A stretch of 64,000 nt of DNA from Natranaerofaba carboxydovora (GTDB lineage Bacteria; Bacillota; Natranaerobiia; Natranaerobiales; Natranaerofabaceae): positions 2,860,501 through 2,924,500 of the forward strand of contig NZ_CP054394.1 in the NCBI RefSeq assembly GCF_022539405.1. Direction: 5' to 3'. Made by a program: the position numbers and the translations under genes. Positions 1 through 64,000 of this stretch are shown one piece after another (position 1 is the stretch's first letter; the number at the start of each line of letters is the position of its first letter). Below the pieces are notes generated by a model. It was not told where the DNA came from. It saw only the letters and a list, made by a program, of their open reading frames with translations, and did not search any database.

Positions 1-131
1 GATTTTAAAGAATCATAATCCATTACCAAATCAACAGCTTTATTTTGACTTTCTATGCTGTGTTTAGTAAAACCAAGATAAAGCGCTATTATTAAACCTA
101 GAAAAATCAGTATTTTAAAACCAGTTTTCAT
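1..131 (-). CDS. Partial N-terminus of a membrane-anchored protein (C-terminal part outside window)
   Basis: Reading from the ATG at 129-131 leftwards, an open frame runs off the window edge for 43 codons. The peptide begins MKTGFKILIFLGLIIALYLG, a short basic start followed by one hydrophobic segment, then a polar stretch containing NKAVDLVMDYDSL. An AAAGGAG ribosome binding site lies about 10 bases before the ATG. The layout and the 'vdyd' stretch are reminiscent of DUF5693-type membrane proteins, but too little is present to assign a family. No function is claimed. Confidence 0.5.
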   Translation of the reverse strand, partial: MKTGFKILIFLGLIIALYLGFTKHSIESQNKAVDLVMDYDSLK

Positions 132-245
132 ATAATGAGTACTCCTTTAGTAAGCTTTTCTAAGCAGCTGAAATTAGGCCTGTCTATATAATTTTAACCT
201 ACACCTTATCGTTATAGCAAGTAAAATAAAAGTAAATTAAAATCT

Positions 246-791
246 CTAATCCCTCTCCTTTTCGTACTCTCCTCTAACCATTAAAATCATGTAGGTGTCT
301 GCTTCTACCCCTCTTCCATCAGCCCTTGGCACTAGCAGATGATGATTGAGGGGTACATCATCACCCTCTCTAAGGTCAACCCCTTTAGTCAAATCAGATA
401 TCCCACCTGAGTCTGAGTCCATTATCACACCTTCACCTGTTCTAGAAATTATCTCTGCACTCTCCCCAGCGATCAATCTTTCGTCTTCTTCTAGTTCTAC
501 TATTTCAAACACATCAAAGCTCTTTCCTTCTTCTACTTCTTCGCCTTCTTCTCCATCTATATCAGGTTCTTCAGCTTCTTCTTTATCTAACTCTTCTCTA
601 TCAATATACTCACCTATCATCTCTTCAAAATTCTCTTCCAACTCTGGGATTAAAACTTCATCAATATAGCTTTTAGTTAGTAAAGGGTCATCCTCTGAAC
701 CAGGCTCACCGTATGTACCTCCTAGCACAACCTGCCAGGCAAATATAACCAGAATCACTGTTAGGCCTAAAACTGTGATCACTCTTTTCAA
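246..791 (-). CDS. Acid-rich secreted or membrane-anchored protein of unknown function
   Basis: This 181-residue protein starts MKRVITVLGLTVILVIFAW, a signal peptide or membrane anchor (about residues 5-24). A very acidic linker follows (about 40-95, many Glu/Asp). The C-terminal part (about 95-175) is a compact domain with IAGESAEIISRTGEGVI, then GGISDLTKGVDL and LLVPRADGRGV. I recall similar domains in unnamed exported proteins of Clostridia but cannot name the family. The acidity fits an extracytoplasmic protein of a halophile. It lies upstream of, and on the same strand as, the partial gene at the left edge. The long plus-strand open frame opposite it is a Ser/Pro-rich shadow of the acidic codons. 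The coding call is firm; the role is unknown. Confidence 0.7.
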   Translation of the reverse strand: MKRVITVLGLTVILVIFAWQVVLGGTYGEPGSEDDPLLTKSYIDEVLIPELEENFEEMIGEYIDREELDKEEAEEPDIDGEEGEEVEEGKSFDVFEIVELEEDERLIAGESAEIISRTGEGVIMDSDSGGISDLTKGVDLREGDDVPLNHHLLVPRADGRGVEADTYMILMVRGEYEKERD

Positions 792-877
792 AATAGCTCC
801 CTCCCGAACTTTGTTTAGGTTAATTTTACGTCAAAAAAAGCAAAAACTCAAGGAAACAGCCAATATTTAGCCGCCCA

Positions 878-1942
878 TTATTTGACATAAAAGGGGTTGA
901 TTATAATCCAGTTTTTATGTTTTTTGTGAGATAAGTGCAAATTATAAGTTCCCTTTTTTAAGTATAATTTTTCCTCTACAGGTAATTTGAAAATTTGGAT
1001 CCCTTCATAAGACTCAATTAATAGACTCGCTGACTTATCTTTCCTCCCACCATCAAACCCTACAAATAAATCATACCTTCCCTGGGGAACAAAATCTCCT
1101 GGAAGATAAATATTATCTTTGTTATCTTTGAGGTATACTAAAAGTCCATCACCTTTTTCTATTCTATCATAGCAAATGTATAAGTTTCCTTTTTTTATTG
1201 CTTTTAATAAAGCTTCTCTTGCATTTTTTACATCGTTATTTTTTTTAAACTCATGCAGGGGAGTATCTAAATAAATATAATTATTACCGCTGCTAAATAA
1301 ATATTTATAGCTTAATATTTTAAACTTAAAAGGTCCCACCTTAAATATTGGAGCATGTGCGTCTGAGCCGATAATTCCTGTTACTTTTTTCTTTTTGGTA
1401 AGTTCCTTCCATTTTGCATAAGATTTTGGATTTGGAGATCTGATATAAGCCAGGTCATTGATAAAATTAGCATACACAGCATGTAATAAGGTTTTAGCAC
1501 CGTCCCTCCATTCCGAAGAGTAATTCGATACTTCCATCCCATCGAACCCCTCAAGGTCAAAATCCGTCCAGGGAAAAGTACGTCCGTTATTAACAAGGGG
1601 CGAACCATTTTCGTAAGGATGTGCAATTATTCCAATGCCACCTTTTTCTTTTACTTCACTGATAATTTCTTTTGGGTTTTCTTCGTTATTTTGGATAACT
1701 TCATCTAACCCGAGTACCAAATAATGATTTTTGACTCGATTGACTTCTTGTCCTACCAAAACCAAAGTATCACCATAAAAGCCTTCAAGGCCCATTTCTT
1801 TTCCTCTTAAATGTTCATGATCATTTATCACTATAAAGTCTAGCCCGGCTTTATTCGCATCCTCTGCTATCTCCTCTATCGATGACGTACCATCGGAAAG
1901 GTTTGAGTGTATGTGTATGTTACCTCTAGCAATATATTTCAA
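878..1942 (-). CDS. PHP-domain metal-dependent phosphoesterase-like protein
   Basis: The 354-residue protein opens MKYIARGNIHIHSNLSDG, with the first PHP metal-binding motif (HIHSNLSDG, residues 10-18). INDHEHL follows near 40, an IAHPYENG motif near 107, and GSDAHAP near 193. These His/Asp motifs are the metal ligands of the PHP superfamily, which includes histidinol phosphatase-like enzymes and CehA/McbA-type hydrolases. About 130 residues after the last motif probably form a beta-rich extra domain. The substrate cannot be read from sequence. The start is well placed because the PHP motif sits close to the N-terminus in this family. It is a single gene between an unknown exported protein and the divergent FAD oxidoreductase. 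Confidence 0.8.
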   Translation of the reverse strand: MKYIARGNIHIHSNLSDGTSSIEEIAEDANKAGLDFIVINDHEHLRGKEMGLEGFYGDTLVLVGQEVNRVKNHYLVLGLDEVIQNNEENPKEIISEVKEKGGIGIIAHPYENGSPLVNNGRTFPWTDFDLEGFDGMEVSNYSSEWRDGAKTLLHAVYANFINDLAYIRSPNPKSYAKWKELTKKKKVTGIIGSDAHAPIFKVGPFKFKILSYKYLFSSGNNYIYLDTPLHEFKKNNDVKNAREALLKAIKKGNLYICYDRIEKGDGLLVYLKDNKDNIYLPGDFVPQGRYDLFVGFDGGRKDKSASLLIESYEGIQIFKLPVEEKLYLKKGTYNLHLSHKKHKNWIIINPFYVK

Positions 1943-2201
1943 AGTGTCACCTCTCCCACAAATAAGTTTTTTATCTTCGACGATTACATAGGTCAGCGTA
2001 TAAATCTCTTCATGTTATCAGTATACCTTATAAGGACCAATCCGGCCATAGGCAAGCTCCTACTTGTAGTCTAGTTATGATAAACTATTTACAGCTTTTA
2101 AGGTTTACAAAAATAATTCAATTTATAAGAAGGAAATTAGCTAACTTTAACGTAATAAAATAATGCCATTAATTTTAGTAACATTACTGGAGGGAAAATG
2201 T

Positions 2202-4055
2202 TTGAGTAAAAAACACTATATACTAGTTGGAGCAATTTTTTTGTTGGCAATAATAATTCTAATAGCAGTATTTACCTTAAGAGGCCCAAATATAAGCTAT
2301 AAAAATCCACCATCTCCTGACGGAATTAAAGAATTTGACGTTATTGTTTATGGCAGCGAACCTGAAGGAATCTCTGCTGCTGTGTCAGCAGCAAGAAGTG
2401 ATCTAGATGTTTTACTGATTACCGAAGACGAAGAAGTCGGAGGATTGATGACCCTTGGACGCCTTAATTTTATCGACATGAATTATGATGATGATGGAAC
2501 TTTGTTAACAAGGGGTTTGTTTAAGGAATTTTATGATGAAGTTGGCGGGAATGCTTTTGAAATAGATAACGCCATCAAAGTTTTTCGTAAAATGTTAAAA
2601 GAAGAAGATGTTTATCTAAAATCAAACATAAAGTTAGATGATGTAATCAAAGAAAACAGCGAGCTAATCGGTCTAACGGTTAATACAACTAATGATGATA
2701 CTAAAGATTTTACCGCAAAAAGGATTATTGATGCCTCTGCGGATGCTGACCTTGCAGCTAAAGCAGGAGTACCTTACATTATAGCAGGAGAAGATATAAA
2801 TCACGATGATCGCCCAATGGGCGTAACCCTGATTTTTGAATTAGAAAACGTGAATTGGCCAAAAATGTTTTTTTATCTTAATTCTAACAGGGTGCTTGGT
2901 CAGATTAACGAAGATTACAGAAGAGAATGGGGCTCAAGGTTTAATACCGCCTGGGGTTATACCAAAAAGGGGCATGCTTACGAACCTAACCATGAGGATA
3001 TCATTATAAGAGGCCTAAATGTTGCAAGACAGCAAGATAACCGCAGCTTAATAAACTGCCTATTAATTGTTGATATCGACCCATTGTCCGAAGAAAGTAG
3101 AACCAAAGCAAAAAAAGCAGCCAAAGAAGAGCTTAAGGATTTAGTGCCTTATTTTAGAGAAAACCTACCAGGGTTTGAAAATGCAGAGCTAGCAGAAGTT
3201 GCTGATGAACTTTATGTTCGAGAAAGCAGGTATATAAAAGGAGAATATACTTTAACTATTAATGATGTACTTGGAAACAGAGATCACCACGACCGTGTTG
3301 CCATAGGTGGTTATCCTGTAGATATTCAACCAACCAGGCGCAGACGTACGGGGGTTGTCGTTGGAGCTCCTGATCGTTATAGTATTCCCTTTAGAAGCTT
3401 AGTACCAAAGGAAATTGATAATTTATTAGTAGTTGGCAGAAGTGCTTCCTTTTCTTCTTTGGCGGGAGGTAGTACCAGGGTTATACCTGTGGGGATGAGT
3501 ACTGCTGAAGCTGCAGGGGTTGCATCTTATTATTCTATCGACAATGAAACTCCATTCAGAGACATAGCATATAACGAGGATATAATGAATAAAATCCAAG
3601 ATGAACTTACAGCTAGAGGCGCTTATCTCGAATCTTTTGAAAGAGAAGATCCTCTGCAAGATCATCCTGCTTTTGAGAGTATAAAGACGCTTCGAAAGTT
3701 AGGGGTGCTTTATGGTGGCTATGAAAACAATTACAGACTAGATGAACCTATAACAAGAGGAAGATTCTCTAGTATTCTTAATACAATTATTAAAAACACT
3801 GATCTATATGAAGAGATTGGCAGTGTGAATATCTCTGAAGATGATAAGGTTTACTCCGAACTGGTTTTGGAAAAAGTATTAATGCCTTTGGGTAAGGAAT
3901 ATGAAAATATTGAGATCGCAATAGATATTTTAAATGAGAAAGATATTTTACCGTCAGATCTTAATGACAGGTTTGAAAAAGAAAGAGTCCCAAAATCTGA
4001 AGAAGTCTTCATCATACTGGCTAATTTATATGATTATTTAGAGGAGAAAAAATAA
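2202..4055 (+). CDS. Exported FAD-dependent oxidoreductase with C-terminal SLH-like repeats
   Basis: The protein has about 617 residues from the TTG at 2202, which sits seven bases after GGAGGG; the in-frame ATG at 2163 has no ribosome binding site. An N-terminal basic-hydrophobic anchor (about residues 3-27) is followed by a dinucleotide-binding fold (FDVIVYGSEPEGISAAVSAA) typical of FAD_oxidored/FAD-dependent oxidoreductases. Further family segments are RIIDASADADLAAKAGVPY and LLVVGRSASFSSLAGGSTR. The last 130 residues resemble two S-layer-homology repeats (for example LGVLYGGYENNYRLDEPITR), suggesting attachment to the cell wall outside the membrane. The first glycine box reads GSEPEG rather than the usual GxGxxG. 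Its substrate is unknown. The gene stands alone and ends at a bidirectional terminator. Confidence 0.75.
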   Translation: MSKKHYILVGAIFLLAIIILIAVFTLRGPNISYKNPPSPDGIKEFDVIVYGSEPEGISAAVSAARSDLDVLLITEDEEVGGLMTLGRLNFIDMNYDDDGTLLTRGLFKEFYDEVGGNAFEIDNAIKVFRKMLKEEDVYLKSNIKLDDVIKENSELIGLTVNTTNDDTKDFTAKRIIDASADADLAAKAGVPYIIAGEDINHDDRPMGVTLIFELENVNWPKMFFYLNSNRVLGQINEDYRREWGSRFNTAWGYTKKGHAYEPNHEDIIIRGLNVARQQDNRSLINCLLIVDIDPLSEESRTKAKKAAKEELKDLVPYFRENLPGFENAELAEVADELYVRESRYIKGEYTLTINDVLGNRDHHDRVAIGGYPVDIQPTRRRRTGVVVGAPDRYSIPFRSLVPKEIDNLLVVGRSASFSSLAGGSTRVIPVGMSTAEAAGVASYYSIDNETPFRDIAYNEDIMNKIQDELTARGAYLESFEREDPLQDHPAFESIKTLRKLGVLYGGYENNYRLDEPITRGRFSSILNTIIKNTDLYEEIGSVNISEDDKVYSELVLEKVLMPLGKEYENIEIAIDILNEKDILPSDLNDRFEKERVPKSEEVFIILANLYDYLEEKK

Positions 4056-4077
4056 GCTAACAATATTTGTTACTACA

Positions 4078-4130
4078 AAGAAACCACCTCCCCTTTCTAG
4101 TAATTCTTCTAGAAGGGAAGATGGTTTCTT
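4078..4130. terminator. Bidirectional intrinsic terminator between convergent genes
   Basis: A long inverted repeat pairs 4078-4100 with 4109-4130 (arms built on AAGAAACCA and TGGTTTCTT with only small mismatches). It lies between the end of the plus-strand FAD oxidoreductase and the end of the minus-strand rod-binding gene, where a two-way terminator is expected. Confidence 0.8.
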
Positions 4131-4148
4131 ATTGAATTAAATATTTTA

Positions 4149-4589
4149 TTATCCTTCATACTCAAATTTGTGTTCCTCATAAATCATATCTGCCAGTCCA
4201 ACTCCACCTGTTTCTGCCGCCTTCTCTGTCAAGGCTTCATCTAACATATCTTCATATATGTCCATTTCAAAACTATCACCAAACAAGTCCGATCTCTCAA
4301 CTGTATCTCGCATACCTTTCATCACCTGATTAAGGAAAAAAGCTTCAAACTTTATACTTGCTTCTTTTAATTCTTTGTTTTTTTGATCTATTGCTTCCTG
4401 ATTTGCTTTTTCCTTTTCTTTGTCTGTTTTTTCACTGGTCGTTTTATCTTCTGATTTATCCTTTCCTATCGCCTTATTTAGCTCATCTGAGAACTTCTCG
4501 GCTTTATCAGCTTCTTTTTGCATGTTTGCCCCTTGTAAAGCACCTCTCGAAACAGAAGAAAAATCTGAGCCACTGATACTAAAGCCCAT
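4149..4589 (-). CDS. FlgJ-type flagellar rod-binding domain protein
   Basis: The C-terminal half (about residues 75-140) matches the rod-binding domain: KFEAFFLNQVMKGMRDTV, then YEDMLDEALTEKAAETGG and GLADMI. This domain caps or chaperones rod assembly in FlgJ. The muramidase domain of proteobacterial FlgJ is absent, as is usual in Firmicutes. A charged Lys/Glu-rich linker occupies the middle. Start is uncertain: I chose the ATG at 4589; an in-frame GTG at 4598 and TTG at 4601 are nearer to the AAAGG. It lies downstream of two rod genes (flhO, flhP), which supports a flagellar role. Confidence 0.8.
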   Translation of the reverse strand: MGFSISGSDFSSVSRGALQGANMQKEADKAEKFSDELNKAIGKDKSEDKTTSEKTDKEKEKANQEAIDQKNKELKEASIKFEAFFLNQVMKGMRDTVERSDLFGDSFEMDIYEDMLDEALTEKAAETGGVGLADMIYEEHKFEYEG

Positions 4590-4701
4590 ATTTAACACCA
4601 ACCTTTTATTCAGAATATCTATTTCAAATTAATCTACACTCGAATTTTCCAGCAAAATTGTATATAACTACTACATTCTAAAATATTACCTATATATATT
4701 A

Positions 4702-5511
4702 TTAGGTTCTTAAATTATTAGCGATCCCCATCATCTCATCAGAAGTTTGTATGGATTGGGAATTCACTTCATAAGCTCTTTGTGCTTTAATCATGTTTAC
4801 CATTTCTTCTGCTACGTTAACATTAGAACTTTCTAAAAATCCCTGTCTCAAACTTCCCATTCCGTTCTCACCAGGAACACCCTCTTGTGCTTCACCTGAA
4901 GCTGTAGTTTCTCTAAAATTATTCTCTCCTCTAGCTTCTAGCCCTGATGGGTTAATAAAGCTTGCTAATTCTATCTGGGTAACTTCTTCTATATCGTCTG
5001 CTTCAGTCTCTACCATCACAGTACCATTTGATTCTATCATGATCTCTGAAATAGCATCTTCATCCTCTGCAATCTGGATCTCATCCCCTTCTGGGCCATC
5101 TAAAAGTCGTCTACCATCTGGAGTTACAAGATAGCCTTCCGCATCCAATTTGAAATCACCTGATCTTGTATACATCTCACCATCTTCTCCGTCCTGTATT
5201 ACAAAAAATCCATTTCCTTCAATTGCTACATCTAAATCATTATTAGTTTCTTCTAGAGATCCCTGTTCAAAGTCTTTGAGTATTGAAGATACCCTTGAAC
5301 CATGACCAACTTGAATACCTGTCGGAGTTGACCTGCCTTCTTCCATTGCCTGTCTTGGCCTTTCAAGGTTAGCATACAACAAGTCTTCAAACTCAGCCCT
5401 GCTCTTATTAAAACCTGAGTTATTTACGTTAGCGAGGTTATTTGACACAACGTCCATATTAGTCTGTTGACTGTTCATTCCAGAAGCACCGCTCCAAAGT
5501 GATCTAAACAA
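4702..5511 (-). CDS. flhP: Flagellar hook-basal body (distal rod) protein, FlhP/FlgG type
   Basis: The 269 residues open MFRSLWSGASGMNSQQTNMD and contain VVSNNLANVNNSGF, the flg_bb_rod signature. The protein ends with ESSNVNVAEEMVNMIKAQRA and a heptad C-terminus, the usual FlgG-family ending. The middle carries the VAIEGNGFFVIQDG and YTRSGDF motifs. FlgG-type proteins build the flagellar rod. The mbl-flhO-flhP order is the same as in Bacillus, so the gene symbol follows synteny. It is preceded by flhO with a 22-base gap and starts at TTG behind GGGAGG. FlgG itself is an alternative name for the same fold. Confidence 0.85.
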   Translation of the reverse strand: MFRSLWSGASGMNSQQTNMDVVSNNLANVNNSGFNKSRAEFEDLLYANLERPRQAMEEGRSTPTGIQVGHGSRVSSILKDFEQGSLEETNNDLDVAIEGNGFFVIQDGEDGEMYTRSGDFKLDAEGYLVTPDGRRLLDGPEGDEIQIAEDEDAISEIMIESNGTVMVETEADDIEEVTQIELASFINPSGLEARGENNFRETTASGEAQEGVPGENGMGSLRQGFLESSNVNVAEEMVNMIKAQRAYEVNSQSIQTSDEMMGIANNLRT

Positions 5512-5533
5512 CTTTTACACCTCCCGTATTAAG

Positions 5534-6337
5534 TTAACCAGTAGTTCTTCCAACTCTATTAACAGCCTGCTCTAAAGCTTCATCTTGTGTAGATAACGCC
5601 CTTTGATTTGCTTCATAAGCTCTTAAAGCATTAATCATACCTGCCATCTCTTCGGCTGAGCTAACATTTGATTCTTCCAAGTATCCTTGCAAGACTTCCA
5701 AGTCTTCATCTCCAATTATATCTTCAGCTTCTCCAGACACATCTGTTTCCATAAATAAATTTTCTCCTACCTTAAGCAGCCCCTGGGGATTCTCAAAATT
5801 ATACAGCTCTAGCTGATATGAAGGCTCTTCTTCATCATCTACAAAAATCCTTCCTTCTTCATCTATATAAAACTCTTCATTGTCTTCAAAAACAATCTCG
5901 CCTTCTTCACTTAGCACAGGATAGCCCTGCTGCGTTACCAGTCTACCTTCATTGTCAACCGAGAAGCTGCCGTTTCGCGTATAATGAACTTCATCGCCCG
6001 GGCCTTCTACTGCAAAAAAGCCTTCTCCTTGTAGCGCCAAATCAAACGGATTATTGGTCTCTTTATAACTACCAGTCTCAAAATTTGTGACACTTTCTTC
6101 TAAAATTGTCCCTGTCCCTAAATGACCAATTATACTGCTAATCCCACTAGACAGGTCGGAAATGTCTTTTCCTTCTCTTTCTAGCCTGCTTATCAATATC
6201 TCTCTAAAATCACCTTTAACAGACATATCTTTTTTAAACCCAGTAGTATTTATATTGGCCAAATTATTAGACCTGATATCCTGTTCCTTTTGATTTACAA
6301 GCATACCTGAAGCAGAAGAATATATCCCTCTTAGCAA
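5534..6337 (-). CDS. flhO: Flagellar basal body rod protein, FlhO/FlgF type
   Basis: The 267-residue FlgF/FlgG-family protein has N-terminal MLRGIYSSASGMLVNQKEQD and SNNLANINTTGF, the central LALQGEGFFAVEG and YTRNGSFSVD motifs, and the C-terminal EESNVSSAEEMAGMINALRA. It is a proximal or distal rod subunit paralogous to the next gene downstream. Acidic loops (for example around VDDEEEPS) are longer than typical, consistent with a haloalkaliphilic host. It directly follows mbl (12-base gap), so the pair is probably co-transcribed with it. Confidence 0.85.
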   Translation of the reverse strand: MLRGIYSSASGMLVNQKEQDIRSNNLANINTTGFKKDMSVKGDFREILISRLEREGKDISDLSSGISSIIGHLGTGTILEESVTNFETGSYKETNNPFDLALQGEGFFAVEGPGDEVHYTRNGSFSVDNEGRLVTQQGYPVLSEEGEIVFEDNEEFYIDEEGRIFVDDEEEPSYQLELYNFENPQGLLKVGENLFMETDVSGEAEDIIGDEDLEVLQGYLEESNVSSAEEMAGMINALRAYEANQRALSTQDEALEQAVNRVGRTTG

Positions 6338-6349
6338 CCTTAATCACCT

Positions 6350-7378
6350 CTATCTCTTAGTTAAAATTTTGTTGCTAATTAAGCTGTGCTCAAGCTGATC
6401 TAAGTACTCCAACGCCTTCCCTGTACCCTCGGCCACACTTCCTATTGGATCTTCAGGCAAATGAACCGGAGTTTTTACATTGTCCGCAAGTAGCCTATCA
6501 AAACCATAAAGCATAGAGCCTCCTCCTGTAATCACAATACCCTTGTCCATTATATCCGCAGACAACTCCGGTGGTGTAGTTTCCATTACTCTTCTTATAC
6601 ATGATATTATACTCTCTACAGGTGATTTAAGTGCCTCGTATATCTGCTCAGAACTTACTGTCACAGTTCTTGGAAGTCCTGACAATTGATCTCTGCCTCT
6701 AACTTCCATTTCTTCTGAGCGAAGGTCAAGATGAGCCGTACCGACTTCTTTCTTGATCATCTCCGCAGTCCTCTCACCGATATAGAGGTTAAGTTCATTT
6801 TTCATATGCTGTACTATTGCATCATCAAACTTATCTCCCCCTACTCTGAGGGATTCACTTGTTACTATGTCTCCTAAACTAAGTACTGCTACATCTGTTG
6901 TTCCTCCACCAATATCAACCACCATACTTCCGCTTGGTTCAAATATATCTAAATTTGCCCCTAAAGCTGCAGCCCTTGGCTCTTCAATTAAGAAGGTTTG
7001 CTTTGCCCCTGCTCTTGTGGCAGCTTCTAGGACAGCTCTCTGTTCAACAGATGTTATCCCTGCAGGAACACACACCATCACACGCGGTTTCATGAATTTT
7101 CTTTTTTTGAGGGCTCTTTGTATAAAATGCTTTAACATAGTTTCGGTTATGTTAAAGTCTGCTATAACTCCCTCTCTCATAGGTCTTATAGCAACAATAT
7201 TTCCAGGTGTTCTTCCTATCATGTTGTAAGCATCCTTACCCACTGCAAGAACTTTTCCTGAGTCCTGTTCAACTGCAACAACTGAAGGTTCGTTTAATAT
7301 TACCCCATTTCCTTTTTGAAAAATAAGTACAGTCGCCGTTCCAAGGTCTACTCCAATATCAGTATTAAAACCTAACAT
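6350..7378 (-). CDS. mbl: MreB-family actin-like cell-shape protein Mbl
   Basis: The 342 residues have the actin-fold signatures: DIGVDLGTATVLIF (phosphate 1), VVDIGGGTTDVAVLSLG (phosphate 2) and GIVITGGGSMLYGF (adenosine). It polymerises under the membrane and guides lateral wall synthesis. The choice of Mbl rather than MreB follows its position between spoIIID and flhO, as in Bacillus; sequence alone would allow either. Length is normal. It starts at ATG with a GGGGAGG site upstream. Region 7379-7633 upstream contains only a 61-codon open frame that I do not regard as coding. Confidence 0.9.
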   Translation of the reverse strand: MLGFNTDIGVDLGTATVLIFQKGNGVILNEPSVVAVEQDSGKVLAVGKDAYNMIGRTPGNIVAIRPMREGVIADFNITETMLKHFIQRALKKRKFMKPRVMVCVPAGITSVEQRAVLEAATRAGAKQTFLIEEPRAAALGANLDIFEPSGSMVVDIGGGTTDVAVLSLGDIVTSESLRVGGDKFDDAIVQHMKNELNLYIGERTAEMIKKEVGTAHLDLRSEEMEVRGRDQLSGLPRTVTVSSEQIYEALKSPVESIISCIRRVMETTPPELSADIMDKGIVITGGGSMLYGFDRLLADNVKTPVHLPEDPIGSVAEGTGKALEYLDQLEHSLISNKILTKR

Positions 7379-7633
7379 CCAAAAGCCTCCCCAAAAATTA
7401 TCGTCTTAATAGCTATATCTAAATAGTTGTCCATCTAAAAGGCAGAAAAAAGAACAAAACACCACTATCCGAATTGATAAATGTTATCACGGACAATACT
7501 ATCATATTACGTTCCATTATAACACATATTATAGCAAAATTTATCCTAGAAATTTTTGCTTTTAATACTTCTACATTAAACGGATAAAATCCTTTTAGTA
7601 ACACAAATTAAAATAGTCATAATTTTTTGAATG

Positions 7634-7903
7634 TTAGTCTTGTGAAGAATCAGAAGTCTCCTTTGAGTACTTCTGTCTTGTTGCTTCTCCACCTCTAATA
7701 TGTCTTTCTGCTTTGTTCTGGTTTAATATTTTTTTAATTTCGTTAGCTCTTTCTGGATTAATCTGGGGAAGCCTTTCTGTAATATCTTTATGGACGGTAC
7801 TTTTGCTTACTCCAAAGTTTTTAGCAACCTCACGGACAGTGGATTTAGTATCCAGAATATATTGGCAAATTTCTAATACCCTTTCCTGAATGTAATCTTG
7901 CAA
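7634..7903 (-). CDS. spoIIID: Sporulation transcription factor SpoIIID
   Basis: The 89 residues closely resemble Bacillus SpoIIID: start MQDYIQERVLEICQYILDT, helix-turn-helix VREVAKNFGVSKSTVHKDIT, and tail RHIRGGEATRQKYSKE. SpoIIID is a mother-cell regulator that acts with sigma-E to switch genes on and off. TTG start behind GGGGG. It lies between spoIIQ and mbl, the conserved order. Length and motif conservation leave little doubt. Confidence 0.95.
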   Translation of the reverse strand: MQDYIQERVLEICQYILDTKSTVREVAKNFGVSKSTVHKDITERLPQINPERANEIKKILNQNKAERHIRGGEATRQKYSKETSDSSQD

Positions 7904-7991
7904 TCCTTACGCCCCCTTTGGCTTTTCTGATAAATATTTATATGTTGTAAGTTTTTATATAATGACTTTTGCGAAGTAAAAGTTACAAGCA

Positions 7992-8867
7992 TTATTCAAG
8001 TATTGCTTCAGGATCAAAGTTTTTCTCATCTGAATAAACTTCAAAATGCAGAAAACTTCCTCGGGCAGCATCTAACTTCGCATCTTCACCAACATACCCT
8101 ATTACCTCTCCTTCACTTACATAGTCATCCTCATCTACAATCCCTTCCTCAAGATTGGAATAACTGCTAAAGAAAGTCTCGTGAGAGATGATTACCATAA
8201 CCCCAAATTCCTCTTGTTTTTTTATTTGTTTTACCTCACCATCTGAAAAAGATAATACCTCTGTACCTCTTGGGGCACGTATATCGATACCCTTGTGAAC
8301 CTTATACTGATTATTGATTTGATATATTTCATTATGCTCTGTAATTATCTCTCCTTCTACTGGCCATATCCCTGTTGGAATCTGCTCGATAGATTTGGCA
8401 ACAACTTCCTGTTCCTCTTCTTCCTTTACATCAGCTTCTTTTTGGTCATGTGAATCATACTCTTCCTTTGTTTCTTGTAACTCATCATCTTCTTTTGTTT
8501 CTTTATCCAATTTTTCTCCTGAATCTTCTTCCCTTACTTCTTCTCTATCTTCTTTCTTGTTAGGTTCTTTTTTATCTACTTCCAAATCCAATTTATCCTC
8601 TTCAGGTTCAAAGATCGATATTTCTCTTTTGTCATCTTCAATCTCTTCCTCATCAAAGGTAATTTCATCATTAGTAAATTGACCTGGTCTGTATCCAAAA
8701 TTAATAATTCCAATTGAAATTGCTAAAACAATTATGTAGGTTGTAATAATAAGTCTTCTTTTAGAAGTATTCTTGATTTTTGTCTTTAATGAATAAAACT
8801 TTCTTTTAAGCTGGCTTAGGAAATTTAGAATTTTTTCTTTTGCAGCTAAAATTAACTTTTTCATCAA
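7992..8867 (-). CDS. spoIIQ: SpoIIQ-like M23-fold protein with degenerate active site
   Basis: The 291 residues comprise a basic N-terminus, one membrane segment (about 38-57), a very acidic linker (about 68-155) and a C-terminal LytM/M23 fold (about 165-290). SpoIIQ sits in the forespore membrane and pairs with SpoIIIAH across the septum. The zinc ligands appear kept (H191 and D195 in HKGIDI; H274 in FLHFEV). However, the usual HLH motif reads FLH (F272) and the YaHL motif reads YSNL (N238), so both catalytic histidines are missing and hydrolase activity is unlikely. Position between spoIID and spoIIIID-type gene spoIIID supports the name. Start is TTG 8867 or ATG 8864 behind AGGAGGTGAT. Confidence 0.85.
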   Translation of the reverse strand: MMKKLILAAKEKILNFLSQLKRKFYSLKTKIKNTSKRRLIITTYIIVLAISIGIINFGYRPGQFTNDEITFDEEEIEDDKREISIFEPEEDKLDLEVDKKEPNKKEDREEVREEDSGEKLDKETKEDDELQETKEEYDSHDQKEADVKEEEEQEVVAKSIEQIPTGIWPVEGEIITEHNEIYQINNQYKVHKGIDIRAPRGTEVLSFSDGEVKQIKKQEEFGVMVIISHETFFSSYSNLEEGIVDEDDYVSEGEVIGYVGEDAKLDAARGSFLHFEVYSDEKNFDPEAILE

Positions 8868-8937
8868 ATCACCTCCTAAATAAATTTTTCCCCCTGCTCG
8901 TCCATAATATGCTTATTTTCCAAGAGAAATTAAAAAT

Positions 8938-8970
8938 GCCCTTATTTGTTTTATCTTTACAAATAAGGGC
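8938..8970 (-). terminator. Intrinsic terminator after spoIID
   Basis: A perfect 12-bp stem (GCCCTTATTTGT at 8938-8949 and its complement at 8959-8970) is followed, in the minus direction, by a T-rich run. It lies just past the spoIID stop and separates spoIID from spoIIQ transcription. Confidence 0.8.
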
Positions 8971-8978
8971 TAAGACTT

Positions 8979-10037
8979 CTAATTTATTCCTTTTATATTT
9001 ATGTCTTGAAAATAGTAATCCAATATCTCTCGATAATTTGCACCTTCTTTTGCTTTCCCATCAGCACCGTACTGGCAAAGCCCCACACCATGCCCGAAGC
9101 CTCTAGTTTCTAATGCCCAGGTATTATAATCTTCTTTTGTCAATTCAAAGTTAGCAGAATTCAAATTTAGCATGTGCCTTATGTCCCGACCGGAAACTTT
9201 TTGATCGCCAATTCTTGCTTCCATAACCCTGCCTGTGCTAGATCTGCTAAGAACTTCGATAGGTACTTCATTACCTGCAATTACAGTGTCTACGTTATCA
9301 ACTTGGCTTGAAAATAGCTTTGCAATTTCGTCTTCTGAAAATTTTTCTGTTTCATTGTACCGATCAGAATGTTCACAGTAGCCACAGTCCACCGACTCGA
9401 TATAAGGCTTATCATTATCCCAAACTTTACTTGACGATTCTGTATGCCCACCACAAGTTGAATGATACGGTGCCTCTTTTACAGGGTTACCATTGTACGT
9501 TAGGATTTTACCTCTGGTTCCCTCCACGCTATCAACAACTTTATCCCAGAGTCTTTCTCCATCTTCTCCCCAAGAAGTAACAGCTTCTTCTCTCTCTACC
9601 CAATCCTGACAGTGATCCGGGTCAGTACAAACATCTGCGCTACTATTGTTACATCCACTTCCTCCAAACTCTTCAAGCCTTGAAATAGTATAGCTTCTAG
9701 CCGTTACTGCCTGTGCTTTAAGAGCTTCGATGTCAAAGCTTGGCGGCATCTCAGCCGCAACTACTCCGACTAAATAATCTTCCAACTCTTTTTCTACATT
9801 TTTTTCTTTATTGTGGTTGTATACTATTATAGTGTCTATTTCTTTTGTTTCGGCTTTTTCAACTAAAGGAGGTATTTCCTTCTTTTCTTCTAGCTCCACC
9901 TTTGGCTTTTCATGTTCTTTTTCATCTGTAATCAAAACTTCTGAAGCAACTACAAAAGTTAAGAGTATAACTCCCGTTGGAATGAGAATTTTCTTCAACA
10001 GAGCTTTGTAATAAAAATTTTTTCTCAAATCCTCCAC
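8979..10037 (-). CDS. spoIID: Stage II sporulation protein D (peptidoglycan lytic transglycosylase)
   Basis: The 352 residues have one N-terminal membrane segment (about 17-36), then the SpoIID domain. The expected catalytic Glu is E96 in VVAAEMPPSF, followed by ALKAQAVTARSY. The C-terminal block FGHGVGLCQYGADGKA is diagnostic. Several Cys/His residues (CNNSSADVCTDPDHC and STCGGH) suit the known metal-binding region. SpoIID cuts glycan strands during engulfment, together with SpoIIP and SpoIIM. Start codon GTG 10037 is kept, but a TTG three codons later is nearly as good. It lies downstream of murA, as in Bacillus, although a plus-strand Smr gene interrupts the run here. Confidence 0.93.
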   Translation of the reverse strand: MEDLRKNFYYKALLKKILIPTGVILLTFVVASEVLITDEKEHEKPKVELEEKKEIPPLVEKAETKEIDTIIVYNHNKEKNVEKELEDYLVGVVAAEMPPSFDIEALKAQAVTARSYTISRLEEFGGSGCNNSSADVCTDPDHCQDWVEREEAVTSWGEDGERLWDKVVDSVEGTRGKILTYNGNPVKEAPYHSTCGGHTESSSKVWDNDKPYIESVDCGYCEHSDRYNETEKFSEDEIAKLFSSQVDNVDTVIAGNEVPIEVLSRSSTGRVMEARIGDQKVSGRDIRHMLNLNSANFELTKEDYNTWALETRGFGHGVGLCQYGADGKAKEGANYREILDYYFQDINIKGIN

Positions 10038-10142
10038 CCTTTACGATTCTTTTTGTTAGACATTATAATCTATGTAGAATTTTATTTATTATGTCATTTG
10101 AATGGAGTTTTTTAGCTCTAACTTAGAAAGGGGAGAATCAAT

Positions 10143-10406
10143 ATGTCAAAGCGTAAAATCACTTTAGATCTACATCCTATTTTCAATAAAGGGGATAAAA
10201 TAGATGAAGCTTTATATAATGCTTTTGATGAAGCTATAAAAACCAAGGCTAAAGAATTAGAAATTATATGTGGAAAAGGAAGTGGCCAATTAAAAAAGAG
10301 GATACTTCGTTTTCTTGATCAAAAAGAGATTAAGTCTCAGTATCACAGGCTAAAAAAGGATCCTAAAAATTATGGTCGTGTGTTTGTATACTTTAAATGG
10401 AAGTAA
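10143..10406 (+). CDS. Stand-alone Smr-domain protein
   Basis: The 87 residues are essentially only the Smr fold: LDLHP near the N-terminus and EIICGKGSGQLKKRI, the GKG motif, in the middle. Smr domains occur at the end of MutS2 and as small free proteins with nicking or RNA-cleaving activity. No MutS2 core is present. It is a lone plus-strand gene between the divergent spoIID and the convergent murA. A ribosome binding site (AAAGGGGAG) precedes the ATG. Its nucleic-acid target is unknown. Confidence 0.8.
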   Translation: MSKRKITLDLHPIFNKGDKIDEALYNAFDEAIKTKAKELEIICGKGSGQLKKRILRFLDQKEIKSQYHRLKKDPKNYGRVFVYFKWK

Positions 10407-10407
10407 A

Positions 10408-10451
10408 AATCCGGATAATGGACCAATATGATATGATCCACTATCCGGATT
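10408..10451. terminator. Two-way terminator-like hairpin between Smr gene and murA
   Basis: A 10-bp perfect repeat AATCCGGATA pairs 10408-10417 with 10442-10451; imperfect pairing continues inwards. It begins two bases after the Smr stop codon and serves both converging genes. Confidence 0.7.
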
Positions 10452-10495
10452 AAATTTAATTCTGTAAAGTTTTGATTTTACCATCACTTCTTATC

Positions 10496-11773
10496 TTAGA
10501 GTACTTTTTTTATATTTTCATGGTCTTTCCATATTTCTGCTCCAAGCTTTGATAGCTTATCCATAAAACCGTAATATCCACGTTCTAAATGATACATATC
10601 GTGTACCTGGGTGGTTCCTTCAGCTACTAGACCTGCAAGGACCAAGCTTGCTCCTGCTCGCAAATCAGTAGCTTTAATGGGTGCACCAAGTAACGAGGAT
10701 GCACCGTTAATAATTGCGCTGTTGCCCTGAACAATTATATTTGCATTCATTCTTTTCAATTCTTCTACATGCCTGAATCTATTCTCGAATACTGTTTCTG
10801 TTACGATACTCTCTCCAGGCACTGTTGACAGTAAAGATACCATTTGAGGCTGCATATCTGTAGGATAGCCAGGATAAGGAAGAGTCTTTAGTTTCACAGG
10901 TTTTAATTGCCTTCCTTTGGATTTAATTCTTACATTTCCATCTGATTCTGTAACCGACACTCCCATTTCTTCCATTTTTCTCATAACTGGCTTTACATGC
11001 TCTGATATTACATTTTCTATTAATACATCCCCACGTGATATAGCTGCTGCAGCCATGAAGGTTCCCGCTTCTATTCTATCAGGAATCACAGTATGTTCAG
11101 TACCACTTAATTCTTTAACTCCCTCTATTTTTATGGTATCAGTACCTGCCCCTACAACTTTAGCCCCTAATTTATTTAAAAAGTTTGCCAGGTCAACAAC
11201 TTCAGGCTCTTCGGCAGCATTTTCTATGACTGTTTCTCCTTTTGCCCTTGTTGCAGCCATCATTAAGTTTTCTGTAGCCCCTACACTTGGAAAGTCTAAG
11301 TAAACTCTATCACCAATTAGATCATCACAAGTTGCTTCCACAAAGCCGTGGTTAAATTTTATATCTGCACCAAGTGCAGCAAATCCTTTCAAATGTAAAT
11401 CTATTGGACGACTCCCTATCGCGCAGCCACCGGGAAGTGGGATGCGAGCTTTTTTCATTCTAGCTAAAAGCGGTCCTATTACCAAAAATGATGCTCTCAT
11501 TTGTCTTACAAGTTCATCTGATGCTTCAACTTCTGTTAATTCTGAACTATCAACATCTATTTCTCCATTTTCACCAAACTCCACTGAACATCCCAGTTGC
11601 TTTAAGACCTCGCAGATGGTTAATACATCTTTTAACGGTGGAACTTCTTTGATAGTATTTTTTGATTCAGCTAATAGAGTAGCTGCTAAAATTGGAAGTG
11701 AGGCGTTTTTGGCACCACCTATTCTAACTTTTCCTTCCAAAGTTTTGGCACCAGCTATATTAATTTTTCCCAA
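10496..11773 (-). CDS. murA: UDP-N-acetylglucosamine 1-carboxyvinyltransferase
   Basis: The 425 residues are full length for MurA. It transfers enolpyruvate from PEP to UDP-GlcNAc, the first committed step of peptidoglycan synthesis in the cytoplasm. The reactive cysteine is present (C117 in PLPGGCAIG, equivalent to E. coli C115), so fosfomycin sensitivity is expected from family knowledge. KNASLPILAA near the N-terminus and RAGASLVLAGL near the end are family blocks. Start is TTG 11773 nine bases after GGGAGG. Bacillus carries one MurA at this locus (next to spoIID) and a second near fba; only this one is seen here. Confidence 0.95.
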   Translation of the reverse strand: MGKINIAGAKTLEGKVRIGGAKNASLPILAATLLAESKNTIKEVPPLKDVLTICEVLKQLGCSVEFGENGEIDVDSSELTEVEASDELVRQMRASFLVIGPLLARMKKARIPLPGGCAIGSRPIDLHLKGFAALGADIKFNHGFVEATCDDLIGDRVYLDFPSVGATENLMMAATRAKGETVIENAAEEPEVVDLANFLNKLGAKVVGAGTDTIKIEGVKELSGTEHTVIPDRIEAGTFMAAAAISRGDVLIENVISEHVKPVMRKMEEMGVSVTESDGNVRIKSKGRQLKPVKLKTLPYPGYPTDMQPQMVSLLSTVPGESIVTETVFENRFRHVEELKRMNANIIVQGNSAIINGASSLLGAPIKATDLRAGASLVLAGLVAEGTTQVHDMYHLERGYYGFMDKLSKLGAEIWKDHENIKKVL

Positions 11774-11928
11774 TGTTTCATTCCTCCCATTCCTAGATCA
11801 TTTACAAACCATGTTATTTTTCTAAATAATAAATGTATTTTCAGACAAGCATATAAAATGCCGAATAATAGGGATTTGCCTCTACCTACGTCCTATTTTG
11901 AACTTTCGACTTCTATAATAAATTATCC

Positions 11929-11958
11929 TTCTTATTTACAAAAAATAATAGGTGTCAA
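11929..11958 (-). promoter_or_regulatory. Possible promoter for murA
   Basis: On the minus strand a perfect TTGACA (-35, plus coordinates 11953-11958) is followed after 18 bases by TAAGAA (-10, 11929-11934), a weak match. It sits in the 235-base gap between ywmB and murA, the only sizeable gap upstream of murA. The -10 box is poor, so this is tentative. Confidence 0.3.
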
Positions 11959-12008
11959 TTTTTACATAGGCCTTTTGAATTATAAAAGCTAAATCAAATT
12001 ACCTAATA

Positions 12009-12716
12009 TTAAAAAGTTTTATCCATCACAGGAAAGGCAATTATCAGCTTATATCTATTATTTTCATTGTCATAATCTGAATTGTCTTTCATGACAATAA
12101 TCTGTAAGTTTATTTTTCTATCTTCTAATTTTATATATTCATTAATATTTTGTTTATATCCAGTAACACTTGTATAGTCTTCTTTTTCAATCAAGTTAGT
12201 ATTACTTAACCCGAAATGTTCGGTGAGATTTTTTGCTACACATTTTGTTTTGCACTCATTATCCTTAACGTTAATATAACCTTTCACATTATAAGAATAT
12301 ATGCTATTTATTTTATATCGTGACAAAGTTAGTTCGATATTTTTTAGGTCTTTATGAAGGTTTTTTCTTTTAGAAAGTAATTTATCATTAAGAGATATCT
12401 CAATCCTATCTCTATTTTGTACATCAAAGTTAAATCTATCTCTATCTAGCTCACTGTTTTCAATAATAATTTTATACAAATTATTGTTGATGAAAGAATT
12501 GTTATCAGCCGAAATATAAATATAAGACTTTTCAAATGTAAAATCATTAGTACTCACTAATTTATATAATGCATCATTCAATGTTTTTATGTCAGCGATT
12601 TTATTTTCTACTTTATCCATCCTTGCAATATTAACATTAAAAGTTTGTGTTGAAAACAAAAAAATAAAAATAAGCAAAAATAACTTGTTATTTAAATTCA
12701 TTGTGAAATTTTTCAA
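12009..12716 (-). CDS. YwmB-like exported protein (DUF1779 candidate)
   Basis: The 235 residues begin with a signal-like segment (LFLLIFIFLFSTQTF, about 12-26), followed by a polar, Lys/Asn-rich body. Family motifs are not obvious by eye. The assignment rests on position: in Bacillus ywmB lies between the atp operon and murA, and this gene has the same place, size and signal peptide. The body has fewer acidic residues than most neighbours. TTG start behind GGAGGGG. Function is unknown even for the family; the name is an inference from synteny. Confidence 0.55.
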   Translation of the reverse strand: MKNFTMNLNNKLFLLIFIFLFSTQTFNVNIARMDKVENKIADIKTLNDALYKLVSTNDFTFEKSYIYISADNNSFINNNLYKIIIENSELDRDRFNFDVQNRDRIEISLNDKLLSKRKNLHKDLKNIELTLSRYKINSIYSYNVKGYINVKDNECKTKCVAKNLTEHFGLSNTNLIEKEDYTSVTGYKQNINEYIKLEDRKINLQIIVMKDNSDYDNENNRYKLIIAFPVMDKTF

Positions 12717-12786
12717 TTTTATCCCCTCCCATATAACTCTTCATAGTACATTGTTGACATTTCTGGAGGGGATGTATTCAATGTTT

Positions 12787-13371
12787 TTATTTTTCGCAAG
12801 ACTCACATTTTTTACCCATTAATTTGTCTATTAAACCCAGCCTTTTATAGTTTAAGGCCTCTTCTGGAGCTTTTTCTTCAATAAGCTGAAAACAGTCATC
12901 ACAAATAGTTTCACCCACTGCATCAATTAAACTCTGAGAGAGCCCCTGTTTTTTCAACCTTTTTTCCCTTGTTTCGACCATTATCTCATTAACTTCTACA
13001 GCTTCATCACTGGCAACAATTAAACCAATCGGCCCCTTATATGAGTTTGAGTGCACAGTATTAAAGGAGATTCCATTTTCCCTTGCAGCATTAATATAGT
13101 CTCTTGCATACTCTAAATCTACTTTTCTACTAACTTTCAATATTTTTGCTTTTGGGTGATTCATGGCATCTATAATCTCATCGTATGTCCCTTCTTCATG
13201 AATTTGCTCAAAAGTTAGTGCTTTAATCACTCTCTCTCTAAACTCACCCAGATAACGATTTTTTTCATCTCTCTTTAACTCGGGCGTGCCATGTATACCT
13301 ACTGTTAATACCTGCTTTAACTTTGACTTTTTGCTGAATGTTTTTTTTGAAGAGGAATCTGAAGATGAAAT
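12787..13371 (-). CDS. YueI/DUF1694 family protein with extra Cys-rich tail; apparent ATT start
   Basis: The frame covers 194 codons from an ATT at 13369-13371. The family block (GIHGTPELKRDEKNRYLG, then EFRERVIKAL) lies upstream of the first conventional start (GTG 13230), so that start would delete the most conserved part. No ATG, GTG or TTG occurs between the in-frame TAA at 13378-13380 and GTG 13230. An AGGGGGT site lies nine bases before the ATT. The C-terminal 60 residues hold two Cys pairs (CDDC and CESC), a possible zinc site not present in Bacillus YueI. It lies between ywmB and the atp terminator. Function of the family is unknown. Confidence 0.75.
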   Translation of the reverse strand: MSSSDSSSKKTFSKKSKLKQVLTVGIHGTPELKRDEKNRYLGEFRERVIKALTFEQIHEEGTYDEIIDAMNHPKAKILKVSRKVDLEYARDYINAARENGISFNTVHSNSYKGPIGLIVASDEAVEVNEIMVETREKRLKKQGLSQSLIDAVGETICDDCFQLIEEKAPEEALNYKRLGLIDKLMGKKCESCEK

Positions 13372-13406
13372 GGTTTTTTACCCCCTAAAATAAACATCTT
13401 AATCTT

Positions 13407-13628
13407 GATTCCGGTGCAAAAAGTCTATTCACAAAAGTAAAGTGTTTTTAATTGATACATCTAAAACTCGTCAGCGGTCGAAATAAGGCTTCCAAATCTA
13501 TGAACTCATCCTAAGTTCGATTAGCTAATGACATCGGCGTCATTAGACCTTATTTCTCCCGCCTCCTCGTCAAGATGTATTATAATTAAAAACAAAACTT
13601 TGCTCATATGACTTTTTGCACCAGAATC
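13407..13628. mobile_element. Full-length MITE-like foldback element (copy 1)
   Basis: A 222-base non-coding element is bounded by inverted termini GATTCCGGTGCAAAAAGTC (13407-13425) and GACTTTTTGCACCAGAATC (13610-13628). Pairing continues inwards through AATTGATACATCT and AGATGTATTATAATT. The centre contains a nested palindrome CTAATGAC/GTCATTAG and GAAATAAGG/CCTTATTTC arms. The six bases AATCTT occur directly at both edges (13401-13406 and 13629-13634), a possible target duplication. Shortened copies lie at 24840-24922 and 43097-43188. No open frame is inside, so movement would need an outside transposase. Confidence 0.75.
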
Positions 13629-13665
13629 AATCTTTTAAACTGCATTCAGTCTAGTTTTAGAAAAC

Positions 13666-13719
13666 AAAACTGGCCTTTTCCACATAATAACAAAGTTCCT
13701 AGGAAAAGGCCAGTTTTTT
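13666..13719 (-). terminator. Terminator of the atp operon
   Basis: Arms AAAACTGGCCTTTTCC (13666-13681) and GGAAAAGGCCAGTTTT (13702-13717) form a perfect 16-bp stem. It lies right after the atpC stop. In the minus direction the T's of the second arm form the run. Confidence 0.85.
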
Positions 13720-13724
13720 TGAGT

Positions 13725-14141
13725 TTATTTTCCTGAAAATTTCTCAGCTGTCCGTATTCTGGTAAGAGCACGGTTTAAAGCAGCTGTAGCTCTTGCTTCA
13801 TCTATTTTTTCATTCTTGCTATTTAAGCGGTCTTCTGCTCGTTTTTTTGCTTCTTCTGCTCTTTCTTTGTCTATTTCTTCAGCTAATTCAGCTCTTTCGC
13901 ATAGTATGGTCACTTTTTTAGGTGCCACTTCTAAATATCCAGACCCGCTTATAGCCACGGCTTGAGTTTGTTTTTCTTTTTTAAAAGTCAATGGAGAAAT
14001 TTGTAGCTTCGTCACCAATGGCCTGTGATCAAAGAAGACATTAAAGCGACCTTCAACAGAGTTCGCCGAAATAACTTCTACATCATCTGAAAAAACCACT
14101 CTTTCAGGCGTGACTATTTCTAACTTGAATTCTTGTGCCAT
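13725..14141 (-). CDS. atpC: ATP synthase F1 epsilon subunit
   Basis: The 138 residues have the N-terminal beta-sandwich (EFKLEIVTPERVVFSDDVEV, then EGRFNVFFDHRPLVTKL) and the C-terminal two-helix part (ERAEEAKKRAEDRL, ATAALNRALTRIRTAEK). Epsilon sits on the central stalk and can inhibit ATP hydrolysis through its C-terminal helices. It is the last gene of the atp operon, 42 bases after atpD, with a terminator just beyond it. Length is typical. Confidence 0.95.
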   Translation of the reverse strand: MAQEFKLEIVTPERVVFSDDVEVISANSVEGRFNVFFDHRPLVTKLQISPLTFKKEKQTQAVAISGSGYLEVAPKKVTILCERAELAEEIDKERAEEAKKRAEDRLNSKNEKIDEARATAALNRALTRIRTAEKFSGK

Positions 14142-14183
14142 TTCAACACTCCCCTACACTTAAACTTCCGGGCTTATTAAAAG

Positions 14184-15623
<1,440 letters not shown>

Positions 15624-15638
15624 TTAATACCTCCCTTT

Positions 15639-16520
15639 CTATTCTAGGGCTTCAGCCCCATTAACTATTTCTAATATTTCCTGAGTAATGCTAGCCTGCC
15701 TAGCTCTATTATAAGTTTTTGTTAAGTCTTCAATCATTTCATCAGCATTATTCGTTGCATTACCCATTGCAGTCATTCTTGCTCCATGTTCAGATGTTTT
15801 AGATTCTAATAGCGCTAGCAAAACAATATTTTCCACATATCTCTCAAGAAATTCCCCTAGAATAGCCTCTATTGAAGGTTCAAATGCATAAAGTTGCTCT
15901 TCAATATCTAGCTCTTCTTCCGTGTCCTTTTCAGTGATTATAACATCTTTCTCCATGGGCAAAAGCTTTCGTGCTACAGGAACTTGAGTCAAGGCGTTCT
16001 GAAACTCATTATAAACGATGATTAACTCGTTTATCTCGCCATTAAAAAACAATTCCATAGCTGGCTCTGCAATCTTTTTTGCTTCTTCTATCGTTGGATT
16101 ATCAGGCATATCTAGATACTCGGATACCACTTCATAATTACGTTTTTTATAAAAGTCTCGGACTCTTTTTCCTACCGAAATTATCCGCGGCGAACTAACC
16201 CCTTCTTTTTCCATATGCTCATTAGCTTCTCTTACAACATTTACGTTGTAACCGCCACAAAGGCCCCTATCTGCAGCTACTATTAAGTAGCATGGTTCCC
16301 CCGTATCATTTTTTTCCATTAGTGGATGACTTTCCCCGTGAAGCTGGTTTATAACTCTTAAAATTGACTTTCTCATCGCATCTTCATAGGGCCTTGCTCT
16401 CTCTAATCTATCCTGTGCTCTTCTAAGTTTTGCAGCTGCAACCATTTCCATAGCGCGTGTAATTTTCTGGGTATTTTCAACACTTGATATTCTCCGCTTT
16501 ATCTCTCTTGTACTCTGCAA
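15639..16520 (-). CDS. atpG: ATP synthase F1 gamma subunit
   Basis: The 293 residues are full length. The N-terminal helix (STREIKRRISSVENTQKITRA, continuing MVAAAKLRRAQ) and the C-terminal helix (RMTAMGNATNNADEMIEDL, then YNRARQASITQEILEI) are the conserved coiled-coil that turns inside the alpha-beta hexamer; between them is the GLCGGYN motif. Start is TTG 16520; the nearest GGAGGG is about 14 bases upstream, so spacing is long. Part of the atp operon between atpA and atpD. Confidence 0.95.
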   Translation of the reverse strand: MQSTREIKRRISSVENTQKITRAMEMVAAAKLRRAQDRLERARPYEDAMRKSILRVINQLHGESHPLMEKNDTGEPCYLIVAADRGLCGGYNVNVVREANEHMEKEGVSSPRIISVGKRVRDFYKKRNYEVVSEYLDMPDNPTIEEAKKIAEPAMELFFNGEINELIIVYNEFQNALTQVPVARKLLPMEKDVIITEKDTEEELDIEEQLYAFEPSIEAILGEFLERYVENIVLLALLESKTSEHGARMTAMGNATNNADEMIEDLTKTYNRARQASITQEILEIVNGAEALE

Positions 16521-16562
16521 ACCCGAATCACCACCCTCCTACAAAGGACTCCTTAACTTTAT

Positions 16563-18635
<2,073 letters not shown>

Positions 18636-18639
<4 letters not shown>

Positions 18640-19121
18640 GATACTTCGCCTACCTCAGAAACATATTTTTCTACTAGCTCTCGATGCTTCTTATCATCTA
18701 ATTTTTCTTCAATGATTCTCTCTGCTACCTGGATAGTCATATCAGCCACTTCATCCTTAATTGTTGAAATTGCTTTATTTCTTTCCATCTGAATTTCTTC
18801 TTTTGCTTTTTCAATCATCATATCAGCTTCTTTTCTTGCATCTTGTTTTGCCTCAGAAATTAACTCATCTCCTCTTGATCTTGCTTCTTTTATTATCTGC
18901 TGGGCTTCACTTGTAGCATTCTCAAGTTTTTCTTCATATTCTGCCCTTAGCTTTTCAGCCTCTTCTTTTTTCTGTTCTGCTTCTTCCAAGTTATTTTTAA
19001 TTTCCTGTCTTCTGTTTTCTAAAAAATCCCCCATTGGTTTAAATAAATAACGTTTTAACAGGTAAAATAAAATCAATATGTTTACAAGCATTAGGAAAAA
19101 CTCGTAACCTATGTCAACCAA
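18636..19121 (-). CDS. atpF: ATP synthase Fo b subunit
   Basis: The 161 residues have one N-terminal membrane helix (about 5-24) followed by a long charged coiled coil rich in Glu, Lys and Arg, ending in IEEKLDDKKHRELVEKYV. Two copies are expected to form the peripheral stalk. There is only one b-type gene, so a homodimer is inferred. TTG start behind GGGGG. The stop overlaps atpH. Confidence 0.93.
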
Positions 19122-19180
19122 GGTGCGTAGGCCCCCTTTCTATCTAATTATTCTGTCCGAACATTTTTTTGACCGCAGTC

Positions 19181-19459
<279 letters not shown>

Positions 19460-19553
19460 TTAGCATAATTTTTTTCGTATAAATTAATAACTTAATGTAA
19501 ATAATTAAACTTTTTATTAAAATTAATCCCACCCAATCACTTATTTAAACAAA

Positions 19554-20084
<531 letters not shown>

Positions 20085-20123
20085 CTAACCGGCTTTTACT
20101 TCATTAAATCCTAACTTTAGGTC

Positions 20124-20669
<546 letters not shown>

Positions 20670-20705
20670 CTACAACCCTCCTTTATCAAAACAAGTAGTA
20701 ACACT

Positions 20706-21368
20706 CTACTCCATAGCAATTGAAATATACGTCATCGTTAACATAACAAAAATAAAGGTCTGAATCACTCCTGCAAAAATATCAAAATACATATGAGGCA
20801 CAACGGGGATAATTATTGGAGCAAAGCTATATAACAAATACATAATAATTATAGCTCCAAGCATGTTCCCAAACAAACGGAATGCAAGAGAAAAGGGTTG
20901 TGCCAATTCACTTATAATATTTAAAGGCAACAAAAATGGCAAAGGCTCAAGAAATCCCCTCATATATCCCCCAACACCTTTTGATTTGATTCCTGAAGCG
21001 TGGATTAGGATAAAGGTTATAAATGCTAGCGAGAAAGTCGTGTTTAAATCAGCAGTAGGCTGACGCACTCCAATCAAGCCTGTTAAGTTAGCAATTAAAA
21101 TATAAAGTGTTATTGTGCCAACATATGGTAGGTAGCTTCTATTTTCCTTCCCCATGGTACTATCGACTAGCCATTCAACACCTTCATATACAAGTTCCAT
21201 TATGTTTTGAAAATTTGTTTCTGGTACTTTCTGCAATTGCCTGGTGGTCAAAATAGCCAAAACCACAAGTATAACCATTATCACCCAGGTAGTTGTTACT
21301 GTTTCTGTAATTTGATAACCAGCTACCTCAAACATCACGGCTGGATCAAAATCTGTGCCATTCTCCAA
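20706..21368 (-). CDS. atpB: ATP synthase Fo a subunit
   Basis: The 220 residues have five to six membrane helices and the key segment ELAQPFSLAFRLFGNMLGA, whose R164 is the invariant stator arginine facing the c ring. PTADLNTTFSLA is another family block. Together with the rotor it forms the ion path. It is the first core Fo gene after atpI. TTG start behind AAAGGAGG. The protein shows no changes at the conserved Arg. Confidence 0.95.
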   Translation of the reverse strand: MENGTDFDPAVMFEVAGYQITETVTTTWVIMVILVVLAILTTRQLQKVPETNFQNIMELVYEGVEWLVDSTMGKENRSYLPYVGTITLYILIANLTGLIGVRQPTADLNTTFSLAFITFILIHASGIKSKGVGGYMRGFLEPLPFLLPLNIISELAQPFSLAFRLFGNMLGAIIIMYLLYSFAPIIIPVVPHMYFDIFAGVIQTFIFVMLTMTYISIAME

Positions 21369-21392
21369 TATTTTAACCTCCTTTCCATGAAA

Positions 21393-21788
21393 TTATTTTT
21401 GGGGCGGTAATAAATTTTTCCTTCTAAGGTAATCAATTGCCAGGTCATTCCACAGGATAACTACCTTAGGGATCATCAAACCTAAAACAGCAGTTAAAAT
21501 ATGCATATCATCTCGCTGCATAGCAACATATAGGGCAATAAATATCACCGCATATCTTAGCATATAATTAAAGATTGCATAAATACGGGCTTTGTTAGGT
21601 GAAAATCTCACGGCTTTTTCCAGAGTTTTAGATAACAATAACCAGCTTAACATCCCAAGTATTGAGCCATACACCCATCCCAACAAAAGCGGCCCAAAGT
21701 CAACAAGGGTAAATATTATTGTTCCTATGAAGAACACAAACAATGAATGTCGTATAACTTTAATTTTAAGATTTACTAGCTTATCCAC
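21393..21788 (-). CDS. atpI: AtpI-like membrane protein of the ATP synthase operon
   Basis: The 131 residues have four hydrophobic segments, and position directly before atpB is that of AtpI, a small membrane protein thought to help c-ring assembly. The ending DLAIDYLRRKNLLPPQK is basic, as in many AtpI proteins. Sequence conservation is low in this family, so the name rests mainly on topology and position. GTG start behind GGGG. Confidence 0.75.
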   Translation of the reverse strand: MDKLVNLKIKVIRHSLFVFFIGTIIFTLVDFGPLLLGWVYGSILGMLSWLLLSKTLEKAVRFSPNKARIYAIFNYMLRYAVIFIALYVAMQRDDMHILTAVLGLMIPKVVILWNDLAIDYLRRKNLLPPQK

Positions 21789-21818
21789 TTTTAAAACCCC
21801 TAACCCTTGAAAAATTAA

Positions 21819-22010
21819 TTATTTCATCAAGAGGCGAAAAGCATTATAAAAACCAACAATCACCCCCAGCACTGCTAATACTACTGGAATGGGTTGCCAA
21901 AAGTCAAGTTGTGTAACTAGATACCTCCCAAGCAGTATACCCCCTAGAATAGGAGTGATCATAACAATGCCTACTTGCCCCAGAAGGGCTAAATACTTAA
22001 GGTTTCTCAA
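21819..22010 (-). CDS. atpZ: AtpZ/AtpI-family small membrane protein
   Basis: The 63 residues have two membrane helices (GIVMITPILGGILLGRYL and IPVVLAVLGVIVGFYNAFRL), the layout of AtpZ, which accompanies AtpI at the start of atp operons and has been linked with divalent-cation transport. It is the first gene of the operon. TTG start nine bases after AGGTGA. Family assignment is by size, topology and position. Confidence 0.75.
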   Translation of the reverse strand: MRNLKYLALLGQVGIVMITPILGGILLGRYLVTQLDFWQPIPVVLAVLGVIVGFYNAFRLLMK

Positions 22011-22066
22011 TCTATAATTTCACCTACTTTAAAACCACCAAATAAAATATGTAACATACAGCATTA

Positions 22067-22095
22067 ATTTTAACTAAACTTTTAGTAGTTTTCAA
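22067..22095 (-). promoter_or_regulatory. Likely promoter of the atp operon
   Basis: On the minus strand TTGAAA (-35, plus coordinates 22090-22095) and TAAAAT (-10, 22067-22072) are separated by exactly 17 bases. Each box matches five of six consensus bases. It lies about 57 bases upstream of the first gene, atpZ, in the only large gap before the operon. Confidence 0.5.
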
Positions 22096-22287
22096 ATAAA
22101 TCGAAAAATCTTTTAAAAGTTTCAAGCTACCAACTTTAAATTTCATAAGGGGTTTGTTCGACATGATATATTTTATTCCTTTTTTCATGAAGAATATCAT
22201 AAGAATAAAAAGGTTTGGCGTTTTTCGAATATTCTAAATTTGCTAAATTATCAAAATATTTAACTCTGGACAGGGTTAACAATATTT

Positions 22288-22332
22288 ATAGCGTGCATTT
22301 ATCTTCGTAAAACTTTATAAATGCACGCTATT
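22288..22332 (-). terminator. Terminator after thiolase
   Basis: Perfect arms ATAGCGTGCATTTA (22288-22301) and TAAATGCACGCTAT (22318-22331) flank a 16-base loop. It begins six bases past the thiolase stop on the minus strand. It also insulates the atp promoter from upstream transcription. Confidence 0.8.
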
Positions 22333-22337
22333 ATAGT

Positions 22338-23522
22338 TTACAAAGTTTTTACAATAGTCGCTTCTCCCTGGCCTCCACCAATACAGAGAGATGCCAGACC
22401 ATAACCTCCACCGTTATCCTGTAATGCATGTAAAAGCGTTACAAAAATCCTCGCTCCACTTGCCCCGATAGGATGGCCTATGGCTATCGCTCCACCACGT
22501 AAGTTAACTTTTTCAGGGTCAGGGTTTAGTTCTTTCATCACTGCTAAAGCCTGGGCTGCAAAAGCCTCGTTTAACTCCAGCACGTTAATATCAGAAAGCT
22601 CTAAGTCTGCGGCTTTTAAAGCTTTACCAACAGAAGGAACTGGTCCAAGGCCCATATGTTTTGGCTCTACTCCTCCAGAACCAAAAGAAACAATTTTTGC
22701 AATTGGTTCAAGGCCTAGCTCATCAACTTTTTCTTTAGATGCTAAAATGACAACTGCAGCTCCGTCATTAATTCCTGAAGCGTTCCCAGCTGTAACAGTT
22801 CCTTCTTTCTTAAATGCAGGCGGAAGTTTTCCTAGTTTGTCTTTTGTTACATCTTTTCTGGGAAACTCATCAGTATCAAAATAACTAACATTTCCTTTTT
22901 TGTCTTTTAATTCAACCGGAAAAGTCTCTTTCTCAAACAGTCCTTTTTCAATTGCTTCGGTAGCTTTTTGTTGACTTTTAGCAGAAAACTCATCCTGTTC
23001 TTCTCTTGAGATGTTATACTTCTCAGCCAAATTCTCTGCTGTAACGCCCATATGATAATCTTCCATAGCGCACCATAAACCTTCATTTATCATAGAGTCT
23101 TTTGCTTTACCATGTCCCATTCTTTGACCCCAGCGCATACCATCCAAAACGTAAGGTGCTCTAGACATATTTTCCATACCACCAGCTACAACCAAATCCT
23201 TATGCCCTATCATTATTGATTGAGCAGCAAGGTTTATAGTATGTAACCCGGAGCCACAAACTTTGTTTAAGGTTGTCGCCGGTGATTCTACTGGAATATC
23301 AGCATCTATAGCGGCTTTTCTAGCAGGATTTTGTCCAAGCCCAGCCTGCAGTACACAGCCAAGTACAGTTTCTTCAACTTCACTAGAGGATACACCAGCA
23401 TCTTTCAAAGCTTCTCTGATAGCAAGTTCTCCTAATCTAGTTGCTGGAACTGAAGACAAACTCTGACCGTAAGCTCCTACTGGTGTTCTTTTCGCTCCTA
23501 CTATATAAACTTCCTGAGGCAC
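22338..23522 (-). CDS. Acetyl-CoA acetyltransferase (thiolase)
   Basis: About 394 residues from the GTG at 23522, which lies behind AAAGGAGGG; the reading frame extends 13 codons further but without a site. The three thiolase signatures are present: nucleophilic Cys in NKVCGSGLHT, NEAFAAQ with GHPIGASGAR (His), and the second Cys in LCIGGGQG. It joins two acetyl-CoA (or splits acetoacetyl-CoA) in the cytoplasm. Degradative and biosynthetic forms cannot be told apart. No other fat-metabolism gene is adjacent; an enoyl-CoA hydratase lies at 57.4 kb. Confidence 0.92.
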   Translation of the reverse strand: MPQEVYIVGAKRTPVGAYGQSLSSVPATRLGELAIREALKDAGVSSSEVEETVLGCVLQAGLGQNPARKAAIDADIPVESPATTLNKVCGSGLHTINLAAQSIMIGHKDLVVAGGMENMSRAPYVLDGMRWGQRMGHGKAKDSMINEGLWCAMEDYHMGVTAENLAEKYNISREEQDEFSAKSQQKATEAIEKGLFEKETFPVELKDKKGNVSYFDTDEFPRKDVTKDKLGKLPPAFKKEGTVTAGNASGINDGAAVVILASKEKVDELGLEPIAKIVSFGSGGVEPKHMGLGPVPSVGKALKAADLELSDINVLELNEAFAAQALAVMKELNPDPEKVNLRGGAIAIGHPIGASGARIFVTLLHALQDNGGGYGLASLCIGGGQGEATIVKTL

Positions 23523-23638
23523 AATTATTCCCTCCTTTAAGATCCCTCTTAGTACTCTCATTAGAAACTCTCAAGAAAATGTATTCTTTTTTTAATTAAA
23601 TATTCCTTCCTAAAACACAAAAATGTTTAGAAAATTCT

Positions 23639-24805
23639 TTACAACCATTCAGGCGGCTCTTTATTAGTAATCTCAAAATAAAATTTTATTGCCTCTATAA
23701 TTCGCTTAGACGCCTTCCCGTCCCCATATGGGTTTTCAACTTTACTTATCCTTTCATAATACTCTCTATCGTTAATCAGTTTTTCAGTAGTTGATAGTAT
23801 TTTTTCTTTATCTGTGCCAGCAAGAATTACTGTCCCAGCTTTCAGGGCTTCTGGACGTTCAGTTTTTTCACGTAAAACAACTACAGGAACACCAAGAGAA
23901 GGTGCTTCCTCTTGAATACCTCCTGAGTCTGTTAATATTAAATAGCTTTTGTTTAAAAGGTTGTGAAAATCTCTCATGTCTAGAGGGCTTATGAGAAAAA
24001 CCCTTGGTAGATTTTTCAAAACTCTATCTACAGTTTCTTTCACAGCAGGGTTTGGATGTACAGGAAAAACAACTACAAAATCTTCATACTTGTTAACAAG
24101 TTCTTTAACGGCCAAGCATATCTCTTCCATAGGCTTACCCCAGTTTTCCCGCCTATGAGCTTCTATAACTATCACTTTCTTATTTTTTACAATTGGATCC
24201 TCTAAAATACAGTTTATTTCATTATTTTTAAACAAATACTCATCCGCTACAGAAGTTTTAATAGCATCTATAACCGTATTGCCCGTCACAAAAATATTAT
24301 CCCTTTTTATGCCTTCGTTTAGCAAATTTTCTAAAGTCCCCCGAGTGGGAGCAAAGTTCAACTCACTAATTTCACTTACAAGGCGTCTGTTCATCTCTTC
24401 AGGAAAAGGAGTATATCTATCTCCTGTTCTAAGCCCTGCCTCTACATGCCCAACACTTGTTTTATTATAAAAGGCAGAAAGAGCCCCAACAAAAGTGGTT
24501 GTTGTATCTCCATGAACAAGAGCTAAGTCTGGGTTTTCTTTTTTTATAACTGTATCCAACCCATTTAAAACAGATGTCGTTATATCCGAAAGGGTCTGCC
24601 TGTCTTTCATAATATCCAAATTATAATCAGGGGTAATATCAAACAGGCCTAGAACCTGAGAGAGCATCTCCCTATGTTGGGCGCTAACAGCTACTACACT
24701 CTCCAAAACAGGCTCCTTCTCTAATTCTTTAACTAATGGCGCCATTTTAATTGCTTCAGGTCGTGTTCCAAATATTGAAAGGACCTTCAAGGGCTTATTG
24801 GCCAA
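23639..24805 (-). CDS. wecB: UDP-N-acetylglucosamine 2-epimerase (non-hydrolysing)
   Basis: The 388 residues contain the family blocks FGTRPEAIKMAPL, VHGDTTTTFVG, GHVEAGLRTGD, HRRENWG and LTDSGGIQEEAPSLGVPV. The enzyme converts UDP-GlcNAc to UDP-ManNAc, a precursor of teichoic-acid linkage units and surface polysaccharides. Bacillus mnaA lies in the same place between upp and atpI, so synteny agrees. TTG start behind AGGAGG. Just upstream is a short foldback element. Confidence 0.93.
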   Translation of the reverse strand: MANKPLKVLSIFGTRPEAIKMAPLVKELEKEPVLESVVAVSAQHREMLSQVLGLFDITPDYNLDIMKDRQTLSDITTSVLNGLDTVIKKENPDLALVHGDTTTTFVGALSAFYNKTSVGHVEAGLRTGDRYTPFPEEMNRRLVSEISELNFAPTRGTLENLLNEGIKRDNIFVTGNTVIDAIKTSVADEYLFKNNEINCILEDPIVKNKKVIVIEAHRRENWGKPMEEICLAVKELVNKYEDFVVVFPVHPNPAVKETVDRVLKNLPRVFLISPLDMRDFHNLLNKSYLILTDSGGIQEEAPSLGVPVVVLREKTERPEALKAGTVILAGTDKEKILSTTEKLINDREYYERISKVENPYGDGKASKRIIEAIKFYFEITNKEPPEWL

Positions 24806-24839
24806 ATTTTATTCCTCCTATAATAACGTATCTAAGCAT

Positions 24840-24922
24840 GATTCCGGTGCAAAAAGTCTATTCACATAAGCTAAGTGTTTTTAATTGATACATCTGTTCA
24901 TACGACTTTTTGCACCAGAATC
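24840..24922. mobile_element. Deleted MITE-like foldback element (copy 2)
   Basis: The 83-base copy has the same termini as copy 1: GATTCCGGTGCAAAAAGTC at 24840-24858 and GACTTTTTGCACCAGAATC at 24904-24922. The left arm is nearly identical to copy 1 up to TGATACATCT, but the centre and most of the right arm are gone. It starts eight bases after the dCMP deaminase stop (in minus direction) and may act as its terminator. Confidence 0.75.
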
Positions 24923-24930
24923 AAACATAT

Positions 24931-25374
24931 CTATTTAGAATAAAGTATTAGCTCAACATCTGCTTCATTTAGTATTTCAGCAGATAGTTCATCTGGATAA
25001 TACCCATCAAATACAACTCTCTTTATGTCGGCATTAATAATCATCTTAGCACAAAGAGAACAGGGCTGACTGGTAGTATACAGTACAGAGCCCTGTGTTG
25101 AAACACCGTGGAGAGCAGCCTGGATAATTGCATTTTGTTCTGCATGAAGTCCCCTACAAATTTCATGGCGTTCTCCCGAAGGTATATTTAACTCTTCTCT
25201 TTTACAACCCTTTTTATCGCAGTGGCAAATTCCCTGCGGCGCCCCGTTATAACCGGTAGCAAGTATCCTTTTATCTCTCACTAAAACCGAACCCACTTGT
25301 CTTCTAAGACAAGTGGATCTTGTTTTTACTGTTTTAGCTATCTCCATAAAGTAGTCCTGCCAACTAGGTCTCAA
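24931..25374 (-). CDS. dCMP deaminase (ComEB-like)
   Basis: The 147 residues carry the zinc deaminase motifs: HAEQNAI with the catalytic Glu and PCSLCAKMI. An extra Cys/His cluster ([10 protein letters not shown]) matches the second zinc site of dCMP deaminases. It makes dUMP for thymidylate synthesis. In Bacillus the relative ComEB is in the competence operon; here no com genes are near. TTG start. Confidence 0.88.
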
Positions 25375-25443
25375 AATTTTCTACTCCCCTATCTCAATTT
25401 GCTTTTTACAATTATTTTATATTTGTTTAATATAGCTTACAGC

Positions 25444-26712
25444 TTATTGATACAAAGGAAATCTCTTAACTAAATCTTTCACCTGTCCTCTAACCTTATC
25501 TTGAACTTCTTTATCTCCCCTACCCTTGACAATTTCGTCAATCATTACAGCTACTTCTTCCATTTCTTTTTCTTTAAATCCTCTAGAAGTAACAGCAGGA
25601 GCACCTAATCTAAGGCCACTTGTTACAATTGGTCCTTCGGGATCGTTTGGGATAGCATTTTTATTAACAGTAATCTCTACTTCATCAAGCAGCTCTTCTG
25701 CTTCTTTTCCTGTCAGGCCTTTTTTCCTTAAGTCCACAAGCACCATATGGTTATCCGTTCCTCCAGATAGAAGGTCATAACCAAGTTCATTAAGCTTTTT
25801 GGCAAGCGCTCTTGAGTTTTTAACAACCTGTTCCTGGTATTTTGAAAAATCATCTGTCAAAGCTTCTTTAAGAGCTATCGCTTTTGCAGCTATAACATGC
25901 ATCAAAGGTCCTCCTTGAAGACCTGGAAATATAGCCTTGTCTATTATTTGTTTATACTCTTCTTTACAAAAGATCATTCCACCACGTGGTCCGCGTAAAG
26001 TTTTATGTGTAGTTGTAGTTACAAAATCAGCATGTGGAATTGGATTTGGATGAAGCCCTGTTGCAACAAGACCAGCAATATGAGCCATATCTACTAATAG
26101 ATAAGCACCCACATCTTTTGCTATTTTTGACAAACGTTCAAAGTCAATTTTTCTAGGATAAGCACTCGCACCTGCAACCACCATTTTAGGCTTTACTTCT
26201 TTGGCAGTTTTTTCTATTTCGTCATAATCTAGTAACCCATTTTCTTTAACACCATAATGATGAAATTCAAACATCTTACCTGACATGTTAACAGCACTTC
26301 CGTGGGTTAAATGTCCTCCATGAGCAAGCTTCATACCAAGAACTGTATCTCCTGGCTCTAATACACTTAAATAAACTGCCATATTAGCAGAAGCACCTGA
26401 ATGGGGTTGTACATTAACATGCTCTGCATCAAACAGTTCTTTACCCCTGTTAATTGCTAGCTCTTCAATTTTGTCTACATACTCACAGCCACCATAGTAC
26501 CTGTTCCCCGGATAACCTTCTGCATACTTATTAGTTAAAACAGATCCTTGTGCTTCCATTATCGCTCTAGTAACTAAGTTCTCAGATGCAATTAACTCAA
26601 GTCCTTCATTTTGCCTGTTTAGCTCGTCATTGATTATAGACGCTATATCCGGGTCAACTTCCTTTAAACCTTTATTAAAATTACTTTTAAGATTTTCAGT
26701 TTCAGCCTTAAT
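25444..26712 (-). CDS. glyA: Serine hydroxymethyltransferase with apparent ATT start
   Basis: PLP enzyme making glycine and methylene-THF from serine. Blocks [19 protein letters not shown] and [13 protein letters not shown] (PLP lysine) are clear. The first conventional start, ATG 26559, would remove [17 protein letters not shown], which holds conserved substrate residues. In frame upstream, 51 more codons fit the family ([15 protein letters not shown]). The only plausible initiator is the ATT at 26710-26712, nine bases after GAGG within AAAGAGGTGAT; an in-frame TAA lies two codons before it. Full length is 422 residues, as expected. Position before rpiB agrees with Bacillus order. Confidence 0.9.
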
Positions 26713-26771
26713 ACCTTATCACCTCTTTAGAAGTATTGTAATTAGTTTTTGTAACATCCTATTATGTTATT

Positions 26772-27236
26772 TTAACTTTTTTTGTATTTTTGTTCAATCT
26801 CGCTTATCTTCTCTACGCGCTTCTTATGACGCCCTTCGCCAAATTTTGTAGACATAAATATGTCTACGATTCTTAATGATGTATTTTTCCCCGTTATTCT
26901 CCCTCCTAAGGCAAGTACATTAGCATCATTATGTTCTCTTGCCATCTGGGCAGTGTATATATCATGACATTGTGCAGCCCTTATACCAGGAATTTTGTTG
27001 GCAGCAATTGAAATGCCTATCCCTGTGCCACATACCAAAATCCCACGGTCAATTTCTCCTTCTTTTAAGCTTTCGCCTAATTTGAGTGCATAGTCAGGAT
27101 AATCAACTGAACTTTCATCAAAACAGCCAAGATTAACAACTTGATAACCTTGGTCTAATAAGTACTGATATATTTCTTCTTTTAGTTCATAGCCACCATG
27201 ATCACTAGCAACACCTACGACTGATTCTTTATCCAT
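26772..27236 (-). CDS. rpiB: Ribose-5-phosphate isomerase B
   Basis: About 154 residues from the ATG at 27236. ASDHGGYELKEEI and CGTGIGISIAANK are the RpiB active-site blocks; ALGGRITG follows. It interconverts ribose-5-P and ribulose-5-P. The frame can begin at TTG 27248, but ATG 27236 places the first motif where other RpiB proteins have it. It lies between glyA and the arginine phosphatase, as in Bacillus (ywlF). Confidence 0.9.
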   Translation of the reverse strand: MDKESVVGVASDHGGYELKEEIYQYLLDQGYQVVNLGCFDESSVDYPDYALKLGESLKEGEIDRGILVCGTGIGISIAANKIPGIRAAQCHDIYTAQMAREHNDANVLALGGRITGKNTSLRIVDIFMSTKFGEGRHKKRVEKISEIEQKYKKS

Positions 27237-27277
27237 ATTCCTTATCAATCCCTTCCAGAATTTTTCTTAGCTCGCTA

Positions 27278-27303
27278 TCATACTTTTTGCACTAAAATCA
27301 ATT
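27278..27303. repeat. Remnant of a foldback-element end
   Basis: TCATACTTTTTGCACTAAAATCAA matches the right end of the foldback family (TCATACGACTTTTTGCACC...AGAATCAA) with small deletions. It sits in the short gap between rpiB and the next gene. Only one end is recognisable. Confidence 0.5.
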
Positions 27304-27304
27304 A

Positions 27305-27784
27305 TTAGTTTTTTATAATAAGTTCCAATAATTTCTCGATTGCACTTTCAATTTCTTTATAAGTTTTTTCATAAATCTCTATAGCTTTGCCGAATGGGTC
27401 AACAATGTCTAAATCAGCTGACTCTTCCTCTACAAATTCTTTTAATGTATATATTTTGTCTGAGGCTTCAGGCATCATTTGGATAACACCTTCTTTGTGT
27501 GAAAGAGTCATGGTGAAAACATAGTCTGCTTTCTCTATCATATCAGGTTTTAACTGCCTTGAAGCATGCGAAGATAAATCCCCTCCGTTTTTTTCTACAA
27601 CTTCTTTTGCCTGCTCTGAAGCACTACTTCCCTCAAAAGCAAATATACCCGCTGAAAAAACCTTAAAATTTTCTTTTATTCCTAACTCGTCTATTTTTCT
27701 TCTAAAAATATCTTCTGCTATACAGCTTCGACAAGTGTTGCCAGTACAAACAAATAATATATTCAACTTATCATTTGGTTTCAT
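27305..27784 (-). CDS. ywlE: Low-molecular-weight phosphatase, probable protein-arginine phosphatase YwlE
   Basis: The 159 residues carry the P-loop VCTGNTCRSCIAED near residue 13 and the acid motif DIVDPFGK near 128. In this family a Thr in the loop (CTGNTCRS rather than CxGNICRS) marks arginine-phosphate specificity, as shown for Bacillus YwlE. Position between rpiB and sua5 matches ywlE. It would oppose the kinase McsB, which is not in this window. The specificity call is inference. Confidence 0.85.
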   Translation of the reverse strand: MKPNDKLNILFVCTGNTCRSCIAEDIFRRKIDELGIKENFKVFSAGIFAFEGSSASEQAKEVVEKNGGDLSSHASRQLKPDMIEKADYVFTMTLSHKEGVIQMMPEASDKIYTLKEFVEEESADLDIVDPFGKAIEIYEKTYKEIESAIEKLLELIIKN

Positions 27785-27852
27785 TGGGTGGTTCCCCTTT
27801 CTTAAGAACTTCTTTAAACTTCAAATTATTTCAAATCCTTATCTTTTAGGTT

Positions 27853-28935
27853 TTAAATTTTAATAATATTATTTCCTGCAGCTTTACTAAGTCTGTTTGC
27901 TATGGCTATCCCCATACCTTTTTCCTCAAACCCCCGGGCTATTATAATATCTACTTCTGACTCATCCATTTCCCTTAATTTACTATATAAATTCCTTGCA
28001 ACTATATCCAAATCATTTTCAGGGCCAAGAGTCAAAATCTTATAAAAATTACTATACCCATTATTCTCACAGGATTTGTTTATTAAATAATCTAGCATCT
28101 CATCAGTTATCAGTATCCCAACTTTTAATCCTCTACTTTGATAATCTTCCCCTAAGGTTTTAATTTTTAGTACAATCTCTTCTTTGTTTTCCCCTTCGAC
28201 CAACAGTAATTGAGCATTAGGAGCGTAGTGTTTATATTTCAAACCAGGCGAGGACGGTTTGTTGTTATTTGATACATATAACTTCACTTTCCCACCAAGC
28301 ACTCTTTCCAAATCTTTTGGAGTTATTCCACCGGGGCGAAGCACTCTATAAGGATGAGAAGACATATCCAAAACAGTTGACTCCACCCCTACACCAGTAG
28401 GGCCCGCATCAATAATTACATTAACCCTTCCCCACAGGTCATGGATAACATGCTTGGCCCTTGTAGGGCTCGGTTTACCTGAAAGGTTAGCACTAGGCGC
28501 AGCAACTGGAACTTCTGCTTCTTTGATCAATTGAAGCGCCACAGGGTGCGAAGGCATTCTGACCGCCACCGTATCAAGCCCAGCAGACACCGAAGTTGGC
28601 ACCGTTTTTTTCTTTTTTAATATTATGGTTAAAGGCCCGGGCCAAAAATGCCCTGCCAACTTATATATATCCTTGTTAATTTCGCACAGCCTGTCTAGAT
28701 CTTGAAGGTCTGATATATGTAAAATCAAAGGATTATCCTGGGGCCTTTTTTTTGCTTTAAAGATTTTGTCTATTGCTGTATCACTTAGACCATTGGCACC
28801 AAGTCCATACACCGTCTCCGTGGGGAATACCACTGTGTTATTGTCAGCTAATTCTTTGGCCGCTTGTTTAATTAGTTTTTTGTCTGGGTTTTGTGGATCT
28901 ACTTCATATAATTTGGTTGAAATTATTTTATTCAT
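27853..28935 (-). CDS. L-threonylcarbamoyladenylate synthase (Sua5 type)
   Basis: The 360 residues have two parts: the YrdC/TsaC domain (about 15-205; FPTETVYGLGANG, KRPQDNPLILHI, SANLSGKPSPT) and the C-terminal Sua5 domain (about 235-355). The enzyme makes threonylcarbamoyl-AMP for the t6A base of ANN-reading tRNAs. Bacillus ywlC holds the same position. ATG start. The two-domain length sets it apart from short TsaC. Confidence 0.92.
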   Translation of the reverse strand: MNKIISTKLYEVDPQNPDKKLIKQAAKELADNNTVVFPTETVYGLGANGLSDTAIDKIFKAKKRPQDNPLILHISDLQDLDRLCEINKDIYKLAGHFWPGPLTIILKKKKTVPTSVSAGLDTVAVRMPSHPVALQLIKEAEVPVAAPSANLSGKPSPTRAKHVIHDLWGRVNVIIDAGPTGVGVESTVLDMSSHPYRVLRPGGITPKDLERVLGGKVKLYVSNNNKPSSPGLKYKHYAPNAQLLLVEGENKEEIVLKIKTLGEDYQSRGLKVGILITDEMLDYLINKSCENNGYSNFYKILTLGPENDLDIVARNLYSKLREMDESEVDIIIARGFEEKGMGIAIANRLSKAAGNNIIKI

Positions 28936-29051
28936 TTTTTAGCCTCCAAGTTTAAACAATTGGCATTTTCCTTTATAATATATAATATGTGTGAGGATAG
29001 CTTTCTATATAATTAAATTAATTCCTTCTAAAGCTTAGACCAAAAAACCTT

Positions 29052-29100
29052 GATACTACTTCAAAAAGTCTATTCACATAAATATAGTGTTTTTTAAATT
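29052..29100. repeat. Half-copy of the foldback family upstream of larC
   Basis: GATACTACTTCAAAAAGTCT followed by ATTCACATAAATATAGTGTT matches the left arm of copies 1 and 2 over about 45 bases; no right arm follows. An open frame begins inside it (ATG 29087), but the true larC start is downstream. Confidence 0.6.
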
Positions 29101-29149
29101 ATTTGTTTATGGTAATTATAGCACAAATTACAAGGAGGCAATGTTTAAA

Positions 29150-30376
29150 TTGCAGATATTATATTTTGACTGTTTCTCAGGAATTTCCGGAGATATGATT
29201 CTTGGAAGCCTCATAGATTTAGGTGTTAACTTAGATGATATGCAAAATGAACTATCAAAACTAAATTTGTCAGGTTATGAGATTAAAAGTGAAAAAGTAG
29301 TCAAGAAAGGTATAAGCGGAACTAAAGTGGATATTGAAATAAGCAAAGATAGCACAAATAACAATAAAAAAAGGCATTTAAAAGATATAAAAAAGCTAAT
29401 TAATGAAAGTACCTTGAGTAATGAAATTAAGAATACTGCTTGTGAAGTATTTGAAAAGTTAGCAGCAGCTGAAGCAAAGATACATAATACTACAAAAGAA
29501 AATATTCATTTTCACGAGGTGGGCGCCTTAGATTCAATAATTGATATTGTAGGTGCTGTAATAGGTATTGAACTTATAGGTGTTGACAAAATTTACTCCT
29601 CCCCCGTTCATCTTGGTAGGGGATTTGTCAACTGCGAGCACGGAAAAATCCCTGTCCCTGCACCTGCCACAATAGAGCTTGCAAAAGACATACCCGTATA
29701 TTCTGAGGGAATAAACAAAGAACTTACCACCCCTACCGGGATAGCTATTCTTTCTACCCTTTGTTCGTCCTTTGATTATCTTCCGGATATGGTCATAAAT
29801 GAGATAGGTTATGGCGCTGGAAATAGTGAACTAGAGCATCCAAATTTACTAAGATTAATAAAGGGGGAATTAAATATAGGGAATAAAAAAAACGTTAAAG
29901 AGGTGGATAAAGATTCGAATGAGGAATATATCTCAATTATTGAGGCAAATATTGATGATATGATTCCAGAACACTATAGCCATCTGATGGACTTGTCTTT
30001 TAAAAAAGGTGCTCTAGATGTATATTTTACACCTGTACAAATGAAAAAAAATAGACCGGCAACGAAGATTTCTATCATATCTTTCCCTGACAAAATAAAC
30101 TTATTGAAAGAAATTATTTTAAAAAACACTACCACTTTAGGTGTAAGAAGTTATACTGCTAAAAGAGAAAGGTTAAATAGAATAAATATTGATTTTGACA
30201 CGTCTATAGGCAAAGCATCCATAAAAGTCGGTTACAAAGGAAAAGAAGTATACAATTGGACTGTCGAATATGAGTCAGCTCTTAAGCTAGCCAAAAAAGA
30301 AAACATCCCATTAAAGGAAGTTTATAACATAATAAATAAAGAATTTTTAAGTCAAAAAAATAATCTTTTGGATTAG
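29150..30376 (+). CDS. larC: Nickel-pincer cofactor biosynthesis protein LarC
   Basis: About 408 residues. It opens LQILYFDCFSGISGDM, and FHEVGALDSIIDIVGAVIG, then LTTPTGIAIL, are family blocks; the C-terminal half has EANIDDM and QMKKNRPA. LarC is a CTP-dependent enzyme that inserts nickel into the pincer cofactor of lactate racemase and relatives. In some lactobacilli the gene is split by a frameshift; here it is one frame. Start is uncertain: TTG 29150 lies eleven bases after AGGAGG, ATG 29141 only two. No larA, larB or larE is near. The nickel link is echoed by nikR 4 kb away. Confidence 0.88.
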   Translation: MQILYFDCFSGISGDMILGSLIDLGVNLDDMQNELSKLNLSGYEIKSEKVVKKGISGTKVDIEISKDSTNNNKKRHLKDIKKLINESTLSNEIKNTACEVFEKLAAAEAKIHNTTKENIHFHEVGALDSIIDIVGAVIGIELIGVDKIYSSPVHLGRGFVNCEHGKIPVPAPATIELAKDIPVYSEGINKELTTPTGIAILSTLCSSFDYLPDMVINEIGYGAGNSELEHPNLLRLIKGELNIGNKKNVKEVDKDSNEEYISIIEANIDDMIPEHYSHLMDLSFKKGALDVYFTPVQMKKNRPATKISIISFPDKINLLKEIILKNTTTLGVRSYTAKRERLNRINIDFDTSIGKASIKVGYKGKEVYNWTVEYESALKLAKKENIPLKEVYNIINKEFLSQKNNLLD

Positions 30377-30378
30377 TA

Positions 30379-30400
30379 TTGATTCTGATGCAAAAAGTCT
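30379..30400. repeat. Single foldback-type end after larC
   Basis: TTGATTCTGATGCAAAAAGT followed by CT matches the family terminus and begins right after the larC stop. It faces the same way as the half-copy upstream of larC, so larC lies between two direct partial copies. Confidence 0.5.
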
Positions 30401-30414
30401 AGTTGTATATAACT

Positions 30415-30861
30415 TTAGTCATTGCATTCAGGGCAGTAACCGTAAAATTTGACCCTATGATCTAATATTTCAAAGCTGTGTTCATCTTCTATTGTAGCTT
30501 CTAGTTTTTGCAGAAGGTCGTCTTTTACTTCGATTATTTTATGACATTTAACACATATCAGATGATGATGGTGGTGGCTTTTTTCGGATTTGTTAAGCTC
30601 AAAGCGACTTCTGCCATCTCCAAAGTTTAACTTGTGAAGCACTCCCAATTCATCTAATAGATCTAGTGTCCTATAAACTGTCGCAAGGCCGATATCTTCT
30701 TTTTTATCTTGGATTAACTTAAAAACCTCTTCAGCGCTTAGATGAGCGTCTTCATTTTCTAAAAAAATACCAAGTATTCGCTTACGTTGGGGGGTAAGCT
30801 TATAATCTTTAAACTTATCCTTATAAGCATTAATTTTTTCACTTTGGTCTTTCTTGTTCAT
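30415..30861 (-). CDS. Fur/PerR-family metal-responsive repressor
   Basis: About 148 residues from the ATG at 30861 (the GTG at 30870 is part of the GGGGTGAT ribosome binding site). The N-terminal winged helix has LTPQRKRILGIF and LATVYRTLDLLDELGV. The C-terminal half has the metal region SHHHHHLICVKCHKIIEV and a final CPEC, so a structural zinc site is expected. The five-histidine run is longer than usual. Whether it senses iron, zinc or peroxide cannot be read; neighbouring genes do not tell. Confidence 0.9.
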   Translation of the reverse strand: MNKKDQSEKINAYKDKFKDYKLTPQRKRILGIFLENEDAHLSAEEVFKLIQDKKEDIGLATVYRTLDLLDELGVLHKLNFGDGRSRFELNKSEKSHHHHHLICVKCHKIIEVKDDLLQKLEATIEDEHSFEILDHRVKFYGYCPECND

Positions 30862-30882
30862 TATAATCACCCCGACTAGTAT

Positions 30883-32493
30883 TTAGTCTTCTCCTAAAAC
30901 TACATGACATAAATTTGTTGAATGATCCCCGATACGTTCAAAGTTGCTTAATATATCAAGGTAAATTACTCCTGATGATGGATGGCAGCGCTTTTCATTT
31001 AACCTTGTGATATGATGCTTTCTCATTATTTTTTCCATTTCATCAATTACATCATCATACTCGATCATTTCTCTTGCTTTGTCCGCATCATTATTTTCAA
31101 GCGCTTCTACTGTCTCTATATACATTTTGTGCACTTTTTCGAAAAACTCTTGAAGCTCTTCTATGGCAGTATCTGTAAAGGGCAGGTTGTCTTCTATTCT
31201 GTTCTGGGCAAGACCAATTAAGTTTTCACTGTGATCCCCTACCCTTTCTATATCATTAACAGCATTCATAAGGCTTGTAAGCTGTCTTGATTGACTAACA
31301 GTCAAGGCATTATGGGAAATCTCAGAAAGGTATACGGTGATTTCTTTTTCTAATTGGTCCACTATAGTTTCTTTTTGCTGAACAGACTGCATTTTTTTGC
31401 CATCAGAAGTCACGAAAGCATCAAAAGCCTCCTCTACCATTTCTCCTGCAATCTTTGCCATTCTCACAACTTCATTTCTAGCATTTGCAATAGCTACAGT
31501 AGGTGTTCCAAGGACCCTTTTATCAAGATATTTACTGCCATGTTCTATATTTAGCTCTTCACCTGGAACAAGTTTTTTCATCAGCCTGGCAAATTGACTT
31601 GTAAAAGGTAAAAATATCAATGCCGCTCCAAGGTTAAAAATGGTATGTGCGTTAGCCACCTGTCTGGGCACAGTATCTGCAGTCATCTGAACCAAATCTG
31701 AAAACACTGGCAAAATCAACAAGAAAAAAAGCGTTCCAATTAAATTAAATGTTATATGAGCTGTGGCTGTTCTTTTGGCGCTTAAGTTAGCACCAATTCC
31801 AGCAATCAAAGTTGTTGCACAAGTCCCTATGTTGGTACCCATAATAAGCGCAAGGCCCGACTCAAAATCCAAAAGCCCTTGAAGGGTAAGAGCAATTATT
31901 ACACCTGAAGCAGCACTACTTGACTGGACCATGACAGTAAAAACCGCCCCGGCCAAAACTCCTAATATTGGAATTTCACCAAAACGTTCTAATAAGTTTA
32001 AAAAAAGTGGTTCTTCACTTAAAGGTGCCATTGAATCGCTAAGAAGGGTCATACCCAAAAATAGTATACCAAAGCCCAAGGTTGCCTTCCCTATGTTTTT
32101 CTTAACCCTTCTTTTTGAAAACATAAAGAAAGCCATGCCTACTGCAATTGCAGGCAAAGCAAATTTGCCAAGATCAAAGGAAACCACCTGTGCTGTAATA
32201 GTCGTACCTATATTAGCACCAAAAATCGTTCCCACTGCCTGGCCGAGTCCAATAAGCCCGGCATTAACAAAACTAACCACCATTACAGTACTTGTACTAC
32301 TACTTTGCACCAAAACTGTCAAACCTATGCCGGTTAGCATTGCTACAAAGGGGTTTATCGTCAAAACTTCTAAAATGTTCCTAAGCTTGTCCCCAGCAGC
32401 CTTTTGCATGCCTTCTGCCATTATGTGTATACCATAAATGAAAAGGCCCAGGCCTCCAAGTACACCAGTTATTATCTGGGTGAATAAATCCAA
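30883..32493 (-). CDS. Na+/phosphate cotransporter family protein with PhoU-like tail
   Basis: About 536 residues from TTG 32493, seven bases after GGGAGG; the frame extends nine codons further. The N-terminal 310 residues have many membrane helices and two Na/Pi repeat motifs: TVLVQSSSTSTVMVVSFV and TVMVQSSSAASGVIIAL (QSSS). The C-terminal 200 residues are a PhoU-like helical domain (NDIERVGDHSENLIGLAQ and FERIGDHSTNLC). Phosphate import driven by sodium fits the sodium-based energetics of the host. It lies beside the Fur-family gene but no regulatory link is shown. Confidence 0.9.
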   Translation of the reverse strand: MDLFTQIITGVLGGLGLFIYGIHIMAEGMQKAAGDKLRNILEVLTINPFVAMLTGIGLTVLVQSSSTSTVMVVSFVNAGLIGLGQAVGTIFGANIGTTITAQVVSFDLGKFALPAIAVGMAFFMFSKRRVKKNIGKATLGFGILFLGMTLLSDSMAPLSEEPLFLNLLERFGEIPILGVLAGAVFTVMVQSSSAASGVIIALTLQGLLDFESGLALIMGTNIGTCATTLIAGIGANLSAKRTATAHITFNLIGTLFFLLILPVFSDLVQMTADTVPRQVANAHTIFNLGAALIFLPFTSQFARLMKKLVPGEELNIEHGSKYLDKRVLGTPTVAIANARNEVVRMAKIAGEMVEEAFDAFVTSDGKKMQSVQQKETIVDQLEKEITVYLSEISHNALTVSQSRQLTSLMNAVNDIERVGDHSENLIGLAQNRIEDNLPFTDTAIEELQEFFEKVHKMYIETVEALENNDADKAREMIEYDDVIDEMEKIMRKHHITRLNEKRCHPSSGVIYLDILSNFERIGDHSTNLCHVVLGED

Positions 32494-32583
32494 GATAAGA
32501 CCTCCCGCAAAATCCAACAATATTTGCTACATTTTGATTATAATTTAAACTTAGGACATTAGCAACATGAGTAATTATCCAAT

Positions 32584-33306
32584 TTACAATAAATTATTCA
32601 GCCATTCGAAGATAAAGAACTTTATTTGTTTATCTGCTTCAGTTTTAACTTCTTTCTCTTCAACTTCATCATCTTGCGATTTTCCTTCTTCTAATTCTTT
32701 TTTGCTTTCATCATGAAAATCATCTCTTACAGCCAAGTCAACGTAACATAAAGGAGGAAATAAAACACACCACCAATTTTCCCCTTGACCTTCACCAATT
32801 ACTACATTAAACGAAATGTATTTGTCCCCTTCTAAAACTCCATTATAGTAACGCCTTGTAGGGAAATATTCTTCTTTAACTTTTGTTTCTACTTCATAAT
32901 TGTAACCTTTTTTGTCTAAAAAATCTTCTATTTCACTGGATATTTCAAACTTTTTAGTATGAAGTTTCTTTTCAGCTTTTTCTACATCATCAATATTATC
33001 TAACTCACCATCTAATTTTTCTGTAATTAAATCTCTTATATCGAGTTTTAATTTTTGATCTTCGCTGCTATCACTGTTTGCAAGAACGTGAAGCCGGATA
33101 ATATTTTCATCCCTTAGTGCACTATATACTCCTTCATCTGAAGTTTCATTAATTTGATTATGAGAAGCAAATAAATAAGGATTAGAAGCTACCTCAGAAT
33201 ATATACACTGGTATACTCCTATAACCAAACTTATAACACCTAGAAGTACAAAAAAACATTTTATATTATACTTTTGTCCTTTTATTTTATTCAATATTCG
33301 ACCCAT
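32584..33306 (-). CDS. spoIIR: Stage II sporulation protein R
   Basis: The 240 residues have one N-terminal membrane segment (about 17-34) and the SpoIIR block IIRLHVLANSDSSEDQKLKL, then YFPTRRYYNG and ENWWCVLFPPLCYVDLA. SpoIIR is made in the forespore, exported to the septum, and triggers processing of pro-sigma-E. Its ATG overlaps the end of sigG by about 20 bases, so the two are probably co-translated. The C-terminal acidic linker is longer than in Bacillus. Confidence 0.92.
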   Translation of the reverse strand: MGRILNKIKGQKYNIKCFFVLLGVISLVIGVYQCIYSEVASNPYLFASHNQINETSDEGVYSALRDENIIRLHVLANSDSSEDQKLKLDIRDLITEKLDGELDNIDDVEKAEKKLHTKKFEISSEIEDFLDKKGYNYEVETKVKEEYFPTRRYYNGVLEGDKYISFNVVIGEGQGENWWCVLFPPLCYVDLAVRDDFHDESKKELEEGKSQDDEVEEKEVKTEADKQIKFFIFEWLNNLL

Positions 33307-34102
33307 CTACGCTCTCCCCCTGCTTCTCTGCTAAAGATTTTTTCAAAGCTTTCAAAGATGTTTTTTCAAGTCTTGATACCTGAGCCTGGGAAATATTTAA
33401 TTCACTAGAAACTTCCTCCTGAGTTTTGCCCTGGAAAAACCTCAGTATCAAAAGCTCTCTCTTTTTTTCTGGCAGCTTGTCTAAAGCTTCCTTCAGTGCC
33501 AAATTTTCAATCCAGGAATCAAAGGTCTCTTTTTCATCTTGAATTTGGTCGAGAACAAGTAAAGGCTCAGTACTATCTGAGAAAACCGGTTCGTGCAAAC
33601 TCATAGGTGTATTGTTAGCATTCATAGCCAGTACAACTTCTTCAGAAGAGATAGATAGTTCATCTGCAATCTCTTCAAGGGTAGGCTCTTTTTCTTTATC
33701 TTTAGACAATTTTTCTTTGGCCCTTGTTATATCTTGACCTAAGTTTTTTAACGAACGGCTTATTCTTATTGAGTTATTATCCCTTAAATATCTTTTTATC
33801 TCACCGATTATCATTGGAACCGCATAAGTAGAAAACTTGACATTATGTGTCGGGTCAAAGTTATTAACCGCTTTTAATAATCCTATACAACCAACTTGAA
33901 AAAGGTCGTCCATATTTTCATTACGATTCTTAAATTTTTTTAAAACACTTAGTACCAGCCTTAAATTCCCCTGTATAATTGTTGTTTTAGCTTTTTCATC
34001 TCCATTCTTGTAGCGCCAAAAGAGTTCTTCTTGTTCTTTAGAATCCAAAACCGGTAGTTTAAAGCTATTTACACCACTAATGGTAACTTTTTTTAGTTTA
34101 AT
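33287..34102 (-). CDS. sigG: RNA polymerase sigma-G factor with apparent ATT start
   Basis: About 271 residues from the ATT at 34100-34102. The protein has sigma-70 region 2 (DLFQVGCIGLLKAVNNFD, then KFSTYAVPMIIGEIKRYLRD), region 3 and region 4 (QGKTQEEVSSELNISQAQ, then VSRLEK). KVTISGVNSFKLPVL matches the very start of Bacillus sigma-G. The longer frame starts at TTG 34156 with no ribosome site, whereas AAAGGAGGGG lies six bases before the ATT; its codons would be read through as protein in the longer form. Sigma-G runs late forespore genes. It overlaps spoIIR. Confidence 0.92.
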   Translation of the reverse strand: MKLKKVTISGVNSFKLPVLDSKEQEELFWRYKNGDEKAKTTIIQGNLRLVLSVLKKFKNRNENMDDLFQVGCIGLLKAVNNFDPTHNVKFSTYAVPMIIGEIKRYLRDNNSIRISRSLKNLGQDITRAKEKLSKDKEKEPTLEEIADELSISSEEVVLAMNANNTPMSLHEPVFSDSTEPLLVLDQIQDEKETFDSWIENLALKEALDKLPEKKRELLILRFFQGKTQEEVSSELNISQAQVSRLEKTSLKALKKSLAEKQGESVDGSNIE

Positions 34103-34250
34103 TTTTCTCCCCTCCTTTCCTTCCTTCAATTTCCTTCTATTGTGAAGTATTGCCAAATGTTAAATGATTTAGACATTAAATTGTAAATTTTTTTAATAGA
34201 ATTAATTTGATATAATAGGGACGACTATATTATTCGAAGGGAGAATACAC

Positions 34251-34670
34251 ATGGCAAAGCTAACGAGGTTTGGGATATCTATACCGGAAACACTTCTCGT
34301 GGAATTTGATAAAGTAATAAATAGGAAGGGATATCCTAATAGAAGTGAGGCTATAAGGGACCTTATAAGGGAACACTTAATTGAAAAGGAATGGACAGAC
34401 GACAGGGAGGAAGTAGCAGGAACTGTCACACTAGTATATGACCATCATGTTAAGGGGCTAACCAACCATCTAGTAGCTCTGCAGCATGATTATCATGATA
34501 TGATCTTATCCACAATGCATATACACCTAGATCATGATAACTGTCTAGAGGTTCTTGTAGTTAAAGGAAAAGCAAAGAGGGCTCAGGAAATGGTAGAGCA
34601 GATGACCACAGTAAAAGGTGTAAAACATGGAAAGTTTACAATGACCTCAACAGGAAAAAATATTTCATAA
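34251..34670 (+). CDS. nikR: Nickel-responsive regulator NikR
   Basis: The 139 residues have an N-terminal ribbon-helix-helix (RFGISIPETLLVEFDKVI) and a C-terminal ACT-like nickel domain. The nickel ligands appear kept: His in LQHDYHD, two His in MHIHLDHD and Cys in DNCLEVLV. NikR represses nickel uptake genes when nickel is plentiful. A TATAAT box lies at 34211-34216, but I see no clear -35 or operator palindrome. It is divergent from sigG and ends at a strong terminator. No nickel transporter is adjacent. Confidence 0.93.
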   Translation: MAKLTRFGISIPETLLVEFDKVINRKGYPNRSEAIRDLIREHLIEKEWTDDREEVAGTVTLVYDHHVKGLTNHLVALQHDYHDMILSTMHIHLDHDNCLEVLVVKGKAKRAQEMVEQMTTVKGVKHGKFTMTSTGKNIS

Positions 34671-34671
34671 A

Positions 34672-34702
34672 AAAAAAGAAGCGGATACCGCTTCTTTTTT
34701 TA
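34672..34702 (+). terminator. Terminator after nikR
   Basis: A 13-bp perfect stem AAAAAAGAAGCGG (34672-34684) and CCGCTTCTTTTTT (34688-34700) with a three-base loop, ending in a T run. Confidence 0.9.
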
Positions 34703-34722
34703 AGCTTTATATATTTCATGTT

Positions 34723-34772
34723 AATTGTTGGTGTTCTTAAGAACGGGCATGTTACCAACGTATCGCAAGAGC
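34723..34772. repeat. Small palindromic sequence between nikR and prmC
   Basis: A perfect 12-base palindrome GTTCTTAAGAAC lies inside a wider GTTGGT...ACCAAC inverted pair. The part GTTACCAACGTATCGCAAGA (34751-34770) closely resembles GCTACCAACGTGTTGCAAGA at 48393-48412. Role unknown; possibly a second minor repeat type. Confidence 0.3.
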
Positions 34773-34794
34773 TTTTTATTAATTATTTTTAATC

Positions 34795-35664
34795 TCATAT
34801 TTTAACTTTTATAATTCTAGGACGATTAGCTAAATCTCTTATAATACAGGTATTTTCTTCTTCCAAAAAAAGTTCTAAAACCTGTTCTTTTTGACTTTCC
34901 CCTATTTCTAACAACATAACACCATCTGAAGTTAAGTATTTTTTATATTCTTCTTTTATTTTTTTATAGTAATATAAGCCATCTTCCCCACCATCTAGTG
35001 CAATTTTTGGTTCTTTATTTACTTCATCTGATAGATTTTTCATCTCAGAAGTAGGTATATATGGTGGATTTGCTACTATTAGATGAAAACCTTTATTTTG
35101 GGGAAAGGAAGAAAAAATATCGCTTTTCTTAAATACTATCTTTTCGTCACTTAATTGCAGCTTATTTTTGTTTTTCCTGGCAACATTTAATACTTCTTCT
35201 GAAACATCACTGGCATATATTTTTAATCCATCTTGCAACATCGCAAGGGATAGACCTATAGCTCCACTACCTGTAAAAGGTTCTAAAACAAATAACGGAG
35301 GAGAATATTTTTCATTTAGCTCATCGATTGATTTTAAACACTCTTCAACAAGGAGTTCTGTTTCAGGACGGGGAACCAATACATTTTCATCAACACTAAA
35401 CATAAAGCCCATAAACTCCTTTTCCCCGGTCAAATAGTGATACGGAACACCTTCAGCTCTTTTTTTAATCAACTGCTCAAATTCCTGTGCTTTAGAATTT
35501 GTCAATTCGTATTCTGGATAGGTATAAATTATTGCCCTGTCAAAATTTAGAACATATGCTAAAATATAATCGACCTCAGAATATATATCATTTATTTTAT
35601 TTTTTTCCTTAAAATAATTATAGGCCCATTGCCGGGCCTTCTCTATAGTTAAGCTCATCTTCAA
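34795..35664 (-). CDS. prmC: Peptide chain release factor N5-glutamine methyltransferase
   Basis: The 289 residues have an N-terminal helical domain and a Rossmann methyltransferase with PRPETELLVEECL, LEPFTGSGAIGLSLA (SAM site) and the NPPYIP catalytic motif. It methylates the Gln of the GGQ motif in RF1/RF2. It lies right after prfA, its substrate gene, as in Bacillus. TTG start six bases after GGGAG. Here the first SAM box reads FTGSGAIG rather than GTGSGAI. Confidence 0.93.
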   Translation of the reverse strand: MKMSLTIEKARQWAYNYFKEKNKINDIYSEVDYILAYVLNFDRAIIYTYPEYELTNSKAQEFEQLIKKRAEGVPYHYLTGEKEFMGFMFSVDENVLVPRPETELLVEECLKSIDELNEKYSPPLFVLEPFTGSGAIGLSLAMLQDGLKIYASDVSEEVLNVARKNKNKLQLSDEKIVFKKSDIFSSFPQNKGFHLIVANPPYIPTSEMKNLSDEVNKEPKIALDGGEDGLYYYKKIKEEYKKYLTSDGVMLLEIGESQKEQVLELFLEEENTCIIRDLANRPRIIKVKI

Positions 35665-35694
35665 TTATATCTCCCTACAATTTTTACTCTTCTT

Positions 35695-36762
35695 CTATTC
35701 TACTTCCTGTAAAAGCTCGGCCTTCTCATACATAACTAACTTCTCAATAAGCTCTTCAATCTCGCCTTCAAGTATATGTTCTAATTTATGAAGGGTCAGG
35801 TTTATCCTATGATCAGTCACACGGCCCTGCGGGAAGTTATAAGTTCTAATTCTTTCACTTCTGTCCCCGCTTCCAACCTGGCTTTTTCTGGCCTCAGCTT
35901 CTTCTTCTTCTTTTTCTTGTTGATATTTATCAAGTAGCCTTGCCTTAAGAACCCGCATCGCCTTTGCTTTATTTTTGTGCTGGGATTTTTCATCCTGACA
36001 GCTAACCACTATTCCTGTGGGTTCGTGGGTTATTCTTACGGCAGACTGAGTAGTATTAACACTTTGCCCTCCCGGACCAGTAGAACAAAAAGTATCTATA
36101 CGCAGGTCTTTCTGTTCAATCTCGACGTCTACATCTTCTGCTTCAGGTAACACTGCAACAGTAGCAGTAGAGGTATGAATCCTTCCTCCTGATTCAGTTG
36201 AAGGGATTCTCTGTACCCTGTGAACACCACTTTCATATTTTAATTTTGAAAAAGCACCTTTCCCTTTTACAAAAAACACCACTTCTTTAAAGCCTTTCAT
36301 ATCGGTTTGGTGTGAATCAACGATCTCTACCTTCCAGTTGTTTAGCTCTGCATATTTAGAGTACATCCTAAAAAGATCACCTGCAAATAAGGCAGCCTCA
36401 TCACCACCTGTTCCTGCCCTAATTTCAACAAAAACGTTTTTGTCATCATTTGGATCTTTAGGTACCATCAGCATCTTTATTTCTTCTTCTAAAGATGCTT
36501 TTTTATCTTCAAGCTCCTCTACCTCCTGCTTGAAAGATTCTTTCATCTCATCGTCAGCTTCCTCATCAAGAAGTTCCCTGGCATCTTCTACGTCTTCTTT
36601 GACTTTTTTATATTCATTGTATTTTTCTATTATATCTTTTAGAGAAGAATATTCCTTTGAATATTCTTTAAACGTTCCCTGATCATTAATGATCTCAGGG
36701 TCTGACATTAACTTTTCTAATTCTTTAAATCTATTTTCAAGTGATTCTAGCTTATCAAACAT
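35695..36762 (-). CDS. prfA: Peptide chain release factor 1
   Basis: The 355 residues are full length. [15 protein letters not shown] contains the GGQ motif (231-233) that triggers peptide release at [26 protein letters not shown] lies in the codon-reading region. The usual PAT/PxT recognition tripeptide appears here as PST. ATG start behind GAGGTG. It is followed by prmC with a 30-base gap. Confidence 0.96.
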
Positions 36763-36830
36763 CTTTACACCTCACAAAAATTCCAATTTAACCTGATTTA
36801 TCAAAATTAAATTCTAAATACTTTAATTTC

Positions 36831-37697
36831 TTAAGTCTGCTTTTTTTCTTCGATAGTTTCTAAAGCTCTAATAGCAACTTCTAACTGCTGTTTATCTGGT
36901 TCTCTAGTAGTAAGCTTCTGCAAAAATAACCCTGGATACGATATCAGGCGTGTAATAAAATTATTTTTCCTTCCAGCAAACCTAATCACTTCATATGACA
37001 GACCAGCCACTATCGGCAGTATCAAAAGCCTAATGCCAAATCTGGCTAAAAGGTTTGGCCAGCCAAAAAAGGAAAATAGAATTATGCTTACCATCATAAC
37101 TATCAATAAAAAGCTTGTGCCACACCTGGGATGTAATGGGCTAAAATCTTTGGCATTTTCGGGAGTTAGTTCTTTGTTTGCTTCATGGCAGTGAATTACT
37201 TTATGCTCAGCTCCGTGATATTGGAACACTCGTTGAATGTCTTCAATACGTGAAATTGCAAGAACATATATCAAAAAGATACTAACCCTTACAACACCTT
37301 CTCCCAAATTTATATAAAAGGGAACCCCAATTGAGTTAGAGGCAAATCCCATTAAAAATGTAGGGAGAAAAAAGAACAGGCCGATACCCATTGTCAAAGC
37401 AAAAGCAATGGTCAAAAATAGCTGAAAGTTAGTTAGCTCCTCTTCGTCTTCGTCAAGAGCTTCATTGGCCGAATAGGTTAGAGTCTTAATCCCAAGAACA
37501 AGGGACTCAAAGAAAGCTACAATGCCTCTTAAAACAGGAGCTTTCAACATGGGGATCCTACTGCTGAGTGAATTCACCTCTTCAAATTTAAGAGAAATAT
37601 CTTCACCAGGCTTTCTAACGGCTACACAAACTTTTCCCTTGTCGCGCATCATTACACCTTCAATAACTGCTTGACCTCCTATTGGATCTTTGCCCAA
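36831..37697 (-). CDS. DUF1385 membrane protein (YqhQ-like)
   Basis: The 288 residues start GKDPIGGQAVIEGVMMRDKG, the family signature. FQYHGAEHKVIHCHEA and LHPRCGTSFLLIVMMVS are also typical. It has about four membrane helices. The many His/Cys residues suggest a metal, but the function is unknown. In many Clostridia this gene stands between rpmE and prfA, as here. TTG start nine bases after GGAGG. Confidence 0.88.
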   Translation of the reverse strand: MGKDPIGGQAVIEGVMMRDKGKVCVAVRKPGEDISLKFEEVNSLSSRIPMLKAPVLRGIVAFFESLVLGIKTLTYSANEALDEDEEELTNFQLFLTIAFALTMGIGLFFFLPTFLMGFASNSIGVPFYINLGEGVVRVSIFLIYVLAISRIEDIQRVFQYHGAEHKVIHCHEANKELTPENAKDFSPLHPRCGTSFLLIVMMVSIILFSFFGWPNLLARFGIRLLILPIVAGLSYEVIRFAGRKNNFITRLISYPGLFLQKLTTREPDKQQLEVAIRALETIEEKKQT

Positions 37698-37714
37698 TTT
37701 AAAAGACCTCCCCT

Positions 37715-37744
37715 ACAAAAATAGCAGAGCATAGCGGCCCTGCC
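37715..37744 (-). terminator. Terminator after rpmE
   Basis: GCAGAGC (37724-37730) pairs with GCCCTGC (37737-37743), one G-U pair, with a T run beyond it in the minus direction. It lies 14 bases past the rpmE stop. Confidence 0.6.
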
Positions 37745-37757
37745 ATAAATAAATTCT

Positions 37758-37958
37758 CTATTCAAGCCCATATTTTCTCTTAAATTTCTCAACTCGACCG
37801 CCACTATCAACAAATTTTTGTTTGCCAGTAAAGAATGGGTGGCAGTTGGAACAAATTTCTACACGCAAACTCTCTTTAGTAGAGCCTGTTTCAAAGCTAG
37901 CACCACAGGCACACTTTATAGTCGTCACTTCATATTTAGGTTGTATTTCTGCTTTCAT
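37758..37958 (-). CDS. rpmE: Ribosomal protein L31 (zinc-binding type)
   Basis: The 66 residues are standard L31 (C+ form): a CAC pair near residue 16 and CSNC near 37 form the zinc site; [20 protein letters not shown] and [10 protein letters not shown] are family blocks. It is located between rho and prfA as in Bacillus. ATG start behind GGAGAGGTG. Confidence 0.96.
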
Positions 37959-38057
37959 TAATTTTCACCTCTCCTTCAAAATCCTCAAAAGTTGGCAAAG
38001 CTAATAATACCATAATATAATTTAAATGGCAATAGCACACTCAGAAACTTTTCACAT

Positions 38058-39302
38058 TCAAAAACTGTACATTTTCTTTAAAAATACTTCATTGCTTTCA
38101 GTCGTTTTAAGTTTTTCTACCACTGACTCGATAAAGTTTTCTGACGAGGTATCATTCATAGCCTTTCTAAGGCTCCATAATAACTCTAAATTATCACTAT
38201 CTATTAACAGCTCTTCTCTTCTCGTACCTGATCTAAATATATCGATCGCAGGGAAGATTCTTCTGTCAGCAAGCTTTCTGCTCAAATGAAGCTCCATGTT
38301 CCCTGTACCTTTAAATTCTTCATAAATTACATCATCCATTTTACTACCTGTCTCTACCAAAGCAGTGGAAAGTATTGTTAAACTTCCACCTTCTTCAATA
38401 TTTCTTGCAGCCCCAAAGAATTTTTTGGGTTTGTATAGAGCTGCCGGATCAATCCCTCCAGAAAGAGTCCTACCGCTTGGAGGTATTACTAAATTATACG
38501 CCCTTGCAAGTCTTGTCATTGAGTCTAAGAGTATGACTACATCTTTTTTGTGCTCAACTAATCTCTGAGCCCTTTCAAGAACAAGCTCTGCTAGCTTAAT
38601 ATGATTTTCCGGATAGTTATCAAATGTGGAACTTAAAACCTGACCATGAGCTGCTCTTTCAATATCTGTCACTTCTTCTGGGCGCTCATCTATTAATAAT
38701 ATTATAATTTCAACTTCCGGATGATTCTGTGCAATACAGTTAGCAAGCTGCTTTAATAATATAGTTTTCCCAGCTTTGGGCGGACTTACTATCATTCCCC
38801 TCTGCCCTTTCCCAATTGGGGCAAAAAGATCTATAATCCTTGGAGGATATAGATTTTGACTCACTTCTAACTTTAACCTAGAATCTGGATGTATAGGTGT
38901 TAAAGATGAAAATGAGTCTCTAGTAGAAGCTTCTTCAGGAGGCCTTGAGTTTACTGAAAAGACATGTAATAATGCCTTATATCTTTCCGAATCTTTTGGA
39001 GGCCTTACCTTACCTGCAACCAAGTCACCGGTACGAAGACCAAAGCGCCGAATTTGTGAAGCAGAAATATAGATATCATCACCACTAGAGAAAAAATCCT
39101 CCTGCCTTAAAAAACCATAACCATCTGGCATCACTTCAAGGACACCATTGGCAAACTGGTATCCATCATCCTCAATATCTTTTTCAATAATTTTAAAGAT
39201 AAGGTCACATTTTTTCAGTTTTGTATAGTTTTTCACATCATGTTCTGCTGCAATTTTTTGAAGTTCTGATAAGTTTTTCTGTTCTAGTTCTTTCATCTCC
39301 AT
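38058..39302 (-). CDS. rho: Transcription termination factor Rho
   Basis: The 414 residues comprise an N-terminal helical part and OSB fold ([37 protein letters not shown]), then the ATPase with Walker A PPKAGKT (174-180), [12 protein letters not shown] and the Q/R-loop region [16 protein letters not shown]. It releases RNA polymerase from untranslated RNA. No large insertion is present. ATG start behind AGGTGA. The gene lies between glpX and rpmE. Confidence 0.96.
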
Positions 39303-39489
39303 AAAATGCTCACCTGGTTTCTAAAATTTAAATAGCTATAACCAGGTCGCACCTCCCTTCCTAATAATAAAAAAATTTCAAGCATTCTGATCTAAAAAAG
39401 GAAATTTATCACACAATAATCCTGGAATGTAAACTAAGAAGCTACCAAAAAAAGAAGTAAATGTGAAGTAAATGTGAGGCTTATAGTAC

Positions 39490-39516
39490 GGGGCAGTGAG
39501 TTTTATTCACTGCCCA
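39490..39516 (-). terminator. Hairpin at the end of glpX
   Basis: GGGCAGTGA and TCACTGCCC form a near-perfect stem around the glpX stop codon (39503-39505 lies in the loop). There is no long T run, so it could be a weak terminator or an mRNA-end stabiliser. Confidence 0.5.
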
Positions 39517-40471
39517 TAATATACTGAGGCTTTTTGTCAAGGCTATGTATAGCACTTACATACCTCATAGTTCCTGTTTTCTTTCTCATGACAAGAGAAT
39601 GAGTTCTAGCTTTATAATTCCCTTCATACCTAACACCTCTTAAAAGATCACCATCGGTTATGCCTGTAGCTGCAAACATAAGATCATCCCCACTAACTAG
39701 ATCTTCCATATCCAAAAACTTGTCAACATCTAAGCCCATCTCTTTTGCTTTATTTTCTTGTTTTTCATCTTTTGGCTTAAGCCTTGCCTGCATCTCTCCA
39801 TCTACACACGAAAGAGCAGCAGCAGCAAGTACTCCTTCAGGGGCACCACCTATCCCAAACAAAATATCAATCCCTGTATCAGGGATAGCAGCGGCTATAG
39901 CAGCAGATACATCACCATCACTTATAAGTTTGATCCTTGCTCCTGCTTCCCTAATCTCTTTTATTATATGTTCATGTCTAGGCCTGTCAAGAACAATCGC
40001 TACTACCTCTGAGAGTTTTTTCCCGTTGGCTTTTGCAACTGCGTTTAAATTTTCCTTGACTGACGCATCAAGGCTAACCTTTCCTTTAGCTTCTTTTCCA
40101 ACAGCAATTTTGTCCATATAAATGTCAGGTGCATGTAAAAGAGCACCTCTTGCGCCAACTGCAATAACAGCGAGGGCATTTGGAAGGCCTTTGGCGATTA
40201 AATTAGTCCCCTCTACTGGATCTACAGCAATATCTACCTTGTCTCCACCTTCTCCAACTTCTTCTCCAATATAAAGCATCGGGGCTTCATCCTTCTCCCC
40301 TTCACCTATAACCACTTTCCCGTCTATCTTAACCGTATCAAAAGCTCTTCTCATAGCATCCACCGCTGCCTGATCAGCACCTTCTTTATCGCCTTTACCC
40401 ATATATTCTGCAGCAGACATAGAAGCAGCTTCTGTCACCCTGGCAAACTCCAGGGAAAGTACTCTTTCCAT
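39503..40471 (-). CDS. glpX: Class II fructose-1,6-bisphosphatase GlpX
   Basis: The 322 residues contain VIGEGEKDEAPMLYIGEEVG, IAVDPVEGTNLIAKG, GRGALLHAPDIYMDK-type GARGALLHAPDIYMDKIA and FGIGGAPEGVLAAAAL, all family blocks with Asp/Glu metal ligands. It removes the 1-phosphate for gluconeogenesis. It sits beside tal and fba, so central sugar-phosphate genes are grouped here. ATG start; the ribosome site (AAAAGGGGGCC) is some 13 bases off. Confidence 0.95.
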   Translation of the reverse strand: MERVLSLEFARVTEAASMSAAEYMGKGDKEGADQAAVDAMRRAFDTVKIDGKVVIGEGEKDEAPMLYIGEEVGEGGDKVDIAVDPVEGTNLIAKGLPNALAVIAVGARGALLHAPDIYMDKIAVGKEAKGKVSLDASVKENLNAVAKANGKKLSEVVAIVLDRPRHEHIIKEIREAGARIKLISDGDVSAAIAAAIPDTGIDILFGIGGAPEGVLAAAALSCVDGEMQARLKPKDEKQENKAKEMGLDVDKFLDMEDLVSGDDLMFAATGITDGDLLRGVRYEGNYKARTHSLVMRKKTGTMRYVSAIHSLDKKPQYIMGSE

Positions 40472-40516
40472 TTTAAATCAAGGCCCCCTTTTTATTTCCT
40501 AGGAAATTTATAATGA

Positions 40517-41158
40517 TCAATTTTTCTTATTCCAGTCATCTAAAAATTTCTGAATGCCAATATCTGTCAGGGGATGTTCCACCATTTTCTTTAGCACATC
40601 ATATGGAACTGTAGCTACATGGCATTTTCTTTTAATTGCCTCTTCCACATGTGCTGGATTTCTTATACTTGCAGCAATAACTTCTGAATCTAAATCATAA
40701 TAATCAAACGCTTCTACAATATCCCCAGCAATCTTCATGCCATCAACCCCGATGTCATCCAAGCGACCTACAAATGGACTAACATAAGTCGCCCCTGCTT
40801 TAGCAGCAAGCAGTGCCTGGTTCACTGAAAAAACAAGAGTAAGGTTGGTCTTAATCCCTTCTTTCTTTAATGTGCTAGCTGCTTTTAGGCCATCTTCAAT
40901 CAACGGGATTTTAACTACTACGTTTGAAGCAATAGAGTGAAGCTCCCTGGCTTCTTTTAGCATATTATCATAGTCAGTTGCAATAACTTCTGCACTTACC
41001 GGGCCATCAATTATTGAAGTGATTTTCTTAACTATTTCCTGAAGACTTAAGTTTTCCTTTGATACCAAAGAAGGATTCGTAGTAACACCTTCGATAATCC
41101 CCCAGGATGAAATTTCTTTTATATTATCAAAACTAGCAGTATCTATAAAAAAACGCAC
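40517..41158 (-). CDS. tal: Transaldolase (TalC/fructose-6-phosphate aldolase-like)
   Basis: The 213 residues are a short-type transaldolase: [47 protein letters not shown] (Schiff-base Lys) and [13 protein letters not shown]. It moves three-carbon units in the pentose phosphate path. Short members act either as transaldolase or as fructose-6-P aldolase; position beside fba and glpX, as in Bacillus ywjH, favours transaldolase. GTG start behind GGGAGG. Confidence 0.92.
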
Positions 41159-41197
41159 AATTCCAAGCCTCCCTTAAATTAAAACCTTTTAACAAAG

Positions 41198-42055
41198 CTA
41201 GGCTTTGCCCGCACAGCCAAAAAGTCTTATTTTTTCTTTTATTACTTCTTTCATTTCTTCTTTAGCCGGGCGAAGAATTTTTCTTGGATCATACTCATCT
41301 GGCTTTTCACCAAGAAGCTCTCTAACCCCTTTGGTGAAAGCTTGGCGAATATTTGTGTCTATATTTATCTTTCTAACACCTAAGTCAATAGCTTTTTTGA
41401 TAGATTCATCGGGGACTCCTGATGCACCATGTAATACTATCGGTGTGTTTGTCAGGTTTTTAATTTTTTCTAAACGTTCAAAGTCGAGTTTTGGCTCTTT
41501 GCCTTTGTAGGGGCCATGAGCTGTACCTATAGCAACAGCCAGGGCATCAACCCCTGTTTCTTTAACAAAAGTTTTAGCCTCATCAGGATCAGTCAAAAAC
41601 GCATCCTCTTCTTCTACGTTAATATTGTCTTCTGTACCTGCAATTCTTCCCAGTTCACCTTCAACAGATACACCTACAGCGTGAGCAATTCTTACAACTT
41701 CTGCTGTTTTTTTGATATTTTCTTCAAGAGGTTCTTCTGAACCATCATACATAACAGAGCTAAAACCTTTACGAATACATAACATATTCTGATCAAAACT
41801 TGTTCCATGGTCAAGGTGCAGTGCAATTGGAATATCAGTTTGCTTTGCTGCCGTTTCAACAAGACCTACTATGTAGTCTATCCCAGCATATTTTATTGCT
41901 CCCTGACTTGCCTGTAAGATAAGTGGCGAAGATTCTTCCGTTGCAGATTCGACCAAAGCCTGTATAATCTCCATATTATTAACATTAAACGCACCTACTG
42001 CATAATTCCCCTCTTCTGCTTTTTTCAAAAGTTCAGTCACAGTTACTAGTGACAT
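41198..42055 (-). CDS. fba: Class II fructose-1,6-bisphosphate aldolase
   Basis: The 285 residues carry the zinc ligands and catalytic blocks: ALHLDHGTSFDQ, SVEGELGRIAGTED, AIGTAHGPYKGKEP, LHGASGVPDESIK and KINIDTNIRQAF. It splits fructose-1,6-bisphosphate. ATG start behind AAGGAGG. It is the first gene of an fba-tal-glpX run on the minus strand. Confidence 0.95.
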   Translation of the reverse strand: MSLVTVTELLKKAEEGNYAVGAFNVNNMEIIQALVESATEESSPLILQASQGAIKYAGIDYIVGLVETAAKQTDIPIALHLDHGTSFDQNMLCIRKGFSSVMYDGSEEPLEENIKKTAEVVRIAHAVGVSVEGELGRIAGTEDNINVEEEDAFLTDPDEAKTFVKETGVDALAVAIGTAHGPYKGKEPKLDFERLEKIKNLTNTPIVLHGASGVPDESIKKAIDLGVRKINIDTNIRQAFTKGVRELLGEKPDEYDPRKILRPAKEEMKEVIKEKIRLFGCAGKA

Positions 42056-42361
42056 TTTAGAACCTCCTTTTTTTATATATTTTAACCCGTAGGCTCATCC
42101 ACTAATTTAGAGAATAGCACTTATAATAAATCTATTCAAGCATAGCAACACAAATACGTTTATTTAAAGAAAATTTCTTTTGTTGTTTTATTTTCATAAA
42201 ACTAAATTCTATTAATATTAAAAATCTCCTCCTTTTCAAAGATTAATCTGTTTTACGCAGTAGAATCAATTTTATTCTTTCTCTTCCTTAGTATTGTTTC
42301 TTGTATCCTTAACTAACTGTAGGGAAATATATTAAAGAAAGGAAAGGAGGCAACCAGTAAC
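42056..42361. other. 306-base divergent intergenic region
   Basis: No gene is seen. It must hold promoters for fba (minus) and the TauE pair (plus). A minus-strand TTGAAT/TATTCT pair with 17-base spacing is a weak candidate for fba. At 42256-42269 ACGCAGTAGAATCAA resembles the outer end of foldback copy 3. Nothing else stands out. Confidence 0.4.
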
Positions 42362-42739
42362 ATGAAAGAGATTATAAAGAGATTAATCAAAAATTTCAAA
42401 TTTACATTTTTAGGATTAATTGCAGGTTTAATAAATGGAACTTTAGGAGTCGGAGGAGGAACTTTTCTTATCCCTTCCCTTACACATATAAGCAAAACAA
42501 AACAGCATATTGCTCACGGAACTACTATTCTTGTAATACTCCCTACTGCAATTGCCAGCACGATTGTATACGGGATAAACCAACAAATAGATTTTGCTCT
42601 TACATGGCGAGTAATTTTAAGTGGTATGATTGGCAGTTTTATCGGCGCAAGGCTAATGAATAAATTGTCTGCCCCCCTATTAAAGAGTTTATTTGCTATT
42701 TTTATTATTATTACTGGGATAAGGTTAATACTGATATGA
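42362..42739 (+). CDS. Half-size TauE/SafE-type membrane protein, first half
   Basis: The 125 residues have about four membrane helices with GLIAGLINGTLGVGGGTFLIPSL, the TauE/SafE (DUF81) repeat signature. Usual family members have about 250 residues with two such repeats in one chain; here each repeat is its own gene. The substrate may be sulfite or organic sulfonates by family, but is unknown. Its stop overlaps the start of the next gene (ATGA), so translation is coupled. ATG start eleven bases after GGAGG. Confidence 0.8.
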   Translation: MKEIIKRLIKNFKFTFLGLIAGLINGTLGVGGGTFLIPSLTHISKTKQHIAHGTTILVILPTAIASTIVYGINQQIDFALTWRVILSGMIGSFIGARLMNKLSAPLLKSLFAIFIIITGIRLILI

Positions 42740-43092
42740 TTTATGTTATTGGAGTTATAACAGGCATAATTACAGGCCTAGCCCTTGGAGGGGGAGCAGT
42801 ATTGATACCATTTTTGGTAATTTTCTTGGAAGTAAGACAACATGTAGCCCAGGGTATTAGCCTGATGGTATTTCTCCCAATTTCTGTAGTTGCTATAATC
42901 ACTCATCTAAAGCAGGGAAATATCAATGTAGAACTGGCCATTTATATTGTAATAGGTAGTCTTGGCGGGGCTATTGGCGGCGCTTTACTAGCTATGAATC
43001 TTGAACCAGGTTTTTTGCAAAGCTTATACGGGGTTTTTTTGATAATCATGGGGATATTCGAGATTTGTGAAGCAAAAAAAATGAAAATGTAA
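42736..43092 (+). CDS. Half-size TauE/SafE-type membrane protein, second half
   Basis: The 118 residues have four helices with VITGIITGLALGGGAVLIPF, the second copy of the repeat. LGGAIGGALLAMNL and LYGVFLIIMG are also typical. It overlaps the first half by four bases. The two are expected to form a heterodimer equal to one full TauE chain. The gene ends four bases before a foldback element that fills the gap to the PBP gene. Confidence 0.8.
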   Translation: MIYVIGVITGIITGLALGGGAVLIPFLVIFLEVRQHVAQGISLMVFLPISVVAIITHLKQGNINVELAIYIVIGSLGGAIGGALLAMNLEPGFLQSLYGVFLIIMGIFEICEAKKMKM

Positions 43093-43096
43093 TGTT

Positions 43097-43188
43097 GATT
43101 CTACTGCAAAAGTCATATGAACAAAGTTTTGTTTTTGATTAATAAAAAACACTATATCTTATGTGAATAGACTTTTTGAAGTAGAGTC
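43097..43188. mobile_element. MITE-like foldback element filling a convergent gap (copy 3)
   Basis: The 92 bases run from GATTCTACTGCAAAAGTCAT to AGACTTTTTGAAGTAGAGTC. Relative to copy 1 it is inverted: its left arm matches the complement of copy 1's right arm (CATATGA, AAAGTTTTGTTTTTA) and its right arm the complement of the left. The match of the two ends extends outwards to AATGTT/AACATT. It fills the whole 101-base space between two converging stop codons and can fold into one hairpin, so it may serve as a two-way terminator. Confidence 0.75.
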
Positions 43189-43193
43189 AACAT

Positions 43194-45185
43194 TTACCAA
43201 ACACCCCAGTGAAGCCCTGGAATATCAAAATGCTCATCACATATTTCCCTTGACACCTTGTTTGGCAAGAAATGTTCTTCTTTTACATGGTCATCCGGGC
43301 AGTTAGTACTAGCTATATTGCCTGACTCTTGACATATATCTTTTGCGACCATCCCATCAGGCTTATCAAAGTTACCAAATTCATATTTTTCATCTGCCCT
43401 ATTCATAAACCTGGCCCAAAGGGGCGCAGCAAGACCACCACCAGTACCCTGTAAAACTTCATTTTTATCATCTCCAATGTGAACACCCACAACAAGCTCA
43501 GGAGTATAACCGACAAAAGCTGCATCTCTACCATCTTGACTTGTACCTGTTTTGCCGGCAGCATCAAAGCTAACATTCTGATATATTGAAGAAGCTGTAC
43601 CTTCAGGAGATATTACATCTTTTAACATATTAGTTAGTTGATAAGCAATCCTTTCGTCAAGTACTACCTCTCTACTATTCTCATCCTGGTATACGGTTTC
43701 ATTTTTGAAATTTTCTACTTCTTTAATCAGAGTTGGAGCAGTTCTTACCCCATGATTTGCAAAGGGCGCATAAGAAGCTGTAACTTCATAGAGACTAACC
43801 CCAAAGGCACCCATCGGCAAGGACAGCCAGGGGGAGAGATCGCTTTCTATCCCTAGTTTTTTGGCATATCTAACACTATTTTTAGGATTAATTTCTTTAT
43901 TTATGGTTACAGCTGCAACATTGCAAGACTTGGTAAGGGCGCGTCTTAAGGTGAAATCTTCATCATGGTATCCCCCGCCAAAACAGGTAGGTGTATAAAC
44001 TTCATCACTATTACCATCCAGCTTAAATTCTGTTTCTTCACACGTGATCATAGTTGCTGGATGATAGTGTTTTTCTTCTAGGGCAGTAGCATAAACAAAA
44101 GGTTTAAAGACTGACCCCATTTCCCTTCCATTTTTTAAGTTGGCCCTGTTTAGCTCTGATTTTTCAAAACTCCTACCGCCCACCAGTGTTCTCACAAATC
44201 CTGTGTCTGGCTCTAATGCTACAAGAGAACCCTGGGGTTGTGCCAGCCTAGTTTCATCAACCTCCAAATATCTTTGTACAGGTAGATCGTTTTGCATAAT
44301 TGATTTTGCTTCTTTTTGAAGCTCCCTATCAAGAGTTGTATGTACTACTAATCCATTTTCGTGAATAGACTTTCCTTTGTTTCCTTTAATCTCTCTAAGC
44401 TCTCTAATTACCTGGTTGGCGAAATAAGGAAACTCGGATTTCCCTCTGCTGATCTCAGCTAGCTCTATATCATCATTCATTGCTTCAGTAACCTCTTCTG
44501 CACCAATAAACCCATTATCATACATTTTTGATAGAACTACATTCCTTCTTCTTTTGGCTGCGCTTATATCATTATGAGGGGAATAACCATAAGGACTTCG
44601 AATGAGACCGATTAACATAGCTTTTTCTGACAGAGTAATGTCAGAAACATTTTTGTCAAAATAAAGCCTGCTAGCGGCTTCAATACCATACGCACCATGG
44701 CCGAAATAAACTTTATTTAAATACCTCTCAATAATTTCTTGCTTGGTCAGGTTTCTTTCAAGAAATATTGTATATGCAACTTCATTAATCTTTCTGGCAA
44801 AAGTTCTATCCTGGCTCAAAAAATAATTCTTGGCTAACTGCTGGGTTATCGTAGACCCACCCTCTACTATCCTTCGCTCACTTATATTAGTAAGTGCTGC
44901 TCTTGCTACACCTCTAAAATCAATGCCATAATGATCATAAAAACGTTCATCTTCTACGGATATTAAAGCTTGTATTACCTCGTTTGGAATTTCATCAATG
45001 GATTTTTTTATTCTGTAATCACTATAATCTTTGTAGAATTCATTGCCATCCTTATCTAATAAAGTTACTGCAGTCTTTTGGTCTGGTATAGGATCCTCTT
45101 CAATTGCTTTTACTACAATGGGTAAATAAAATACACTTAAGAAAAATATTAGGACAAAAATAAGGAAAACTAATAGCAAGAACAT
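43194..45185 (-). CDS. Class A penicillin-binding protein (PBP1A type), start region frameshifted
   Basis: The 663 residues have a membrane anchor, a GT51 glycosyltransferase (EDERFYDHYGIDFRGVARAA; EGGSTITQQLAKN) and a transpeptidase (SxxK as GSVFKPF, SCN as KSCNVA, KTGTSQ). It both polymerises and cross-links peptidoglycan outside the membrane. The frame begins at ATG 45185 directly before the membrane helix, without a ribosome site or the usual basic tail. That tail (KKQKRPKR) is present just upstream in another frame. See the leader entry. The C-terminal NKVSREICDEHF tail has several Cys. Confidence 0.9.
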   Translation of the reverse strand: MFLLLVFLIFVLIFFLSVFYLPIVVKAIEEDPIPDQKTAVTLLDKDGNEFYKDYSDYRIKKSIDEIPNEVIQALISVEDERFYDHYGIDFRGVARAALTNISERRIVEGGSTITQQLAKNYFLSQDRTFARKINEVAYTIFLERNLTKQEIIERYLNKVYFGHGAYGIEAASRLYFDKNVSDITLSEKAMLIGLIRSPYGYSPHNDISAAKRRRNVVLSKMYDNGFIGAEEVTEAMNDDIELAEISRGKSEFPYFANQVIRELREIKGNKGKSIHENGLVVHTTLDRELQKEAKSIMQNDLPVQRYLEVDETRLAQPQGSLVALEPDTGFVRTLVGGRSFEKSELNRANLKNGREMGSVFKPFVYATALEEKHYHPATMITCEETEFKLDGNSDEVYTPTCFGGGYHDEDFTLRRALTKSCNVAAVTINKEINPKNSVRYAKKLGIESDLSPWLSLPMGAFGVSLYEVTASYAPFANHGVRTAPTLIKEVENFKNETVYQDENSREVVLDERIAYQLTNMLKDVISPEGTASSIYQNVSFDAAGKTGTSQDGRDAAFVGYTPELVVGVHIGDDKNEVLQGTGGGLAAPLWARFMNRADEKYEFGNFDKPDGMVAKDICQESGNIASTNCPDDHVKEEHFLPNKVSREICDEHFDIPGLHWGVW

Positions 45186-45235
45186 TTTTTAAAAAAAGAT
45201 CTTTTAGGTCTTTTTTGTTTTTTAGCGAGATACAT
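45170..45235 (-). other. Out-of-frame basic leader of the PBP gene
   Basis: ATG at 45233-45235, nine bases after GGGAGG, opens a 21-codon frame MYLAKKQKRPKRSFFKKCSC ending at TAG 45170-45172. The leader supplies the cytoplasmic tail that the PBP lacks. A one-base change within the T/A homopolymer at 45185-45197 would join the two frames as ...SFFKK-MFLLLV. It may be an assembly error, a slippery or phase-variable site, or a real lesion. Confidence 0.7.
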
Positions 45236-45431
45236 ATGCTAGTTCCTCCCGTTTTTAAACCTATTCTTCCATGTTTGGCCGAGAATTATTACTCTGATGA
45301 TTAATCTGATGATAAATTGTTTTTTTTATTAAAAAATAAGTTACCTTCTGTCAATCTTTGTTGAAAAGGTTGTCTAAAAGTGATAATCTTATATAGATTA
45401 ATATTTATTTAAAAGTCAAGGAGGCAAGTTT

Positions 45432-46706
45432 TTGATGCCAGAACAAAGAAGTACTTATTTTGAATCAATACCTGTAGATTCTTGGAATGATTGGAAATGG
45501 CAATTAAAAAACAGAATTACAAGTGTTGACGAGTTAAAGGAAATAGTTAACCTAACGAAAAATGAAGAAAAAGGTATTGGCGAAACCCTTAAACATCTTA
45601 GAATGGCAATAACACCTTATTATGCTAGTTTAATGGATAAAGACAATCCTAGTTGCCCCATACGGCTTCAAGCTATCCCAAGTTCTTTAGAGGTTGATAG
45701 AAGCAAACATGATTTAGAAGACCCTTTACATGAAGATACAGATTCTCCTGTGCCAGGTATTACCCACAGGTATCCTGATAGAGTTTTATTTCTTGTTACT
45801 GACCAGTGTTCAATGTACTGTAGACACTGTACAAGAAGGCGAATTGCAGGCACCACTGATAACATAAGACCTTCAGAAGAGTTAAATAATGCTATAGAAT
45901 ACATTAAAAAAACACCTGAAATTAGAGATGTATTAATCTCGGGTGGCGACGGCTTATTAATCCCTGACGAAAAACTTGAAGAGTTAATCAAAAAACTAAG
46001 AGAAATTTCCCATGTGGAGATTATTAGAATAGGAACTAGAACACCAGTGGTTATGCCGCAAAGAATTACAGAGGATCTAGTAAGTATTTTAAAAAAATAT
46101 CATCCAATTTGGGTAAACACACATTTTAATCATCCTAAAGAAATCACAGAAGAAGCAAAGAATGCTATAACAAAATTAGCAGATGCCGGGATACCTCTCG
46201 GTAATCAAAGCGTACTTTTAAACGGTGTCAATAATTGTCCACATATAATGAAAGATCTGGTCCATGAACTAACCAAAATACGTGTACGTCCTTATTATCT
46301 GTATCAGTGTGATCTCTCACAGGGAATAGAACATTTTAGGACTCCAGTTTCTACTGGGATAGAAATAATAGAGTCCCTTCGCGGGCATACCAGCGGCTTT
46401 TGTGTGCCAACTTTTGTTGTGGATGCTCCGGGAGGAGGCGGAAAAATTCCTGTTTCGCCTCAGTATCTTATATCTCAATCATCTGACAAGGTTATCTTGC
46501 GTAATTATGAAGGTGTTATAGCAAGTTATCAGGAGCCACTAAAACAAAACGAAGACGAAAGAACCCATTTGTGCGTTAAAGGTGAATGTTATGATAAATC
46601 TTCAAATAATAGCAAGGAAGAGATTGGAATCAAAAAGCTTTTTGCAGAAGAGTCAATAAGTTTGGAACCTAAAGAACTTTCAAGAGAACTTCGCAGAAAA
46701 AAATAA
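45432..46706 (+). CDS. kamA: Lysine 2,3-aminomutase (radical SAM, PLP)
   Basis: The 424 residues have the radical-SAM motif CSMYCRHC (C126, C130, C133), and the PLP lysine in [10 protein letters not shown]. Two aspartates that bind the lysine side chain in known lysine 2,3-aminomutases are kept ([12 protein letters not shown] and [10 protein letters not shown]); in glutamate 2,3-aminomutases these positions are Lys and Asn. It makes beta-lysine, used in lysine fermentation or, with an acetyltransferase, as a compatible solute. No ablB acetyltransferase or other lysine-fermentation gene is near. Starts at TTG 45432 or ATG 45435. Confidence 0.92.
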
Positions 46707-46747
46707 CTTGCAATCTAGGTGACCTTATAAGATAATAATGCTGGTAA

Positions 46748-48370
<1,623 letters not shown>

Positions 48371-48392
48371 TTCTACAGCAAAAAACCTACCT

Positions 48393-48414
48393 GCTACCAA
48401 CGTGTTGCAAGAAT
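48393..48414. repeat. Second copy of a short sequence seen near prmC
   Basis: GCTACCAACGTGTTGCAAGA matches 34751-34770 at about 17 of 20 bases. Two copies only; may be chance or a minor repeat. Confidence 0.25.
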
Positions 48415-48448
48415 AAATATCACAATAAACTATATCAAAGCCAAACAA

Positions 48449-48493
48449 AAAACTTCCGACCTAAAGATTAAATCCCTTGGTCGGAAGTTTTTT
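48449..48493. terminator. Terminator between pyrG and glutamate-synthase-like gene
   Basis: AAAACTTCCGACC (48449-48461) and GGTCGGAAGTTTT (48479-48491) form a perfect 13-bp stem, followed by T residues in the plus direction and preceded by A's, so it can work both ways. Confidence 0.85.
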
Positions 48494-48535
48494 ATCATTT
48501 TATACAGTTATCATTTTGCAGCTTCACTTAAAGTC

Positions 48536-49804
48536 TTACTTATCAAACCAGGATGTAACGGGTTTGTCATAACCCATCAGCTTAACACCGGTAACAGCTG
48601 ATGCATTTATATTCAAAGCTACAAGGTCGTCCTTTGAAGGTTCATGAGTATCATTATGGCCTGATAGGGCTGTCAAAGTAACTAGCTCTTCTCTAGTTGC
48701 TTTTAGATAGTTACCAAGCTTATCTCCAGCTTCGTCGGGATCAAGTTTTGCAACTTTTTCTTCGTCTTGTGTTGCTATGCCATAAGGACATGTCCCGGTA
48801 TGGCACTGCTGACACCCTATACAGCCTATTGCTACCATAGCCGCGGTTCCTATACCACAAGCATCTGCCCCTAGGGCAAGAGCTTTGTACATATCTGCAC
48901 CGTTTCTTATCCCGCCCATAATTAGGAATTTAATACCTCTTTCTTTGGCACCTGTTTCATTGAACGCTTTCATAGCAGGCTCAAAAACACCTAAAGTTGG
49001 AACACCAGCGTGTTCTGCTACAATATGTGGAGCACAACCAGTTCCACCTTCTCCTCCATCAATTGCTACTGCATCAGGTCCAGCTTCTATAGCTAGCTTT
49101 GTATCTTCATATATGTCTCCAGGGCCTAGTTTAATAATTATAGGAATTTCATAGTTTGTTAGTTCTCTTAATAGGTTAACATGCTTTGCAAGGTCCTCAG
49201 CAGACTCAACATCAAGGTGTCTACAAGGGCTAAGGGCGTCTGTATCTTCATCTATTCCTCTAGTTTCTGCAATTTTGTCATTGATTTTTTCGGCCATCAA
49301 GTGACCACCCATACCAGGCTTTGCTCCCTGGCCTAGCTTTACCTCAACTGCATCAGCATTTTTCAGGTAGTCCATATTTACTCCAAATCTACCCGTCGAC
49401 CACTGAACTATTAGTTTGCCACCGTATTTTTCGCAAATCTCTGTTTCTTCTTGTAATCTGCCACCTTCTCCAGTTGCTGTAGCTATTCCAACCTGAGAAG
49501 CACCTTTTGCAAAGGCCATTTTGCCGTGTTTGCTAATAGCGCCAAAAGACATAGCAGCTATAAAAATAGGTACTTCTAGCTCTAAAGGACGTTTTAGATC
49601 TTCACCTATAACAACTTTGGTATCTATAGTTTCACGATATTTATCGTAAGCTGTCTTGTGTATTTGGGCCGGAACAATGAGTAGATCATCAAGGCTAGGA
49701 TATGGCATGTTTGCTCCAAAACCTCTAAGTTGATACTTTCCTTCTTCACCTTTTTGTTGTATATTTTTAATTATATTTTTTGTCCATATACTACTTAATG
49801 CCAT
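48536..49804 (-). CDS. Glutamate-synthase-type FMN/3Fe-4S subunit (GltB central domain)
   Basis: The 422 residues correspond to the synthase domain of GltB: IAAMSFGAISKHGKMAFAKG, VKLGQGAKPGMGGHL, AIDGGEGGTGCAPH and CIGCQQCHTGTCP, the Cys motif for the iron-sulfur cluster. It binds FMN and reduces an imine to glutamate in full enzymes. The glutaminase domain is not in this protein, nor in this window, so the ammonia donor is unclear. It directly follows the GXGXG partner (no gap). Alternatives include N-methylglutamate synthase subunit MgsC. ATG start behind GGGGGG. Confidence 0.88.
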   Translation of the reverse strand: MALSSIWTKNIIKNIQQKGEEGKYQLRGFGANMPYPSLDDLLIVPAQIHKTAYDKYRETIDTKVVIGEDLKRPLELEVPIFIAAMSFGAISKHGKMAFAKGASQVGIATATGEGGRLQEETEICEKYGGKLIVQWSTGRFGVNMDYLKNADAVEVKLGQGAKPGMGGHLMAEKINDKIAETRGIDEDTDALSPCRHLDVESAEDLAKHVNLLRELTNYEIPIIIKLGPGDIYEDTKLAIEAGPDAVAIDGGEGGTGCAPHIVAEHAGVPTLGVFEPAMKAFNETGAKERGIKFLIMGGIRNGADMYKALALGADACGIGTAAMVAIGCIGCQQCHTGTCPYGIATQDEEKVAKLDPDEAGDKLGNYLKATREELVTLTALSGHNDTHEPSKDDLVALNINASAVTGVKLMGYDKPVTSWFDK

Positions 49805-50467
49805 TTACGCTCCCCCCTGACTTTTATCTTTCTCTTTAGTTTTATAGAAAGGTCTTAATACCTCAGGCTCTATTTTTCTAAATTTACTAGCATCAGCTTC
49901 AATGCCATATTTTTCAAAATAATTTTTTAATTTATTAATGTCATCATCATTTAGATCTGAAAGTTTTGCATTCCTTCCAAATCCATCAAATTCTCCACCT
50001 AAATATATTGAACCTTTTATAATCCATTCTCCAACCTGTGCACCAGCATTACCGGTAATAATTATATCACCAGCCAGGGAAAACAATCCTATGTTGTCTT
50101 TAACATTGCCATCAACTATAATTGTTCCACCTTTGTTCATCTGTCCTATTTTATTTCCTGCATCCCCTTTAACAACAATGGTTCCACCATACAAACCAAA
50201 ACCAAGTCCATCTCCTACACTTCCATCAATTACAATCTCACCATTACACATCATGTTACCTGTAAATCTACGAGCACTACCTTTAAGCTGTAAGCTAGCA
50301 CCACTATTTAGCGCTCCAAAAAAATCACCTACATCCCCTTCAATTTCAACCGGGTAAGGCTCTTCTATTCCTACGGCAATATTGTCTTCTAAGTTAACAT
50401 CGTTAATTACAGCCTTTTTCTTCTCTTTCAGCTCTTTCGTAATGGTTTTATTCACGCCATTTGACAA
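49805..50467 (-). CDS. GXGXG-domain protein (GltB C-terminal domain)
   Basis: The 220 residues carry the parallel beta-helix repeats of GltB's last domain: GSARRFTGNMMCNGEIVIDG, GFGLYGGTIVVKGDAGN, GQMNKGGTIIVDGNV and GLFSLAGDIIITGNAG. In full glutamate synthase this domain holds the other two parts together. Here it is a separate gene whose stop touches the FMN gene start. The order GXGXG-FMN on one transcript resembles MgsB-MgsC and archaeal split glutamate synthase. TTG start behind GGGGGG. Confidence 0.85.
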   Translation of the reverse strand: MSNGVNKTITKELKEKKKAVINDVNLEDNIAVGIEEPYPVEIEGDVGDFFGALNSGASLQLKGSARRFTGNMMCNGEIVIDGSVGDGLGFGLYGGTIVVKGDAGNKIGQMNKGGTIIVDGNVKDNIGLFSLAGDIIITGNAGAQVGEWIIKGSIYLGGEFDGFGRNAKLSDLNDDDINKLKNYFEKYGIEADASKFRKIEPEVLRPFYKTKEKDKSQGGA

Positions 50468-50694
50468 AGCTCCATCCCCCCAATAAAAAATTATATTTTT
50501 ATTTATATATTTTATTAAAATATATAAATATTAACATTAGTAAAGTACTTTGGTATAGTTCCAAGTTCAAACACACTATTTAGTTCATTACATTATATTA
50601 GTTTTAAGTATATTTTCCCCTTCTAGCCTACGAATTTTAACACGAAGAGAATGAGTTGTCAAGTAATTGGATTCAATCCAATAATTAAGACAAA

Positions 50695-50727
50695 TAAAAA
50701 ATGCGAAGGTTTACTTCACATTTTTTA
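50695..50727 (-). terminator. Hairpin at the racemase stop codon
   Basis: AAAAAATGCGAAG and CTTCACATTTTTT pair with one mismatch, around the stop codon of the racemase gene (50711-50713). It would end the minus-strand transcript. Confidence 0.55.
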
Positions 50728-51433
50728 TTCTTACTTCCTCTGAGTGACCTATTGTAGCATTTACCAAAGTATCCATCGGGTCAATCAAAGGCTTCTCTAT
50801 CATATCCTCTTTTAAAACCATTCCTATCTCACTACAACCACATATTATTATATTAGCGCCGCTTTCTATTAATTCATTGCTAGCTTCTATTAAAAGCTCA
50901 ACAGGTTCTCCTTCAGTCTGGCCACTCTTCAACCCGTTTTCCCCGTATATTGCTTCCATCACTTTTCTCTTCTGGCTAATATGATTTGGATATATAACAT
51001 TTACATCACCTAAGTATTTATCAAATAAACCCGTTTCTATTGTGCCAGTAGTAGCAAGCACTCCAACTTTTAAGTGGGAAGGAAAGTTGTTATAGATATA
51101 TTTTTTAACTTCTTCAAAAACATTCATGATTGTGTATGAGACTTCTTTTTGGATATCTTCTATAAAATAATGAGCTGTCATACAGGGCATACACGCAACA
51201 TCTACACCTAATAGTTCGAGATTTTTAGCAGTTTTAGTTATTTCGCTAACTGGGCTTTTTCCATTTTCTAAGATGGCTTTTGTTCTATCTGGAATCTTAG
51301 CATTACTATCAATGAAAACATGATAATGCTCTTGATCTTTTTTGGCTCGTGTGGCTTTAATTAGCTTCATGTAAAATTCACTTGTTGCTTCAGGGCCCAT
51401 GCCACCTATTACCCCAATTTTTAAATCGTTCAT
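50711..51433 (-). CDS. Aspartate/glutamate racemase family protein
   Basis: The 240 residues have GVIGGMGPEATSEFYMKLI, the first catalytic Cys in MPCMTAH, and the second in IICGCSEIGMV. The family racemises Asp, Glu or related acids without a cofactor. MPCMTAH has Met where MPCNTAH is common, which may alter substrate choice. It lies upstream of the glutamate-synthase-like pair on the same strand (a 243-base gap), so a glutamate link is possible but not shown. ATG start. Confidence 0.88.
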   Translation of the reverse strand: MNDLKIGVIGGMGPEATSEFYMKLIKATRAKKDQEHYHVFIDSNAKIPDRTKAILENGKSPVSEITKTAKNLELLGVDVACMPCMTAHYFIEDIQKEVSYTIMNVFEEVKKYIYNNFPSHLKVGVLATTGTIETGLFDKYLGDVNVIYPNHISQKRKVMEAIYGENGLKSGQTEGEPVELLIEASNELIESGANIIICGCSEIGMVLKEDMIEKPLIDPMDTLVNATIGHSEEVRIKNVK

Positions 51434-51657
51434 TATTTCGCCCCCTATTAATCATGTTGTAGTTTTTCATCAATGACCAGTGTGGACATTAACAAACGTA
51501 TGAATTTAAAAAAATATGAATTTTTTAAATTTTTATATTTTCATCATTTTTTATTATTTTTCTATTATAAAACAGCTCTTAGCGTAAATCAAGAAAAAAA
51601 TTTTTGACTTAACAATATAGAAACTTACATTTATTCCAATTAACTCTTTTAATCACT

Positions 51658-53112
51658 TTAACTTTCATTATATTCTTTTCTTTTTTCCTCAATCATTGTT
51701 CTTTTCAAATTCCATAAATCTTCAGAAAGATCTACATAGTATTTCTGTGGATTTTTCTTTCTCTTGTGTTCTTCCCACAGTTGTTCTAGAGAAGCTTCTC
51801 TGTTGTTTCTAATTTCTTCTAAACTTGGAGGTGTAGTACATCTTTCACCGTTATTTATAACTTTTTCCTGAAGCTCTATAGCCTGATAGTCTTCAACTAT
51901 TTTTTGCTTCCAGGGGCTAAATGGATCAAATAAAAGTAGGTTGTTTCCTATTTGCGGCAGTCTTTCTTCGAACCTTGTTATATAATCTCCTTCTGACTTA
52001 CCGGTATTTCGGTTAATAATGCGGTAGGGACGTTTTCTTCCGGGGAAAACAATTTTTTCTATATTATCAGACACCTTAATTTTGGGAATTCTTTCTTTCC
52101 CTTCTATTACTTCCACCAGCTTATAAACACCACCTAATGCCGGTTGATCATATGCGGTAATAACTCTTGTACCAACAGCGTACATATCTAGGTCCGCTCC
52201 CTGCAGCTTTAGGTCAGAAATAACATATTCATCCAGGTCACTGGAGGCTACAATTTGTATATCACTAAACCCATTTTCATCCAGCATACGCCGTGCTTCT
52301 TTTGACAAATAGGCCAAATCCCCACTATCTAATCGTATTGCTTTTACTTTTATTCCTTTTTCGTTTAGTTCTTTTGCCACCTTTATTGCATTTGGAACCC
52401 CGGTTTTTAGTGTATTATAGGTATCTACAAGAAGTATAACATTATCTTTATTTTCCTCACCATAAGCTCTAAAGGCTTCTTTTTCATCTTCAAAGCTTTG
52501 TACAAAAGCATGTGACATGGTACCTACCACAGGAATATCAAATCTTTTACCCGCTTCTACCAGAGAAGTCCCTTCAAAACCTGCAATATAGGCAGCTCTT
52601 GTGCCATAAAGGGAGGCCCCTAGCCCATGAGCCCTTCTAGCACCGAACTCAACAACCTGCTTGTCACCAGCAGTGTGCTTAACTCTTGATGCCTTAGTTG
52701 CTATAAGTGTCTCATGGTTAAAGATGTTTAAGAGAGCGGTCTCTACAAGCAGCGCCTCTATTATTCTGGCTTCAACTGTTAGTATAGGCTCATTGGGGAA
52801 AATTACCTCCCCTTCTTTCATAGAATATACATCCCCCGTGAACCTTAGACTTTTAAGTACCTGAAGAAAACCTTCATCAAAACCAAGGAAACGTAAATAT
52901 TCAATATCTTCTTCTTTAAATTCTAAATTTGTAAGGTATGATATTATATGCTCTAAACCTGCATAAATTGCATAACCATTGCCAAAGGGCAACCTCCTAA
53001 AAAACATATCAAATACAACATTTTTGTCCTGCAGTCCTTTTTTCACATAGGTCTGCATCATATTTAGCTGATATAGATCAGTATGAAGTGCAGCACCTTC
53101 TTTGGTTTCCAT
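51658..53112 (-). CDS. pncB: Nicotinate phosphoribosyltransferase
   Basis: About 484 residues from the ATG at 53112, twelve bases after AGGAGG; the frame also starts at TTG 53124, which touches the site. Blocks ALHTDLYQLNMMQTYVKKG, EFGARRAHGLGASLYGTRAA, AIRLDSGDLAYLSKEAR and YAVGTRVITAYDQPALGG match the enzyme. It makes nicotinate mononucleotide for NAD salvage. The single-gene unit has no other NAD gene beside it. Confidence 0.93.
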   Translation of the reverse strand: METKEGAALHTDLYQLNMMQTYVKKGLQDKNVVFDMFFRRLPFGNGYAIYAGLEHIISYLTNLEFKEEDIEYLRFLGFDEGFLQVLKSLRFTGDVYSMKEGEVIFPNEPILTVEARIIEALLVETALLNIFNHETLIATKASRVKHTAGDKQVVEFGARRAHGLGASLYGTRAAYIAGFEGTSLVEAGKRFDIPVVGTMSHAFVQSFEDEKEAFRAYGEENKDNVILLVDTYNTLKTGVPNAIKVAKELNEKGIKVKAIRLDSGDLAYLSKEARRMLDENGFSDIQIVASSDLDEYVISDLKLQGADLDMYAVGTRVITAYDQPALGGVYKLVEVIEGKERIPKIKVSDNIEKIVFPGRKRPYRIINRNTGKSEGDYITRFEERLPQIGNNLLLFDPFSPWKQKIVEDYQAIELQEKVINNGERCTTPPSLEEIRNNREASLEQLWEEHKRKKNPQKYYVDLSEDLWNLKRTMIEEKRKEYNES

Positions 53113-53338
53113 TTTGTACGTCAACCTCCTGTTTACATGGTAATTAAGCTATAATCACAATGATTATACTTTTATTATTTGTGTTTCTCTATTATATCAG
53201 TTTTCCTTTTAAGTTAAAATTTTCTTTTTATATCCAAGTTCTTTGTTATGAAATTTTATTTCTCTTTAGTTCACTAACCAAGACTACTTATGTTATAGTA
53301 TAAAAGATCCATTAGTTATTTAAAGAAAGGAGATATTA

Positions 53339-55660
53339 ATGTCAATAAAAAAACATCCAGATTACAAAGAAGAACTGCAGTATCTAGAAAATATTAAGCA
53401 GTTTATTGATAACTACATAGACACTGTCACTAAAAAACAAGAAGATTCCAAAAGTGACATAAAAGAAGCATTTGAAATTCTAGACTTTTTAGATAGCAGT
53501 CAAAGTTATATCACGATTTTAGTAAATGCCCGGTACTTAGATCACAGTAAAGAAATGATAGATAAAATCCTTCAAACAAAAGACAAACCCTACTTCAGCA
53601 GGATTGATTTTAGGGATGGCCGGGATGATAAGCTGACAAAATATTATATAGGTAAAGTATCTTTATTTAATGAAAATAACGAACCACTAATCATTGATTG
53701 GCGCTCTCCCATTGCAAGTTTATATTACGACGGTAGAATTGGTGATGTTGCCTATGAAGCAAACGAAGGAGAAGTCACAGGACAACTATCTTTGAAACGT
53801 CAATACAGCATCGAAAAAGGGGAGCTTATAGACTTTTTTGATGTGGATATTGCTACTAATGATGAACTTTTACAGGCTTCTTTAAGAGACAAAGCCGATA
53901 ACAAGCTTAAAGATATTGTATCTACAATTCAAGCAGAACAAAATAAAATTATCCGTGCAGATTTAAGTAAGCCATTAGTAGTTCAAGGTGCGGCTGGCAG
54001 TGGCAAGACCACGATAGCACTTCATAGAATTGCATATCTGATATATACCTACGAAAAATCATTTGATCCTGATAATTTTATGATTATAGCTCCTAATAAA
54101 TTATTTTTAGACTATATATCTGATGTTCTTCCTGAACTTGATGTTGAAAATGCAAGACAAACTACTTTTACAAACTTTTGTTTCGATCTATTAAACATTA
54201 AAAACAATTTAACCGTTAAAAGACAGGACGAAAGTCTGTCAATGATATTGGAAGATAAAGATAAGTCAGAAAATCAAAAAGAAATGTTTACATGGACTTT
54301 AGCTTTTAAAGGTTCCATGGCTTTTAAAAAACTTATAGATAATTATATTAATGAAATTGAAAAGGATTTATTACCAAAGGAAGATATCTTAATAGGAGAT
54401 CATACGCTGATGACTAAAGATGAACTAAAACAATCTTTTCTTTACGAATACGACTACCTTCCTGTTCATAAGCGACTTGACCAGATTAAAAAGAAGCTTT
54501 CTTCTCGAGCAAAACAAAATAAAGAGATTATCATAGATAAAATATCAAATGAGTATGAAGGAAAAATCAATTCGGCTCGTAAACGAGTTCATATAACAGA
54601 AGACGGAACAGAAATTGGCAAAGACAAAGTTGTTAATTTGATAGATAAGCGTGATGAAAAAATCTCCCAGGTTCAAAATGATGTAAAAAAAGTAAGTGGA
54701 AATTTCACAAAACAATTTAAAAAGAAAGATGCTTTAACACACTATAAAAAGCTAGTCAAAGATCCAGAACTGATTATAAAATATTCACCAGAAGATATAG
54801 GGGAAGAAAAAGCCAGGTTTTTGGCAGATAATTCTACGAAAATGTTTAAAAACAAAGAACTTGAACTAGAAGACCTTGCTCCATTAATATACCTAAAAGC
54901 TAGACTAGAAGGGTTTAAGGAAACAGTTAAATGTAGCAATGTGGTTATTGATGAAGCCCAGGATTATAATCTTTTTGAATTTTATGTATTAAGACATATC
55001 TTGAATACGGACAATTTCACTTTACTTGGTGATTTGGCACAAGGAATATATTCTTACCGGGGAATCTGCAGTTGGCAAGATGTTAACAAAGAAATATTCT
55101 CAGGTGAAGCAACAGAACTTACCTTGCAGCAAAGTTATCGCACAACGATAGAGATAATGAACCTTGCCAATACGGTTTTAGTAAATGGAATAAGCGATCA
55201 AAGCATTCTAGCAAAACCCGTAGTTCGACATGGTGATAATCCTGATGTTACAGAGTTTGCCAACAAAGACCAACTTGCATTTAAGGCAAAAGAAAAAATT
55301 GTTAGTTTACAAAATAAAAATTACTCCTCCATTGCTATTATAGGAAAAACACTAGAGGAATGTGAAAAAATCAAAGAACTTTTGGAACAATTAGGACTCA
55401 CTGAAACAACTCTCTTAACAGGGCTTGAAGAAGAATACAATGCCGGAGTAGTTATTGTTCCAGCTTATGCAGCTAAAGGGTTAGAATTTGATGGAGCCCT
55501 AATTGTCAACTTGGATGAAACTTTTACATGCTCTGAACTTGACACAAAACTACTGTACGTTGCCATGACAAGAGCTATACATACTCTTTTTGTTTATTAT
55601 ATGAAAGATACTATAGCTCATTTAAAGGACAAAAACTTAAACCGGGTAGCCATACAATAA
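53339..55660 (+). CDS. helD: HelD-like UvrD-family helicase (RNA polymerase recycling)
   Basis: The 773 residues begin with a coiled-coil arm (about 1-80), then a segment typical of HelD (YIGKVSLFNENNEPLIIDWR, continuing SPIASLYYDG) and a split helicase core: Walker A VVQGAAGSGKTTIALHR, VIDEAQDYNLFEFYVL, LLGDLAQGIYSYRG and YVAMTRAIHTLFVYY. HelD proteins pull RNA polymerase off DNA and also remove drugs. ATG start behind AAAGGAG. A single gene on the plus strand between minus-strand neighbours. Confidence 0.9.
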   Translation: MSIKKHPDYKEELQYLENIKQFIDNYIDTVTKKQEDSKSDIKEAFEILDFLDSSQSYITILVNARYLDHSKEMIDKILQTKDKPYFSRIDFRDGRDDKLTKYYIGKVSLFNENNEPLIIDWRSPIASLYYDGRIGDVAYEANEGEVTGQLSLKRQYSIEKGELIDFFDVDIATNDELLQASLRDKADNKLKDIVSTIQAEQNKIIRADLSKPLVVQGAAGSGKTTIALHRIAYLIYTYEKSFDPDNFMIIAPNKLFLDYISDVLPELDVENARQTTFTNFCFDLLNIKNNLTVKRQDESLSMILEDKDKSENQKEMFTWTLAFKGSMAFKKLIDNYINEIEKDLLPKEDILIGDHTLMTKDELKQSFLYEYDYLPVHKRLDQIKKKLSSRAKQNKEIIIDKISNEYEGKINSARKRVHITEDGTEIGKDKVVNLIDKRDEKISQVQNDVKKVSGNFTKQFKKKDALTHYKKLVKDPELIIKYSPEDIGEEKARFLADNSTKMFKNKELELEDLAPLIYLKARLEGFKETVKCSNVVIDEAQDYNLFEFYVLRHILNTDNFTLLGDLAQGIYSYRGICSWQDVNKEIFSGEATELTLQQSYRTTIEIMNLANTVLVNGISDQSILAKPVVRHGDNPDVTEFANKDQLAFKAKEKIVSLQNKNYSSIAIIGKTLEECEKIKELLEQLGLTETTLLTGLEEEYNAGVVIVPAYAAKGLEFDGALIVNLDETFTCSELDTKLLYVAMTRAIHTLFVYYMKDTIAHLKDKNLNRVAIQ

Positions 55661-55693
55661 AAACAGTAAAAAATTAATCTAATTTATTTTCAA

Positions 55694-57250
55694 TCAAAAA
55701 TCAAATTCTTCCAGGCGATAAAATGTCAAAGAAGGGTTTCTTTCTTTAGCCCAGTTTAGAGAAAACTCATTTTCAAAAAGTATAACAGTGTTATCCTTCT
55801 GGTCTAATACAGTCATATCTCTGGTCTGGGATATATATTTAGACTCTTTATCTTTGATCCACCTTGCTGTTTTATAAGGTAGACGATTTATGTTTACTTC
55901 CACTCCATATTCATGTTTTAAGCGGTACTCAAAAACTTCAAACTGCAATTCTCCGACAACTCCAAGGATAATTTCCTCAGTTGTCGGGTCTTTGTATACC
56001 TGTATGGCACCTTCCTCTGTCAGTTGAGAAAGTCCCTTATGAAACTGTTTGTGTTTCATTGCCTGTTTGGCAGTTACTTTAGCAAAAAGCTCCGGGGTAA
56101 AGCTAGGTAATTTCGTGAATTCAAAAGAATCACCTTCAGTTAAGGTATCACCAATTTGATAAATCCCCGGATCAAATACCCCAATAATATCCCCAGGATA
56201 AGCTTCTTCAACAATATCCCGGTTTTGTGACATAAACTGGCGGGGCTGAGAAAGTTTTACCTGCTTTCCTGTTCTTACATGATTAACAGTCATATTACGC
56301 TGAAATTTGCCGGAGCAAACTCTTAAGAAGGCTATCCTGTCTCTATGATTAGGGTTCATGTTAGCCTGAATTTTGAAGACAAAGCCAGAGAAGTTTTTTG
56401 TTGTCGGGTCAATAATACCTATATTACTTTGCCTTTTTGCCGGAGGAGAAGCATATTTAACGAAGTCCTGAAAAAATGATTCTACCCCAAAGCCGTTAAT
56501 TGCACTACCAAAATATACAGGTGTCAACAAGCCATTTTTAACTTTTTCAGTATCAAAGTCCTCACCGGCCACATCTAGCAATTCAATTTCTTCTTTCAGA
56601 TTGGCAGCTATTTTATCATCAGCAATATCATCTATATCCAGTTCTTTTACTTCCTTATCCTGCTCGTTTACTTCTATTTTTTGTGTACTCCTATTATAAA
56701 GTCCATAACTACTAGAACCTACATCTACAGGCCAATTTACAGGAAAGGATTCTATTCCCAAAACCTCTTCTATCTCACCTAGCAAATCCAATGGATCTTT
56801 ACCCTGACGATCTAGCTTATTAATAAAAGTAAATATAGGTATCCCCTGCATTCGACATACTTCAAAAAGCTTTTTGGTTTGAGCTTCTACACCTTTAGCC
56901 AAATCGATAAGCATCAGGGCACTATCTGCAGCAGTCAAAGTCCTATACGTGTCTTCGCTAAAATCTTGATGCCCTGGAGTATCCAAGATGTTTATTTTGT
57001 AACCATGATAAGAAAAGTTTAAAACACTTGAAGTTACAGATATTCCCCGTGTCCTTTCCATCTCCATCCAATCTGAGGTAGCATATTTATTTGTTTTTCT
57101 GGCTTTTATAGATCCAGCAAGCCGGATTGCTCCTCCAAGCAAAAGAAGACTTTCTGTCAAAGTTGTTTTCCCGGCATCTGGGTGCGATATTATAGCAAAG
57201 GTTCTTCTTGAGTTGACTTCTTCAGTTATATTTTCTTGTTTAACAGCCAT
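55694..57250 (-). CDS. prfC: Peptide chain release factor 3
   Basis: The 518 residues are a translational GTPase: FAIISHPDAGKTTLTESLLL (G1), RTRGISVTSS (G2), LDTPGHQDFSEDTYR (G3) and FINKLDRQG (G4). RF3 features include the C-terminal ELQFEVFEYRLKHEYGVEV and LPYKTARWI. RF3 removes RF1/RF2 from the ribosome after release. ATG start behind AAAGGA. It is distant from prfA (36 kb). Confidence 0.94.
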   Translation of the reverse strand: MAVKQENITEEVNSRRTFAIISHPDAGKTTLTESLLLLGGAIRLAGSIKARKTNKYATSDWMEMERTRGISVTSSVLNFSYHGYKINILDTPGHQDFSEDTYRTLTAADSALMLIDLAKGVEAQTKKLFEVCRMQGIPIFTFINKLDRQGKDPLDLLGEIEEVLGIESFPVNWPVDVGSSSYGLYNRSTQKIEVNEQDKEVKELDIDDIADDKIAANLKEEIELLDVAGEDFDTEKVKNGLLTPVYFGSAINGFGVESFFQDFVKYASPPAKRQSNIGIIDPTTKNFSGFVFKIQANMNPNHRDRIAFLRVCSGKFQRNMTVNHVRTGKQVKLSQPRQFMSQNRDIVEEAYPGDIIGVFDPGIYQIGDTLTEGDSFEFTKLPSFTPELFAKVTAKQAMKHKQFHKGLSQLTEEGAIQVYKDPTTEEIILGVVGELQFEVFEYRLKHEYGVEVNINRLPYKTARWIKDKESKYISQTRDMTVLDQKDNTVILFENEFSLNWAKERNPSLTFYRLEEFDF

Positions 57251-57347
57251 TTTAAAATTCCTTTCTATGCAAAGCTAACTTCTATGTCAAACTAAAATCT
57301 ATTCTAACATCAATATATTGTAGTTTACAAATAAAATCACAAAAAAC

Positions 57348-57375
57348 AAAAGCCCCGGGTTTTACCGAGGCTTTA
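57348..57375 (-). terminator. Terminator after enoyl-CoA hydratase
   Basis: AAAAGCCCCGG (57348-57358 region) pairs with CCGAGGCTTT (57365-57374), one bulge. It lies 24 bases after the stop and is followed by T's in the minus direction. Confidence 0.75.
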
Positions 57376-57398
57376 AATAAACAACGACATATTAATTA

Positions 57399-58166
57399 TC
57401 AATCATTCCATTCTGGTTTTCTCTTTTCAAAGAAACAACTAATACCTTCTTCTGCATCTTGGTGCTTGGTATTATTTGCTATGACTTCTGTGGTATAAGT
57501 AAGAGCCTGGAAATCCTCCATGTTTAATTGCTGATAAAAAGTTTGTTTTCCTAGTTCAATAATGTTTAAGCTTTGCTTAGTAACCTCTTTTGCCAGATTT
57601 TCTGTTTCTTCATCCAAATTTTCAAGAGGGACAACTTTATTAACCAGTCCATATTTTAGGGCTTCATCTGCTGACATGAAGTTACCTGTGAAAAGTAGTT
57701 CAACAGCTTTTTTCCTACCGATGTTTCTACTTAAAAAAACTGCTGGGGTACTGCAAAACAGGCCGCTGTTAATACCTGGTGTGGCAAATCTTGCATCTTC
57801 TGATGCTACTGCCATATCACAGTTAGCAACAAGTTGACAACCAGCCGCAACTGCAACTCCTCTAACTTTTGCAATTACGATTTGAGGCAATTCCCTAATT
57901 CTTCTCATGAATCCCTGGCAGTCTTGAAATAGCTTTTTTACGTCTTCAAGTGAGCCTGATTGTATTTCTTTTAAGTTATGTCCGGGACTTAATGTTTTTT
58001 CATTTCCCTGAATAACAACTACTTTAACTTCTCTATTTTCTGCTATTTCTTTAAGTAAGTTATCAAATTCATGTATTACTTTAGAGGATAAGGCATTGAA
58101 TTCTTTGTCGTTTTGAATTGTGATATACCCTATTTTTTCATGTTTTTTGTAGCTTAAGTAATCCAA
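57399..58166 (-). CDS. Enoyl-CoA hydratase/isomerase family protein
   Basis: The 255 residues have the crotonase fold: NALSSKVIHEFDNLLKE, SPGHNLKEIQSG, VRGVAVAAGCQLVANCDMAV (oxyanion hole) and ARFATPGINSGLFCSTPAV. LVNKVVPLENL and the C-terminal FFEKRKPEWN are also typical. The motif set is nearest to the ECHDC3-like branch, whose substrate is not settled. A usual hydratase has two catalytic Glu; I do not see the pair clearly (GINSGL in place of xExx), so hydratase activity is uncertain. Follows the flavoprotein gene. Confidence 0.85.
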   Translation of the reverse strand: MDYLSYKKHEKIGYITIQNDKEFNALSSKVIHEFDNLLKEIAENREVKVVVIQGNEKTLSPGHNLKEIQSGSLEDVKKLFQDCQGFMRRIRELPQIVIAKVRGVAVAAGCQLVANCDMAVASEDARFATPGINSGLFCSTPAVFLSRNIGRKKAVELLFTGNFMSADEALKYGLVNKVVPLENLDEETENLAKEVTKQSLNIIELGKQTFYQQLNMEDFQALTYTTEVIANNTKHQDAEEGISCFFEKRKPEWND

Positions 58167-58202
58167 GAAAAACCAACTCCTTTTAAAATTTATAGAAAGA
58201 TT

Positions 58203-59567
58203 TTACCCTTTTACCTTTTTCTTTCCCACCCTTCCTGATAAAACAATAGGGTCATACACAGGTGAGAAAGGTGGAGCATATGCCAAATCCAGGTTGTACA
58301 AATCTTTGATAGTGCCATTTAACTGAATCATGCATGTATATACATCTATCTTCTTTGCTTCATCAATAGGACCCAGAATTTGAGCCCCTAGAATTCGACC
58401 GGACTTGGAATCAAAGTTAACTAGAATCTTAATATTATCACTTCCAGGGTAGTAATGTGGCTTCGTCCTACTTTCTACTACTATAGTTTCAGCTTCAAAA
58501 CCATTTTGTAGCGCCTCATGATGCGTTAGACCTGTCATGGCCACCCCATAATTAAAAATCTTTAAAATGGAGCTTTTCGCTATCCCCGGGAATTCTTCTA
58601 TATCACTTTCACTAGCTATATTGGTTCCAGCAATACTTCCTTCTTTATTAGCTTTAAGAGCCAGGGGTGAAAACACAGGTTCACCTGTTATCAAATCCAC
58701 AGTTTCTACAACATCTCCAGCAGCATAAATATTATCATAGTTTGTCTTCAAATACCTTGACACTTTAATAGTATTACTTACACCTAGCTCAATCCCTGAG
58801 TCTTTAAGAAATTCAGTATTGGGGGCTACACCCATGGCTAGAATTATCAGATCAAATTCTAACGGCTCACCTTCTTTAGGTACAGCAACTGCCTTATTCA
58901 TATCATTGCTTTTTTCTTCAACTTTGTCAATTTCTGTATTTAATTCTAAATTTACATTATTATCTTTTAAAATTCCCAAAATATCCTTTGAAATCTCTTC
59001 TTCAAAGGCTCTATTCAGCTGATCCCTCCTATGTATTAGCGTTGTATCCAAATTCATCTGGGATAGAACTTCTGCCATCTCAAGGGCAATATAGCCCCCT
59101 CCTACTACCCCTACCTTTCTAATATCTTTCTCATTTATATATTCCCTAATTTTCTTACCATCTGCAACATTCCTAACCGTAAAAACATTACCGGATTCTA
59201 CTTTAATCCCCTTATTAGATGGCGATGCTCCAGAGGCTATTACAAGGTAATCAAAACTTTCTTCTATAGCTTGTCCATCTTTAGTATATTTTAGACTATT
59301 ATCCTGTGGATTAACCGACTTAACTTCCGCGTGCAGCCTAAGATCGATGTTTCTTTTCTCAGTAATAACGTCTTGTTTCAAAGCAAATAAATCTTCATGG
59401 TCTTTTATTTTGCCCTGGATATAATACGGAATACCACATCCCGCATATGAAACTTCATCGGTTTTCTCTATTACTATTGTCTCCCAAGCTGGATTAGTAC
59501 GTTTAATTTGACTAGCAGCACTTAATCCAGCGGCATTTCCACCAATTACAATAACTTTTTTTGACAC
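58203..59567 (-). CDS. CoA-disulfide reductase / NADH oxidase-like flavoprotein
   Basis: About 454 residues from the GTG at 59567 behind GGGGTGAT; twelve further codons upstream have no site. VIVIGGNAAGLSAASQIKR binds FAD; SYAGCGIPYYIQG has the single redox Cys of the CoADR/NOX family; VGVVGGGYIALEMAEVL binds NAD(P)H; YAAGDVVETVD is the second FAD site. Products may be reduced CoA, water or peroxide depending on type. In an anaerobe it may remove oxygen or polysulfide. It sits upstream of the enoyl-CoA hydratase. Confidence 0.9.
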   Translation of the reverse strand: MSKKVIVIGGNAAGLSAASQIKRTNPAWETIVIEKTDEVSYAGCGIPYYIQGKIKDHEDLFALKQDVITEKRNIDLRLHAEVKSVNPQDNSLKYTKDGQAIEESFDYLVIASGASPSNKGIKVESGNVFTVRNVADGKKIREYINEKDIRKVGVVGGGYIALEMAEVLSQMNLDTTLIHRRDQLNRAFEEEISKDILGILKDNNVNLELNTEIDKVEEKSNDMNKAVAVPKEGEPLEFDLIILAMGVAPNTEFLKDSGIELGVSNTIKVSRYLKTNYDNIYAAGDVVETVDLITGEPVFSPLALKANKEGSIAGTNIASESDIEEFPGIAKSSILKIFNYGVAMTGLTHHEALQNGFEAETIVVESRTKPHYYPGSDNIKILVNFDSKSGRILGAQILGPIDEAKKIDVYTCMIQLNGTIKDLYNLDLAYAPPFSPVYDPIVLSGRVGKKKVKG

Positions 59568-59775
59568 AATAATCACCCCTGGTAAAAATTTTAAGAATTT
59601 CATTGTTTTTTAAGTGTAATTTCCTGAATATTATGACAACTATAACACAATAAGAATAGCATAATAATTTATAAATGTCAAAAACATCGAAAACTTATCT
59701 AGAGCCTTAGTGGCCTGTATCCAACAAGTAAAGTAAACTCAATATCATCTTTAAAATCTAACCCTTTTATTAAAA

Positions 59776-60258
59776 TTATGTATGGTACGGTTCATTCTTA
59801 TTAATTTTGAAAGCCCTAAATATTTGTTCTAGCAAAATTAATCGCATTAATTGGTGAGGAAAAGTCATTTTAGAAAAAGAAATTAGCGTATCAGCTTTTC
59901 TTTTAAGTCCATCAGAAAGCCCCATAGTCCCTCCAATAATAATATTTATCTTGTTAATTCCAGTGTTCTCAAATTCTTTTATTTTTTTGGCAAATTCCTC
60001 AGAAGTGAATTGTTTACCTTCTAGGTCCAACATTATAATATGAGAATTACTGTCAAGTTTTCCTTTAATTTTCTCCCCTTCGATATGTTTTATTTTATCA
60101 ATTTCTTTATCATTATTTTTTTTTGGCAAAGGTTCATCTTTAACTTCTATAAGTTCTAAATTTATATATTTACTTAATCTTTTTTTATACTCTTTTATTC
60201 CCTCTGCAAGATATTTTTCGCCAATTTTTCCAACGCAAATTATTTTTATCTTAAGCAC
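59776..60258 (-). CDS. rlmH: 23S rRNA pseudouridine-1915 N3-methyltransferase
   Basis: The 160 residues have the SPOUT trefoil-knot signature: VKDEPLPKK, MLDLEGKQFTSEEFA, IIGGTMGLSDGLKRKAD and the C-terminal FPHQLMRLILLEQIFRAFKI with NEPYHT. It methylates a helix 69 base. In Bacillus it lies near walJ-htrC, as here. GTG start behind GGTGGAGG. Confidence 0.95.
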   Translation of the reverse strand: MLKIKIICVGKIGEKYLAEGIKEYKKRLSKYINLELIEVKDEPLPKKNNDKEIDKIKHIEGEKIKGKLDSNSHIIMLDLEGKQFTSEEFAKKIKEFENTGINKINIIIGGTMGLSDGLKRKADTLISFSKMTFPHQLMRLILLEQIFRAFKINKNEPYHT

Positions 60259-60285
60259 TTGCCTCCACCCTTTCTAACAAACAAT

Positions 60286-60320
60286 AAGGAGCAGCTTAAT
60301 AATGAACAAAACTGCTCCTT
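60286..60320 (-). terminator. Terminator after htrA
   Basis: AAGGAGCAG (60286-60294) and CTGCTCCTT (60312-60320) form a perfect 9-bp stem. It lies between htrA and rlmH. Confidence 0.7.
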
Positions 60321-60381
60321 CAAATAGAAATATTTAAAATAAAGGCTTCCCATTTCAAGACTATTAACCTTAACTTAGATG

Positions 60382-61563
60382 TTAGTTCCTTGGACTGCCT
60401 AAAACAAGATCTAATTCAACTTCTTCCTGTCCTCTCATAACAGTTATAGTTATTTCATCACCTATTTCGTATTGATCTCTAATTTTCCTAAGTTCTGCTA
60501 AGGTTTGCACTTCTTCATCCTCCATCTTCAAAATAATATCTCCTCTTTGTAAACCTGCTTCATCTGCCGGACTTCCATTTTCCACCTCCGCTATACGCAT
60601 ACCTGGTATTGGAGCAAAGGGATCTACTTCCTCAACAATGATCCCTAGCCACGGTCTTTCAACGTATCCCTGATCTCTTAATTCTTCCACAACATCTTGC
60701 ACTAAGTTAGAAGGAATAGCAAACCCCATCCCTTCAACTCCATGAGCCTGTATTTTTACACTGTTTATACCAATAACCTCCCCTTTTGCATTTACAAGAG
60801 GCCCTCCACTATTACCTGGGTTTATTGCAGCATCAGTCTGGACCAATTCTACGTAATCATTTTCAATTAGCATGGTCCTGTCAGGGGCACTGATAACACC
60901 AGAAGTCACCGAACGTTGAAAGTCAAGACCCAAAGGATTCCCTATGGCTACTGCTAGCTCACCCCTTACAAGTTCATCGGAGTCACCAAATTCTACAGCA
61001 GGCAACCCACTTTTTTCAATTTTTAGAAGAGCAAGGTCAGATTCCTGGTCAGTTCCTATTACTTCAGCTCTTTCATCATCCCCCTCTTCTATGTTTATAT
61101 ATATTTCATTAGCATGTTGAATAACGTGATAGTTAGTAACTACGTATCCATCTGAATCGACAATAATTCCTGATCCTGCACCTTCTAATTCTTGCTGTTG
61201 CCCAAAAGCACCTACTCTATCAGTTGAAACTCCAACCACTGATGGCATCACAGCATTTGCAGCTCTAACAACAGGAGTATCCTGATAATCTTCTTCCTCA
61301 TCATTAAATGGCCAAATCTTTTCTTCTCCTTCTACAATATCTGCAAGTTCTTCTTTTTTCTCTTTTGAAATTTGTTCATCTTGGTTTTGTTTTGTATTTG
61401 TGTCCAGATTTTCTTCTAGCTGGGCTTCAAATCTACTAACTACTACAGGCGGCAAAATAATAGCAAGCATTATACCACCAATTATTATTCCAAAGAACAA
61501 GGGTAAAATTAAAGATTTGAAGCGACTGGTGGATTTGTTTTCAAACTCATCAAATAAACTCAT
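60382..61563 (-). CDS. HtrA/DegP-type serine protease
   Basis: The 393 residues have a membrane anchor (about 19-42), an acidic linker, a trypsin-like domain with the triad H146 (VTNYHVI), D176 (ESDLALL) and S252 (NPGNSGGPL), and one PDZ domain (about 290-390). It degrades or guards misfolded proteins outside the membrane. It follows walJ with a 22-base gap, as Bacillus htrC follows walJ. ATG start behind GGAGGGG. Confidence 0.93.
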   Translation of the reverse strand: MSLFDEFENKSTSRFKSLILPLFFGIIIGGIMLAIILPPVVVSRFEAQLEENLDTNTKQNQDEQISKEKKEELADIVEGEEKIWPFNDEEEDYQDTPVVRAANAVMPSVVGVSTDRVGAFGQQQELEGAGSGIIVDSDGYVVTNYHVIQHANEIYINIEEGDDERAEVIGTDQESDLALLKIEKSGLPAVEFGDSDELVRGELAVAIGNPLGLDFQRSVTSGVISAPDRTMLIENDYVELVQTDAAINPGNSGGPLVNAKGEVIGINSVKIQAHGVEGMGFAIPSNLVQDVVEELRDQGYVERPWLGIIVEEVDPFAPIPGMRIAEVENGSPADEAGLQRGDIILKMEDEEVQTLAELRKIRDQYEIGDEITITVMRGQEEVELDLVLGSPRN

Positions 61564-61585
61564 AATTAACCCCTCCTAAAATTGC

Positions 61586-62377
61586 TTAACCTTCCACTTG
61601 AATTAATGAAGTTCCATTTTTTCTATCTGCAACCATCAAATTGGTTTCACCTGCTGATATACCGTTAAACACCATTGAGTTCTTTATACAATTAAAAGCC
61701 AAGTCAGGTTTATTGTTTTCTTCACTAAGGTGGGCTAATACAATATTATCTGTGTTTGATGTTACAATATCTCCAAGTTTTTCAGCCAAATCATCATTTG
61801 ACAAATGACCTTTTACGCTCCTGATTCTTTTTTTTAAAAAAAGAGGATATGGCCCTTTCTTTAATAATTCTGGATCATGGTTGGACTCAATGATCAAACA
61901 ATTAGACCCTTTTAGTCTATCTTTCATAACACTACTAAAAACTCCACAATCAGTTGCTATGCTTATCTTTATATTATTAACCATTAAGTTAAAGCCAACC
62001 GGGTCCAAAGCATCGTGCGATACCGGAAAAGGTGCTACATATATATCATTTAGTTCAAACCCACCTTTATGTAATTCTCTTTCATTTTGATGGTTAATTT
62101 CACCAATCATTGATTTTAGTTGTTCCCACGTTCTCTTTGTTGCATATACTGGTATATCATATCTCCTGCTAAAAACTCCTACTCCGGTCACATGATCTTT
62201 GTGCTCATGAGAAACCAAGATTCCTGAAAGCTCATTTGGGTCAACGTTTAATTCTTTCAATTTATTTTCTATAAATTTACCAGATAGACCAGCATCAATA
62301 AGTATTTTAGTATTATGACCTTCAATAAATATTGAATTACCATTACTGCCACTTGCTAGAACTTTTACTTTAAACAT
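61586..62377 (-). CDS. walJ: WalJ/YycJ-type metallo-beta-lactamase-fold protein
   Basis: The 263 residues carry VLASGSNGNSIFIEG, LVSHEHKDHVTGVG (HxHxDH zinc motif), ATDCGVFS and VLAHLSEENNKP. YycJ is a nuclease-like protein linked to the WalRK wall-control system. The walR/K genes themselves are not in this window and would be expected to the right. It is followed by htrA. ATG start behind GGGAGAGG. Confidence 0.88.
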   Translation of the reverse strand: MFKVKVLASGSNGNSIFIEGHNTKILIDAGLSGKFIENKLKELNVDPNELSGILVSHEHKDHVTGVGVFSRRYDIPVYATKRTWEQLKSMIGEINHQNERELHKGGFELNDIYVAPFPVSHDALDPVGFNLMVNNIKISIATDCGVFSSVMKDRLKGSNCLIIESNHDPELLKKGPYPLFLKKRIRSVKGHLSNDDLAEKLGDIVTSNTDNIVLAHLSEENNKPDLAFNCIKNSMVFNGISAGETNLMVADRKNGTSLIQVEG

Positions 62378-62407
62378 AGCCCTCTCCCTTGGTTGTATAT
62401 TCTTTTT

Positions 62408-63574
62408 TTACTTTTTATTTTTCTTATCATCTTCTTTTTTGAGTTTTTGATCTATTTTTATTAGTTCATAATCTTTAGTACCCATCCCCAGTTCTTCAGC
62501 ATGATCTATATGCCACTGTGGGTGTTTCTCATTGATGGCTGCAAGGGGTTCTTCTTCTTTTTTAACTTCTTTTTCATATCCTTTTGATTCGGGAAGTAGC
62601 TCTGCCTCTTTTAATATATCTAGAGTTGCTTTTTCTATTGCAACAATATCATCCGAAACAAGTACTCCTTGATCTTGCACAACAGGTGTATCTGCCATAG
62701 GCATACAATCACATTCTGGTTGAACTTCTAATATAAAGTTAATATACAAAATCTTGCCTTTTTGGAATGTACTCACAGCAGCATATGCAGCTTCAGCAAG
62801 GCCTTTTTGAAATCTTTCTTCTGATTGAGGTAAAGTCAGAGCTTCTTCTTTACACACTCTTGCACACCTTCCACATTTAACACAGATCTCATAATTAACC
62901 TCTATATTTTCGGTACTATCGTCTTTGTATATCGCCTCGTGAGGACAAACCTCTATACATCTTTCACAATAAGTACATTTTTCTTTATCCCATTCAAGAC
63001 TGATATTTTGAGCAAAGTGAATTCTTCCTCTTTCAGCGTGACCGCAATCATTCCTACAGCTTATTGCACCCATTCCCAAGTTTTTTATCGCCCCACCATA
63101 TCCTGACCCTATATGCCCTTTGCAGTGTGATATAACTATCATCGAGGGAGAATTATATATAGTTGAAGCAATTCCGATCTCGCCCAGTATGTCACCTGCT
63201 TTTACATTAATTTTGTCTTGTCCGAAAATACCGTCTGCAAGCACCATAGGAGCTCCAACAGAAAGGTGATTTAAACCTTCCATATTTGCTACTTCCAAAT
63301 ATTCAAGACCGGGTATTCTAACCGTATCAGTTACAAACGGCTGTCCACCATGTTCTTTTATTTTTTCCACAACTTTTCTTATAAATATAGGCCTTATTAT
63401 CCTGTGTGCACCATAAGACCCAAAGTGTGTCTTCACTGCCACATATTCTTTTTCATCAAAATAATTAGATAAATCAATTCGATTTAATATTTCTTCAAAC
63501 TTAGCAACAAAACTGTGATTATAATCAAATTCATTTGCTCTTGCATCAGCAAAATAGATTTGATTTTTTGCCAT
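62408..63574 (-). CDS. DUF362 protein with two 4Fe-4S clusters
   Basis: About 388 residues from the ATG at 63574 (GTG 63583 touches the GGAGGG site). The N-terminal DUF362 part has VAVKTHFGSYGAHR and SHCKGHIGSGYGGAIKNLG. Two ferredoxin motifs follow: CTYCERCIEVCP and CVKCGRCARVCK. The function is unknown; family members are thought to be electron carriers. An acidic-basic tail of about 40 residues ends it. It sits between walJ and a histidine phosphatase with an 18-base gap. Confidence 0.88.
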   Translation of the reverse strand: MAKNQIYFADARANEFDYNHSFVAKFEEILNRIDLSNYFDEKEYVAVKTHFGSYGAHRIIRPIFIRKVVEKIKEHGGQPFVTDTVRIPGLEYLEVANMEGLNHLSVGAPMVLADGIFGQDKINVKAGDILGEIGIASTIYNSPSMIVISHCKGHIGSGYGGAIKNLGMGAISCRNDCGHAERGRIHFAQNISLEWDKEKCTYCERCIEVCPHEAIYKDDSTENIEVNYEICVKCGRCARVCKEEALTLPQSEERFQKGLAEAAYAAVSTFQKGKILYINFILEVQPECDCMPMADTPVVQDQGVLVSDDIVAIEKATLDILKEAELLPESKGYEKEVKKEEEPLAAINEKHPQWHIDHAEELGMGTKDYELIKIDQKLKKEDDKKNKK

Positions 63575-63591
63575 TTTGACCACCCTCCTTC

Positions 63592-64000
63592 TTAATAAGT
63601 TATCCCTTCTTCACATCCTTTAATATGGCATATATCATTTAAAAGCACTATTCTTGCTCTAATCTCATTACTATAATAAGAAACACTAACTTTAGTTAAA
63701 GATGCGTTACTAAAGACAAAAGGCCAGGGCATATCATATAAGTTATAACCTGTAATTAAAGCAATGAAACCACCAAGTACCCTGCCGTGGGTCACAAGAG
63801 CGATATTTTCATTCGTATCAGATGCATCCCTCAAGTGTCTTTCGACTAATAAATTAAAAACTCTTTGAAGCCTTTCTTTAAAAGCAAGTATTCCTTCCTC
63901 TTCAGGTATAGTTGTATTCCAGAAGTTTTTTTCCATTTTATTTGCTAATTCGCTATATTTCAACCTTATTTCTTCTCTTGTGAGCCCTTCTATTATGCCC
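63592..64000 (-). CDS. Histidine phosphatase family protein, N-terminus outside window
   Basis: The frame continues past the TTG at 63963 to the window edge (the extra codons read IIEGLTREEIRLKY), so this is an internal part of a longer protein. The second catalytic His lies in LVTHGRVLGGFIALITG. The first motif (RHG) must lie beyond 64000. ELANKMEKNFW matches the usual region between the two. Family members include phosphoglycerate mutase-like and cobalamin-pathway phosphatases; the substrate is unknown. Confidence 0.8.
   Translation of the reverse strand, partial: GIIEGLTREEIRLKYSELANKMEKNFWNTTIPEEEGILAFKERLQRVFNLLVERHLRDASDTNENIALVTHGRVLGGFIALITGYNLYDMPWPFVFSNASLTKVSVSYYSNEIRARIVLLNDICHIKGCEEGITY

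Follow-up and report, generated by a model that had tools for sequence, protein, structure and literature searches.

To our knowledge, only a handful of bacterial genes start with AUU, AUC or AUA, and several of these are regulators. The gene of initiation factor IF3, infC, has AUU, AUC or AUA starts and is autoregulated by IF3. In Staphylococcus aureus, AUU and AUA starts with an extended, strong Shine-Dalgarno sequence gave about 10% of the AUG output (PMC13009471). In Streptomyces, IF3 represses sigR through its GTC start, and replacement of this codon by a canonical one resulted in SigR overproduction (PMC5472188). In B. subtilis, a GTG start, the promoter spacing and a hairpin at the ribosome-binding site all dampen sigG, and their removal led to early sigma-G activity (PMC5942855).

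The gene described here is a sigG-like gene with a putative ATT start, located in a window of 64,000 nucleotides (the whole stretch of DNA that was analysed) from Natranaerofaba carboxydovora. It resembles infC in codon class and Shine-Dalgarno arrangement, but infC is autoregulated by IF3, whereas the product of the window gene, termed sigma-G2 here, is not a translation factor. As in B. subtilis sigG, a sigma-F promoter (predicted in the window) is combined with a start weaker than AUG, which in B. subtilis acts alongside other brakes on early sigma-G; B. subtilis has a GUG (1.3-fold effect) and a ribosome-binding-site hairpin on its sole sigG after sigE, while the window gene has an AUU, an open Shine-Dalgarno sequence and the position of a spoIIR-linked second copy (PMC5942855). 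With sigR it shares a non-canonical start after a strong Shine-Dalgarno sequence on a sigma factor gene that is first in an operon with its partner, and in both cases the start is prone to be annotated wrongly, at a canonical codon that lies within or ahead of the Shine-Dalgarno sequence (PMC5472188). SigR, however, is a stress sigma factor with the anti-sigma factor RsrA and was studied by experiment, whereas sigma-G2 is a sporulation sigma factor paired with SpoIIR and known from sequence. The Firmicute regulator genes ccpN (AUA) and cvfC1 (AUU) of Staphylococcus and Bacillus likewise combine near-cognate starts with extended Shine-Dalgarno sequences; their starts are conserved across species, while the ATT of the window gene was seen in one genome only (PMC13009471).

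Identification of the gene

Two overlapping genes on the minus strand were assigned as follows:

33287 to 34102, minus strand: sigG-like sporulation sigma factor gene, second copy, 271 aa from ATT, assigned by profile scores and tree
32584 to 33306, minus strand: spoIIR, 156 bits with TIGR02837 (above the cut-off), with its own Shine-Dalgarno sequence CAGGGGGAG

The spoIIR ATG falls inside the last codons of the sigG-like gene. The window gene scored 382.3 bits with the SigG equivalog model NF006071 (cut-off 372), but only 347.3 bits with the equivalog model TIGR02850 (spore_sigG; cut-off 457), and because of the latter score it was called a sigG paralogue and not sigG proper. Besides sigF, the genome (3,264,732 bases in one contig) has two sigG-like genes. 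The canonical sigG passed both models with 492.5 (NF006071) and 492.6 bits (TIGR02850); it is located directly after sigE (G000:C1:855411) and starts ATG ACA GCA AAT AAA GTT GAG ATT TGC GGT. The window gene does not follow sigE, but sits between nikR and spoIIR. The name sigG, given to it in a sequence-only reading, thus describes a sigG-like gene above the NF006071 cut-off and not the main sigG, which adjoins sigE and has an ATG. Judged by its sequence, the window gene represents a second, divergent sigG that is predicted to form an operon with spoIIR. The genome also has SASP and SpoIVA genes. A nikR-like regulator gene (34251-34670; NF003381, 202 bits) is divergent from sigG2-spoIIR and shares the intergenic region with it. 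The residue related to CsfB (N45 of B. subtilis SigG, Q in the window gene) was not considered further, as any of N, Q, S, H, K, R and G can occupy this position in sigG.

In a maximum-likelihood tree of 61 sequences the window gene fell into a group of 20 members, mostly spoIIR-linked copies, with a support of 100/99. Its closest kin were the copies of two other genomes of the order (G001 and G002; support 100/95), and its own end branch was long (0.86), as in a fast-evolving paralogue. The spoIIR-linked clade was defined in this analysis, and the window gene shares its tree position, spoIIR directly downstream and the promoter GYYTA-N15-GGCAATACT. At least 10 other genomes have both a sigE-linked and a spoIIR-linked sigG. 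The second sigG is widespread, being present in many clostridia, and apparently unstudied. A second sigG in a spoIIR operon with a conserved sigma-F-type promoter was seen in the window (32584-34102) and at loci L010, L011, L039-L046, L050, L053, L056, L059 and L061. In Fermentithermobacillaceae (L088, L091, L094, L096 and L104), sigE, sigG and spoIIR motifs occur together at one locus.

Start codon and ribosome-binding site

The start region contains two elements:

34100 to 34102, minus strand: ATT (AUU), start codon of the sigG paralogue next to spoIIR, aligned with the ATG of the orthologues in G001, G002 and the rest of the clade
34111 to 34118, minus strand: Shine-Dalgarno sequence AAAGGAGG, with a spacing of 8 from GGAGG to ATT and a predicted unpaired probability of 0.93

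The minus strand reads GGAAGGAAAGGAGGGGAGAAAA followed by ATT AAA CTA AAA AAA GTT ACC ATT AGT GGT, and around 34100 GGAAATTGAAGGAAGGAAAGGAGGGGAGAAAA stands directly 5' of this ATT. Taken at its full length, the Shine-Dalgarno sequence is AAAGGAGGGG (34118-34109), with 6 bases between its end and the ATT. The near-cognate codon occupies the conserved start position behind a strong, extended Shine-Dalgarno sequence, and no usable canonical start is present: ATG, GTG and TTG are all absent from codons -11 to -7 relative to the GVN motif. The best Shine-Dalgarno match comprises 9 bases for the ATT as against 4 for any canonical alternative. As background, 281 long ORFs were taken from the window and 15 further 20-kb stretches of this genome, 364 kb in all. 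Of the ORFs in this set that have their best site in front of a near-cognate codon, the window gene had the longest Shine-Dalgarno sequence. A search of this genome for the exact 16S 3' end pattern gave no match, and pairing with the anti-Shine-Dalgarno sequence was therefore assumed from the general bacterial sequence.

The orthologues of the two other genomes could be aligned without a gap. G002 reads GGGAGGGTTGTATA ATG AAG TTA CAA AGA GTT and G001 reads AAAGGAGGGTATTGAT ATG AAA TTA AAC AGG GTT, with both ATG codons opposite the ATT; the resulting N-termini are MKLQRVTLSG and MKLNRVTLSG, compared to IKLKKVTISG in the window. The in-frame sequence upstream of the start encodes no peptide common to the three genomes. 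In the 20 spoIIR-type relatives compared, ATG was located at the window's start codon or one codon further out, and one further relative (L057) has a GTG start. Since both orthologues of the order use ATG, AUU is not needed by the clade.

The infC gene of the same genome served as positive control and also has an ATT start (GGGAGGTGA CAC AAT ATT TCT AAG). All clearly recognisable infC starts in ten relatives (L119-L128) are ATT or ATC, and the in-frame upstream stop is usually the TGA of AGGAGGTGA.

As the alignment of orthologues, the Shine-Dalgarno sequence and the position of the promoter described below agree, the AUU at 34102 is very probably the real start. Both the ATT start and the strong site six bases before it had been proposed in the sequence-only reading, and both were borne out.

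Predicted promoter and leader

The following elements were predicted upstream of the start:

34170 to 34174, minus strand: GTCTA, predicted -35 element of the sigma-F type, at a distance of 15 bases from the -10 element
34145 to 34154, minus strand: GGCAATACTT, predicted -10 element of the sigma-F type, with conserved counterparts upstream in 20 relatives and an overlap with the TTG at 34156-34154
34103 to 34138, minus strand: predicted short purine-rich 5' leader of about 36 bases, nearly unstructured, with the start point inferred from the promoter

The sigma-F-type promoter of the clade, or a close match to it, was present upstream of the start in nearly all of the 20 spoIIR-type relatives. 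Most sigma-F promoters of B. subtilis also have a 15-base spacing (PMC5942855).

Folding of the window leader revealed no hairpin (MFE -3.4, z 0.4). In the spoIIR-linked sigG of G002 (L010), which has an ATG start, the Shine-Dalgarno sequence was predicted to lie in a hairpin with an unpaired probability of 0.04, compared to 0.93 in the window. In a comparison that covers three genomes, the AUU of the window gene and the buried Shine-Dalgarno sequence modelled for G002 are perhaps two different brakes.

Start codons of other sigG genes

The start regions of 256 distinct sigG-like genes were read, with codons counted back from the GVN motif. ATG was found in 150 genes, TTG in 63 and GTG in 35, while 2 had GTG only at codon -10 and 6 had none of these between codons -11 and -7. 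One of the 6 was the window gene; the other five were canonical sigG genes of Syntrophomonadaceae, which read TAA ATC AAC AAG (G016 and G097), AGG ATT (G115), TTC ATA (G089) and CGA ATA (G099). At codon -7 the Syntrophomonadaceae loci L179, L180, L185, L195 and L204 have ATC, ATC, ATT, ATA and ATA, respectively. The five cases belong to what is probably the family of Syntrophomonas wolfei. In loci L183 and L184 AAAGGG is immediately followed by a GTG at codon -10, but the start could also be an ATT; both were counted as ambiguous, and two pattern matches (L244 and L245) were not sigG. Another 75 genomes from the phylum had been chosen regardless of start codon, and their sigG starts were all canonical.

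Most sigG genes of Syntrophomonadaceae have a TTG one codon earlier; where it was lost, the next codon was always ATH, 7 codons before GVN. The non-canonical genes occupied at least 4 separate branches of the gene tree, and some close sisters had kept TTG or ATG. Between G016 and G097, sigG differed by 14 synonymous and 1 nonsynonymous substitutions, none of them in the first 25 codons, which argues that the gene has been maintained, including its N-terminus. Two other genes were used as controls in this family, since ylmC, sought near sigG as a neighbour control, was not found there. The starts of spoVT (30 of 30 loci, 19 of them TTG) and spoIIID (30 of 30) were always canonical (60 of 60 together), and among the three genes tested near-cognate starts were therefore specific to sigG.

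The recurrent loss of the canonical start suggests that low translation of sigG has repeatedly been tolerated or favoured. The link from these genes to the window gene is one of analogy, because they are canonical sigG genes and not the spoIIR-linked paralogue. Sigma factor genes dampened by odd starts were already known from Streptomyces (sigR) and Bacillus (sigG); no report of AUU, AUC or AUA on sigG was found in the literature.

Proposed role of the AUU start

In the mechanism proposed here, the gene of sigma-G2 heads a sigma-F-driven sigG2-spoIIR operon and would be translated from the AUU at 34102. The initiator tRNA would read this codon perhaps one-tenth as often as an AUG, as with infC, pcnB, ccpN and sigR, presumably because IF3 discriminates against a near-cognate codon, and the strong Shine-Dalgarno sequence would partly compensate. 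One mRNA could thereby yield normal amounts of SpoIIR, which has an ATG and a Shine-Dalgarno sequence to itself, and little sigma-G2 early in the forespore. By analogy with these systems, it is likely that AUU lowers the translation of sigma-G2. The whole explanation, in which sigma-G2 is dampened relative to SpoIIR, is somewhat favoured, and the chances that lowered translation is the selected role of the AUU appear evenly balanced. The earlier suggestion that a weak start holds sigma-G down fits B. subtilis sigG, Streptomyces sigR and the recurrent losses in Syntrophomonadaceae, and its dampening part is likely to stand, while an effect on timing with respect to engulfment is only a possibility. 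The gene is, however, a paralogue and not the main sigG, and both the main sigG and the closest orthologues use ATG. The broader idea that selection in Clostridia has repeatedly used AUU, AUC and AUA starts to brake sigma-G, with forespore IF3 and the state of the ribosomes setting the amount of sigma-G and initiation fidelity helping to time the switch from sigma-F to sigma-G, is considered unlikely.

The main rival explanation, and a serious one, is drift in a duplicated gene. The AUU would then be the real start, but the underlying G-to-T change would simply have been tolerated, with sigG present in a partly redundant copy and the organism sporulating rarely, if ever; the lower translation would be unselected. 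The ATG of the closest orthologues, the second sigG with its ATG start in the same genome and the fast evolution of the paralogue agree with drift. Natranaerobius thermophilus has key genes for sporulation but is listed as non-sporogenous (PMC3533761), so there may be little selection for spore formation in this order. However, the 271-codon frame is intact and its product scores above the SigG cut-off of NF006071, the Shine-Dalgarno sequence is perfect and predicted to be open, the genome has retained SASP and SpoIVA genes, and near-cognate starts recur on sigG genes under purifying selection. Drift is considered rather unlikely.

Translation from a canonical codon is far less probable than drift. 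The reading frame is open from the program-made ORF start at TTG 34156 and includes the Shine-Dalgarno sequence in frame; two TTG codons upstream of the ATT were rejected as starts:

34154 to 34156, minus strand: TTG without a Shine-Dalgarno sequence
34127 to 34129, minus strand: second in-frame TTG, in the leader, with GAAGGA too close

A third in-frame TTG is located at 34048 (codon 19), and TTG is a common start in sigG genes. The predicted -10 element covers 34154-34145, and TTG 34156 would thus be upstream of the transcript. TTG 34129 lacks a properly spaced Shine-Dalgarno sequence and would translate the strong one, and a start at TTG 34048 would lose the conserved GVNSFKLPVL stretch. 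The sequence-only reading had rightly described TTG 34156 as having no site and as translating the ribosome-binding sequence, but had overlooked TTG 34129. An assembly error, with a C on the plus strand at 34100 (G on the minus strand) and hence an ATG start, would take one base in a genus represented by a single genome, but is the least probable reading, as the genome is a single contig of 100% completeness, substitution errors are rare in finished genomes and the analogous ATC in Syntrophomonas is common to two independent assemblies.

If the AUU acts as proposed, near-cognate starts on sigma-G genes, with their several independent losses of the canonical codon, would add a much stronger brake to the translational tuning already known for sigG. 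They would also offer a direct way of testing whether IF3 and initiation fidelity gate a developmental switch. Annotation pipelines would misplace such starts. A possible further near-cognate start was seen at L143 around 6445 (minus strand), where AGAGGTGAACAGTC ATT AGT TTT GAA GTA stands before a PAS-like protein and the next canonical codon is 15 codons in; a similar case was found at L144 around 14565.
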